DNA of 43,872 bases from a virus. The notes below the pieces were generated by a model that saw nothing but the letters and a program-made list of their open reading frames with translations, was not told where the DNA came from and made no database searches. The stretch is from positions 1 to 43,872 of the IMG/VR virus record IMGVR_UViG_3300035670_000431, one strand, 5' to 3'. The first letter of the stretch is position 1. Each line of letters begins with the position of its first letter. A program made the position numbers and the translations under genes. Positions 1 to 43,872 of the stretch are shown in pieces.

Positions 1-97
1 TTAACTGATTGCTTTCACTGTTTATACTGGGCTGGATGTATCAGATTCTTTCTATTCTATTTGTTTTCGCCTAGGCAGAAATACCAAAAATTTATTT
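1..97. other. non-coding left edge
   Basis: No gene could be supported here. The TTA at positions 1-3 could be read as a leftward stop, but the same frame carries further stops a short distance upstream, so no coding sequence precedes it. The stretch is AT-rich and lies downstream of the leftward operon. It contains the tail of the hairpin annotated next to it. Confidence 0.6.
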
Positions 98-125
98 GAC
101 ACCCCTTCAGTTAGAAGGGGATGTC
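86..125 (-). terminator. probable terminator of the leftward operon
   Basis: On the minus strand, an inverted repeat pairs positions 114-125 with 98-108 (GACATCCCCTTC against GAAGGGGTGTC, one bulged base). An AT-rich run with several Ts follows at 86-97. The hairpin includes the last codons and stop of the gene at 111-437, as often seen at the 3' end of compact phage operons. The T tract does not directly abut the stem, so termination efficiency is uncertain. The GACACCCC-type stem resembles the intergenic hairpins at 1270-1285 and 1943-1960. Confidence 0.5.
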
Positions 126-437
126 ATTATCCTGACCACGCTGGTCACGTGAGAGCTTATCCATCTCTTCTCGTTGCAGCTTGAGGATGCGATCAGCATC
201 CATCTTCTGTGCCATGCGCTTGTTACGGTGCATGGTATAAATGGCGTAGTCAAAGTCTTGCAACAAGAAGTCGCGCATCTCGGACATCTTGTCAAGCAAG
301 TGAGTCATCTCGTCGTTGTCGTAGCTAGTACGATCACTGCTACGCAGATCAAGCAACAAGAACGTGAGGCACTTCAAGGAGTTGAAGCATTGGTGGCGCA
401 TGCTGTTGATAAGAGAGTCGACTTGGGTGATCTTCAT
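111..437 (-). CDS. small helical protein with an SSB-like C-terminal tip
   Basis: A 108-aa protein of unknown family. The chosen ATG (437) is preceded by AGGACA at proper spacing; an upstream TTG at 488 would add 17 residues but has no SD. The sequence is charged and looks largely alpha-helical, with no visible OB-fold. The last six residues are DNDIPF, nearly identical to the acidic-hydrophobic tip (DDDIPF) of bacterial single-stranded-DNA-binding protein. In SSB that tip docks into partners such as exonuclease I, RecO, RecQ, PriA and the DNA polymerase III chi subunit. The tip follows a charged, flexible-looking stretch, as in SSB. A role in recruiting or competing for SSB partners is inference. 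It is the last gene of the leftward arm. Confidence 0.75.
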   Translation of the reverse strand: MKITQVDSLINSMRHQCFNSLKCLTFLLLDLRSSDRTSYDNDEMTHLLDKMSEMRDFLLQDFDYAIYTMHRNKRMAQKMDADRILKLQREEMDKLSRDQRGQDNDIPF

Positions 438-484
438 ATCTTGTCCTGTTAAACCACTGATAAGGTAATCATTTTTTATAGTCT

Positions 485-502
485 GCAAACTTCACAGTTT
501 GC
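485..502. other. perfect intergenic hairpin
   Basis: Seven base pairs (GCAAACT / AGTTTGC) close a four-base loop, between the stop of the gene at 533-757 and the start of the gene at 111-437. On the leftward transcript the loop is GUGA, a stable GNRA-type tetraloop. It lies upstream of the next ribosome binding site and may be an RNA stabiliser or processing site; it has no T tract. Confidence 0.5.
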
Positions 503-525
503 GACTCATTCCGTATGCAGGGGAC

Positions 526-540
526 CGGGGGATTACCCCG
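526..540. other. hairpin around the stop codon
   Basis: CGGGG and CCCCG pair over five GC-rich base pairs, with the TAA stop of the leftward gene 533-757 in the loop. It is one of several hairpins at gene ends in this arm, and may protect the 3' end or weakly terminate. Confidence 0.4.
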
Positions 541-757
541 CGTCCTCCTCTGTCATCTCGTACAACGCTTCGAGCTCCTTCATGTCCATCTCCAGCATCT
601 CGCGGATGCGGATCCAGGCACCGCGCTTGGTGCTCGGGGTACGCATGCACAGGATGAGGTCGGCCACGGTCATGCTGCTCAGGACAGCGCTGACCGCCAT
701 ACGGCAGTCGTAGCGCTTAACTTCGTCAGAGATGTTGTTGTTGCTAATAGCGTCCAT
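533..757 (-). CDS. small hypothetical protein (74 aa)
   Basis: Not recognised. The protein is helical-looking, with a hydrophobic middle (residues about 20-38) and an acidic C-terminus ending EEDAG. Its start is well supported: AAGGAAGAG lies seven or so bases before the ATG, inside the last codons of the upstream gene. One base separates that gene's stop from this ATG, so the two are translationally coupled. The neighbour is a small membrane protein, but nothing in this sequence shows that they act together. Confidence 0.7.
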   Translation of the reverse strand: MDAISNNNISDEVKRYDCRMAVSAVLSSMTVADLILCMRTPSTKRGAWIRIREMLEMDMKELEALYEMTEEDAG

Positions 758-758
758 G

Positions 759-962
759 TTACTCTTCCTTGGTTACCTTAACTTCCTTGCCATCTACCGT
801 TGCGCTGGCATGCACGTCGTGCATCCAGTGCTTGATGCGTTGGATCAGAACTTTGACATAGCCGCCACCTAGTCCAACGAAGACTTGGATGGCGACGATC
901 AGCAGCACGACACCGCAGATCAACGAGAGGAGAGACCAGATCAAGCCGAGAAGTGGATCCAT
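759..962 (-). CDS. small single-pass membrane protein (67 aa)
   Basis: Residues about 3-31 form one long hydrophobic segment rich in Leu, Ile and Val. A basic stretch (residues about 36-46) and a charged C-terminal tail ending VTKEE follow. This is the layout of a single-pass inner-membrane protein with a cytoplasmic tail. The family is not recognised. Phage proteins of this shape include holin-like proteins, superinfection-exclusion factors and lysis regulators, but nothing here selects among them. A GAGG-type SD precedes the ATG, and that SD lies inside a short hairpin (966-977), which could modulate translation. Confidence 0.7.
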   Translation of the reverse strand: MDPLLGLIWSLLSLICGVVLLIVAIQVFVGLGGGYVKVLIQRIKHWMHDVHASATVDGKEVKVTKEE

Positions 963-965
963 AAC

Positions 966-977
966 ACCCTCAAGGGT
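966..977. promoter_or_regulatory. short hairpin over a ribosome binding site
   Basis: ACCCT and AGGGT pair around a two-base loop just upstream of the leftward ATG at 962, and the strand read by the ribosome carries GAGGGTG here. The tight loop makes it marginal alone. It is a shortened version of the ACACCC/GGGTGT hairpins found before other genes of this arm. Confidence 0.3.
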
Positions 978-989
978 TAGGTTTTTTAG

Positions 990-1250
990 TTACTTGGTTA
1001 CCGTCAGGTGTCGCTGCATGATGAAGTTGTCATATATCCGCTTCTGCCAGTCTGGCACGCTCGGTGTCTCCATCTTGAGGTCATACTTTTCCAAGAAGTG
1101 GTAGTACAGGAAAGCGATATCCAGGTTACCGCTCTTGATGTTCTCCAAGCATTCGTTAGCCTGGAGAAGAGCGCATTCGAGCTTCGACTTCACCAGTTGG
1201 ATCTCTTCTTCCATGCGCTTGACGTGGATCTTGTATAGCACGTTGTCCAT
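990..1250 (-). CDS. small hypothetical coiled-coil-like protein (86 aa)
   Basis: Not recognised. The start at 1250 has a textbook SD (AAGGAGAT, then ATG). A longer open frame to 1349 overlaps the better-supported short gene 1285-1413 and has no SD, so it was rejected. The N-terminal half (residues about 10-40) is charged and heptad-like, consistent with a helix or coiled coil. The rest contains aromatic residues (YYHFLEKY). It follows the 42-aa gene across a hairpin-containing spacer. No catalytic motif or metal ligand set is visible. Confidence 0.7.
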   Translation of the reverse strand: MDNVLYKIHVKRMEEEIQLVKSKLECALLQANECLENIKSGNLDIAFLYYHFLEKYDLKMETPSVPDWQKRIYDNFIMQRHLTVTK

Positions 1251-1269
1251 AACTATCTCCTTGTAAGAT

Positions 1270-1285
1270 ACACCCCTAAGGGTGT
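1270..1285. repeat. ACACCC/GGGTGT intergenic hairpin, copy 1
   Basis: Six perfect base pairs close the loop CTAA. It lies between the stop of the 42-aa gene and the SD of the next leftward gene, in the same arrangement as the copy at 1943-1960. On the plus strand a T run follows, on the minus strand an A run precedes it, so any Rho-independent termination would act mainly on rightward transcripts. Confidence 0.55.
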
Positions 1286-1413
1286 CATTTTTTGTACTTA
1301 GCGATGAGGTCAAGCAGGGCGAATCGGTTGTCTGGACCGACCCAGCCATGCTTGGCCAAGAACTCCGCCCTCATCGTAGTGATGAGGTAGCGTACTCTGC
1401 TAATGGTGTCCAT
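1285..1413 (-). CDS. very small hypothetical protein (42 aa)
   Basis: A 43-codon frame begins MDTISRVRYL and ends DLIAKYKK. Its ATG overlaps the stop of the upstream gene as TAATG, a classic coupling arrangement. It fills the gap between two well-supported genes on the same strand and stops just at the ACACCC/GGGTGT hairpin. The composition fits the GC-rich leftward genes. It is basic and probably a single helical unit with a GWVGPDN turn. The function is unknown. Confidence 0.6.
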   Translation of the reverse strand: MDTISRVRYLITTMRAEFLAKHGWVGPDNRFALLDLIAKYKK

Positions 1414-1925
1414 TAGTCCAGTCCTTGGGGTAGCCAGTGCTTGTACCCCTTGATCTTACCGATCAAGTACGGTTGATCATCGTCACCCAAGACGATGAAG
1501 CTGCGGCTCTCGGGATGGAGGTCAACCACCTCCATACCATGGAACTTTACGCTGTCGGTGTGCTTCTTGAAGTCCAACGCCAGGTCACAGAGCAGATCAA
1601 CGTCTGCTTCCGGGAACACACGCATGTACTCCTCAAACACCGCCTTGCGCGAGCCAAGGGTGAACTTCTCCTTGCACTCAAACGCAAGGAACTCCGACAC
1701 CGACTCAAACCCGACGTCGTGCGCGAGGCAATCCTTGCACACCCAAGACCCCTGCTTGGTCGGGTATGCGTTGTAGAAGGCGATGGTGGCAGCGCACAGG
1801 TAGCAGCCACCGAACATGGCAAAACCGTGCTCTGCCATCAGCTGGCTGTTAACAACACCGTCGTGATCAACCACGCTGGGATCCATCTCTGCAGCCAACT
1901 CGAAAACCGTCATGTACTTGGTCAT
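1413..1925 (-). CDS. hypothetical protein with CxxC pair (zinc-ribbon-like)
   Basis: A 170-aa protein of unknown family. Residues 41-66 carry C41-x2-C44 and C63-x2-C66, the spacing of a small treble-clef or zinc-ribbon knuckle, which suggests a zinc-binding site. The remainder is acidic and helical, ending in a beta-like stretch with a DDDQPYLIGKIKGY segment. The start at 1925 is set by AAGGAG seven bases upstream. It follows the GACACCC hairpin (1943-1960) and is translationally coupled to the downstream 42-aa gene. Small Cys4 proteins in phage early regions often bind nucleic acid or host RNA polymerase; that role is only inference here. Confidence 0.75.
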   Translation of the reverse strand: MTKYMTVFELAAEMDPSVVDHDGVVNSQLMAEHGFAMFGGCYLCAATIAFYNAYPTKQGSWVCKDCLAHDVGFESVSEFLAFECKEKFTLGSRKAVFEEYMRVFPEADVDLLCDLALDFKKHTDSVKFHGMEVVDLHPESRSFIVLGDDDQPYLIGKIKGYKHWLPQGLD

Positions 1926-1942
1926 AGCTAACTCCTTGTAAA

Positions 1943-1960
1943 GACACCCCTAAGGGTGTC
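1943..1960. repeat. GACACCC/GGGTGTC intergenic hairpin, copy 2
   Basis: A perfect seven-base-pair inverted repeat has loop CTAA and is followed on the plus strand by six Ts. It lies in the spacer between the leftward genes 1966-2199 and 1413-1925, just before the SD of the latter. Sequence and placement match copy 1 at 1270-1285. Read leftward it could shape mRNA ends or stability; read rightward it resembles a terminator blocking antisense transcription. Confidence 0.6.
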
Positions 1961-1965
1961 ATTTT

Positions 1966-2199
1966 TTAGACCTTACGACGAACGTTGACACGACCGACCA
2001 GGTGACCAGCCAAGTTGTACTTGGCCAGCGCCCAGTCAATCTCGTAGCCACCAAGGCCACGGTAGTCACACACCACCAACTGACCACTGGAGAGATCAAT
2101 GGCGGTCGAGCCGATCACCGGGATCGTCGGGCACAAGAACTCAACAGGAACACCGAGGAACTCCAGCGCCTCGTTCAACGTCTTGGTAGCTTTGATCAT
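1966..2199 (-). CDS. small hypothetical protein (77 aa)
   Basis: Not recognised. Residues about 1-20 look helical, and the rest looks like beta strands (PVIGSTAIDL, GQLVVCDYRG, HLVGRVNVRR) with a basic C-terminus. This may be a small beta-barrel or nucleic-acid-binding fold, but no family is claimed. The start at 2199 has no strong SD, unlike its neighbours, so expression may be low or the start may differ. Upstream is a non-coding stretch of about 355 bp. Confidence 0.6.
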   Translation of the reverse strand: MIKATKTLNEALEFLGVPVEFLCPTIPVIGSTAIDLSSGQLVVCDYRGLGGYEIDWALAKYNLAGHLVGRVNVRRKV

Positions 2200-2389
2200 A
2201 ACACACCAAGGACAACCTACATTCTAGAATAAGAGTAACGTTTACTCGCCATGAGGGAGGAGTGCAGGTGGTCAATTCGCTGGATGGCATCAACACTAAC
2301 ATGAACACACACAAAGTGAATACTACATTCAGTACGCACAGACGGTTTACACTACCAACAACCGTTACTCTGTACCCTGGTTAGCATAG

Positions 2390-2407
2390 CTACCCCTCTT
2401 GGGGTAG
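2390..2407. other. perfect hairpin CTACCCC/GGGGTAG
   Basis: Seven base pairs close a TCTT loop within the gap 2200-2554. It has no adjacent T tract on either strand. The stem resembles the CACCCC-type hairpins elsewhere in this arm. Confidence 0.45.
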
Positions 2408-2425
2408 TGCCTCCTCTGTATTTAC

Positions 2426-2457
2426 ACGGGCTTGGAACCGTCAGTATTTTTACTGGC
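2426..2457. repeat. intergenic hairpin element, copy 1 of pair
   Basis: A 32-bp element starts ACGGGCTT and ends with a hairpin, CAGTA-TTTT-TACTG (2442-2455). It is similar to the element at 2510-2540. The outer pair of the stem is C-G here and T-A in the other copy, a compensatory change that points to a conserved RNA (or cruciform) structure. Confidence 0.5.
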
Positions 2458-2468
2458 TACATTAGGCA

Positions 2469-2501
2469 GGCCCCGCCTCCTTTATAGGGGAGGAGGGGGC
2501 C
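2469..2501. terminator. GC-rich inverted repeat, possible terminator
   Basis: GGCCCC (2469-2474) pairs with GGGGCC (2496-2501) and CCTCC (2476-2480) with GGAGG (2489-2493), with small internal bulges. It lies about 55 bp past the stop of the leftward 435-aa gene. No proper T tract follows on either strand, so it may act as a pause or 3'-end stabiliser rather than an intrinsic terminator. Confidence 0.35.
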
Positions 2502-2509
2502 TTGTTGTT

Positions 2510-2540
2510 ACGGGCTTACACCGTTAGTATTTCTACTAGC
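2510..2540. repeat. intergenic hairpin element, copy 2 of pair
   Basis: The second copy of the element at 2426-2457, starting ACGGGCTT and ending with TAGTA-TTTC-TACTA (2525-2538). It ends about 15 bp before the stop of gene 2555-3862 on the leftward strand. Stem positions vary in a compensated way between the copies. Confidence 0.5.
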
Positions 2541-2554
2541 TTCCGAGGTCGCGG

Positions 2555-3862
2555 TCAGTCGCCAAGCTTCCAGCCGTCAGCCAGCAGGCGCTTGATCGTA
2601 TCGCCCCAGCTGTAGCTGGAGCGGTACTCCGAACGCGCTGCCAACCAGCGGTTGGTGATCTCGGTGACCGCATCCGAGAACACGTCCTCCCCGCGTACCT
2701 CCGTCAGGTACGGCTGCAGCTTCGGGCGGATGGTTTCTTTGACTTGCGTCAGTTTCTCCATCTGCACCTTCAGCATGCCGTCGCCCGCACGCTTGGCGTA
2801 GATCATGACCTTTCCATCGGGGGAGACCAGGACCTTACGCTTCTGCTTCGGGAGGCGCGGTTGCGGATTCACCCGCTGCTCGTAGAGCTCGCTGCTCTTG
2901 TGGGAGAGCGGGGCCCATAGCCAGCCGGTCATGACGCCGTGCTTGAACACAGGCATCCAGACCGACCAGCGGCCGTTTGTCGACTCCAAGTCCTTGCGCC
3001 AAATGAGGCGCTCGGGGGCCTGGTAGAATTTCTTGACGAACTCCACCACAGCGGGTGTGTCGTAGATCTTCATTCCCATGCCCAGCTTCCGCACTTGGGT
3101 GAACGGCACCGGCTTTGCTTCCTTGCAGAAGCGGATGTCCATCACCCACTTGGAGCGAACGCCCTTAGGCGTCAACTCCAAGGTGACTTCCTCCTTGTTC
3201 TTGAGCACACGCTTGACCTTGCGGCCGACGTACATGCGCCCAAGCGACCAGCCCTTCGTGAAGGGCCGACCCTCGGAGTAGTCCTGGATGTTTTCCCAAT
3301 CGGGCTGCAGCCCGTCTTCGTCAAACGACGAGTACAGGCCGTGAGCCTTCTGGGTGACAGCCGCTTGGAAGGCGAGCTTGGCGTGGCTCACCCAGCCGTC
3401 GTCGCCCTCTGGGGTGACGAGGTTGGATGGCTCGCCCAGCGGGCGGAGGGTGGTGCCGTTCCGTCGAGCGTAGGCTTGCGCCTTGCTCTTTAGAATCATC
3501 GGGTTGATGCCCGTCAACTTGTAGTTGAGCGAGCGCAGTCCCGTGAGGACCTGTTGGTCGTCGTTTTTGCCTGCCTTTCGGCTGCAGAGAGACTTGAGCC
3601 ACACGCGCACTTCCTCGTTGCCCAGCATCTTTTCGATGCCGTGGCCGAGGATGTCCTTGATGTGACGCAAGTCTGCGTCGACCATGTCCAACATCGACTT
3701 CTTCTCGAACCCCCAACGGGAGTCCGTGTCGTCGTCGTTCTGGACGTCCACGTCACCAGCCAGCGCCGCCTCGGCAGCCTTAACCAGCAACTGATTGACC
3801 TCGCGGCCGCCAACCACACCGTTGACGACCGGACCCTTCTTGCTTTCACGCTTCGTGGTCAT
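2555..3862 (-). CDS. hypothetical protein (435 aa), largest leftward gene
   Basis: Not recognised. It is the only large gene of the leftward arm, with high GC and codon use close to its small neighbours. The N-terminus (residues 1-60) is charged with an acidic patch of consecutive Asp (NDDDTD). The middle is basic and carries many Trp and Lys residues (DGWVSHAKLAFQ, GVRSKWVMDIRF). The C-terminus is helical and ends DGWKLGD. No Walker, nuclease or metal motif could be identified. The start at 3862 is preceded only by a weak GTAGGTAAC. A DNA- or RNA-binding early protein would fit the basic composition, but this is speculation. Confidence 0.75.
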   Translation of the reverse strand: MTTKRESKKGPVVNGVVGGREVNQLLVKAAEAALAGDVDVQNDDDTDSRWGFEKKSMLDMVDADLRHIKDILGHGIEKMLGNEEVRVWLKSLCSRKAGKNDDQQVLTGLRSLNYKLTGINPMILKSKAQAYARRNGTTLRPLGEPSNLVTPEGDDGWVSHAKLAFQAAVTQKAHGLYSSFDEDGLQPDWENIQDYSEGRPFTKGWSLGRMYVGRKVKRVLKNKEEVTLELTPKGVRSKWVMDIRFCKEAKPVPFTQVRKLGMGMKIYDTPAVVEFVKKFYQAPERLIWRKDLESTNGRWSVWMPVFKHGVMTGWLWAPLSHKSSELYEQRVNPQPRLPKQKRKVLVSPDGKVMIYAKRAGDGMLKVQMEKLTQVKETIRPKLQPYLTEVRGEDVFSDAVTEITNRWLAARSEYRSSYSWGDTIKRLLADGWKLGD

Positions 3863-4030
3863 AGTAGTTACCTACTCAGATTAGATTTCCCGGCACTAAT
3901 CAGGCCGTTGGTTGTTTTTATTTGTACTTAGGAACCGGTCAACCACCGTATACCAAAGCCACGTTGAACTAGCGTGGCGCTAGGAATCCGTCATCGCTAC
4001 AGGCCAGCGTTTGCTAGCCTGTTTGCGATA

Positions 4031-4056
4031 GGGATAGACCCTTGTAGGTCTATACC
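4031..4056. other. intergenic hairpin
   Basis: ATAGACC and GGTCTAT pair over seven bases around a six-base loop, extended by GG/CC beyond one mismatch. It is directly adjacent to the larger hairpin at 4065-4093; together they could form a compact structured leader or trailer. Confidence 0.45.
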
Positions 4057-4064
4057 TTAGGACC

Positions 4065-4093
4065 ATGGCTGCGCGGTTAAGCGCAGCAGCCAT
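4065..4093. other. strong GC-rich hairpin
   Basis: ATGGCTGC and GCAGCCAT pair perfectly over eight bases, with a further three GC pairs (GCG/CGC) inside after one bulged base. It has no T tract. It lies just before repeat copy A at 4107-4169. Confidence 0.5.
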
Positions 4094-4106
4094 TAATGGC
4101 GTCGAT

Positions 4107-4169
4107 CCTCTACTTTGGTTACCTGGGCCTAGATTCGCACCCAACCACCATCACTGGTGGCCTAGTAGT
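4107..4169. repeat. intergenic repeat, copy A
   Basis: About 43 bp (CCTCTACTTT, then GTTACC, GGGCCTA, TTCGCACCC, ACCAC) closely match 5101-5162, followed by a hairpin of similar position but different sequence: CCACCA-TCAC-TGGTGG here (4145-4160). Both copies are between leftward genes. Conserved sequence plus a conserved but rewritten stem suggests a functional RNA or protein-binding element. Confidence 0.6.
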
Positions 4170-4297
4170 TTACCTACCCATTTCTAGAGCGCGGGTAGGC
4201 ACGCGCTATCTACATTATTTGATTACCCAGGTTAATGTTAGCACTGGGGATATCCCTTTTGTTCACCAGAGGATATCAATTGTACTGGTGGCGCAGG

Positions 4298-4579
4298 CTA
4301 CACCGTCTTAACGATGTAGGTCCGAGCGGGTTGTGCGTATTGCACCATCTGCTCGAACGACAGCTCCTTGCCACGGAGCTCCGCCGGGATTGCCAGCGGA
4401 ATCTCAGTGACCTGAGCTGCCTCCGCTGCCAGGTGCAGGGGCAGTACGCCATAGACGTGCTTGCCCTTGATCTGGTCAGCGGTGACGTGGCTGATCACAG
4501 CCACATCTCCTGCGACCTCGCCTACGTGGCGCAGGTATTCAACCAGCGCCGCGTGACGGGTCACAACAACCTTATCCAT
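4298..4579 (-). CDS. csx16: Csx16-like protein (VVA1548 family), putative ring nuclease / anti-type III CRISPR
   Basis: A 93-aa protein that matches the CRISPR-associated Csx16/VVA1548 family in length and conserved blocks. These are TRHAALVEYL near the N-terminus (residues 7-16), a His after a short strand (H31), the block GVLPLHLAAEAA (44-55) and PAELRGKELS (65-74). Csx16 normally accompanies type III CRISPR-Cas loci. Recent work, recalled and not checked, places it among ring nucleases that cleave the cyclic oligoadenylate second messenger. No Cas gene or repeat array is present in this window. A free-standing copy in a phage early region therefore suggests a viral counter-defence enzyme, analogous in role to AcrIII-1. 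The start is fixed by AGGAGG just upstream. Family assignment is by motif recognition; the role is inference. Confidence 0.8.
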   Translation of the reverse strand: MDKVVVTRHAALVEYLRHVGEVAGDVAVISHVTADQIKGKHVYGVLPLHLAAEAAQVTEIPLAIPAELRGKELSFEQMVQYAQPARTYIVKTV

Positions 4580-4676
4580 ATCCTACCTCCTGGTAGTATG
4601 GGGTTGTATCCCTAGTATCCGACTAGTAACGGGATAGTTTTAAAGGATGACTACCAACCTAGAAGAGGAGAAGAGG

Positions 4677-5012
4677 TTACCGGTCGCCCTCTTCCTCCAT
4701 TTCTTCGAGGACCGCACGGTAGTAATCGGCCCGATCTTGGGCCTCCTGCTTCCGCAGCCGCCGCCGGTCACGGTCGTTCTTGGGGGGAACGATCCCCGCC
4801 AAGACTGCTTCCTTGTGAAGCTGCGTATCGGTAAGATTGGATACTACACTCAGCATCCCGGGGAAGCTGCCTTGCGGGCAGCAGTCAGGATCGGTACAGC
4901 CCCCGTGGAGCGAGGTGTCAGCCTTGGCCACCTTGGCGGTCGCGTCAATGCCCGACTCGACCAGGTGCTTGACCAACTCAATCGCGTTCTCTGACTTAAA
5001 ACGATTCGACAT
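4677..5012 (-). CDS. hypothetical protein (111 aa) with Cys cluster
   Basis: Not recognised. It begins with a helical segment (residues 1-30) and has a Cys-rich turn GGCTDPDCCPQG (residues about 37-48). It ends in a very charged helix rich in Arg, Glu and Asp (residues about 78-111), likely a coiled coil. Three Cys in a short loop could hold metal but do not match a named motif. The start at 5012 has a strong AGGAGG at good spacing. The gene lies immediately upstream of the csx16-like gene in the leftward direction, about 97 bp apart, so they may be co-transcribed; a functional link is possible but unproven. Confidence 0.7.
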   Translation of the reverse strand: MSNRFKSENAIELVKHLVESGIDATAKVAKADTSLHGGCTDPDCCPQGSFPGMLSVVSNLTDTQLHKEAVLAGIVPPKNDRDRRRLRKQEAQDRADYYRAVLEEMEEEGDR

Positions 5013-5199
5013 GATATCCTCCTAGATACCAGCAGTCTGTTTGCGCAATTGCTACGACGTGTAACAACATACGCCGCCACCACCTGCAATGGTAGCAATA
5101 CCTCTACTTTAGTTACCGGGGCCTAGGATTTCGCACCCCACCACATTGCTGTGGCTTTGTAGCTCACTGCAGTTTATAGACATGCTTAGGTCTTAAGGC
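5013..5199. other. short non-coding spacer with repeat copy B
   Basis: The spacer between two leftward genes carries the SD for the 111-aa gene at its left end and repeat copy B (5101-5162). No reading frame is supported. Confidence 0.5.
5101..5162. repeat. intergenic repeat, copy B
   Basis: The second copy of the element at 4107-4169. It shares CCTCTACTTT, GTTACC, GGGCCTA and TTCGCACCC blocks in the same order with few changes. It then has its own hairpin CCACA-TTGC-TGTGG (5141-5154), in the position where copy A has a longer stem. Confidence 0.6.
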
Positions 5200-5370
5200 T
5201 TACGCTCCGACCTGGGCGTATAGCCCATGCAGTCGGCGGTAGACCTCACGAATCAGTGCAACAAACGAGGCCTCTTCAGCCTTGCTGTTGCACTTTGCCA
5301 TCTGGTCCTGGAGGACCCCAACACGGGCCTCCAGTTTCCAGATGGTCTTCCAGATTTTCTCCTCTGACAT
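5200..5370 (-). CDS. very small hypothetical protein (56 aa)
   Basis: A 57-codon frame begins MSEEKIWKTIWKLEARVGVL and ends LYAQVGA. The ATG has a perfect AGGAGG at eight or so bases, in the same leader style (CCAGGAGGAT) as its neighbours. Composition fits the GC-rich arm. The sequence is one or two amphipathic helices with a heptad-like pattern, so a small coiled-coil or adaptor is plausible. The function is unknown. Confidence 0.7.
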   Translation of the reverse strand: MSEEKIWKTIWKLEARVGVLQDQMAKCNSKAEEASFVALIREVYRRLHGLYAQVGA

Positions 5371-5431
5371 GACATCCTCCTGGATGCATAGCGAAACAGA
5401 TAATATGGAATAAAGCTTCCCATCATCAGGC

Positions 5432-5450
5432 CATAGGTAGCTAACCTATG
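5432..5450. other. perfect intergenic hairpin
   Basis: CATAGGT and ACCTATG pair over seven bases with a five-base loop, in the spacer between leftward genes 5536-5772 and 5200-5370. It has no T tract. Confidence 0.45.
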
Positions 5451-5486
5451 ACGACCACCTCCTTTGGGTAAGTGGTTTCGGGATAC

Positions 5487-5510
5487 GGGGTAGATTGAAG
5501 GCTCTACCCC
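5487..5510. other. perfect eight-base-pair intergenic hairpin
   Basis: GGGGTAGA and TCTACCCC pair perfectly around an eight-base loop, about 26 bp past the stop of gene 5536-5772 on the leftward strand. It resembles the 2390-2407 hairpin and may mark a transcript end or processing point, but no U tract follows on the leftward RNA. Confidence 0.5.
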
Positions 5511-5535
5511 AAAGGCCTTTCAGACAGAGAACCTG

Positions 5536-5772
5536 CTAGGACCAGATGGCCCGCAGCAGGTTATCTGCCTGGCGTTGCGACATGCCTTGGTGGCGTACAC
5601 GGTAACGTACCGTCCTGGAGGCGTAGCGCCTAGCGGTGGCAAGCGCCTCGGACAGCTTATTCCGGAGGTCTACGCTCTCTTGCGAGAAGTAGACCAACCC
5701 GTCGCCAACTACGGCTTGATCGCAGAGATCCTTCAGACGAAAGATCTCGACAATGTCGTCAAACAATCGCAT
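5536..5772 (-). CDS. small hypothetical protein (78 aa), first gene of the leftward arm
   Basis: Not recognised. The start at 5772 is chosen because AGGAGAATATC precedes the ATG, the same leader style as the genes downstream; the frame stays open to 5853 but has no SD there. The protein begins with a hydrophobic/acidic helix (MRLFDDIVEIFRL) and ends in an Arg-rich half (residues about 45-78) with many basic residues, suggesting nucleic-acid contact. As the promoter-proximal gene of the arm it would be expressed first, an early-gene position. Confidence 0.65.
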   Translation of the reverse strand: MRLFDDIVEIFRLKDLCDQAVVGDGLVYFSQESVDLRNKLSEALATARRYASRTVRYRVRHQGMSQRQADNLLRAIWS

Positions 5773-5889
5773 GATATTCTCCTGAATACCAGATGCCCCC
5801 GGTGGCCATGAAACGCGAAGTGCGTTCCACTCGACCAGGAGCTCAATAGTCATCTACTAAATATTACTTTTTTAACACACCTAGGAGAA

Positions 5890-5903
5890 TTTTTGACACA
5901 CGC
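5890..5903 (+). repeat. TTTTTGACACACGC motif, copy 1 (putative -35 region)
   Basis: The 14-bp motif is identical to 5954-5967. It includes TTGACA (5893-5898), with TTTATA beginning 18 bp after the hexamer, so it could be a sigma70-type promoter. Alternatively it is a binding site for a phage regulator. Confidence 0.5.
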
Positions 5904-5953
5904 CATTTAAAATTTTTTTATATATTTTTATTTTTTTCTATATACATAGAATT

Positions 5954-5967
5954 TTTTTGACACACGC
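5954..5967 (+). repeat. TTTTTGACACACGC motif, copy 2
   Basis: An exact second copy, 64 bp downstream of the first. TATAAATA follows after only a few bases. The conserved 14 bp in both copies followed by an AT-rich hexamer suggests a phage-specific promoter or operator rather than two ordinary host promoters. Confidence 0.5.
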
Positions 5968-6056
5968 GCTATAAATAACTGTTGTTAAATAACAAAGCAC
6001 CAAATATGTTGGGTATCTTTTTGCCTCCTTATTAGATCATATAGGAGATATTAAAA

Positions 6057-6743
6057 ATGAAAAAGATACTTCTACTTTTTTTAGTTATATTCATAACGGC
6101 CTGTAAGTCACCAGAAACGCTTTTTAATAATTTAGTAGTTAGAGCTTACCACGAAAGAATTACTGGCGTAGCATGCGCTAGCGCGGTTCTGATTGACTGT
6201 ATTAAGCAAGATGAAAACAGATATGAACTCGTGTTCCTATCATGTAAGCATTTCCTCCCCCAGGAGGAATTACTTGATTTAAAAACTGATATAATATTCG
6301 TTCAATTTTTCAGCGGATCTGATCAACCTGTTTTATCCAAAAAAGTAGAAAAAATAATATATCATCCCACTCTGGACATCACACTTCTCATAGCAGAGAA
6401 TGATAGCTTTCTGGAGCCATCAAAAATAAATGTCAGTAGTCCTGCCGCCGCCGAAAAAGTAGTAGCCGTAGGATTTCCGTTAGGGATAGGAATGTTAATC
6501 ACAGAAGGTCATATTTGTTATGACCTAGTAGGACAATCAATTTCCGTATGTTCCGCACCCATATATCCAGGAAACTCCGGAGGAGGAGTGTTCTACATAG
6601 CAACAAAAGAATTAGTAGGAATTACTATTCAGCTTTTAGTCATTCCCTCTTCTCGCGGGGAAACATTAGCAACACATGTACATATGTTCATACCTTTGGT
6701 ATTTATTAAAGATTGGCTGGAGAAAGCTTATGAAAAAGACTAA
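6057..6743 (+). CDS. predicted lipoprotein trypsin-like serine protease
   Basis: A 228-aa protein. Residues 1-15 form a signal peptide and ITAC (13-16) a lipobox, so Cys16 would be lipidated and the protein exported and anchored in a membrane. The rest has the chymotrypsin/DegP-type triad in order: His65 in FLSCKHFL, Asp107 in TLDITLLI, and Ser174 in PGNSGGG, the family hallmark. It lacks a PDZ domain and is shorter than DegP. It is the first rightward gene with a good SD (AGGAG). Exported proteases are unusual in phage genomes; modification of the cell surface, superinfection exclusion or lysis are possible roles (inference). Its end overlaps the next gene. Confidence 0.8.
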   Translation: MKKILLLFLVIFITACKSPETLFNNLVVRAYHERITGVACASAVLIDCIKQDENRYELVFLSCKHFLPQEELLDLKTDIIFVQFFSGSDQPVLSKKVEKIIYHPTLDITLLIAENDSFLEPSKINVSSPAAAEKVVAVGFPLGIGMLITEGHICYDLVGQSISVCSAPIYPGNSGGGVFYIATKELVGITIQLLVIPSSRGETLATHVHMFIPLVFIKDWLEKAYEKD

Positions 6744-6912
6744 CCATAAAAAAATAAGATCTATTTTTTGGATCTGTGATAAGAAAGACTGTAAAACAGT
6801 AAATTCTAGAGACATTCCTATAAATATCGTATTAAACGATGACGTCTGTGATTATTGTCACAAACGAATACACGAACCAATTTTAATAGATAACAAAAAT
6901 GACCGAGAATAA
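6730..6912 (+). CDS. small zinc-finger-like protein (60 aa)
   Basis: Starts at the ATG preceded by GGAGAAAG inside the end of the protease gene; an upstream start at 6676 has no SD and would overlap more. Cys16 and Cys21, then Cys40-x2-Cys43 with nearby His44 and His48, make a plausible small zinc site. The N-terminus is basic. It overlaps the protease gene by 14 bp and the next gene by 14 bp, so the three are coupled. The function is unknown. Confidence 0.65.
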   Translation: MKKTNHKKIRSIFWICDKKDCKTVNSRDIPINIVLNDDVCDYCHKRIHEPILIDNKNDRE

Positions 6913-7354
6913 CATTAAGGAATTTCCTAAGAAATTAAAGACACAGGCAGAGGTTCTCCCTGAAAATCTCCGCAATACAGAAAGCTACCTTTTAAACGAG
7001 GTGCTATATACTCCTCAGAAGATGAAGAGTGCAACTGATTTTACTACAGGCAACCAGCGCAATCGTCGCTGGGGTATTGTAGTATCATTTGCTACGGTTC
7101 CAGGATTGGATCAAATTCCTTTGAATAGTGGTCCTACACTTTTACCGAAGAGTCCAACCCGCTTTTTTACCGCGGACTCGTTGGGTGAACTTAAAGCTAG
7201 GGTCGTTCATGAGCTTGAGAATGTTCTTGAGATGGCTAGGCTTGCAGTTGAAGAGCCTGAGAAGTTTGAACAAATAACGAGAGACTTACTCGGTCAAATT
7301 GAGTCAGAAGTCCCAAGTTATGTGAATAACGATGGGGATAGCGATATGTCGTGA
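6899..7354 (+). CDS. hypothetical protein (151 aa)
   Basis: Not recognised. Charged N-terminus, then a central part with beta-like segments (RRWGIVVSFATVPG) and a helical C-terminal third (residues about 95-140). It ends in an acidic tail (NDGDSDMS). It overlaps the upstream gene by 14 bp. Base composition is somewhat richer in G/C than the genes after it. A strong terminator follows 30 bp past its stop, so protease, zinc-finger protein and this gene may form one transcription unit. Confidence 0.65.
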   Translation: MTENNIKEFPKKLKTQAEVLPENLRNTESYLLNEVLYTPQKMKSATDFTTGNQRNRRWGIVVSFATVPGLDQIPLNSGPTLLPKSPTRFFTADSLGELKARVVHELENVLEMARLAVEEPEKFEQITRDLLGQIESEVPSYVNNDGDSDMS

Positions 7355-7383
7355 TCGCAAAATATTAGGGGAAAGTTGGGATG

Positions 7384-7416
7384 CCAGTCTGGGGTTTTCC
7401 TCAGACTGGTTTTTTT
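7384..7416 (+). terminator. Rho-independent terminator
   Basis: CCAGTCTG (7384-7391) pairs perfectly with CAGACTGG (7402-7409), followed directly by seven Ts. It ends the three-gene unit starting at 6057. Confidence 0.9.
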
Positions 7417-7440
7417 ATAGACAAAACAAATAGGAAAAAT

Positions 7441-7896
7441 ATGATTTCAAAAGAAGAAAGAATTATAAACCAGTTATTGGGTTGTATTTATAAGGACATA
7501 AAGGACAAGTCAGTTATTAGAGTAAATCTAGAGAATGTAGCAAATATCTTATCAACAAACGGATACCTACTACCTAAAAACGAATTTGAAAAAGGATTAG
7601 AAGATTTACTTAATAAACATATTGTCGGAAAAATGATTGTTGGTCCTGGAACGCAGTATACTATTGCTAAAGCGATTATAGAGCTTGCAAATATTATGCA
7701 CATCGACGAATCTAAGTTGATGAAGCATATTTTAGAAAATAACACACCCGAGGACGCAGTAGCAATGCAAAAAAGAATTGACGAGTGGCGCAAAGACTAT
7801 TATGGATCTATGTCTAGTAAACAACGCGAGTCACTGGCATCAAATTTAGAAGGTAGATTACGTCCTGATGTGTTAGAAAAAATTAGAAGAGCATGA
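7441..7896 (+). CDS. hypothetical helical protein (151 aa)
   Basis: The start is chosen at the ATG with AGGAAA upstream; an in-frame ATG at 7381 lies in the terminator hairpin and is rejected. It is mostly helical, with a possible winged-helix-like N-terminal part (residues about 5-75) and a basic/acidic C-terminal helix. No family is recognised. It lies just after a terminator and overlaps the next start (ATGA). By position ahead of the terminase genes it could be a packaging or regulatory protein, but this is not shown. Confidence 0.65.
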   Translation: MISKEERIINQLLGCIYKDIKDKSVIRVNLENVANILSTNGYLLPKNEFEKGLEDLLNKHIVGKMIVGPGTQYTIAKAIIELANIMHIDESKLMKHILENNTPEDAVAMQKRIDEWRKDYYGSMSSKQRESLASNLEGRLRPDVLEKIRRA

Positions 7897-8141
7897 ACAT
7901 TCCTGTAGACTTAATGATCCATATTATCGAAACATCGGAGGACTGTAAAGCCTATCTAGACAAGAAGTACCAATACGAATATGAAATCTGGACCCGATTC
8001 TCAAAACGAAATGGAAAATCCTGCCCCTTTGCCAGAGCAGCCATCAAGCGAATCTTCCAACTTGAGTACCAAGAAAGAGGACAGGAATTTCTCTGCTCCC
8101 TTGGATCTAAAAGTTGGGGATGTCAAAACAATCAAGAGTGA
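7893..8141 (+). CDS. small hypothetical protein (82 aa), overlapping the next gene
   Basis: Its ATG overlaps the upstream stop as ATGA, which strongly suggests that translation continues here. The protein has three or four Cys, including SCPFARAA, and a helical pattern. From 7981 on, its frame overlaps the start of the 270-aa gene by about 160 bp in a different frame. Either both are made, or this is a short leader peptide coupling translation to the 270-aa gene, whose true start may then be further downstream. Confidence 0.5.
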   Translation: MNIPVDLMIHIIETSEDCKAYLDKKYQYEYEIWTRFSKRNGKSCPFARAAIKRIFQLEYQERGQEFLCSLGSKSWGCQNNQE

Positions 8142-8793
8142 TCTTGTTAATAGTTTGGCAAGCTACGTTGGAAGCAATGTAACTAAAGAGCAGAAAAAAC
8201 TTATTAAGAATTTTATTGATTTTAGTTCCAAAGGTTTTGTAGCATCGATGTCTATGACATGTCGTGGACAAAATTGTCCATTTCTTAGTGCATGTGTCTT
8301 AAATCAGGCTGGAGCAGAACTCCCTATCGGAAAACCATGTCCCCTAGAACAGTCTATTATTGTGTCTTGGGTCACTAAACATCTGAAAGCATTAGGCATT
8401 GAAGATATTGATGACCCAATACACTCCTTTGATATGGATATGTTATATGAACTTGCTGGACAAGAATTATTGAGGTGGCGCTGCGGTGTTCACTTGTCTG
8501 ATGATCCTAGACTTGTTAGCAATCAACAAGTTGGAGCAACCCTACAAGGAGAGCCTATATTTTCTGATGTTATGAATCCTGTACTTACAGTAATGGAGCG
8601 TGCGGGAAAGAACATCACTAAGATTAGAGAAGCTTTAGTGGCTACTAGAGAATCTCAGCTAAAAGCTGGTCAGATAAATACTGATCCTACTCAGAAAGCT
8701 GCAGAACTACGAGCTAAAGCTCATGAGATTGCTCAAGCAAGAAAAAACCAACTAGAAAAATTAGTTGATGCAGATTTTAAGATAAAAGAATAA
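7981..8793 (+). CDS. conserved-looking Cys-cluster protein upstream of terminase (270 aa)
   Basis: After a low-complexity Pro/Ser/Glu-rich N-terminus (residues 1-45), the core has C94-x4-C99-P, C105 and a later KPC120-PLE motif. This four-Cys arrangement resembles ones I recall, without checking, from large-phage proteins near terminase genes, and could bind zinc or an iron-sulfur cluster. The C-terminal third is a long charged helix (residues about 195-265). Location and size would allow a small terminase subunit, but no helix-turn-helix is evident. The start is uncertain: ATG at 7981 or 8011, neither with SD, both overlapping the 82-aa frame. Confidence 0.7.
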   Translation: MKSGPDSQNEMENPAPLPEQPSSESSNLSTKKEDRNFSAPLDLKVGDVKTIKSDLVNSLASYVGSNVTKEQKKLIKNFIDFSSKGFVASMSMTCRGQNCPFLSACVLNQAGAELPIGKPCPLEQSIIVSWVTKHLKALGIEDIDDPIHSFDMDMLYELAGQELLRWRCGVHLSDDPRLVSNQQVGATLQGEPIFSDVMNPVLTVMERAGKNITKIREALVATRESQLKAGQINTDPTQKAAELRAKAHEIAQARKNQLEKLVDADFKIKE

Positions 8794-8795
8794 TT

Positions 8796-9008
8796 ATGAA
8801 TTTTTTTAATAAGTATCTTATGTCTCCTGTCCTAGGTACCATATCTAAAAGAGGTATGAATCCTAATGTAATAAGACAACCAACAACTAACCTGTTATTT
8901 AATACACACAACTTTGCTAAAAGAAATACTACATTTGGTTTTTCTGGAAAAAGACATATACCTTATACAAATATTGGACACAGATCTAGAGCAACAGTAA
9001 GGTATTAA
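8796..9008 (+). CDS. small basic hypothetical protein (70 aa)
   Basis: Starts two bases after the upstream stop with no SD, so it is probably coupled. Basic and rich in Asn, Arg, Thr and Gly, with no obvious fold; the C-terminus ends in an Arg/aromatic pattern (RATVRY). It lies in a group of probable virion genes. The function is unknown. Confidence 0.6.
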   Translation: MNFFNKYLMSPVLGTISKRGMNPNVIRQPTTNLLFNTHNFAKRNTTFGFSGKRHIPYTNIGHRSRATVRY

Positions 9009-9009
9009 A

Positions 9010-10356
9010 ATGGGATTATTTAATGTATTAAGTAAACTTGTAACTTCAGGTACAAAAGGACTAGCTGAATATCGGGCTATGTCTAAAGCTGTTTCTAATT
9101 TTACTCTAAATAATATTGGAAATAAAGAATTAAGAGCAGCTATATCCGGATTTGGAACATCTAGTATGCTCCAAAGAGGAGCGCTTGCTGGTGGATACTT
9201 AGGTGGTTCTGTAGTTGCTAACACGCTCATAGATATTGGAGAAGAGAGACTTAGATCTTATTATGGCAATGAAACTTACGACAGAGAGATTGGCGGTGGT
9301 GCATCTTCTCTAAAAACTGCAGCAAGCTTATTAGGTCTTGGTTCTGCATTTAGTGCAGTATTAGGAAAAGATATTATTAGTAGATCAATAAATAGCTATT
9401 CTTTTAATTTTGGAAAAGGAAGACATGCTGCTAAACTGTTGGGAAAATATAATTCTAGTAATACTATATCCCAATTAGATCATATTTCTAAAGAAATAAG
9501 TTTTAGACAAGCAAGATTAAAAAGACGAACACCAACTGCAGATAACCCTACAGGATTTAAAAGACCATTATTTCATAATGATACATTTAAAGGCTATGAT
9601 GCTAATTTTATGGGACCAGTATCTCCAAGACATAGTCGACATACTGCTCTTAGAAAAGATTATTCTATTGATAAAGAAAAAAGAATTATTTCAGATTTAC
9701 AATCAGCAAGAAGAAATGTAGCATTTGCAGCAAGAGCGCCTAGATTAGATATTATTAATCCAATAATTAGAGGAGTAAAAGGAGAAGATGCACCAGCCTA
9801 CGCTGCAGCCAGAGGTATTATGGGAGTTGGTAGACTATCCTTTTATGGTGGAATGATAGGGCTTACTGGTTTAGTAGGAGAAAGTGCAGCGCCAATTTTG
9901 GGCATTGCTGGGGTGTCTGCTATAGGTGTTTCCGCAATAGGAAAAAAGTTTATTAAGAATCCTTATGGTAAAAACTTCTCAGGAGCTAGTAAAACTAATA
10001 AGCTGCTTGGAAAAGCACCGCCAAGACCAAGTACTAATATAACTGTTGATGATCCAAACTACAATCCTAAGGATCCTTATGGATATAGTGCGTTTGCAGA
10101 GTATACATATCGTAAATTTATGCAAAAAGAAGCAGGATATGGTTCTGGTATAATGGGCAGTTTAGCAAGCTCACTAGGATTTACTATTGCTGGAGTAGGC
10201 GGAGGTATAGCCTTAGGTATAGGTACTAATGAATATAAGCATACTTTTGCTGAAGGAGATATAACTTCTATGGATCAAAGAAGTACTACACAAAGATTAA
10301 ACTATTCTACAGCTGGATTAGTTCAAGCTCTTCACAATAATAGTAGGAGATTCTAA
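9010..10356 (+). CDS. probable virion protein with Gly/Ala hydrophobic segments (448 aa)
   Basis: Not recognised. Several Gly/Ala-rich hydrophobic segments (residues about 60-80, 98-118, 275-320 and 380-408) alternate with basic linkers. This pattern is typical of virion proteins that enter or cross membranes, or of inner-capsid proteins. AGG precedes the start weakly. It overlaps the next gene as TAATG. Similar Gly/Ala segments occur in the 1,448-aa protein at 35295, so both may belong to one structural complex (inference). Confidence 0.65.
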   Translation: MGLFNVLSKLVTSGTKGLAEYRAMSKAVSNFTLNNIGNKELRAAISGFGTSSMLQRGALAGGYLGGSVVANTLIDIGEERLRSYYGNETYDREIGGGASSLKTAASLLGLGSAFSAVLGKDIISRSINSYSFNFGKGRHAAKLLGKYNSSNTISQLDHISKEISFRQARLKRRTPTADNPTGFKRPLFHNDTFKGYDANFMGPVSPRHSRHTALRKDYSIDKEKRIISDLQSARRNVAFAARAPRLDIINPIIRGVKGEDAPAYAAARGIMGVGRLSFYGGMIGLTGLVGESAAPILGIAGVSAIGVSAIGKKFIKNPYGKNFSGASKTNKLLGKAPPRPSTNITVDDPNYNPKDPYGYSAFAEYTYRKFMQKEAGYGSGIMGSLASSLGFTIAGVGGGIALGIGTNEYKHTFAEGDITSMDQRSTTQRLNYSTAGLVQALHNNSRRF

Positions 10357-10949
10357 TGGTACAAAACTGGGAAAATTTTATGAGTCCTACAGGGGGCGTA
10401 GTAGACGAATCTTGGCAGATAGGAATGGCTTCTATTGGTGCAGACTTATTTAACACATTTGTAACTATTCCTGCATTAAGTAATAGAATAGATTATCTTC
10501 AAAAAGGGATGAGTGCGCGTTCTCATGCCGTCGCTCTCAGAAAGAAAAGATTAGATCAGATAAGTGCTAGATGGACGCACGGAGGAGATAGATGGGAATA
10601 CATAAAAAAGAGATCAAACAATCCTAAATTTATTAAAAGAGTTAAAAATATTAAAATACCCAAGCATCGTAATGAAATTAATGCTTTAAAATCAACAAAA
10701 TCATTAACTAAATTAATAAGTAAAGGATTCTTATTTATGGGTATGGCATCATTAGCTGAGTCTATTTTTTCTCCTAATTATGGATTAAGTCAATCAGCTA
10801 CTAGATCTAATCAACAAGGTATGGGACCTCAAATGATTGATACTGAAATAGCGTATACACAAAGACAGCGAGCTCTTATGGCTATACACGACAGCCAGCT
10901 TGGCTTAAGAGGTGTACTAGGCAATGAGTCCCAATACTTTCATAGATAA
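10356..10949 (+). CDS. hypothetical, probable virion protein (197 aa)
   Basis: Starts inside the upstream stop (TAATG). Basic middle (residues about 50-125) with a hydrophobic segment near residues 125-138. The C-terminal part (MIDTEIAYTQRQRALMAIHDS, shortened here) ends in NESQYFHR. No family is recognised. By position and coupling it probably works with the preceding 448-aa protein. Confidence 0.6.
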   Translation: MVQNWENFMSPTGGVVDESWQIGMASIGADLFNTFVTIPALSNRIDYLQKGMSARSHAVALRKKRLDQISARWTHGGDRWEYIKKRSNNPKFIKRVKNIKIPKHRNEINALKSTKSLTKLISKGFLFMGMASLAESIFSPNYGLSQSATRSNQQGMGPQMIDTEIAYTQRQRALMAIHDSQLGLRGVLGNESQYFHR

Positions 10950-10951
10950 CA

Positions 10952-11713
10952 ATGACTACAAAAATAGCAAAGAACGCTTTAAAGGTTTTGTTTTTAGATA
11001 TAGAAACAACACCTAATCTTGGCTGGTGCTGGGGTAAATACGACCAAAATATTATAAAATTTGAACAAGAATCATATATGCTTTGTTTTACAGCAAAGTG
11101 GTTAGATTCTAAAGAAATAATTACTCTTGGTCTAGATGATTTCCCTAATTATAAAAAAGATATAAAAAACGATAAGCAGTTAGTTCAGAAACTCTGGGAA
11201 TTATTAGATCAAGCAGATATTGTAGTTGCCCACAATGGAGATTCATTTGATATTAAGAAGACTAACGCGAGATTCTTAATGAATGGACTGGGACCACCCA
11301 GTCCTTTTCGTTCTATAGATACTAAAAAAGTAGCAAAGAAATACTTCTTATTAAATAGCAATAAACTAGATGATATTGGTAAGAATCTTAATGTAGGTAA
11401 AAAACTATCTACAGGAGGATTTAAGTTATGGTTAGGATGCATGTCCGGTGATGAGTCCAGTTGGAAAAAGATGAAGAGATATAACAAGCAAGATGTTAAT
11501 CTTCTTGAAGAAGTATATCTTAAACTCAGACCATGGATAAATCCACATCCAAATGTAGGAATTAATATATCAAAAGAGACATGTAACTGCTGCGGTAGTA
11601 AGCGATTACAAAGAAGAGGATTCTCTTATTCTAGACAAGTAAAATATCAAAGATTTCAATGTACTAGTTGTGGTTCTTGGAAACAGGGCGCTGTCCATAA
11701 AGATGAACAGTAA
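10952..11713 (+). CDS. DEDDy 3'-5' exonuclease-like protein with C-terminal zinc ribbon
   Basis: A 253-aa RNase H-fold nuclease of the DnaQ/YprB type. Exo I is LDIETT (Asp16, Glu18). Exo II is AHNGDSFDI with Asp97 or Asp100. Exo III is YNKQD (Tyr177, Asp181), which gives DEDDy. It is far too short for a DNA polymerase, and no polymerase domain follows. After the nuclease, residues 211-240 hold CNCC and CTSC pairs like a transposase-type zinc ribbon. Placed right before the terminase and overlapping it by 11 bp, it may trim DNA ends or process packaging intermediates. Substrate and role are inference. Confidence 0.85.
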   Translation: MTTKIAKNALKVLFLDIETTPNLGWCWGKYDQNIIKFEQESYMLCFTAKWLDSKEIITLGLDDFPNYKKDIKNDKQLVQKLWELLDQADIVVAHNGDSFDIKKTNARFLMNGLGPPSPFRSIDTKKVAKKYFLLNSNKLDDIGKNLNVGKKLSTGGFKLWLGCMSGDESSWKKMKRYNKQDVNLLEEVYLKLRPWINPHPNVGINISKETCNCCGSKRLQRRGFSYSRQVKYQRFQCTSCGSWKQGAVHKDEQ

Positions 11714-13529
11714 ATATACACCAGAAAATAATTATTTAGAAACGAACTACACACCAATTCGTGGATTTGACGAAGACATGTGTAGTCGTTGTGTTAATTA
11801 TTATAGTAAATTATATTCTGAAAAAAAAACAAAAAGCCCTTTTCCTCCTAATTGCCAAAAACACATGCAATCTAGGATTTCCTATTTAAATGAGTCTGAT
11901 TTTGAAAACACTAAAGAATATGAAGACGCTGTTATTTTATTAGATCCTATTTCTTGGGCCTATTCTGAATTTGGATGGACACCCAGATGGTATCAAAGCG
12001 ACATGCTCTCTTGTTCTGCTCAAAAAAAGCTATATAGATGTGGCCGAAGAATTGGAAAGTCAGAAGCATTGGTAGTTGAAACTTTATATTTGGCAACTAC
12101 GGCAGAAAGATTCACAACTCTAGTAATTGCTCCTTATGAAAGACAAGTAACAAGATTATTTGATGAAATGGAAAAGTTTATTAATGTAAGCGTTTCATTA
12201 AAAGGATCAATCAGTAGATATACAAAGACACCATCTAGAATTGACTTTAATAACGGAAGCAAAATACTAGGATTTTCAGCAGGAGCAACAAGCGCAAGCG
12301 GTTCTGATAAGATCCGTGGACAAGATGCCCATCTTATTATTATAGACGAAATAGATACTTTAGCAGATGCAGATATCGATGCTGTTATGGCTATATTAGC
12401 TTCTCATAAAGAATGCAGATTAATTGCAGCAACCACACCTAGAGGTTGGAGAAGAAGATTCTTTACATATGCTACAGATAAAGATCTTGGTTTTAAAGAA
12501 TTTTGGTTTATATCTGCTGAATCCCCAGAGTGGGACGAGTCTACTGAAAAATTCTTTAGAGGCTCTGTTGACGCAACTACATATGCTCACGAATACCTAG
12601 CTGACTTTGCTGAACTAGAGGAAGGTGTATTTAAAGCAAGACAGCTTAATGCTGCTATTTCTGACTATGATATGGACTCTATTACAAAACACGAAGGAGC
12701 AGAATATATATTAGGAGTGGATTGGAATAAGTCTGCTGGAACGCATATGGTTATATTAGAATGGTACAATAATAGACTAAAATTAGCTAAAAAGATAATA
12801 GTTGACGAAAGTGCTTATACACAAACAGATTCAGTACAGCTTATTATTAGTCTAAATAGACAATGGCGATTTAAGTATATATTTGTTGATGCAGGATATG
12901 GTAGCGTTCAAACAGAACTACTCAGGAAGCATACACTATCAGAACCAAGCTCTAGATTTGATGAAAAGCTTCATGCTATTCATATGAATCAACATATTGA
13001 TGTTATAGATCCATTATCTGGAGAAAAAATAAAAAGATTTGCAAAACCATTTTTAATAGATCAAACTAAAAAACTGCTAGACGATGGTTATTTGATATTA
13101 CCAAGATCTGAGGATACTAATGTCAATGCAGATAGTTCTCAGCTTGGATTAATCCAGCAAATGAGAAACTTTAGAATAGACTCTATTTCTGTTTATGGAT
13201 TACCTAGATACTCTCAAGGACAGGATCATACACTTACAGCTTATTACTTAGCTTGTGGTGGATTCTTCTGGAAAGAAGGAGACTTAAAGCAACCTCCATA
13301 TTTAAAAGGTGTTGTTGGAATAGAAGTTAGTGATACAGTAAATCCTGAAAAAACAAGAACAGAAATAGAAAGAGAACAAATGGCTAGGTCAGGATGGAAA
13401 CTTACGAATTCTTCTGGAAAAGTTCCAACAAGAAAGTCTTTAGGAAGAGATTTAGATTCAGGGCGATCTAATTTTGGATCTCAATCTAGAAAGAATATAG
13501 GTAATAAATTTAATAGGAAGAGTTTCTAA
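11703..13529 (+). CDS. terL: terminase large subunit
   Basis: The ATP-driven DNA packaging motor and nuclease. With the ATG at 11703 the protein is 608 aa; a GTG at 11670 is possible but also lacks SD. Residues 27-54 carry CSRC, C and H, a possible N-terminal zinc knuckle. Walker A is CGRRIGKS (113-120), Walker B LIIIDE (211-216), and a TTPRG coupling motif lies near 245. The RNase H-like nuclease shows Asp340 (LGVDWN), Asp396 (FVDAGYG) and a late acidic site in QDHTLTAYY. It binds the portal during packaging; the portal gene lies two genes downstream. The C-terminal tail is basic and Ser/Arg/Asn-rich. Confidence 0.97.
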   Translation: MNSKYTPENNYLETNYTPIRGFDEDMCSRCVNYYSKLYSEKKTKSPFPPNCQKHMQSRISYLNESDFENTKEYEDAVILLDPISWAYSEFGWTPRWYQSDMLSCSAQKKLYRCGRRIGKSEALVVETLYLATTAERFTTLVIAPYERQVTRLFDEMEKFINVSVSLKGSISRYTKTPSRIDFNNGSKILGFSAGATSASGSDKIRGQDAHLIIIDEIDTLADADIDAVMAILASHKECRLIAATTPRGWRRRFFTYATDKDLGFKEFWFISAESPEWDESTEKFFRGSVDATTYAHEYLADFAELEEGVFKARQLNAAISDYDMDSITKHEGAEYILGVDWNKSAGTHMVILEWYNNRLKLAKKIIVDESAYTQTDSVQLIISLNRQWRFKYIFVDAGYGSVQTELLRKHTLSEPSSRFDEKLHAIHMNQHIDVIDPLSGEKIKRFAKPFLIDQTKKLLDDGYLILPRSEDTNVNADSSQLGLIQQMRNFRIDSISVYGLPRYSQGQDHTLTAYYLACGGFFWKEGDLKQPPYLKGVVGIEVSDTVNPEKTRTEIEREQMARSGWKLTNSSGKVPTRKSLGRDLDSGRSNFGSQSRKNIGNKFNRKSF

Positions 13530-15499
13530 TGGCAATTGAACGTAATCGTAAACCTCAACTTTCTAGAAAAAGAAAGTTATCAGAAGAGCCAGTAGAGCAC
13601 TTCAGTAACAAAATATTAAATCCGGATATTATTGATCAAAGACAAAAAGATACTGATCAGGTTTATACAAATCTAGCTAAATCTTATTTAAAAGGAAAAG
13701 TAGTAAGAGAAGCTATATCTAAAATGAATCCAGCTCAATGGATTCCAATAGAAGAAAACGACACGAATACTGCAGCGTCTGCTAGACGACTGTTTGAAGA
13801 AGAATCAAAAAATGGAACTATTATTACTTTTAATATGTTTCAGCAATGTGTCGATTCTTTGTTAAATCAAAAGAAAAAGATAAGCGGAAGTTATTTTTCA
13901 GGAAGTATACCTGGGGTATTAATAAATCAAACAGATAATGTAAGAGCTTTTAGTAAGAGCAATAAAGATAAGTTTAATCCACTTATTGAGTGGCTTAAGG
14001 ACAACGGCATAGCAGTGTCTATTATTGCTGCTATTACACTATCTCCTTGGTTTGACCAGTTCTATGCTTTGTCTACAGAAGAGTCTGGAGCAAAAGTATA
14101 CCACACTAGTAAGGTAATTATAGGTATTGTTATATTACTTGAATTAGGTGCTAAAGCACAGCAGATACTGGAAGTATTAAAACAGTCTAAAATAAAAACA
14201 CCAGAGATTGAAAATCAAGTTGCGGAATATGCAGAATCTAGCTACAAAAGAGCATCAGCTTTAAAAGATTTTGGAATAGATGCTGAAGAATTTAGAGAAT
14301 ATGTCAAGTCCGATGACTACAAGGTAATTGTTAATTATACAAAAGACTATTATGCTAGATATGGAGGACTAGATAAACCAAATGGATATTTAACAATAGA
14401 TCATTGGTTATCTTATTTACAGACAGCTCAACTTACTGAATTTGTTGGACAAGCACTAAACACATCTGTACACTTTTCTCCTAAATTTAGAGAAATATAC
14501 AAGAATGTAAACTATATTACTGATGAAGAGTTTAGTTCTTCTATATTTAGTCTATCAAAGAAGAATAAGAGTACCAGCAATAATAAAGTATCTATACCAA
14601 TTGCCGGTGGCATTGGAGTAATCGATTCAGTTGCTAAAAAATCTAGTGATTTTTTTGATAATATAGTAGATAGTCTAAGTTATTATTTGTCTGATAGAGC
14701 TTTATGTTGTTTAGTACAAATATTTGGTAAAGTAGGAAATACAGATTTAATGATTAGCATAGCAAGTGTTTGTAGAATACTGGCTATGGATTTTGGTATA
14801 TACTTATCTTTACTATTTAATATTTTTACAAGATTTTTAGCAGATATATTGCAAGCTTTGTTATTTAAGATTTTGACTTTATTAAATATGTTTTATGAAA
14901 AAATAGCTTCAAAGATAACAGAGTGGTTTTCTTATGACTCAGAAAGATTTAGCGCATGTGCTGGTATGTTCACTCTTGGGTGGGTAATTCTACATGCTGT
15001 CCGAGTCTTGTTTGAAAAAATGAAACAAATTATTAAGGATATATACACTATTATAGGGGAGTTTGGTGCAGGATTTGGTTCTAGAAAAGACTGGAGCTAT
15101 TCTGTCGAAAGAAGATACTTAATTGGTGTAGCTAGAATCTTAGAACTAATGGCTAGTAAGCTTTCTTTAGCAAATTCTTGCTACAATGCATCAAAAATAA
15201 ACAAATCAAGAAAAGACGTGACAGTACCAGAAATTGAATTTGATAATCCAGCTTTATTAGAAATTCTTAAAGAAACAGAACCAATAATTTCTATTTCTGA
15301 AGAAAATAAGAAAAAATTCTTTTCAAAATCTACTCCAAAGAAAACAGAAAACCTAAGAATAGACTTTGGAATAAATATTGAGCAAAATAATGAGGACGCT
15401 TCTGCTTCTGGTTGCGAGCAAGAAAAAGACAATTCTGCTGAATTAGATTTAATTATAAAAAATCTGACTAATACACTAAAACAAACTTTCAATGATTAA
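13529..15499 (+). CDS. hydrophobic hypothetical protein between terminase and portal (656 aa)
   Basis: Not recognised. Hydrophobic segments are seen near residues 160-173, 195-208, 390-456 (very long) and 476-495, flanked by charged, Lys-rich termini. The C-terminal 100 residues are acidic and disordered-looking. A large multi-segment membrane-like protein in this position is unusual for a tailed phage. It could be a virion protein delivered into the membrane, or an assembly factor. It overlaps terminase as TAATG and the portal by 8 bp, so all three are coupled. Confidence 0.7.
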   Translation: MAIERNRKPQLSRKRKLSEEPVEHFSNKILNPDIIDQRQKDTDQVYTNLAKSYLKGKVVREAISKMNPAQWIPIEENDTNTAASARRLFEEESKNGTIITFNMFQQCVDSLLNQKKKISGSYFSGSIPGVLINQTDNVRAFSKSNKDKFNPLIEWLKDNGIAVSIIAAITLSPWFDQFYALSTEESGAKVYHTSKVIIGIVILLELGAKAQQILEVLKQSKIKTPEIENQVAEYAESSYKRASALKDFGIDAEEFREYVKSDDYKVIVNYTKDYYARYGGLDKPNGYLTIDHWLSYLQTAQLTEFVGQALNTSVHFSPKFREIYKNVNYITDEEFSSSIFSLSKKNKSTSNNKVSIPIAGGIGVIDSVAKKSSDFFDNIVDSLSYYLSDRALCCLVQIFGKVGNTDLMISIASVCRILAMDFGIYLSLLFNIFTRFLADILQALLFKILTLLNMFYEKIASKITEWFSYDSERFSACAGMFTLGWVILHAVRVLFEKMKQIIKDIYTIIGEFGAGFGSRKDWSYSVERRYLIGVARILELMASKLSLANSCYNASKINKSRKDVTVPEIEFDNPALLEILKETEPIISISEENKKKFFSKSTPKKTENLRIDFGINIEQNNEDASASGCEQEKDNSAELDLIIKNLTNTLKQTFND

Positions 15500-17621
15500 C
15501 CCTATCAGGATTTCCGAGCCTATTCTCGGTAAAGATATAAAAACGGTTATCTCTTCTGCAAGAGCCAAAGAAGTACAGACTGTATTAGAAAATAGATCTA
15601 AAATATTAGGAAGAGTTCGTGGTTTTGAGTTTAAAGGCGGATCCAACTTTTCTAGATCAACAAGATTCACTGCTCCAATATATGACTTATCTGAAATAGG
15701 CAGAGCAGCAGATATTGAGCCTTACATTAATCAATCAGTAAGAAAACATAGAGAACAGATAATGAAAGAAGGCTACCAGCTTTTTGGTAGCGATGAGTCT
15801 ATGGTTTCTTATGTTAAGAAAAGATTATTTGAAATAGCTGTATTAAGTGGAATTACTACTCAACAGTGGTTAAGAGAAACAGTAAATAATTTAGTAACAT
15901 ACCACAATGCCTTTTTAATATTTAGAAGAGATTCTAACAGAGCTAGTGGTAAACCTATTAAGTTTTATGGTAAACAACTAGAACCTATTGCCGGTATATT
16001 TGTTGGAGATCCTACTACAATGGAAGTATCCGTAGATAAGTGGGGTAGTCCAAAAAAATGGAGACAATATGTTGAATATACAGAACACAATGAGTCTGAT
16101 TATGATAAGCAATACTCTGTAGAAGACGTTGTACATATTACTATAGATAAAAAGACTGGCTTTACTTTTGGAACTCCATTTTTGCTTCCTGTTTTAGATG
16201 ATATTAGGGCTTTAAGAAAGTTAGAAGAGATTGCAGTAATAGTTGCTGCAAAAGAAGCATTCCCCCTCTACCATTATAAAGTTGGAAGTGAATCTAGACC
16301 AGCTATGGTCTATGAAGGTGGGGATAACGAAGTTGATGTTGTTCTTTCTAGTGTAGCCAACTTACCAGCACAAGGATATATTGTAACCAGTGAACGTCAC
16401 GAAGTTAAGTTAGTAAGTAAGGATGGCTCAGCCCTTAATTTGTCCCCTTATTTAGAATATTTTGAATCTAGAGTTATTGCAGGATTAAGATTAAGTCCTT
16501 TAGATTTAGGTAGAGGAGGTACAGCAAACAGAGCAACAGCTGGTACCATAAATAAATCGCTACAAGATTCTGCTAAAGACTATCAACAAGTTATTTCAGA
16601 TTTTATCACCCATTTTGTTGTTCTTCCACTCTTATTAGAGGGTGGCTATGATGTTACAGAAGAAAATCTAGTTTATTTCGCTTTCCCAACAATAGATAAA
16701 GAACAAGAAAGAGCTGAACAAAACCATGGCTTACAGCTTTTTATGGGTAATAGTATTACTAGACAAGAATTTAGAAAGAAATACTTAAACTTGCAGCCAT
16801 TAGATCCTTCTTCTGAAGAAGACACTAATATTAGTATTCAAAATAAATATCAAAAAGAAATAGTTTCTTTACAAGGATCTTTTAAGACTGGACCTTCAAC
16901 ATCTGGATCAGATAAGAGTGTTTCTAATACAATATCTAACAGAGGACAGCCTACTAATCAGTTTGGAACAAAACCAGCCAAGAGTCGATTTAAAGCAAAC
17001 GATTACCTGTCAAAAATAAAAGAAAGATATAACTTATTAAAAACAAGTATTTTAAATACAATTAATGATCCTGAAATTGATACTTTTGTATTAGAAGAAT
17101 TATTCAGAGACTTTGTAAAACAAAGCACAGTGATATCTAAAGAAGCTATTTTAGAAAGAATAGAAGATGGATACAGTAAAGCTAAAAAAGAATATGATCT
17201 TAGAAATCCAGATACTGATATTGAATTTGAAGAATTAGGTCAGCGTGCTATAGACAGATTCTTTCTAAATTTTGTAACTAAGTCTTATTGGAAGACAATC
17301 AATCCATATAAAGATCAAATTTTTAATTCACTTAAAAGAGATAGTGATAACAACCTAGATATTACTAAAATAATATCATATCTAGAAGTGCTAAATAAAG
17401 GAATCATTAATTTGATTAATGATCAACTAATAACGTCAGAACGTTTTGGTTTTATTAAATTTGCAAAAAAAATAGGTAGCAAAACTATTGAGATCGTAAA
17501 TCCTGATAATTTAGAGAGCACCGTACTAGATATAAGTGAGTTAGTGTACAAAAACTTTATACCTACTCCAGAAAACGCTAACCATTTTCTAACATTTAGT
17601 TCAAATGACAAAAATACCTAA
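15492..17621 (+). CDS. portal protein
   Basis: A 709-aa protein forming the dodecameric ring at the capsid vertex through which DNA passes. Recognised by its position after terminase and by typical portal features: an N-terminal crown/wing region, VEDVVHITI (residues about 210-218) with a following GTPFLLPVLDDIRAL helix, and the stem/clip segment RVIAGLRLSPLDLG. A later acidic/helical C-terminal region of about 200 residues is longer than in many portals. Overlaps the prohead protease gene by 17 bp. Confidence 0.9.
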   Translation: MINPIRISEPILGKDIKTVISSARAKEVQTVLENRSKILGRVRGFEFKGGSNFSRSTRFTAPIYDLSEIGRAADIEPYINQSVRKHREQIMKEGYQLFGSDESMVSYVKKRLFEIAVLSGITTQQWLRETVNNLVTYHNAFLIFRRDSNRASGKPIKFYGKQLEPIAGIFVGDPTTMEVSVDKWGSPKKWRQYVEYTEHNESDYDKQYSVEDVVHITIDKKTGFTFGTPFLLPVLDDIRALRKLEEIAVIVAAKEAFPLYHYKVGSESRPAMVYEGGDNEVDVVLSSVANLPAQGYIVTSERHEVKLVSKDGSALNLSPYLEYFESRVIAGLRLSPLDLGRGGTANRATAGTINKSLQDSAKDYQQVISDFITHFVVLPLLLEGGYDVTEENLVYFAFPTIDKEQERAEQNHGLQLFMGNSITRQEFRKKYLNLQPLDPSSEEDTNISIQNKYQKEIVSLQGSFKTGPSTSGSDKSVSNTISNRGQPTNQFGTKPAKSRFKANDYLSKIKERYNLLKTSILNTINDPEIDTFVLEELFRDFVKQSTVISKEAILERIEDGYSKAKKEYDLRNPDTDIEFEELGQRAIDRFFLNFVTKSYWKTINPYKDQIFNSLKRDSDNNLDITKIISYLEVLNKGIINLINDQLITSERFGFIKFAKKIGSKTIEIVNPDNLESTVLDISELVYKNFIPTPENANHFLTFSSNDKNT

Positions 17622-19122
17622 ATTATTTAAATTCCAAGATTCTACTATTATAGAGCCTTCAATAGCATCCTCTCTTAAGAGAGATGCTTCTGATATTATT
17701 AGAAGAGAGCGAGGCACTAGATTAGAAGTAGAAATAGACGCTACTCATTCTGGCGTAATAACTAATAGAAGAGTATACCCTTCTAAATTTGTTTCTACTG
17801 GATACCTTTCTTTCTTTTCTAAAGAAAAGGGCGGCTCTTCGGATTATGATAAGCCTATTCTAAAACATCACGATATTGTAAACGATGCTATAGGCCGAAT
17901 TGTTGGAGCAAAATATACTCAGTTAAAGTTTGGAGATCAATTTTTATATGATTATTTATATCCAGACGAAATGGGTTCAAAAGGTTCAGGAGTTGTTACC
18001 GTAAAGGGAATTATTACAGATCCAGAATCTATTAATAAAATTGTTGATGGTAGATACTTAAGTGTCTCTGCCGGTCACTCGTCAGATACTTTTATTTGTT
18101 CAGTATGTGCAGACAGTCTTTACACCTGTGAGCATATTCCAGGTGAATCCTATGAGTCTGAGGACTCGGATGAAATGAAATTATGTTATGGTATAACAGG
18201 TACAATGACGTATAATGAAGTTAGCTTTGTCAACTTACCTGCACAACCTGTCGCTAAATTATTGAACTATAATTGGAAAGACGAATCCAAGGATACTTGG
18301 AATACAAACGCACTTACCAGCTTTAGCAAAGGCAAGAAAGAAATGGTTCGAACTTTCAAGCTTATTGATGAAGATGGTGAATTAAGTCTTTTGAACGGAG
18401 AACATCGTTCTTCTGTTAAGAAGACAGTAGTTGCAGTAAGCCCTGCAATTGCGGAGAAGCTCAAGCATAAAGTGTCTTCTGAAGACCAAAAATCTAATGA
18501 CGAGATTACAGATGTCCGTCAGGATGAAGTTGGAACTACCTCGGGAGTCTCAGATGTGGAGCAAGATCTTGATAAGGCTAAAAACTTAGATAATACATCT
18601 AATAAGGAAATTACAATGGATGCTAAGCAGATAGAAAAACTAGAAGCTGATAGCCAGGGCCTTAAAGATGAACTTACCGCTGCTAAAGCCAAAATTCAAG
18701 AATTGGAAAAGCAGGTAGAGGCTAAGGATAGTCAAATACAAAGACTTACCACCGACGCCACCGAGATGCAAACAAAGATGTCCAAGAGTCTTGCTTTCTC
18801 GTTAGCTACCTTAAAGGTAAGGCTCAAAAAGCCCGGTACCGAGGGAATAGACAGTAAAGACAAGCTTGACAGCTATGTCCAAACACTTTCTGCTCGTTCA
18901 GTAGATTCGCTTCAAGATTCGCTTGAAGATATTTTAATGGAGATGCCTAAAACTCCTGAAGCTCCCGTAGAGCCTAAGGGAAAGACAGTAGCTGAGTTGG
19001 CTGCTGACTCTAAAGTAGAATCTCCTACTTTGTCAAAGGGCGCTAAGCCTGTTGCGACAAAAACACCAAAATCAACACTTAAACGCGGTGTTGATGCTCT
19101 TTCAGAAGACCTTGGACTGTAA
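17605..19122 (+). CDS. prohead protease fused to scaffold
   Basis: A 505-aa protein. Residues 1-220 fit phage prohead (capsid maturation) serine proteases: LKHHD (His88/His89) followed by IGRI, and YLSVSAG with Ser153 as probable nucleophile. An insert with C165-x2-C168 and C175-x-H177 looks like a zinc knuckle. Residues about 338-390 form a coiled coil (KLEADSQGLKDELTAAKAKI) and the C-terminus is Pro/Lys-rich, a typical scaffold. An internal in-frame ATG at 18616 with its own SD suggests that a free scaffold is also made. Codon use shifts toward the capsid gene's preferred codons in the scaffold part. Confidence 0.9.
   Translation: MTKIPKLFKFQDSTIIEPSIASSLKRDASDIIRRERGTRLEVEIDATHSGVITNRRVYPSKFVSTGYLSFFSKEKGGSSDYDKPILKHHDIVNDAIGRIVGAKYTQLKFGDQFLYDYLYPDEMGSKGSGVVTVKGIITDPESINKIVDGRYLSVSAGHSSDTFICSVCADSLYTCEHIPGESYESEDSDEMKLCYGITGTMTYNEVSFVNLPAQPVAKLLNYNWKDESKDTWNTNALTSFSKGKKEMVRTFKLIDEDGELSLLNGEHRSSVKKTVVAVSPAIAEKLKHKVSSEDQKSNDEITDVRQDEVGTTSGVSDVEQDLDKAKNLDNTSNKEITMDAKQIEKLEADSQGLKDELTAAKAKIQELEKQVEAKDSQIQRLTTDATEMQTKMSKSLAFSLATLKVRLKKPGTEGIDSKDKLDSYVQTLSARSVDSLQDSLEDILMEMPKTPEAPVEPKGKTVAELAADSKVESPTLSKGAKPVATKTPKSTLKRGVDALSEDLGL
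18616..19122 (+). CDS. nested in-frame scaffold protein (168 aa)
   Basis: AAGGA followed by seven bases and ATG (18616) lies inside the protease gene, in frame, at residue 338 exactly where the coiled-coil scaffold begins (MDAKQIEKLEAD). Lambda (C/Nu3) and other phages make their scaffold this way. Separate expression would supply the excess of scaffold needed for capsid assembly. Supported by SD, position, domain boundary and more capsid-like codon use downstream; not proven. Confidence 0.65.
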   Translation: MDAKQIEKLEADSQGLKDELTAAKAKIQELEKQVEAKDSQIQRLTTDATEMQTKMSKSLAFSLATLKVRLKKPGTEGIDSKDKLDSYVQTLSARSVDSLQDSLEDILMEMPKTPEAPVEPKGKTVAELAADSKVESPTLSKGAKPVATKTPKSTLKRGVDALSEDLGL

Positions 19123-19141
19123 GATTTAAAGGAATACTAAA

Positions 19142-20044
19142 ATGACTATAAGAATTCCACGTGGCTATGATGTCAATCGTCCTTACTACAATGAGCTTTG
19201 CGAAGGTGTTCGTCCCGTAGCAGGCGCTATTGCTAAGGAAGCTTGGACCGGCCTTGCTCACACTAGAGTTGATGAGCTCCATCACGATCCTATCGTGCTT
19301 GAACCAGGTACCCTCGTTGGTATGGTAACTGGTGGCAACGCTGTTGCTGCGGGTAAGCTTGTCCCTGCCGTTCTCGGTACAGGATATGCTGATGCTGGTA
19401 ACCTCATTCAGGTCGGTGCTTCGAACGTTTGGAGTCTCCCAACTGCTTCGGGTTCGCACGCTGTAGGCAGAGTTAAGCCTCTTGGCGTTGTATATCAACC
19501 TATATACAGCTTCATGCTTCAAGCTCTCTACACAAATTACACCAGAAACACCGCCGTTGGCGTTGTTACTGACTACGTAATTCAAATTCCTGCCGTTAAC
19601 AGTGATGAATGGCTTATTGAGCCAGGCGATGCTGTTATGTTGGGTAGTGGTAAGCGTCACGGTATTGGCTTTATGTCGCCAAATCCAACCTACACTTCTC
19701 ACGAAGCGGGCTTCCACCTTGCTGGTCGTTATGCTCCAGTTAAGACCTATGCTTCGACATACAACGATATCCACGATAGAGTTGTTGGTCGCTGCTTAAG
19801 AAAAGTCAAATTGGGTGTTGGCGGTGACAACACTGTTCAAGGTGATACTCTTGTTGACAAGTTGTCAGATTTTGCTCTTGACTCAGCTGCTCAGCAAGAA
19901 TTCTCATTCCTTGAGAAAATCCAAACTGTCCCAGGATTTAAACTCACTGGTTCAGGCACCAAGGGCGTTCCTGCGTACTACCTTGGCGCTAAGGCTGACT
20001 CCAATAAAGAATATTGGGGCTTAACCCTTCTGATTCGCCTCTAA
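19142..20044 (+). CDS. probable capsid accessory (decoration) protein (300 aa)
   Basis: Lies between scaffold and major capsid protein with a good SD (AAGGAA) and the same strongly biased codon use as the capsid gene, indicating high expression. The sequence is beta-rich with Gly-rich loops (PGTLVGMVTGGNAVAAGKLV, shortened), without a signal peptide or enzymatic motif. Position and expression suggest a capsid decoration or cement protein; the family is not identified. Confidence 0.65.
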   Translation: MTIRIPRGYDVNRPYYNELCEGVRPVAGAIAKEAWTGLAHTRVDELHHDPIVLEPGTLVGMVTGGNAVAAGKLVPAVLGTGYADAGNLIQVGASNVWSLPTASGSHAVGRVKPLGVVYQPIYSFMLQALYTNYTRNTAVGVVTDYVIQIPAVNSDEWLIEPGDAVMLGSGKRHGIGFMSPNPTYTSHEAGFHLAGRYAPVKTYASTYNDIHDRVVGRCLRKVKLGVGGDNTVQGDTLVDKLSDFALDSAAQQEFSFLEKIQTVPGFKLTGSGTKGVPAYYLGAKADSNKEYWGLTLLIRL

Positions 20045-20063
20045 TATTTAAGGAGATATCAAA

Positions 20064-21419
20064 ATGAAAGATGAATTAAATTTTGATGTGTTTGATGAGG
20101 ACCAGAAGAAAGTCCTAATCAACCTTGTTGACAAACTCGAAGAAAAGACTAAGTCCCAGAAGGACGACTTTGGTTTCGAGGAAGATCCTCGTCTTAAGAA
20201 AGACAGAGCTAACCTTAAGAAAGTTGAAAAAGTTTGGAGAAGCAATGGTTATGTCGATATGACTACTGACCGTGTCTCTCTTGATCAGCTTTTAGACAAG
20301 GATAAGGAAGTTACTCGCCTTATGCGAGACAACTTTAGCACGGATCACCCGCTTCTTATTCCAAGAGTGCTTAGCACTATGGTTCGTGAAGCTATTGAGC
20401 CTAACTTGGTTCTCACTCCATTGATGACAAGAATCAACTACAGCGCTGGTACTAGAGTATCGTTCCCAACCTACGGTGCTTTAGCCAATGCTGCTGCTGA
20501 CCTTGCTGAAGGTGAAGAGTATCCAGAAGGTACCATGGAAATGGGTGGTCAGACCGAATGTATCATTGGCAAGTCGGGTATTGCCTGTAAGGTAACCGAA
20601 GAGCAAAGAAGATACAGCCAGTTTGACATCATTTCGATGAACCTTCGCGCCTGCGGCAGAGCCTTGGCTCGCCACAAGGAAAAGAAAGTTGCTAATCTTA
20701 TTACCAGCAATGGTACTATTCTTATTGATAATACCAGCACTGCTTATCCAAGCGCTACAGGCAGAAGTGCCTCAGGTGCCTACAATGGTACTTTGACCTT
20801 GGATGATATGTTCAAGGCTTGGGCGACTATGGCTGATAGCGGGTTTATTCCAAATACATTGATAATGCACCCCTTCAGCTGGAGAATCTTCGCTGAGCAA
20901 GGTATGGCTCGCGCTTTTGGTTTTGAAAATGGCATGGCTTCGATGTTCTGGCAGAATCCTAACGGTTCGGTCGGTAACGCTCCTCAGTGGGCTCAAACCA
21001 TGCTCAATCAAAACACTTACGTGTCGAGTCCTGAGAACATTGCTACTACTTTCACAAGAGTACCTTCGATGTTCCCAAGCGCCTTCAACATTATTGTAAG
21101 CCCATACATGACATACAATTCGAGCAACAACACCACGGACATTGTGTTCTGTGATGTTAACGAGCTTGGTATTCTTGTTGTTGACGAAGAGGTCACCTCG
21201 GACGAGTGGACCGATCCTTCGAAGGACATCATGAAAGTCAAGTTCCGTGAGCGCTACGGCTTGGCTGTCAAGAATGACGGTCGCGGTATTGGTCTGTTTA
21301 AGAACATCAAGATTGGTAAGAACTTTGACTTTGCTGACAGAGTCAGTGTCTCTTACGCTACTGGTGATCTTGCCAACGGATTAGGTACTGACGAATCGTA
21401 CACTGGTAACCCACTCTAA
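20064..21419 (+). CDS. major capsid protein (HK97-type fold)
   Basis: A 451-aa protein. The N-terminal about 75 residues are very charged (delta-domain-like, probably removed by the protease). The core follows, with LLIPRVLSTMVREAIEP and then LTPLMTRI, the usual capsid N-arm and E-loop pattern. Late capsid features such as an NIIVSPYMTY segment near residues 345-355 are also present. An ideal SD (AAGGAG) and heavily biased codons (many CTT, AAG, GGT) fit the most abundant virion protein. A strong terminator follows at 21445-21480. Confidence 0.93.
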   Translation: MKDELNFDVFDEDQKKVLINLVDKLEEKTKSQKDDFGFEEDPRLKKDRANLKKVEKVWRSNGYVDMTTDRVSLDQLLDKDKEVTRLMRDNFSTDHPLLIPRVLSTMVREAIEPNLVLTPLMTRINYSAGTRVSFPTYGALANAAADLAEGEEYPEGTMEMGGQTECIIGKSGIACKVTEEQRRYSQFDIISMNLRACGRALARHKEKKVANLITSNGTILIDNTSTAYPSATGRSASGAYNGTLTLDDMFKAWATMADSGFIPNTLIMHPFSWRIFAEQGMARAFGFENGMASMFWQNPNGSVGNAPQWAQTMLNQNTYVSSPENIATTFTRVPSMFPSAFNIIVSPYMTYNSSNNTTDIVFCDVNELGILVVDEEVTSDEWTDPSKDIMKVKFRERYGLAVKNDGRGIGLFKNIKIGKNFDFADRVSVSYATGDLANGLGTDESYTGNPL

Positions 21420-21444
21420 TAGTGGGTGACAGTTGATGATCTTT

Positions 21445-21480
21445 GGGGTTGGTTATTAACTTAACCAGCCCCTTTTTTTT
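21445..21480 (+). terminator. Rho-independent terminator after the major capsid gene
   Basis: GGGGTTGGTTA (21445-21455) pairs with TAACCAGCCCC (21462-21472) over 11 bp with one G-T wobble, followed by eight Ts. The next start codon is only 12 bp further on, so the downstream gene depends on read-through or a hidden promoter. Confidence 0.95.
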
Positions 21481-21491
21481 GGGTAAATTTT

Positions 21492-24400
21492 ATGGCACTA
21501 CTAAGAATCAAAAATAAATCTGCATACTCTAGAACAGGAGTAGTAACTCTTGGAATTCCTTTTTCTAAAGCAGAAAATATCAGAGAAACAGACAACTTAA
21601 TAGTTGCCGGAGCTTACTCTTCTGTAGCAGAAAATCAAAAAGTACAATGGTATCCTCAAGGAGCTAGATGGGATAACGGAGCAGTAAAATACGCAAGAGT
21701 TTCTTTTAAAACAGACTTAACTGCTAATGAAGAGAAAATTGCAGCCGTACTTAGATCCAATGATAGTGTATCAATTCCATATACAAGAACTAATGTTTCT
21801 TGGTCTGGTCTTCAATCTACTGTAGCAACAATTAGTATAGAAGGTACTACCTATCAAATACCTTTTCAAAATTTAGAGCTAATTGAAGGTGGCGGACCTA
21901 CAGATCACTATTCCAGATACAGAGTATTTACCCATTTACCTAACTCTCCTACTAACCCAAGAATAAGACATTTCTGGATAGATTTTGTAGCAGAATTCTT
22001 TTCTGATTTAAACTATGTTCAATTCTATTTTAGATTTGGATTTTATAGATTCTCTCCATCAGTAACTCCTTCAAGCCCAGATGCTGTAGATCCAAGATAT
22101 ACTTTAACACAACCTATTATTTTAGAGATAAACGGACCTACAACTGCATTTAGATTTGAAAACGAAAAGATTCAAGAAATTCAAACAATAACATCTACAC
22201 ATAAAAGATATACATTAATTAGTCCTGGACTTCATGGCGGCAAAGATGCTCTCCTTGTTCCTGGAATATCACATGCGTATAAAGGAGTTATGTGTTTTGG
22301 AACTCCATCTGGAGGTACTTTATCTGCAGAACTAGATAGTCAAATACTTGCTATTTCTGATGACTGGAAAACACTATTCCCAATTACAGGGACAATTCCA
22401 GATAACAGCAGACACACATACCTTACTGACGAGACCGAGAAACGCCGTAGAAGCGATCTTTTGTTACAGAATATATCTGCAGTCTCCTCTACAAGTAATC
22501 CCTACAGAGGGCCATATAACTGGCCTGCGGCCTGTAATACACCAAGAACTACAAATACAGGAACTCATGGTTACCGAGACTACGCCTTCGGATTAAGAGG
22601 CTGGCCTATTTTTGATTCTTCTAACTATAACTGGATTCCTTATTTAGAATTTACTACAAGACAACAAGCATTAAGAACTAACTGGTATTATAAAGATGAT
22701 GGTTCAGTAGTGACTCCTAATGAGTTACTTTCTGCTCAAGTACACATTTGGTCTGGTATGATGTTTGGTGCATCTCCAGCAAGCTTTGCTGGATATACTG
22801 TTGCTGCAGGAGAAAGTAATTTACCATATGCAGCTAATAACAGCCATGGTGGTCAACCAATATATGGACCAGATAAAGAACACTATACTAATACAATGTT
22901 CTTTTTACAAGCATTAATTAGTATGGACTGGTATAGCTTAGAGTACATGAAGATGTACGTTGCTTATTATATTAATGCAAATAGAGTAGATTCTTATCCA
23001 AGCTATGCTGCTTCAAGTATACATAGCTGGGGTAGCCCAAGAGCTATTGGAAGAACATCTCAAGATGCTGCAATGCTGTATGAATTTACTGCTGATCAAG
23101 AATTAAAATATTGGTTGCAGCGAAGGTACGATTTTAACATACAACAAAGAGGCAGACTGGCTAGACAATATACTCCTGGCTTATTTACTGAAAAAATAAG
23201 AGGAACTGAAGTCTTAGGAGTTTGTGATAAGGCTGCTTGTTTGAATTCTTTTAGACACTGGAGACCTTGGGAAGAAGGTGCTGCATGTCTTGGAAATTAC
23301 TTACTAGCTAAAGTATTATTGACTGAAGATCCTACAAGTACCTTAGGTGCTCAATACTTACAACTTTCGCGTGATGCCGCTGCTTCTTTAGTACTAGGTA
23401 ATACAATTCTTGATTGTACTCCTGGAACTGGTATAGCTAGCTTTACTATTGGTCCAGCTCCAGTAGGATCTACAGAACTAGCTCAATGGATTACAAATAA
23501 CGGCTTTGCTTTAGGTAGAATGATTACTGGTCAAACTAGCGGGGCTACAGGAAGATTAGTTTTAGTACACTATGCCGCTACATACGCAAGTGCAGCAACA
23601 AGATACTTGCAATTCTGGGTCAAAGATGTTCAAGGCACCTTCCAACCAGGAGAATATGTTAGATTAGATACTTCTTTATTAAGCACTCAGCCTATCTATG
23701 AAAGATTTGATTTCTGGGGAGCTATGTCTCAAAATCTAGAAATTACTACTAATACTGCGGACTTCGGTAGGTTATTAAATATAAACGATGCCTTAGAAGT
23801 AACTACTGTTCAAGACAATAACTATCCAGTTTCTATGTATCCATTTGGATATTTTAGAAACGCTAGATATTCTAGATCTTATCCTGTAGTTATAAGTCCT
23901 GCTGTCTCTATTGCTTTGGAAGCTGCTTCACAAAATTACTATCCAGATAGTAATGAACTTATTAAACAAAAAGCTACAGAATTAAGGGCTAAATTATTTA
24001 CTAGTTATGCGCCATCTAATCCTACGGATTATGATGAGTATATAGAATGTTTTATGGGCTATGTTGGTACTTTAACTGAAATACCAGATACTATAATAAA
24101 CTTTAATGTAACAAAGGTACAAGCAAACTTTAGTATAAAACAAGCCACGGCTTCTATAACAAATCCAATAAGAAATACAACTGCTACTAATTCTAGTACA
24201 CCTAGAGTTATTACAAGTACTACATATCCAAATGTAACGACTTCAACAGTAATTGATACAAGTACTTCGCCAATTGGCTCTAGAATTCGCTCAAGAACCT
24301 CAACACATATTGCTAGAGGAAGCGCTGTTGCTTCAGGCTTAGATAGTTCTAGTATTTTAATATCAGCACAAGATGCAGACTTAATCTATACAACAATAAT

Positions 24401-25772
24401 TGATTCTTCAAAGAGAAAATATGTTTACGTGTATGTTGGAGATCCAGAATCTGCAGATACCTTAGTACGGGATGCTCCAGAAGAGCAATTAATAGATCCT
24501 CCTGCAAACGTTGGGTATGCTGAATCTATTTTCCATAGAGTAGAAATTTTAAATACAATTGGATTCCCTGTAACAGATTATGTTTTAGTTAACCCAATAA
24601 ATAGATTTGGAGATGCTTTAGGAGAGTCTGTTGGACTTAATGGACAGGTCTTAAGGACTCAAGGGTATACTTGGTATTCTGGATCAGAAAGTGAAGATCC
24701 TTGGGATGAAGAAACCATAGAAATATCTACACCTGAACTTACACATACTATAAAGAAGGCTAGAAGAGGTAATTTAATTACAGGATGGAATGTTAGATCA
24801 GAGTCAGGATATGATTGGGATTTTGATATTGTTCGTAGAAAGAGTCCAGAATTTGGATTAAATTTCTATGAAAAATATATTACAATAAATAATCCAACAA
24901 GAACATATACACCTTCCTTTGGAGGAAGCAAATATGTATCTGAAAATATGGCTACAATTAATACTTCTCCAGTAAGATATTCAAATATAACACAACTACA
25001 AAGAGGTAAAAAAATAGAGGGAGCAGTTACGCCTATAGATAGAGACTACACATTAGCTCAACTAGGTACAAACAATCAACTTATAGCATATGACATGAAG
25101 CAGTACTATTGTCTTTCTGTTGACTGCAATAGCAACCTTCCTGGAGTATCCCAACTTGACTTTTGGTCATTCCACTATCAAACGCTTCCTAGTACAGTTT
25201 TAAATACAAGTACTAATTTAGAATTAAATATTACTACAGCATTTAATGATATTGAATTAGTAGTACCGGACACCGGCTTTGTATTAAATTTAGGAGATAT
25301 ATATAGAAATAAAAATACTACGGTTGAAATAACTAGATCAAATATAGTAAGCAATAGCGGGGCTAATTTTGCTCCAACTACATATCCTTCTATATTCTAT
25401 AATGGTTATTTTGGAATAATATATAAAAAAGCTGACCATGATTTCTGCATGGGAGTTGTTGGATACTTACATGATAAGAGCTATAATTGTACAAAGCCTA
25501 CAGGAATTTCTCTTACGAATAGGTTAAGTATTCTAGAGGATGAAGAAGATGTCGATAGTTCTGCTGGACATTCATTTACTCTCTATTCTAGAGGAATTAA
25601 TCAGCTAGATTCTTCTAGAAGATCTGGTTGGCTTGGATTAAGAACGTATATTATTTTTGGTACAGTTGAAGAAGTACGTCAAAAAATGTCACTAGCCTAT
25701 GAGCAGGGCATTTTAGACAAAGACGTACACCAGCAAGGTCTTTTAGTATATGAAAGACCCGCAATTATATAA
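21492..25772 (+). CDS. giant virion protein with polysaccharide-lyase-like domain (1,426 aa)
   Basis: The N-terminal 200 residues resemble the RIFT-barrel domain of the PcRGLX/YetA family (PL26-type exo-rhamnogalacturonan lyase). They carry GIPFSKAEN, a PQGARWDNGAVKYARV block (about residues 55-72) and an FWIDFVAEF strand. Residues about 300-680 look like an alpha/alpha toroid with many Trp, Tyr and His residues (HIWSGMMFG, SHGGQPIYGPDKEHY), as in that family. A Ser/Thr-rich linker (about 860-950) precedes a further C-terminal region. It is placed between capsid and tail genes, so a tail-bound glycan-degrading receptor-binding protein is likely (inference). No SD. Confidence 0.7.
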   Translation: MALLRIKNKSAYSRTGVVTLGIPFSKAENIRETDNLIVAGAYSSVAENQKVQWYPQGARWDNGAVKYARVSFKTDLTANEEKIAAVLRSNDSVSIPYTRTNVSWSGLQSTVATISIEGTTYQIPFQNLELIEGGGPTDHYSRYRVFTHLPNSPTNPRIRHFWIDFVAEFFSDLNYVQFYFRFGFYRFSPSVTPSSPDAVDPRYTLTQPIILEINGPTTAFRFENEKIQEIQTITSTHKRYTLISPGLHGGKDALLVPGISHAYKGVMCFGTPSGGTLSAELDSQILAISDDWKTLFPITGTIPDNSRHTYLTDETEKRRRSDLLLQNISAVSSTSNPYRGPYNWPAACNTPRTTNTGTHGYRDYAFGLRGWPIFDSSNYNWIPYLEFTTRQQALRTNWYYKDDGSVVTPNELLSAQVHIWSGMMFGASPASFAGYTVAAGESNLPYAANNSHGGQPIYGPDKEHYTNTMFFLQALISMDWYSLEYMKMYVAYYINANRVDSYPSYAASSIHSWGSPRAIGRTSQDAAMLYEFTADQELKYWLQRRYDFNIQQRGRLARQYTPGLFTEKIRGTEVLGVCDKAACLNSFRHWRPWEEGAACLGNYLLAKVLLTEDPTSTLGAQYLQLSRDAAASLVLGNTILDCTPGTGIASFTIGPAPVGSTELAQWITNNGFALGRMITGQTSGATGRLVLVHYAATYASAATRYLQFWVKDVQGTFQPGEYVRLDTSLLSTQPIYERFDFWGAMSQNLEITTNTADFGRLLNINDALEVTTVQDNNYPVSMYPFGYFRNARYSRSYPVVISPAVSIALEAASQNYYPDSNELIKQKATELRAKLFTSYAPSNPTDYDEYIECFMGYVGTLTEIPDTIINFNVTKVQANFSIKQATASITNPIRNTTATNSSTPRVITSTTYPNVTTSTVIDTSTSPIGSRIRSRTSTHIARGSAVASGLDSSSILISAQDADLIYTTIIDSSKRKYVYVYVGDPESADTLVRDAPEEQLIDPPANVGYAESIFHRVEILNTIGFPVTDYVLVNPINRFGDALGESVGLNGQVLRTQGYTWYSGSESEDPWDEETIEISTPELTHTIKKARRGNLITGWNVRSESGYDWDFDIVRRKSPEFGLNFYEKYITINNPTRTYTPSFGGSKYVSENMATINTSPVRYSNITQLQRGKKIEGAVTPIDRDYTLAQLGTNNQLIAYDMKQYYCLSVDCNSNLPGVSQLDFWSFHYQTLPSTVLNTSTNLELNITTAFNDIELVVPDTGFVLNLGDIYRNKNTTVEITRSNIVSNSGANFAPTTYPSIFYNGYFGIIYKKADHDFCMGVVGYLHDKSYNCTKPTGISLTNRLSILEDEEDVDSSAGHSFTLYSRGINQLDSSRRSGWLGLRTYIIFGTVEEVRQKMSLAYEQGILDKDVHQQGLLVYERPAII

Positions 25773-25802
25773 GAGAGAAATGTTTTTAAATTTAAAAAAA
25801 CT

Positions 25803-25940
25803 AACCGGCCATGTCGGTTGGACCGTGCCACAGTGTGACCTTCGGGATCCTTGTGGCAAAGCGGTAAGATTCTATATATCGCTACCTTGAGTCTTACCAA
25901 AGGTTGGTCAGGACAAAACCCCTGGCCAACCTTATTTTTA
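25803..25940 (+). ncRNA. structured RNA with four hairpins, ending in a terminator
   Basis: Between the 1,426-aa gene and the next start, nearly every base can be placed in helices. P1 pairs AACCG with CGGTT (25803-25819). P2 pairs TGCCACA with TGTGGCA (25826-25858) and holds an internal UUCG tetraloop. P3 pairs GGTAAGA with TCTTACC (25863-25898). P4 is an 11-bp terminator stem (25902-25931). The base composition is much richer in GC than the flanking genes. It may be a phage small RNA, a processed 3' UTR, or an attenuator controlling the next gene. Confidence 0.6.
25902..25940 (+). terminator. Rho-independent terminator
   Basis: GGTTGGTCAGG (25902-25912) pairs with CCTGGCCAACC (25921-25931) over 11 bp with one G-T wobble, then a T-rich run. 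It closes the structured RNA and lies 15 bp before the next ATG. Confidence 0.9.
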
Positions 25941-25955
25941 TCTAAGATAAGTAGT

Positions 25956-26507
25956 ATGGCTAGAAAAAGTAAAGAAAATATAGATCAAGAAATTGATAAT
26001 ATCGATATGACGGTATCGATAAACAATACAGATTATATTACTAATAGCATTAAAGGAAAAGAAATTTCTTTAAACTTTAAAAAAGAATCATTTTTTGGTG
26101 TAGGAAAAATTTGGCTTTCTTCAGAAAACCATTCATGTGTTGTTCCTGAGGAAATAAGCTCTGCAGATGAAACTATTATTAAGAAAGCAATAAATAGTGG
26201 AGTTCTTATTCTTGGAAACTCATTTGTTCCTAACATTAGTCGTGACGAAAATGTCCCAATTGAATACTGGGATTTAATTAAATCTTATGGAATTCGTCCT
26301 ACAGAAGAGTCCAAGTCTTTTAAAAAGTTTAAGTATTTAATAAAATATGGCATTGATCGCAATTGGACTGCTAAAGAAATTATTAAAATATGTATTGAAA
26401 ACGAAAAACAATATAAAAACAGAAAAGATGTTATAAAGTATTTAGAAAGCGTTTTTGATACAATTCAATGTCCAGACACATTGCTACTACAAAAGAAAAT
26501 AAACTAA
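25956..26507 (+). CDS. hypothetical protein (183 aa)
   Basis: The start is set at the ATG just past the terminator; a longer frame from 25851 would read through the RNA hairpins and is rejected. A beta-like N-terminal half (residues about 20-95) with an EEISSADETIIKKAI helix, and a Lys-rich helical C-terminal half. No family is recognised. In some phages a small protein in this position is a head-tail or neck component. No SD is visible, so translation may be weak. Confidence 0.65.
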   Translation: MARKSKENIDQEIDNIDMTVSINNTDYITNSIKGKEISLNFKKESFFGVGKIWLSSENHSCVVPEEISSADETIIKKAINSGVLILGNSFVPNISRDENVPIEYWDLIKSYGIRPTEESKSFKKFKYLIKYGIDRNWTAKEIIKICIENEKQYKNRKDVIKYLESVFDTIQCPDTLLLQKKIN

Positions 26508-26508
26508 T

Positions 26509-27864
26509 ATGGCAATTACACTAGTATCTAGTAATCCTACAGAAGCTTCTACTGACTTTTTTATAAATAAGTCAATAGAGCTTGTTTTTAATAAAAACAT
26601 AGATACAACCAGTCTTACTAATAATGTTTTTTCTATAGTAGACATAGATACAGGTACTAGAGTTCCGTTAACTATTTCAGCTTCAACAGCCAGTGCTCTA
26701 AAGATATACCTATTACCAAGCGCTTCTTTAAAGCAGAACACTCAATACAGAGTGATTATTGTTGGTACAGATATCGGATTAGGCTACTCGCTAGTAGCTG
26801 AAGATACAGAAGCATTATCTGGTACTATTACTTTTGAGTTTTCTACTGGAGAATCTGTTTATAAAATAGATACTACAGTACAAAAAGATACAACTAGTAA
26901 AACACTAGAAGGCGATGTTTTTCTTCCTACTAATGTAAAAGCATTAGGTTATGACTTTACAGTAGATAAGGTTAGACCAAAAAACAATGCACATGGCCTT
27001 TCTAATGCATTATCTGGAGACAATACAGTTAAATTTACTTTTACAAAAGCATTATATTCTGGAGAATCTGATTTAACTGATTGGGTCTCTGTTTCTGTTT
27101 TCCCTTTACTTAATAGTACAGAATATTTAGCAAGTGGAGGTGTTATTGGGCAAGGAAGTATCCCTGACTATACCGTATCAGTAGATTCAAATCAGTTAGT
27201 TGTTACTTTTAATTCTGAACTACCTAATAACGTTGGTGTTCAAATAGAGTTACATGATGATATTGAGTCTGCTGATGGAGAAGAGTATGGCGGTTCTCTT
27301 AAATATTCTGTAAACACTGCTTTGTATCCTGAGATATATGGTGTAGAAACTATTAAGAGAGAAGTAAGAGAATTGACTAGTGTTTATTCAGATGATTATA
27401 TAGGTGCTATTCTTTTTAAAAATACTATATGGTCTTGGGAAAAAGTAGGAAGAGCTTTTAGCTTAGACGCAGTTCCATTTGCTGCAAAGCAGTATATAAT
27501 ATATTCTACTATATTAGATTTGATGGAAGATGCGGAATACACTAAATATCTGTCGGCTGGTACTAAAAGACAGCTTGGAGATTTCTATGTTAGTGTAGAT
27601 AATATTATTGGTAAAACAGCTATGAAAATAGCTAAATACCAAAAATTAAAGGACGTAGCCTTTGAGTCAATGAATAAAGGCTGGCAGTTCAGAGTCGGTA
27701 CATCCACTACGGCTTACGAGACTATTGCTGGAGAAATTAATAGACTTTGGTACGATGTAAGTTGGAGATATACCGAAACTAAATACAGTTATAATCAATA
27801 TAACTATCCTGCTGCTAACGCTACAGATAATAGACGCGCTAGAAGCAATAATCCAATTTGGTAA
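26509..27864 (+). CDS. virion protein with bacterial Ig-like (SbsA-type) domains (451 aa)
   Basis: The first 115 residues match the SbsA/Big_5 Ig-like pattern: a VSSNPTEAS start, IELVFNKNIDTTSLT, a PSASLKQNTQYRVII strand pair, and EFSTGES at the end. A second similar beta domain spans residues about 165-275 (VKFTFTKAL, QLVVTFNSEL). The C-terminal part is helical and Tyr-rich. Ig-like domains are common on phage heads, tails and fibres where they bind surface glycans. Starts one base after the upstream stop, without SD. Confidence 0.75.
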   Translation: MAITLVSSNPTEASTDFFINKSIELVFNKNIDTTSLTNNVFSIVDIDTGTRVPLTISASTASALKIYLLPSASLKQNTQYRVIIVGTDIGLGYSLVAEDTEALSGTITFEFSTGESVYKIDTTVQKDTTSKTLEGDVFLPTNVKALGYDFTVDKVRPKNNAHGLSNALSGDNTVKFTFTKALYSGESDLTDWVSVSVFPLLNSTEYLASGGVIGQGSIPDYTVSVDSNQLVVTFNSELPNNVGVQIELHDDIESADGEEYGGSLKYSVNTALYPEIYGVETIKREVRELTSVYSDDYIGAILFKNTIWSWEKVGRAFSLDAVPFAAKQYIIYSTILDLMEDAEYTKYLSAGTKRQLGDFYVSVDNIIGKTAMKIAKYQKLKDVAFESMNKGWQFRVGTSTTAYETIAGEINRLWYDVSWRYTETKYSYNQYNYPAANATDNRRARSNNPIW

Positions 27865-27869
27865 TTAAA

Positions 27870-28301
27870 ATGGCAAACGTAGTTTACACAAGTTATCTTT
27901 ATGATTTAGCAAGTGGGACTGTTAATCTTATGACTGACCCGCTATATGTAATGTTACTTTCTGGTACTTACTCCCCAAGCGCTTCTCACAGCACTGTTGC
28001 TGACATAGTGGCGCATCAATCTGTAGATCCCTTAGGAGCTTATGTCTCTGGAGGCAAACTACTTCAAGGAAAAACATTAACTGTTGTTGGTGGAGAAGTG
28101 TCCTTAACAGCTAGTTCTTCTTCTTGGAGCCCTTCAACATTAGCTGCTTCTGGAGCAGCTATATACTATTCTGGTGGAGCCACAGATACCGCTAAGAAAT
28201 TGATTACATACATTGACATTGGAAATCAGTCAAGCACGAATGGTACTTTCCAGATTGTATGGAATACTACAACTGGTATCCTTAGACTAGGTGCAGGCTA
28301 A
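27870..28301 (+). CDS. small virion protein, tandem paralogue 1 (143 aa)
   Basis: Begins MANVVYTSYLYDLASGTVNL, then LYVMLLSGTY and a Gly/Ser-rich beta-like body ending with an ITYIDIG strand. This belongs to a phage structural type that starts with a short helix plus GxIDLxxDxxxVxLxxxxY and has beta repeats. The next gene has the same layout. Start at the second possible codon (ATG at 27870), after TAATTAAA; the upstream frame start at 27858 is a TTG. Overlaps the next gene by TAATG. Confidence 0.7.
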   Translation: MANVVYTSYLYDLASGTVNLMTDPLYVMLLSGTYSPSASHSTVADIVAHQSVDPLGAYVSGGKLLQGKTLTVVGGEVSLTASSSSWSPSTLAASGAAIYYSGGATDTAKKLITYIDIGNQSSTNGTFQIVWNTTTGILRLGAG

Positions 28302-28717
28302 TGGCTAATCAATTATATAACTTTTTTAAGCAGCAGCTTTGTAGTGGAGCCATTGATTTATATAATGATACATTAAAAATAATGCTAGTCAGTGGCTCTT
28401 ATTCTTTTTCTCAATCACACAAGTTTACCGGAGATATTAGTTCAGAAATCTCTTCTAGTAATTACACTAAGGGAGGTAAAGAAGTTACTAATACTAGTGT
28501 TTATTTAAATTCTATTACAAATGAAGTCTTCTTATCTGGTACAAATGTCTCTTTTTCAGGAATAACTTCTGTAGTTAATTTTGCGGTATTATACAGATCT
28601 GGTGCAACAAATGATACTTCTTATTTAATCGCTCAGGTGGATATTGGATCTAATACTGTAAATAATGCTACTTTAAATATTAACTGGAATGCAGATGGTA
28701 TTATAGGATTGCTATAA
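28301..28717 (+). CDS. small virion protein, tandem paralogue 2 (138 aa)
   Basis: Begins MANQLYNFFKQQLCSGAIDL, then NDTLKIMLVSGSY, GGKEVTNTS, AVLYRSGATNDTSYLIAQVDIGS. It aligns with the preceding gene along its length: DLxxDxLxxMLxSGxYS, GGK, YxSGAT and xDIG. Tandem duplication of a small fibre- or tail-surface-type protein is plausible. Coupled by overlap on both sides. Confidence 0.7.
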   Translation: MANQLYNFFKQQLCSGAIDLYNDTLKIMLVSGSYSFSQSHKFTGDISSEISSSNYTKGGKEVTNTSVYLNSITNEVFLSGTNVSFSGITSVVNFAVLYRSGATNDTSYLIAQVDIGSNTVNNATLNINWNADGIIGLL

Positions 28718-29274
28718 TGATTGATATAAGAAAAGCATTAGCGTCTTTAGCAGGAATACCTAGTGGTTTATTTCCTACAAGCAATGAATCACTAGGGTTT
28801 CAATGGTATGGTATCAGACAACCAGACTACACAAAAAAGTGTAGCTGCAGTGCTTTACTAGGTTCCTCAGGAGACCCTGCTTGTACTCGTTGCTTAAATA
28901 CTGGATATTTATTTACAGACTATTTAGTAAAAGGATACAGTTGGTTAGGAATTTTAGGATTTGAGTACGGAACTAATGTAGGAGTTATATCTACTCAAAA
29001 TAAAATAATAGTATTACAACATAATAGGCAAATAAATAAATTTGATCACATCCTGGAATTAGATCAAGAGGTTGATACTGGAAAAATAAAGCAACCATTC
29101 AAAATCAGTAAGTACTATAGAATACAGGATGTTGCTCCACTAAAAGGAGATTCTGCTAGAATAGAGTTTTGGAAATGCTCTATAGAAGAGCGGAATATTG
29201 ATGACGGAAGACCGGGACAATTAGGTTCTGAGTTTACATATAAAGTGAATAGGTTACCAAATGACTTATCCTGA
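28717..29274 (+). CDS. probable head-closure/neck protein with Cys4 site (185 aa)
   Basis: Residues 42-62 read CSC, then ACTRCLNTG: four Cys in CxC...CxxC spacing followed by xxTG, a small zinc-binding turn seen in some phage neck or head-closure proteins (recall, not checked). The rest is beta-rich (VISTQNKIIVLQ, KYYRIQDVAPL). Position before the tail-completion candidate and sheath supports a head-tail connector role. Overlaps both neighbours. Confidence 0.65.
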   Translation: MIDIRKALASLAGIPSGLFPTSNESLGFQWYGIRQPDYTKKCSCSALLGSSGDPACTRCLNTGYLFTDYLVKGYSWLGILGFEYGTNVGVISTQNKIIVLQHNRQINKFDHILELDQEVDTGKIKQPFKISKYYRIQDVAPLKGDSARIEFWKCSIEERNIDDGRPGQLGSEFTYKVNRLPNDLS

Positions 29275-30313
29275 TTTACCTAACTTTGGAGATAACTATC
29301 TCCAATATTATGATCCTTCTAGACAACAATTCGAATTAAGAAGAAAGTCTAGAGAACAAGGAAATCTAAATATTAGTCAAACTATGGAAATATTAGAAAA
29401 ATTGATTAAGAAACATCAATTATCTTTTGTTCCAAATAGAACTAACCAAAAATTATTATTTTTACCATTTTGTATTATAGAACCAAAAATTGGAGATCAA
29501 ATAAGAAATACAATTACTAAAGAAGTCTATACTGTAGAGCAAATTATTAAAAATCCAGTAACAAATAGATGGGATGGTGTTGTTAAATTAGACCTTAAAT
29601 CCCCGCCTAGCGTAGAGTTAGGCCATTCTTTAGAATACTTAAATGAAGATAGGTATATAAAATTTGATCATACATTTCCTGATCAGTTATTAAATACAAT
29701 TAGTGCAAATTCAGAGGGAAAACTACCAAGTGTTCCTCCGATTCATCCCACAATTACCTGGTCATTATCCGTAGTCGAGCCCGGAGGGCGAGGTAAACCG
29801 TTTGATAGTCTAAAAGAATATAAACCAATGCTTAGGGAGTCAACTAAAGACCCTTTTGTTCCTGGTTACACTGTAGAAATATACGGACAGTGGTTTGATA
29901 ATATTGTTCAATTTGATGCTTGGTCTAATGGATTTCGAACTTCAGAAAGACTAATATCATGGCTAGAACAATTACTTAAATTATATACTGGTTATTTAAG
30001 ACAGTGCGGCGTCTCAAATCTCTTCTTCTGGAAGAGACAGTCAGAAAGACAAAACAATGTCTGGAGACAAGACCTTCCTGTTAAGAGTACTCAGTTTTAC
30101 TTTCGAACCGAAGAATTAGAAGCAATATATCATAGAGATATATTGAAGATAGATTTAAGTCTAGGAATTTCTGAAACAGCCCCGTCTAGAATAGACTACT
30201 ATAAGTATATTGCAGACCAACTTGTTTCTGGAAACTATACTCCTCAAGAGTACCGTGACTTATTCTACAGATCAGGCGAATATTTATTTGGAGATATAGA
30301 GATTCGTCAGTAA
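29261..30313 (+). CDS. probable tail-completion/connector protein (350 aa)
   Basis: Near residues 200-240 it has PGYTVEIYGQWFDNIVQFDA followed by a helix with a LISWLEQLL pattern. This recalls phage tail-terminator or neck proteins in which a beta strand pair and a helix pack at the tail end. The gene directly precedes the tail sheath. The N-terminal 120 residues look like a separate domain with charged helices and a beta strand pair. Overlaps the upstream gene by 14 bp. No exact family is claimed. Confidence 0.6.
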   Translation: MTYPDLPNFGDNYLQYYDPSRQQFELRRKSREQGNLNISQTMEILEKLIKKHQLSFVPNRTNQKLLFLPFCIIEPKIGDQIRNTITKEVYTVEQIIKNPVTNRWDGVVKLDLKSPPSVELGHSLEYLNEDRYIKFDHTFPDQLLNTISANSEGKLPSVPPIHPTITWSLSVVEPGGRGKPFDSLKEYKPMLRESTKDPFVPGYTVEIYGQWFDNIVQFDAWSNGFRTSERLISWLEQLLKLYTGYLRQCGVSNLFFWKRQSERQNNVWRQDLPVKSTQFYFRTEELEAIYHRDILKIDLSLGISETAPSRIDYYKYIADQLVSGNYTPQEYRDLFYRSGEYLFGDIEIRQ

Positions 30314-30325
30314 TGGAGATATAAA

Positions 30326-31978
30326 ATGACAAATTACCTTCCTCGTATAAATACAGTTTTAAACGATCAGGGATTAAAGGTTGCTCCTCCACCAGCTGGT
30401 CCGAAAGTAACTCTTTTAGGTGTAACATCAAACTCAGCAATACCCCTATTTGAGCCTTTCACTGTTGGTTCGGTTGAAAAAGCAATTAATTCTTTGTACT
30501 TTAACTATAGCGGTGTAGCAGGCTACCCAACAGAAAATGTTCCTGGAGAGCTCTCGATAGCTCTTGAAGAGGCCATTTCTGCTGGCGCTCCTAATATTGA
30601 AGTTATGGTTATTGGCCATAAGAGCGGTCAAACCTTGATAGACTATGCCTATCCTGGCGCTGCCCTTTCTGGAAGATATGTAGATTTAGCTAGTGCTTAT
30701 GATGTTCTTAAAAATAGAGAATGCGATGTAGTAGTTCCTGTTGGTGTGTATATGGATGATAGCATATATACTTCAGTCAGTGGTGCTACTCCTATTTCTT
30801 CTTGGAACTTTGGTAAGCAATTAGCAAATTTCTGCTACCAAGCTACTGCTCAAGAAAATGCTTGTGCTGGTGTTATTAGCACAAGACCTGTTCTTAGCTG
30901 GGCTATGAGAAATAGTAGAAAAACTAACTACTTTGCTGCTGCTACTGGAGTTGGCGGTTCTTCGCTTGCTAATGGCGATGCAACTATATACAGCGAATTA
31001 GAAAGCTTATTCGGCGCTGCTTGGTTAAGCGGAGACGCTCCAAGTGTTTCTGAAGTAAGATCAGCTATGGCTAGTGTTCAATTTGGAACACCTTCTACTC
31101 GTCTCGTTAATGAGTGGTATAACTACCACATCTACAACAAGACAGCCATGTACACTACAATGTCCGGTCTCTATGACTCGACTTATGATGCATGGATTCA
31201 TGGTGCTGCCGACTCTGATAATAACCTATTGTCAGACGTTAATCCAAATACAGCCTCAGCCGTAAGCTCAAATTACTTTGCTTCTTGGCAAGCAGTTGAT
31301 TCTGATGGTGCTGTTGTTGTAGATTCAAGAAATGTTAAAGTAGATGCTGGCGCTTACTTGAGTGTGTTCACCTGTCCAGTAAGATCAGTTGGTACACAAT
31401 TAGGTAGAGCTGCTATTACTTTTGGAGCAAGTCTTGCTAATACTAGCATGAATAGCTCTGGTGCGGCTGGCTATGCTGGATTAATCACTAGCTTGGCTCC
31501 TCAGTCCTCTACTACAAACAAGCAAGTTGCTGGCTTACTGCCTCTCAAGCTTCTTAGCTCTTCACAGGCTAATAACTTGACTGGTATTCGTCACGTAACT
31601 CTGTATACCAGATCTACTGGATTTACTGTTGCTTCTGGATTAACTGGCGCTCACAACGTGAGCCGTTATGTCCGTTCAGACTACACTAGACTTAGTACCT
31701 TGCGTATTACGCAAAGCGCAGTAGACTTGATCAGAGCAATTGCTAGTAAGTACATTGGTGAGCCAAACAATGCTCCTCAAATGAATGCTTTAGATGCTGA
31801 AATTGATCAGATTCTTCTTAGCATGAAAGGACAGGGTGCGCTAAATTCATATAGCTTCTCTATCACTTCAACTCCAGACCAGAGAGTCTTGGGTGAGTTA
31901 GACATAAATCTGACTCTTGTTCCTGCTTTTGAGATTACAACGATTAACCTCACTGTATCTCTTAGCAAAGAACTTTAA
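30326..31978 (+). CDS. tail sheath protein
   Basis: A 550-aa contractile tail sheath subunit. Recognised by GRYVDLASAYDVLKN, CDVVVPVGVYMDD and FGKQLANFCYQATAQ blocks, the C-terminal RYVRSDYTRLSTLRITQ region and the terminal beta segment with TPDQRVLGELDINLTL. An SD (GGAGAT) and biased codons indicate high expression. It makes the phage a myovirus. It follows the connector genes and precedes the tube, the usual order. Confidence 0.95.
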   Translation: MTNYLPRINTVLNDQGLKVAPPPAGPKVTLLGVTSNSAIPLFEPFTVGSVEKAINSLYFNYSGVAGYPTENVPGELSIALEEAISAGAPNIEVMVIGHKSGQTLIDYAYPGAALSGRYVDLASAYDVLKNRECDVVVPVGVYMDDSIYTSVSGATPISSWNFGKQLANFCYQATAQENACAGVISTRPVLSWAMRNSRKTNYFAAATGVGGSSLANGDATIYSELESLFGAAWLSGDAPSVSEVRSAMASVQFGTPSTRLVNEWYNYHIYNKTAMYTTMSGLYDSTYDAWIHGAADSDNNLLSDVNPNTASAVSSNYFASWQAVDSDGAVVVDSRNVKVDAGAYLSVFTCPVRSVGTQLGRAAITFGASLANTSMNSSGAAGYAGLITSLAPQSSTTNKQVAGLLPLKLLSSSQANNLTGIRHVTLYTRSTGFTVASGLTGAHNVSRYVRSDYTRLSTLRITQSAVDLIRAIASKYIGEPNNAPQMNALDAEIDQILLSMKGQGALNSYSFSITSTPDQRVLGELDINLTLVPAFEITTINLTVSLSKEL

Positions 31979-31997
31979 TATTACGGAGGAAAAATAA

Positions 31998-32681
31998 ATG
32001 ACTAATCGTGGACTACCTCCTTCTGGCTCAAGAAATACTTCTACCTATAACAAGACATACAACTCTTTTTCTGGTGTTGACATGGTTGTTACATTTGGTG
32101 GAAAGATACTTGGCGAGCTACAAGGAATCTCTTACACAATTCAAAGAGAAAAAGCACCTATATATACCATGGGCGAAGCTGATCCTAGATCTTTCTCAAG
32201 ATCAAAGAGAGGCATTGCTGGCTCAATGGTATTTGTAGTTTTCGATAGATCAGCTCTCTTAGAGGCTATGAGAGACAGACCTTACGTTGCTAATAAATTT
32301 TCTATACCAGAAGGTTTTTTAATTGCTGACGTTACGGTCGGAACTATTGAAATAAATCCAGGATTGATCGGTCCTGCAGTTGGCGCTGCTTCACCTACTG
32401 TGTCAAGAATAGCTCTTGATAAAGTACTTGCTGCTCCAAACTACCTAGACCAAGTACTTCCGTTTGACGTTGTTATTACGGCTTCAAATGAGTATGGTGC
32501 TGTTGCTAGAATGATGATTCATGGCGTAGAAATATTGAACGTTGGTTCGTCAATGTCTATTAATGACATTACTACAGACGAAGCTTGTACATTTATTGCT
32601 ACTGCTATTACTCCATTCAAAGACCAAGGCTATATCAAGGTCAATGAAGATGGCAAATCGGCTACCTTCTTTGGTGGCTAG
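31998..32681 (+). CDS. tail tube protein
   Basis: A 227-aa inner tail tube subunit following the sheath gene, with a strong SD (GGAGG). Residues 51-79 contain APIYTMGEADPRSFSRSKRG followed by IAGSMVF, a signature of tail tube folds (loop and strand after a beta barrel). It has biased codons like the sheath. Two further tube-like paralogues follow (32730 and 33655). A terminator is found immediately after its stop. Confidence 0.88.
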   Translation: MTNRGLPPSGSRNTSTYNKTYNSFSGVDMVVTFGGKILGELQGISYTIQREKAPIYTMGEADPRSFSRSKRGIAGSMVFVVFDRSALLEAMRDRPYVANKFSIPEGFLIADVTVGTIEINPGLIGPAVGAASPTVSRIALDKVLAAPNYLDQVLPFDVVITASNEYGAVARMMIHGVEILNVGSSMSINDITTDEACTFIATAITPFKDQGYIKVNEDGKSATFFGG

Positions 32682-32694
32682 TTTTCACTAACTT

Positions 32695-32724
32695 AGCTAG
32701 CCGACTAACCTCGGCTAGCTTTCA
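32695..32724 (+). terminator. hairpin terminator after the tail tube gene
   Basis: AGCTAGCCGA (32695-32704) pairs perfectly with TCGGCTAGCT (32711-32720), followed by a short weak T stretch (TTCAT). The next ATG is only about 10 bp away. A strong stem with a poor T run suggests partial termination. Confidence 0.75.
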
Positions 32725-32729
32725 TAATT

Positions 32730-33653
32730 ATGTCAGAATTAAATTACTTAAAAAATTTTTTTATACAGACTCCAGATTCTAAGCTTAAATTAAATTCAAA
32801 TTTAAGAAATGACATAGTAAAAAATTCATACACTGGATCAGAAAAAGATATAAATGTTTTTTCTGGATCTGATACTATTGTAACAGCTATTTTTCCATTA
32901 ACTGGTTATCTAGGAAAAGAACCAGGAGCAGAAAATAGGTTACTAACTTTTGCTAATATTCAAACAATATCTGTTTCTACTACAAGATCTGTTTCTCCAG
33001 TAAGAACCCTAGGAAGATCAAATCCTGTAGGGTATACTAGAGGAGCAAGGACTATAGCAGGAACATTAGTATTTGCAGCTACAAACAAAGATGTTTTTCA
33101 AGACGTATTTGATATTGACTTAGCAGAAAATATAGAATCAGCATCGTCTTCTATTATATCTGACAGTCTTCCTCCATTTTCAATCTTAATACAATTTGGT
33201 ACAGAAAAAGGCGTTTCTGGTATACAATTATTAACTGGTGTTACTTTAGTTAATTATGGAACAACATATAGTATTGATGATCTATATACAGAAGTAACAT
33301 ATTCCTATGTTGCTCAGGATATAATGCCTATATCTTCTGTTAATGTTGGGTCTATAAGAGACATATTTAAAAACTATATAGGTATAGGCTCTTTTTTTGT
33401 AAAAACATTAAGCACAAACCTTAGTAAAAAAGTAAGTCCTGTATTAGCTACAACTACAAAAAACATTATTTCAGGAGTGTCTGCTCAAATAAATACAATA
33501 AACAGTTTAAAAAATACTAATAAAGATGCAATTAAATATACAAGAGATTCCTATAAAGTATTTAATAATAAGATAACAACAAGTCTGAATTTTGTTGAAA
33601 AATATTATGAAAATTTAAATAATCAATTTAATTCACTTATTTTAAAGAAATAA
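32730..33653 (+). CDS. tail-tube-like protein, paralogue 2 (307 aa)
   Basis: Residues about 85-115 show SVSPVRTLGRSNPVGYTRGA followed by RTIAGTLVF, the same loop-strand signature as the tail tube. A later YGTTYSIDDLYTEVTYSYVAQ parallels its NVGSSMSINDITTDEACTFI. It has AT-rich, non-biased codons and no SD, so it is made at lower level. It may be a baseplate hub or tail-tip tube protein rather than the main tube. A helical C-terminal extension (residues about 230-307) is unique to it. Confidence 0.75.
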   Translation: MSELNYLKNFFIQTPDSKLKLNSNLRNDIVKNSYTGSEKDINVFSGSDTIVTAIFPLTGYLGKEPGAENRLLTFANIQTISVSTTRSVSPVRTLGRSNPVGYTRGARTIAGTLVFAATNKDVFQDVFDIDLAENIESASSSIISDSLPPFSILIQFGTEKGVSGIQLLTGVTLVNYGTTYSIDDLYTEVTYSYVAQDIMPISSVNVGSIRDIFKNYIGIGSFFVKTLSTNLSKKVSPVLATTTKNIISGVSAQINTINSLKNTNKDAIKYTRDSYKVFNNKITTSLNFVEKYYENLNNQFNSLILKK

Positions 33654-33654
33654 T

Positions 33655-34341
33655 ATGCATAATCCAGCAACATCTTTTATTTATCCAACAGCAAGTACAG
33701 TTACTTGCTATATTGATGGTATATTAATGGATCAAGTATATCAAATACAATATAAAGAGACTATAAATAGAGCTCCAATATATGGATACAATGATACTTA
33801 TTTTTCAAATATAGCAGAAGGAAGAAGACTAATTAGTGGAGTTTTAGTTGTTAATTTTATAAGTCCAGCCTATATAGAATCTATAGGAAATCAAACGCTA
33901 TTTATAGAGAATCTATTAGATAAAAAATTAAATAACTTGTCTAATCAAGAATTACCTACATATTCAGATAGAGAGGCTAGAATAGGATATCTTGCTACAT
34001 TAATAAATGATAAAAACCTATCTAAACAAGAAATAAAAGATAAGTTAAAAGAGAGTTCATTAAATAAGAAAAATATATTAAACAACTCAAGTCAGGAAAA
34101 TCCATTATCAGAACTATATAGACAAAAATCACCAATGCGTACTTTAGAAGGAAACATGAATCGATTTATTGATATATATTATGGACAATTCACAGAAGGA
34201 ATTCGATTTACTAACGTAATATTTACAGACGTAAGTCAAACAATATCTCAAGCAGGAGCTGAAGGAAGTTCAGATCCTTTATATGAGATATATTCATTTA
34301 TAGCTAGAGAAAAACAAATAATTTCAAGAACATCAGTATGA
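33655..34341 (+). CDS. tail-tube-like protein, paralogue 3 (228 aa)
   Basis: Residues 36-68 read TINRAPIYGYNDTYFSNIAE followed by GRRLISGVLVVNF, again the tube signature. A helical insertion (residues about 85-155) rich in Lys and Asn separates the first half from the NRFIDIYYGQFTEGIRFTN strand pair. Low-expression codons. Probably a minor tube or baseplate component. Ends with ATGA overlap into the first tail chaperone. Confidence 0.72.
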   Translation: MHNPATSFIYPTASTVTCYIDGILMDQVYQIQYKETINRAPIYGYNDTYFSNIAEGRRLISGVLVVNFISPAYIESIGNQTLFIENLLDKKLNNLSNQELPTYSDREARIGYLATLINDKNLSKQEIKDKLKESSLNKKNILNNSSQENPLSELYRQKSPMRTLEGNMNRFIDIYYGQFTEGIRFTNVIFTDVSQTISQAGAEGSSDPLYEIYSFIAREKQIISRTSV

Positions 34342-34697
34342 TACCAGATAACATTAAACAAAAAGTAGAAGAACATAAATCAAAAGGATTTATGGTGTGT
34401 GCTCTTCCTATTAGTGGTGTAAAGTATATTTATAGAAGTTTAAACAGAGCAGAATATAAGTCTATTCAAGACTTGTTAACTAAAGAAGCTGAAGTTGTTA
34501 AGAAAAATGCTACAGAAGAAGAAGTAGCCGCAGCCGCAGCTGCGATTAAAGACACAGGAGAATTACAATTAGTCAAGATTGCATTAATATATCCTGAGTT
34601 AACTGAAAACACTCCAGCAGGCGTTGTTGCTACATTAGCAGACAGAATTATGGAGGCCTCTGGTTTTGGCGTAGAAGTTGAACCAGAAATACTGTAA
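34338..34697 (+). CDS. tail assembly chaperone, part 1 (119 aa)
   Basis: Sits just upstream of the tape-measure-position gene. Residues 27-47 contain GVKYIYRSLNRAEYKSIQDL, a pattern shared by tail assembly chaperones (aromatic, Arg, Ser/Pro, Leu, then Glu). An Ala-rich helix (EEVAAAAAAIKD) follows. These chaperones bind tape-measure protein during tail assembly and are often made in two forms by ribosomal frameshifting; here the second open frame begins right at its end. Confidence 0.78.
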   Translation: MIPDNIKQKVEEHKSKGFMVCALPISGVKYIYRSLNRAEYKSIQDLLTKEAEVVKKNATEEEVAAAAAAIKDTGELQLVKIALIYPELTENTPAGVVATLADRIMEASGFGVEVEPEIL

Positions 34698-34698
34698 T

Positions 34699-35301
34699 GT
34701 GATTGACGTAAACACAAACGCCACAGAAAAGTTGTTCCATGCAAAACTAGAGTATGGACAACTTTTTTTGTTTAAACTTAATTCAAAAACATATGTATTT
34801 AGACCATTACTAATATCTGAACTACAAGCTATTAATTCTTTAAGTAAAATGCTTAATGCTTGTTTTATAGAAGATTGGATATTAAAACAAACATATGTCT
34901 ATGCAACTGATCCTGTAGAATATATTTTAAATAATGAAAGCTTTGGTATAGTTAGAAATTTAGCTATTAAAATTATTGAAAAATCTAATATAGAGACTGA
35001 AGATCTGTTTCTAGACTTGTTAACTAATGCAAGAGAAAACATTGATACAGTGCAGACTTCTTTAGAATTATTTATACAGAAAGCATTTCCTGGAACAGAA
35101 AACAAAGTAATTAGGAATTTAACTAATTTTAAACAAATAGAATATATAGCTAAGGCAGAAAGTTTATTAGGAAATAAACTAAACATTGGAAAAAACAACA
35201 AAAGAAATGATCTTAAAAAATATAGATTTGCCGAAGGAGCAAATGTTATAGGACCAGATGATATTACTAGTCCAGAAGTAGCAGATAAACCAGAATGGTA
35301 G
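34699..35301 (+). CDS. tail assembly chaperone, part 2 (about 200 aa)
   Basis: In the frame +1 to part 1. A GTG at 34699, two bases after the upstream stop, is the first start clearly past that stop; a TTG at 34678 inside part 1 is also possible, and neither has SD. Residues near 30-50 (KTYVFRPLLISELQAINSL) mirror part 1's chaperone motif, so it is a paralogue or extension. Classic phage chaperones reach such a second part by programmed frameshift. Here a +1 shift (or -2) near CTG-TAA, or reinitiation, would be needed. Overlaps the 1,448-aa gene by 7 bp. Confidence 0.65.
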   Translation: MIDVNTNATEKLFHAKLEYGQLFLFKLNSKTYVFRPLLISELQAINSLSKMLNACFIEDWILKQTYVYATDPVEYILNNESFGIVRNLAIKIIEKSNIETEDLFLDLLTNARENIDTVQTSLELFIQKAFPGTENKVIRNLTNFKQIEYIAKAESLLGNKLNIGKNNKRNDLKKYRFAEGANVIGPDDITSPEVADKPEW

Positions 35302-38300
35302 GTGACGAAAACACAATTAATGATGCTCAGCAGCGCAAGGTACAGGAAGCTACCCAGCGCGACTATACGTCAATTATTAAACCAATGGCTGCTGGTATCG
35401 GCGCTATTGCCCTTGGTTCTGTTTTATTAAGAAAAAGAATAGCTGAAGGTGGAGAGGTTTTATCTGAATTATTTAATTTCTTAGGATTTCCAAGAGGAAT
35501 TAAATTATCTACAGACATTGCTACAAACGTTGGAGACTTAGCACCTAAGGGTGGAGTAGCAGGTATAAGGTCCATTCTTGACGCTACATTTAATGTAAGA
35601 AAAAACAGCTTACAGCTAGGTCCACTAGACCTTATTGACGATGTTAGAGCAGCTATAGAAGTAATAGGAAGAGCAGGAACTCCTGAGGACATATCTACAG
35701 ATTTAGCTTCTAGAGTTACAGAATTAGTAAACAGAAAATATGTAAATAATGGACTTAATAGTGGTTACTTTACAAAAGGATTACAAAGAGTAACTGTAGG
35801 AAATGTTTTAGAAGAACAAGCAAAATGGTCTAAACTAATATCAGAAAAGGATCTTAATACACTAAGAACAGCTAGTGATTTAGGTATTTTAAATAAAAAC
35901 ACACTATTAGATAAAAAGCTATTTTTAAACACATCAACTAACGAACTACTAGATTTTAGATTAAGAAATATGGTTACTAGGGTTGCTGAGGCAGGTACTG
36001 ATGCAGCAGGTAATCCAATATTAGCTAGAGTTCCTCGTTTTGATCTATTTGGACAAGCTAGAGTTATAGAAAGTATTTTTGGATCTACACGCTCTTTTGG
36101 TGTAATTAATTCTTATGGAAACAAAGGTACTAGATTTTTTATAGGAGGAAGTATTATATCCTATACAAAAGGACCTATTACTGGTAATATAATGTCTGTA
36201 GATCATGGTGGTGGATTTATATTAAAAAGGACAGACGATCCACTAGAGGTTATTGCTGCTTCTAGGGCAGGAGCTTTAAAAATAAATGTTCCAAAAAGGA
36301 CTGGAACTTTTGGCAGAGCTTTATCTTTTATAGAAAATCTTACTGGAATTGGACCTAGTTTTGGTACAAGACCATCAATTTTAAACAGATTAGTAATAGA
36401 TCCTATAAAAAGAGCTAAAGCAATCCACACAGGTACTGGAGTTATAGTAAAAGCACCTTATGAACAATTAGGTTCTACAAAAGGAATAGATGCAGTTATT
36501 GGTGCTAATTTACCTGAATTAATTAATAAGCAAGGTATTATTAAAAAGGTTCCTGGAGGTGGAAAAGTTGTTGGTATTGAAGCCGTTACAGGAAGGTCTA
36601 GTGTAGTAATACCAAACAGAATTGGAGTATTTTTTGACTTAGCAGATAATTACAGTGTAGTTAGTAAAGAGGCTTGGGATAAAAAGTTTTACACATATTC
36701 TTCAAGACATCTTGTAGTTCCTCATAAAAAAGGAGGATATTCTATTGTTGGAAAAGAAGTACCAAGCGAAAAATCGGTAATTAGAATGATGTCTGATACA
36801 AAGGATGCGCCAATCACTTCTGTAGGATACATGACTAATACAAAGACGCATGCTTTTTATGCAACAACTAGAAAAGATTCTATTAAAGACTTTGCTGCAT
36901 ACATGCTGTATAGAATTAACAACTTAGCTTCTGAATCATTACTTGGTATAGGATTTAAACCTTCTCATAAAATAACAGCTAATGCAGCTAGGCTAGGCGG
37001 CATTATGTTTGCATATGAAGGTCTTTTAAAAGGAGCGGAATATGCGGACTATCTTGTAGAAGATATTACTGGAATATCTCCAGTGAAAACGGCAGCGTCA
37101 GCTTATGCAGGATTGAGAGTATTGCAGCAAAAATTAAGAAGTTTTACTGGAATACAGCAAATTTCAGAAGCTGCAGACACGTACTTTCCAGGAAGTATTA
37201 ACTCTGAAGGAGCCACATTAACAAGAAGTATAATAGCTCCTGCAGCTGTTGCTAATTTATTTCTTAAGAAAGGATCTATTTTAGGAGCAGCTCTTGGTGC
37301 ATTATCTACATACTTAACTATTGGAGGTCCTGATCCAGGACAAACAGCAGAAGATTTAGAAAGAGAGTATTCTGGAGAAAAGAAAGTTCCAGTAAGAACT
37401 GGTGCTTTTTGGGGCCTTGGATACATGCCATTCTTTGGTGGAAAAGTAGAAAGATATGATACAAGCTGGTATGCAAAAATACAATCAGACTATAGAACTA
37501 AAGGAATTTATGGATCTAAAGAGGAGTATTGGAAATATCATGCTAATGTCTTTGGAATACCATTTCCAACAGTAGATAACTTATTTGGATTAAGGAATAT
37601 AGCGAATCCATATAGACTAGAACAAATAAATTACGCAAGCAGGCCATATCCACAAACAGCTTCGGCTTTATCATCATTCCCAATAATTGGTCCTGCTTTG
37701 GATGCAACAATAGGTCAGTTGATTAAGCCAAGAGTAAGTAGAACATTAGATCAGATGCCTCTTGTAAAAGCATCACTTGCTCCAAGAGGTGTTACAGAAG
37801 ACACAGCCAGGATGATAGGTATTGGTGGTATGAATGCCACATCTATTGAAGCAGAAGATCCTTCTACTCCATTAAATATCTTAAAGAAACAAGCAAACAT
37901 TGCTAGTGAACCTTTAGGTGTTTATAAGTTTGTAATGGAATTCTTTGGAGTATCATTAAAGCCAGATGCTGGAACAGAGCTAGCGACTAGTGCAATGATA
38001 GCTGACCCAGGAAGATATTTATATGATCTAGGTTTAGGTGGTGCTTTAGGTAATACAGAATTTATTCGTCGTTTCTTATTATCAGACTATAGTTCTGTTT
38101 ATAGAAGATCCAGCGCTATCAATCCTATAGCGAATGATATGCCTAGTTGGTTACCTGGAAAAAGATCTGAGTCATTAAGAGATCAAGATTATTTTGTTGA
38201 TTTTACTTATGGAGATCCTTATGTAAAAATAGCAGATGGAGAGGCTAGATTGCCTGGAAAAGGATATGAAGCATTAAATCCTCTTCATTCTGGTAAACCA

Positions 38301-39641
38301 GGAGAATATAGTGCTGTAGATAGATTCTTAATTTTATCTGACGTTGCTCCATATAGTAATGCATATAAGAAATATGAGAAAATAGTAGCTGGTATGACTC
38401 TAGATCCTGAATGGAGACAAAGAGTTGATGAAGCTATAGAAAATAGAAAAGAAGTGCTAGGAGTAGATACTAGATATAAGCGATACGAAGAAGATATAGA
38501 AATGCTTAACATGAATACTATTGCAAGTAGTATTTATGCTCCATTAAGAAGAACTTATGATACTTTAACACATGATGTCTTAGCAGAGATACCAGTTATT
38601 GGTAGTAAATTATTTCCTTTTAGATCTCCATACGAGCAGTATAGAAAAATGCACGTAGAAGGATCTCCTCACGCAGATTGGTCTAGACCATACGAAGCCA
38701 TTATAAGACCCGCATTATATGATGTCGGATTAGAGGATCCAGCTACAGCTGGTATGAAGGGTGCCGTGTTAGGTATGTTAGCTAGTGGCCCACTACGCTG
38801 GTTTAGTCCTGTTACCGCTATAACTGCCCAACAAGGCGTTAATATGGCTACTGTAGGCTTTGGTGCTGCTGCGGGTATGTCCTTAAGCTTAGCAAGAATA
38901 TCTGCTGGATATGATGAGAATACGCTTCCACATCACATTCAGCAAGATGATGAGTTTATTAAACAAACTGATGCAATTAATTTTATAAGAAATAAAGCTT
39001 TTGCCAGCGCCGGAGTAGGGTTTTCAGCAGACATGGAAGCCAGAAAGACCATGTTTGGAGCAATGACCCCTATAGAGTATAGAGCTAGTTTACCTAATAG
39101 TTCTGAAAGAAGATTTTTTGATTATTTTTTAACAAATCAAATGTCTAATAAATCTGAACAGTTAGGTGGTCTTCCTGAGTACATGTCTTTCGGATTACAA
39201 AAATTTGGCAATAACAAATCAACAGATTTTATGCAAAGCTCACAGACAATGTTAGCAGAAACGTTGTCTTCTATGGAGATGCCAGATAGTAATTGGCTTG
39301 GCTGGAATCCTATGATAAGCAACCAAGCTGTTAGATTAAAATATATAGATCATGGAGTTGGTGGTGTATCAGAAAATATGCACAGATTCGGATTTTTTGA
39401 ATCTCATGAAATAGATTTAAAAACAAGACTAGCTAGCTTTAATGATCAAGATATAAATTTTGTACAAACTTCAAATTTTGAATCAAATGGAAGTATGGTA
39501 CAAAACAATATAAAAAATATTACAAATAAACATTCTTTTAGATTAACTAATTTAGGAACCCCAAATGGCAGAAGGTATTCTGCTACAGTTAAACTAAATA
39601 GAAACAATGAGTATTTAGAAGATATAAAGAGACTTAACTAA
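35295..39641 (+). CDS. giant virion protein in tape-measure position (1,448 aa)
   Basis: Follows the chaperones where the tape measure normally is, and overlaps the previous gene. Not typical of tape measures: no long coiled coil. It has Gly/Ala hydrophobic segments (residues about 26-44, 625-680) and many compact domains with aromatic-rich motifs such as SEEYWKYHANVFGIP-like and NPYRLEQINYASRPYPQ. A similar aromatic-rich pattern is recalled, unchecked, from giant structural proteins of large phages. It could be the tape measure, an ejected or baseplate protein. Its stop overlaps the next ATG (TAATG). Confidence 0.65.
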   Translation: MVGDENTINDAQQRKVQEATQRDYTSIIKPMAAGIGAIALGSVLLRKRIAEGGEVLSELFNFLGFPRGIKLSTDIATNVGDLAPKGGVAGIRSILDATFNVRKNSLQLGPLDLIDDVRAAIEVIGRAGTPEDISTDLASRVTELVNRKYVNNGLNSGYFTKGLQRVTVGNVLEEQAKWSKLISEKDLNTLRTASDLGILNKNTLLDKKLFLNTSTNELLDFRLRNMVTRVAEAGTDAAGNPILARVPRFDLFGQARVIESIFGSTRSFGVINSYGNKGTRFFIGGSIISYTKGPITGNIMSVDHGGGFILKRTDDPLEVIAASRAGALKINVPKRTGTFGRALSFIENLTGIGPSFGTRPSILNRLVIDPIKRAKAIHTGTGVIVKAPYEQLGSTKGIDAVIGANLPELINKQGIIKKVPGGGKVVGIEAVTGRSSVVIPNRIGVFFDLADNYSVVSKEAWDKKFYTYSSRHLVVPHKKGGYSIVGKEVPSEKSVIRMMSDTKDAPITSVGYMTNTKTHAFYATTRKDSIKDFAAYMLYRINNLASESLLGIGFKPSHKITANAARLGGIMFAYEGLLKGAEYADYLVEDITGISPVKTAASAYAGLRVLQQKLRSFTGIQQISEAADTYFPGSINSEGATLTRSIIAPAAVANLFLKKGSILGAALGALSTYLTIGGPDPGQTAEDLEREYSGEKKVPVRTGAFWGLGYMPFFGGKVERYDTSWYAKIQSDYRTKGIYGSKEEYWKYHANVFGIPFPTVDNLFGLRNIANPYRLEQINYASRPYPQTASALSSFPIIGPALDATIGQLIKPRVSRTLDQMPLVKASLAPRGVTEDTARMIGIGGMNATSIEAEDPSTPLNILKKQANIASEPLGVYKFVMEFFGVSLKPDAGTELATSAMIADPGRYLYDLGLGGALGNTEFIRRFLLSDYSSVYRRSSAINPIANDMPSWLPGKRSESLRDQDYFVDFTYGDPYVKIADGEARLPGKGYEALNPLHSGKPGEYSAVDRFLILSDVAPYSNAYKKYEKIVAGMTLDPEWRQRVDEAIENRKEVLGVDTRYKRYEEDIEMLNMNTIASSIYAPLRRTYDTLTHDVLAEIPVIGSKLFPFRSPYEQYRKMHVEGSPHADWSRPYEAIIRPALYDVGLEDPATAGMKGAVLGMLASGPLRWFSPVTAITAQQGVNMATVGFGAAAGMSLSLARISAGYDENTLPHHIQQDDEFIKQTDAINFIRNKAFASAGVGFSADMEARKTMFGAMTPIEYRASLPNSSERRFFDYFLTNQMSNKSEQLGGLPEYMSFGLQKFGNNKSTDFMQSSQTMLAETLSSMEMPDSNWLGWNPMISNQAVRLKYIDHGVGGVSENMHRFGFFESHEIDLKTRLASFNDQDINFVQTSNFESNGSMVQNNIKNITNKHSFRLTNLGTPNGRRYSATVKLNRNNEYLEDIKRLN

Positions 39642-42600
39642 TGAATCCTATTTTTGGTAATTCTGGTTCAAATCCAAACCCAATTGGAAAAGTAATAGAT
39701 AATGTTTTTGGTATTGGTACTGGTAATGTATCGTCTTATCAGGAAAAGATGGACAGGCTTAGACAAGCCATAATGGCTAATGATAAAGCATCAGATGCTC
39801 TTATTAGGAATTACACAGGAGTACAAAATTTTAAAAAGTTTGCAGATACTACTTTAAATAGATCTGCTATGTTTGAAGAATTAGATGCTTTAAGAAAAAA
39901 CTTTAACATTTCTGAAGTTCCAAATACAATAATTTCTTCTTTTGAAAATAGGAGTAGATTATTTAATCTATTTGGTTATTCTAAAATTAATGATGAATTA
40001 ACTCCATTAGGTAGTCATGATTTTTTTAGTCCTTCTTTTTTTGTAAAAGAAGATGAATTTCAAAGAAATGTATTTGGAATTGCTAGAACATTAAAAGGAG
40101 AAGAGATACTATATCCTAAAATAGCTAGAAAAGGCTCTATTTTTACATATGGAGGTAGCGATCCAAAAGCTATGTATGGATTGTTTAGACCATCAGAAGG
40201 ATCTAGTAGGACAAGTCCAGAGTTTGTATTTGATACTTTTCAAGACTATGCAAAAGGAAAAGAACTAAGAAAACAACTATATGCTAAAAGTCCTTTTTAT
40301 AAAGGAATATATAAACCAGAAGTAGGAAGATATACATTAAATCAATCATTAATTTTACGTGATGCTTCTAGCGAAAATTTATACTCTATTATGGATTCTT
40401 ATAAAGAATCCTTAGCAAATATAAATCAACTTGTTGCTACGGCAGGAAGATATGTACCAGATACTAGTTATAATAAAAGAATTACTGCTGTTCAGTCTTT
40501 TGTAAGAAACATACGACAAAGAGATGTTTATATTTCTAGTTTAATTAAAGAACTTAAAGATAGAAATATTTTTAATACATACATGTTTACTAAACCGGAA
40601 TTTCTTTCTGGGGATAGAGATGTGTTTTTAGGGGCAAGATCTAGTTATTTTTCAAAAATATACGGTACTCGTTTTGAAGAAACAGCTGCAACAAAAGGAA
40701 TGTTCCAAGTTGCAAACATGGCAGTTACTACAAAAGAACAAGCTAAAGCAATTAGTAAAGCAAAATTACAAGCAGGCTCTGCTTATTTTTTTGAAGGACA
40801 ACCTGATTCATTACGTAGAAATGTAAATTTTAGAGTAGGTGTTTTAGATTTTACTTCAGAACTACACGAAAGAATGTTTCTTGGAGATAGCGGTTCTATA
40901 CTTACTGATGCTGGAACTGAAAAATTAAAAGGATCTAGAACATTTGGAAGTATACATTTGAAAGATTCTAGTGATGAGACTGTAAAAGCTATAGAAGAGA
41001 TGTTTGGAGTAAATCTTGGAAATCAAAGACTACATAGTCTGAATGCTACAATAAAAAATGCAACAGAAGATTCTATAAAAATACTTTCTAAAAATAATAA
41101 AACATTTAGAGGTTTATTCAAAATATTACAAAGAGAACAAGGTGTTTTAGAAAGAGTTAAATTTACAGATTCAGGAATACAATTGTCTTTTGCTCAAGGC
41201 ATAGATCAAGTACCTGATGCCCCAGAATTAATATTAGGAGGTAGAAGAACAACAGCTGATGTAGTTTCAGGAGTGGTTACTGCAAAGCCAACTAAGTCTG
41301 TTCCAAATAGAGTCTATAGTTATGGGGAAAACGTCGCATCTCTTATAAAGAAACTAAATAGTAAAGTAGACATAATAATGTCTGCTTCAGAATACTACAA
41401 GACACACGGACCAGAGGCTTTCTTAACTAATTTTGTTTCAGTATTACAAACTGAAGCTAGTACTGAAGCTGAAAAAATATTTAAAAATATCTTTGGTATA
41501 ACTCCTACGGTAATAGAGTTTCCTAGTGGTAAAAAAAGATTTGTACATGCAGAAATAACAGATTTTGATAGTGCATATGATGCTGCTATAAAATGGATAA
41601 AAACAGGTACTGAGGTAGATTCTAGCAAAAAGGAAGCACTAGTTAAGCTCATACAAGAAGGCACTGATCTTCAATTAAATCTTATGAATATTCCTGGTGG
41701 AGCTAAAGCTTTAGCTTCAATGGGAATTAAAGGAGCAAGACAGTTCTATCTTCCTGGAGCTTTACGTGTAGATTATGGCGGAGATATTAATATAACTAAA
41801 CCTATAAGATATACTATGTCCCACCTACAGACTATTGCGTCTGGAGGAGATATGTTTGGATATAGTTCTCCATACGATAATCCCGTAGTTAAAGCACTTT
41901 TAGGTAAAACAAGTAACGCTAGACAGTGGAGATATGGTGTAGATAAAGCTACAGGAAAATATAAAGTAAAATCAAGAAGTATTGGATTTAACCGATTTAA
42001 CATGATTGATGTTGGAGAAGATCATGCAGCTAGGGAACTTGCGCAGGCCCTGACTGGTAAAGTAAATATATCTACAAAGAATCTTGTAGAGTTTACAAGG
42101 CAACTAGATCCTGAAACAAAAACTTATAAAGGTGTTTTTAAATATAAAGGAAAATTATTAAAAGACATTCCAAGAGAAATACCATATAATAGTGGTCTTT
42201 CTAAACAAGATTTTACAGATACTATTTTTGGAATAAAAAATAGAGAAATGCTCTATGTTAAACTAAAAGATCCAATAGAATATTTAGGAAACACATTACA
42301 CCACCTTCCTATCCCTTTAAAATATCTTAGATTAAAAGAAAGAGCAGGATCAATAGAAATAAATAAAGATAGTTCTACAGAATCACTTTTTAAATTTTTT
42401 AGTGGAGACAGTAGTCCTGGTAATATTAAGTCATATTTAGACAAGCTTGCGGTAAGTATTAGCGGGAAGACTGGTGGATTTAATAGATATTCTAATATTT
42501 TGACTCACGCGGGATCTAGAGTAAGACTAACAGCTGGAGGTAGTTTTTACCATAATCCGGATAAATTTACCAGTACTAAAAGTATGTATGATGTCGTGAT

Positions 42601-43872
42601 GTCTAGAGAGCAATTTGAAGACTTAATTAAGATCAAGAGTCCAGCAATGCACGAAAAACATTCTAAGTTTTTTAATAATACTATTAGTAAATACCATAGC
42701 ACTGCAGGAGAGGAAGGAAGATCTGTTTTTTATGGATTTTTGTCTGTAGATCCAATGCAAAGAGCAGAGCATGGACAGGTAGTAAGAATCTTATTAAATG
42801 ATAATATGAAAAAAACAGGATTCTTTGGACATGCTAAAATTAAGGCACATCCGGCTCTACTTAAAATGCTGGAAAGAGATAATGATAGAGACGTAGCAAA
42901 ATTGTTATTACTAAATTCATCATTAGATGTTAATGGTAAATTAATAAAAGATAACGAATTTAAAGATCTGTTACAAAAACAACAAGAAAGAGCAAAATCA
43001 TATCTGTTATTTGAAAGATATAGATTAAGTAAAGCTGGTTTTGATCCAAGTGATCCAGAAAAAGGTTTAAGTAAAAATAGAATAATGCAAATGTTTAGTA
43101 AAGGATTTGCTAAACTAGAAGATGCAATAGCAACATATATTCCTTTACCAAAATCCTTAGGCTATACATTATCTAGAGGACCACAAGAAATAATGCATGC
43201 TCTTGTCTATGGTGGACAAGAAGCGGCTTCTACATATGGGATTGCAAGTGGTACATTAAACGAAGCTAGTGTTAATAGTTTTATTAGACCTTTCTTAGGA
43301 AACGCAGGTAAAACAAGATTTAGTGTTGGTTCTCAATTTTTACAAAGTATATTACAATCTACTGTACAAAAAGCAGGAACTAGTAGAGCTGGATTAATTA
43401 CTGCTACTGAAGCTTTATTAGATTTAGTAGAAAAGAATAAAATGATAACAAGTCCTAAATCATTTGAAGAGGCAATAAGCGCTGGAGCAGAACATTTATA
43501 TGAGCATATTGTTCGTCCTCAAGGCACAAAGCAAAGAATGTTTTTAGGTACAAAAGATCTTCTAGAAGACTATACTTTATTAGAAAAATATGGAGTAAAG
43601 GATGCAAAAGAAACGGTAAAATTAGTACTTCAAGATCTTGAAAGAGGAGCATATCAAGCTTTAGATGATGCACAAAGAGCTAGAATAGATCTAGTAGATA
43701 CAGCCGTCCAAAAAGCTATGTCATACAGAATGTCAGAAATATTAATTCCTGGTATGATATTAGGAAAAACTACAAAATCTAGTTTTAAGAATGTTTTATC
43801 TGTAGGTAGAGGAGAAGAGGTTTCTGGAGAAACTCTAGAAGAATTAGAAGGAGCAATTAAAAGAAAAGTTAT
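39641..43872 (+). CDS. giant virion protein, incomplete at window end (at least 1,410 codons)
   Basis: Reading frame begins at ATG 39641 (inside the upstream stop, TAATG) and stays open to the last base, as checked codon by codon by eye; the C-terminus lies outside the window. No signal peptide or clear catalytic motif. The first about 250 residues are Asn/Ser/Phe-rich with alternating charge; the rest is a mix of helical and beta-like segments. Size, coupling and position suggest a second tape-measure/hub-type protein acting with the 1,448-aa neighbour, possibly a virion enzyme or cargo. No homologous family is recognised. Confidence 0.75.
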   Translation, partial: MNPIFGNSGSNPNPIGKVIDNVFGIGTGNVSSYQEKMDRLRQAIMANDKASDALIRNYTGVQNFKKFADTTLNRSAMFEELDALRKNFNISEVPNTIISSFENRSRLFNLFGYSKINDELTPLGSHDFFSPSFFVKEDEFQRNVFGIARTLKGEEILYPKIARKGSIFTYGGSDPKAMYGLFRPSEGSSRTSPEFVFDTFQDYAKGKELRKQLYAKSPFYKGIYKPEVGRYTLNQSLILRDASSENLYSIMDSYKESLANINQLVATAGRYVPDTSYNKRITAVQSFVRNIRQRDVYISSLIKELKDRNIFNTYMFTKPEFLSGDRDVFLGARSSYFSKIYGTRFEETAATKGMFQVANMAVTTKEQAKAISKAKLQAGSAYFFEGQPDSLRRNVNFRVGVLDFTSELHERMFLGDSGSILTDAGTEKLKGSRTFGSIHLKDSSDETVKAIEEMFGVNLGNQRLHSLNATIKNATEDSIKILSKNNKTFRGLFKILQREQGVLERVKFTDSGIQLSFAQGIDQVPDAPELILGGRRTTADVVSGVVTAKPTKSVPNRVYSYGENVASLIKKLNSKVDIIMSASEYYKTHGPEAFLTNFVSVLQTEASTEAEKIFKNIFGITPTVIEFPSGKKRFVHAEITDFDSAYDAAIKWIKTGTEVDSSKKEALVKLIQEGTDLQLNLMNIPGGAKALASMGIKGARQFYLPGALRVDYGGDINITKPIRYTMSHLQTIASGGDMFGYSSPYDNPVVKALLGKTSNARQWRYGVDKATGKYKVKSRSIGFNRFNMIDVGEDHAARELAQALTGKVNISTKNLVEFTRQLDPETKTYKGVFKYKGKLLKDIPREIPYNSGLSKQDFTDTIFGIKNREMLYVKLKDPIEYLGNTLHHLPIPLKYLRLKERAGSIEINKDSSTESLFKFFSGDSSPGNIKSYLDKLAVSISGKTGGFNRYSNILTHAGSRVRLTAGGSFYHNPDKFTSTKSMYDVVMSREQFEDLIKIKSPAMHEKHSKFFNNTISKYHSTAGEEGRSVFYGFLSVDPMQRAEHGQVVRILLNDNMKKTGFFGHAKIKAHPALLKMLERDNDRDVAKLLLLNSSLDVNGKLIKDNEFKDLLQKQQERAKSYLLFERYRLSKAGFDPSDPEKGLSKNRIMQMFSKGFAKLEDAIATYIPLPKSLGYTLSRGPQEIMHALVYGGQEAASTYGIASGTLNEASVNSFIRPFLGNAGKTRFSVGSQFLQSILQSTVQKAGTSRAGLITATEALLDLVEKNKMITSPKSFEEAISAGAEHLYEHIVRPQGTKQRMFLGTKDLLEDYTLLEKYGVKDAKETVKLVLQDLERGAYQALDDAQRARIDLVDTAVQKAMSYRMSEILIPGMILGKTTKSSFKNVLSVGRGEEVSGETLEELEGAIKRKV

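Follow-up and report, generated by a model that had tools for sequence, protein, structure and literature searches.

Two viral ring-nuclease families with anti-CRISPR activity, AcrIII-1 and AcrIII-2, are characterised in the literature covered, and the native role of AcrIII-1 is disputed. AcrIII-1 (Crn2, DUF1874) is a small virus-borne cA4 ring nuclease, and AcrIII-2 is a viral SAVED ring nuclease of 230 aa which acts on cA4 and derives from a CRISPR-associated protein. Homologues of Crn4b, a ring-nuclease family with a different fold that acts on more than one cyclic oligoadenylate (cOA) species, are found on phages and plasmids. The Csx16 protein encoded in CRISPR loci is a cA4-specific ring nuclease that degrades cA4 completely in vitro and does not cleave cA6 (PMC12409355), so that the link between Csx16 and cyclic oligoadenylates given in the first-pass annotation of the DNA described here was correct. 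The conserved residues of Csx16 cluster at a modelled ligand site (PMC12409355). In phages, Csx16 was previously counted in 2 of 28,114 genomes (published in 2025). We infer that these are the genomes of the methanogen viruses Drs3 and PhiF3, as they were the only matches among the 50,697 records of the phage collection searched here. Thus, neither the cA4 activity of Csx16 nor its presence in two phages is new.

The protein analysed in this work is virus-borne, as are AcrIII-1 and AcrIII-2. It is small and, by analogy, would be a cA4 ring nuclease like the former; its derivation from a CRISPR-associated protein is a trait shared with the latter, and occurrence on phages and plasmids is shared with the Crn4b homologues. 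However, it is a Csx16 and not a SAVED protein, its fold differs from that of Crn4b, and DUF1874 was absent among its Pfam matches at E up to 1. It also resembles the proteins of Drs3 and PhiF3, which are virus-borne, stand-alone PF09652 proteins, but is about 35% identical to them.

The window, i.e., the whole stretch of DNA analysed, is a single linear IMG/VR record of 43,872 bp. Judging by its terminase, capsid and tail sheath genes, it belongs to a contractile-tailed phage of myovirus morphology. The main features are as follows:

111..5853, minus strand: arm in which csx16 is surrounded by about ten small genes (GC content 49-58%), presumed early or accessory
2555..3862, minus strand: gene for a 435-aa protein of unknown function, with a homologue in the related phage contig L020
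4298..4579, minus strand: virus-type csx16 gene (PF09652), 93 aa from ATG to stop, AlphaFold2 pLDDT 96.4
4586..4591, minus strand: Shine-Dalgarno sequence AGGAGG, 6 nt 5' of the csx16 ATG, read directly from the sequence
5854..6056, no strand: divergent intergenic region with two TTTTTGACACACGC copies, putative promoter/operator
11670..13529, plus strand: terminase large subunit (phrog_2, E 2e-31), tailed-phage context
20064..21419, plus strand: major capsid protein (phrog_3922, E 2e-20)
30326..31978, plus strand: contractile tail sheath protein (phrog_16991, E 1e-57)

The whole 43.9-kb window contained no RAMP (Cas7/Cas5-like) gene and no CRISPR-like repeat array, which bears out the earlier description of csx16 as a stand-alone phage gene without cas genes or repeats. 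No Rfam match was found in the window, and the left-arm genes scanned around csx16 received no Pfam, PHROG or PADLOC assignment. The same annotation had called this arm early-type; small minus-strand genes are indeed clustered there, divergent to the late arm, and their early expression is presumed. The relatives of the terminase among cultured phages were 30% identical or less, which is too distant to name a host.

Several other elements were observed in the window. The two TTTTTGACACACGC elements lie in tandem at 5890-5911 and 5954-5975, at the GC step, and are candidate promoters or operators. The palindrome ACACCC(CTAA)GGGTGT, followed by a T-run (plus strand), occurs at 1270-1293 and 1944-1967, in each case shortly before the start of a minus-strand gene, where it may act as an operator or hairpin. 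A 26-nt element (92% identical) is repeated in the left-arm intergenic gaps at 4107-4132 and 5101-5126, flanking the csx16 region. The late arm starts with a trypsin-like protease with a lipoprotein-like signal (6057-6743), which is also found in the related phages L013, L014 and L020.

The comparison with profile models showed that the csx16 product matches PF09652 (Cas_VVA1548, Csx16) with an E-value of 4.3e-19 and 68.9 bits, above the curated cut-off of 25 bits. The match covers residues 5-90 of the protein and positions 2-90 of the 91 in the profile. The PADLOC Csx16 model gave 5e-18, and the initial assignment to the Csx16 family, thus, holds. However, the NCBI-curated Csx16 model of NCBIfam, TIGR02620, gave 1.4e-7 and 31.7 bits, below its curated cut-off of 46.35 bits, so the profile check proposed in the first-pass annotation came out positive for Pfam and fell short for TIGRFAM. 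Since the PF09652 cut-off was passed and that of TIGR02620 was missed, the protein is, by its profile matches, a member of the broad Csx16 family and not a typical CRISPR-locus Csx16. With a family match far above chance, the open reading frame is to be regarded as a real gene, and dN/dS values of 0.06-0.34 in close pairs of viral csx16 copies indicated purifying selection.

In the AlphaFold2 model of a cell-type Csx16 (pLDDT 92.5), the core strands and helices follow one another as in the model of the window protein. The agreement expected from a structural comparison with Csx16 was, therefore, found for the core, but not for helix 3, which spans residues 48-51 in the viral model and 47-55 in the cellular one. 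From these positions, the four-residue deletion in the modelled viral protein takes out about one turn of the helix. The Foldseek search of the PDB with the viral model gave no match at E ≤ 0.001; the weak matches (E 0.66-1.4) included the CARF proteins Cad1 and Cam1 and the viral SAVED structure 9r8s. Nothing significant was found among viral models. A sequence search of the PDB returned DARPin/ankyrin-type proteins and a few stray matches, which were rejected as relatives because they reflect a chance LPLHLAA-like motif. The claim that the fold is unrelated to that of AcrIII-1 is not supported, in view of a published DALI comparison in which Csx16 matched the viral AcrIII-1/Crn2 homologue 2J6B significantly but weakly (Z 4.8; PMC12409355), although Foldseek detected nothing significant here. 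On the basis of this published match, a distant relation between Csx16 and AcrIII-1 is possible.

The phylogenetic tree of 88 proteins was divided into a virus-type and a cell-type side with support of 100/98. The virus-type side gathers 64 viral proteins, including that of the window, together with three plasmid proteins and one prophage protein. The two reference-phage copies, from Drs3 and PhiF3, lie outside this branch, on the cell-type (CRISPR-type) side, and beyond them the phage collection held no match to the branch of the window. The two sides also differ in a sequence signature. A four-residue VCAR-like segment preceding the ARYLHL motif is present in all 12 cell-type rows of the alignment and in none of the 65 virus-type rows, and it is lost in the window protein; in the virus branch, the deletion comes after a conserved GxLPxxLA stretch. 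Several further branch-specific positions besides helix 3 distinguish the virus branch from CRISPR Csx16. Five residues, R8, H9, G44, P47 and R69, are invariant across the 77 aligned proteins of both branches, and V6, T7, H31, V42, L46, L50, G70, E72 and L73 are nearly so. The window protein, thus, shares the Pfam family, the modelled core order and the five invariant residues with CRISPR-locus Csx16, but is encoded outside a CRISPR locus, carries the deletion, scores below the TIGR02620 cut-off and belongs to a separate branch.

As far as the sampled sequences show, this branch consists almost entirely of virus and plasmid proteins. The division into virus and cell types is likely, rather than certain, to be exclusive, since a viral query was used to collect the viral proteins and one peptide pattern to collect those from genomes. 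A literature search did not find a separate, widespread virus and plasmid branch of Csx16 with the helix-3 deletion, and we consider this branch, which includes the window gene, to be new.

The first scan of IMG/VR yielded seven Csx16 relatives, and the alignment-based scan extended these to at least 87 contigs, 80 of which were kept. Their GC content ranges from about 30 to 71%, implying varied hosts. The 50 larger viral records were scanned for RAMP and terminase genes. Only one of them carried RAMP genes, with a match below the curated cut-off, and a single terminase family was detected in 25. The exception is the terminase-bearing contig L002 (IMGVR_UViG_3300037424_001387), in which a virus-type csx16 frame is followed, after about 2.4 kb, by type IV csf2 (Cas7) and csf3 (Cas5) genes at 8067-9714. 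The csx16 frame itself is extended by about 140 aa. The clustering of neighbouring genes revealed no conserved partner of csx16, besides antisense open reading frames over csx16 itself and packaging genes. Moreover, a search of 16 phage records with related terminases did not detect csx16; no positive control gave a signal in that search, but the same family was detected in G000. As a conserved neighbour is lacking and the gene is missing from these 16 records, csx16 behaves as an accessory gene, in a gene-content pattern resembling that of an accessory anti-defence gene.

The plasmid copies showed some peculiarities. In plasmid pMESIL02 of Allomeiothermus silvanus, a protein of about 670 aa annotated as Csx16 is encoded at 7998-10013, and three distinct matches of the window protein were obtained on this plasmid. 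Deinococcus and Paenibacillus plasmids also have a csx16, with no annotated cas gene up to 8 kb away.

The cellular relatives are of a different type. In 17 of the 18 genomic matches, a biased sample because it was retrieved with a single peptide pattern, the protein was of the cell type. The bias is partly offset by PF09652 samples from two phyla. In Pseudomonadota, Csx16 exceeded the PF09652 cut-off in 12 of 398 genomes, all with cell-type proteins; in the phylum of L141 it did so in 3 of 246, with two matches at about 120 bits, as in cell-type proteins, and one partial match of 25 residues. RAMP genes were present in all 15 genomes examined (14 with cell-type copies and that of the single virus-type copy, L124), and in several cell-type genomes (L129, L130, L131, L134 and L141) their coordinates place them no more than a few kb from csx16.

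Among the genomic copies, only L124 is of the virus type; it is located in a prophage region flanked by housekeeping genes. This region encodes a serine recombinase and carries a repressor-like gene, along with DNA metabolism genes of phage type; the recombinase and repressor, as well as miaA-, rarA- and dapA-like genes, were identified by inspection, without profiles. The host MAG carries a Cmr-like cluster of type III-B, with a Cas10 (PF22335, 6e-34) whose GGDD motif is intact. A virus-type Csx16, thus, occurs alongside its predicted target in one MAG, although it is metagenomic binning alone that links the two contigs. In the same prophage (MAG AUK090), a 329-aa protein is encoded at 10207-11196 of L157, directly beside this normal virus-type csx16. 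By inspection, it contains two further diverged Csx16-like stretches in tandem, one of which is over the profile cut-off, and it is possibly a single-chain dimer.

These results are best explained if the window protein is a phage cA4 ring nuclease that opposes type III CRISPR, a reading by analogy with the characterised Csx16 to which we assign a probability of about 0.65. During infection, presumably at an early stage, the phage would make a small stand-alone protein of the Csx16 family, probably a dimer. The type III Cas10 of the host would sense phage RNA and make cA4, and the phage Csx16 would destroy it; deprived of cA4, the CARF and SAVED effectors of the host would stay off, and the phage could replicate. 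The removal of cA4 is suggested by the retention of the family-wide residues R8, H9, G44, P47 and R69 in a viral branch that has lost one turn of helix 3. This reading draws on the family match and published activity, these residues, the structural model, the viral spread, the accessory pattern, the selection and the prophage host. The helix-3 deletion and the missed TIGR02620 cut-off may, however, leave room for a changed chemistry, and ring-nuclease homology is, in view of 2025 work cited in PMC12751052, by itself not proof of anti-CRISPR function.

One alternative concerns the origin of the gene. Within about 1 kb at the divergent region, GC content drops from 49-58% to about 35%, and this step raised the suspicion that the GC-rich arm at 1-5.9 kb, which carries csx16, is of foreign origin and was misjoined to the phage in assembly. 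When viral sequences were scanned with the 435-aa protein of this arm as query, that method yielded no relatives. However, contig L020, whose terminase is 66% identical to that of the window, encodes a homologue of this protein (26% over 333 aa, E 1.9e-18) on the minus strand, upstream of the same late genes, i.e., in the same relative and divergent place. The segment around the L020 homologue is likewise GC-rich (56.6 vs. 46.5%). With the same place, strand and GC-rich setting, the homologue identifies the arm, on comparative grounds, as part of the phage lineage; many other viral contigs also carry Csx16 relatives. A chimeric left arm was, therefore, rejected as highly improbable.

The remaining alternatives concern the activity of the protein. 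The viral branch could have lost efficient cleavage and oppose type III CRISPR by binding and sequestering cA4, as might be suggested by Csx15, a related CARF-like protein that binds well and cleaves very slowly, with some non-enzymatic members (PMC13148439), and by the divergence of the virus branch near a conserved motif, where GxLPxxLA precedes the deletion. We consider such a sponge unlikely, given that the viral proteins keep the residues which are conserved across the two branches, that sponging has been argued to cope poorly with a messenger which type III systems make in large amounts (PMC13148439) and that Csx15 was not found in phages (PMC13148439). The differences at helix 3 and at the branch-specific positions, as well as the varied hosts implied by the GC range, would also suit a protein directed at another cyclic nucleotide, e.g., the signal of CBASS or a related system, which would make it an anti-defence but not an anti-type-III factor. 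This is distinctly unlikely, as the characterised Csx16 is specific for cA4 and leaves cA6 uncleaved (PMC12409355), and a type III-B locus with a GGDD Cas10 was present in the only host that could be traced. Very unlikely is some other use, be it the regulation of a phage- or plasmid-borne CRISPR system, the exclusion of rivals or no role at all in a recently captured passenger. The type IV genes near csx16 in L002 fit it, but 49 of the 50 viral records had no RAMP match, and the purifying selection and the spread over at least 87 contigs speak against a passenger.

A broader reading is more tentative than that of a cA4 ring nuclease in the window phage. The virus and plasmid branch may form a distinct, widespread class of anti-defence ring nucleases, with a pocket remodelled by the short helix 3 for faster turnover or a different specificity and with an occasional single-chain tandem fusion, such as the 329-aa protein of L157. 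Given that Csx16 destroys the signal by which type III systems raise the alarm and that its separate branch is almost entirely viral, the window protein probably serves the phage as a weapon against CRISPR. Reference phage collections, in which csx16 has been counted twice, badly undersample the viral gene. The at least 87 contigs of uncultivated viruses, together with the sequence signature and the prophage in a type III-B MAG, make a viral takeover of a CRISPR 'off-switch' testable.
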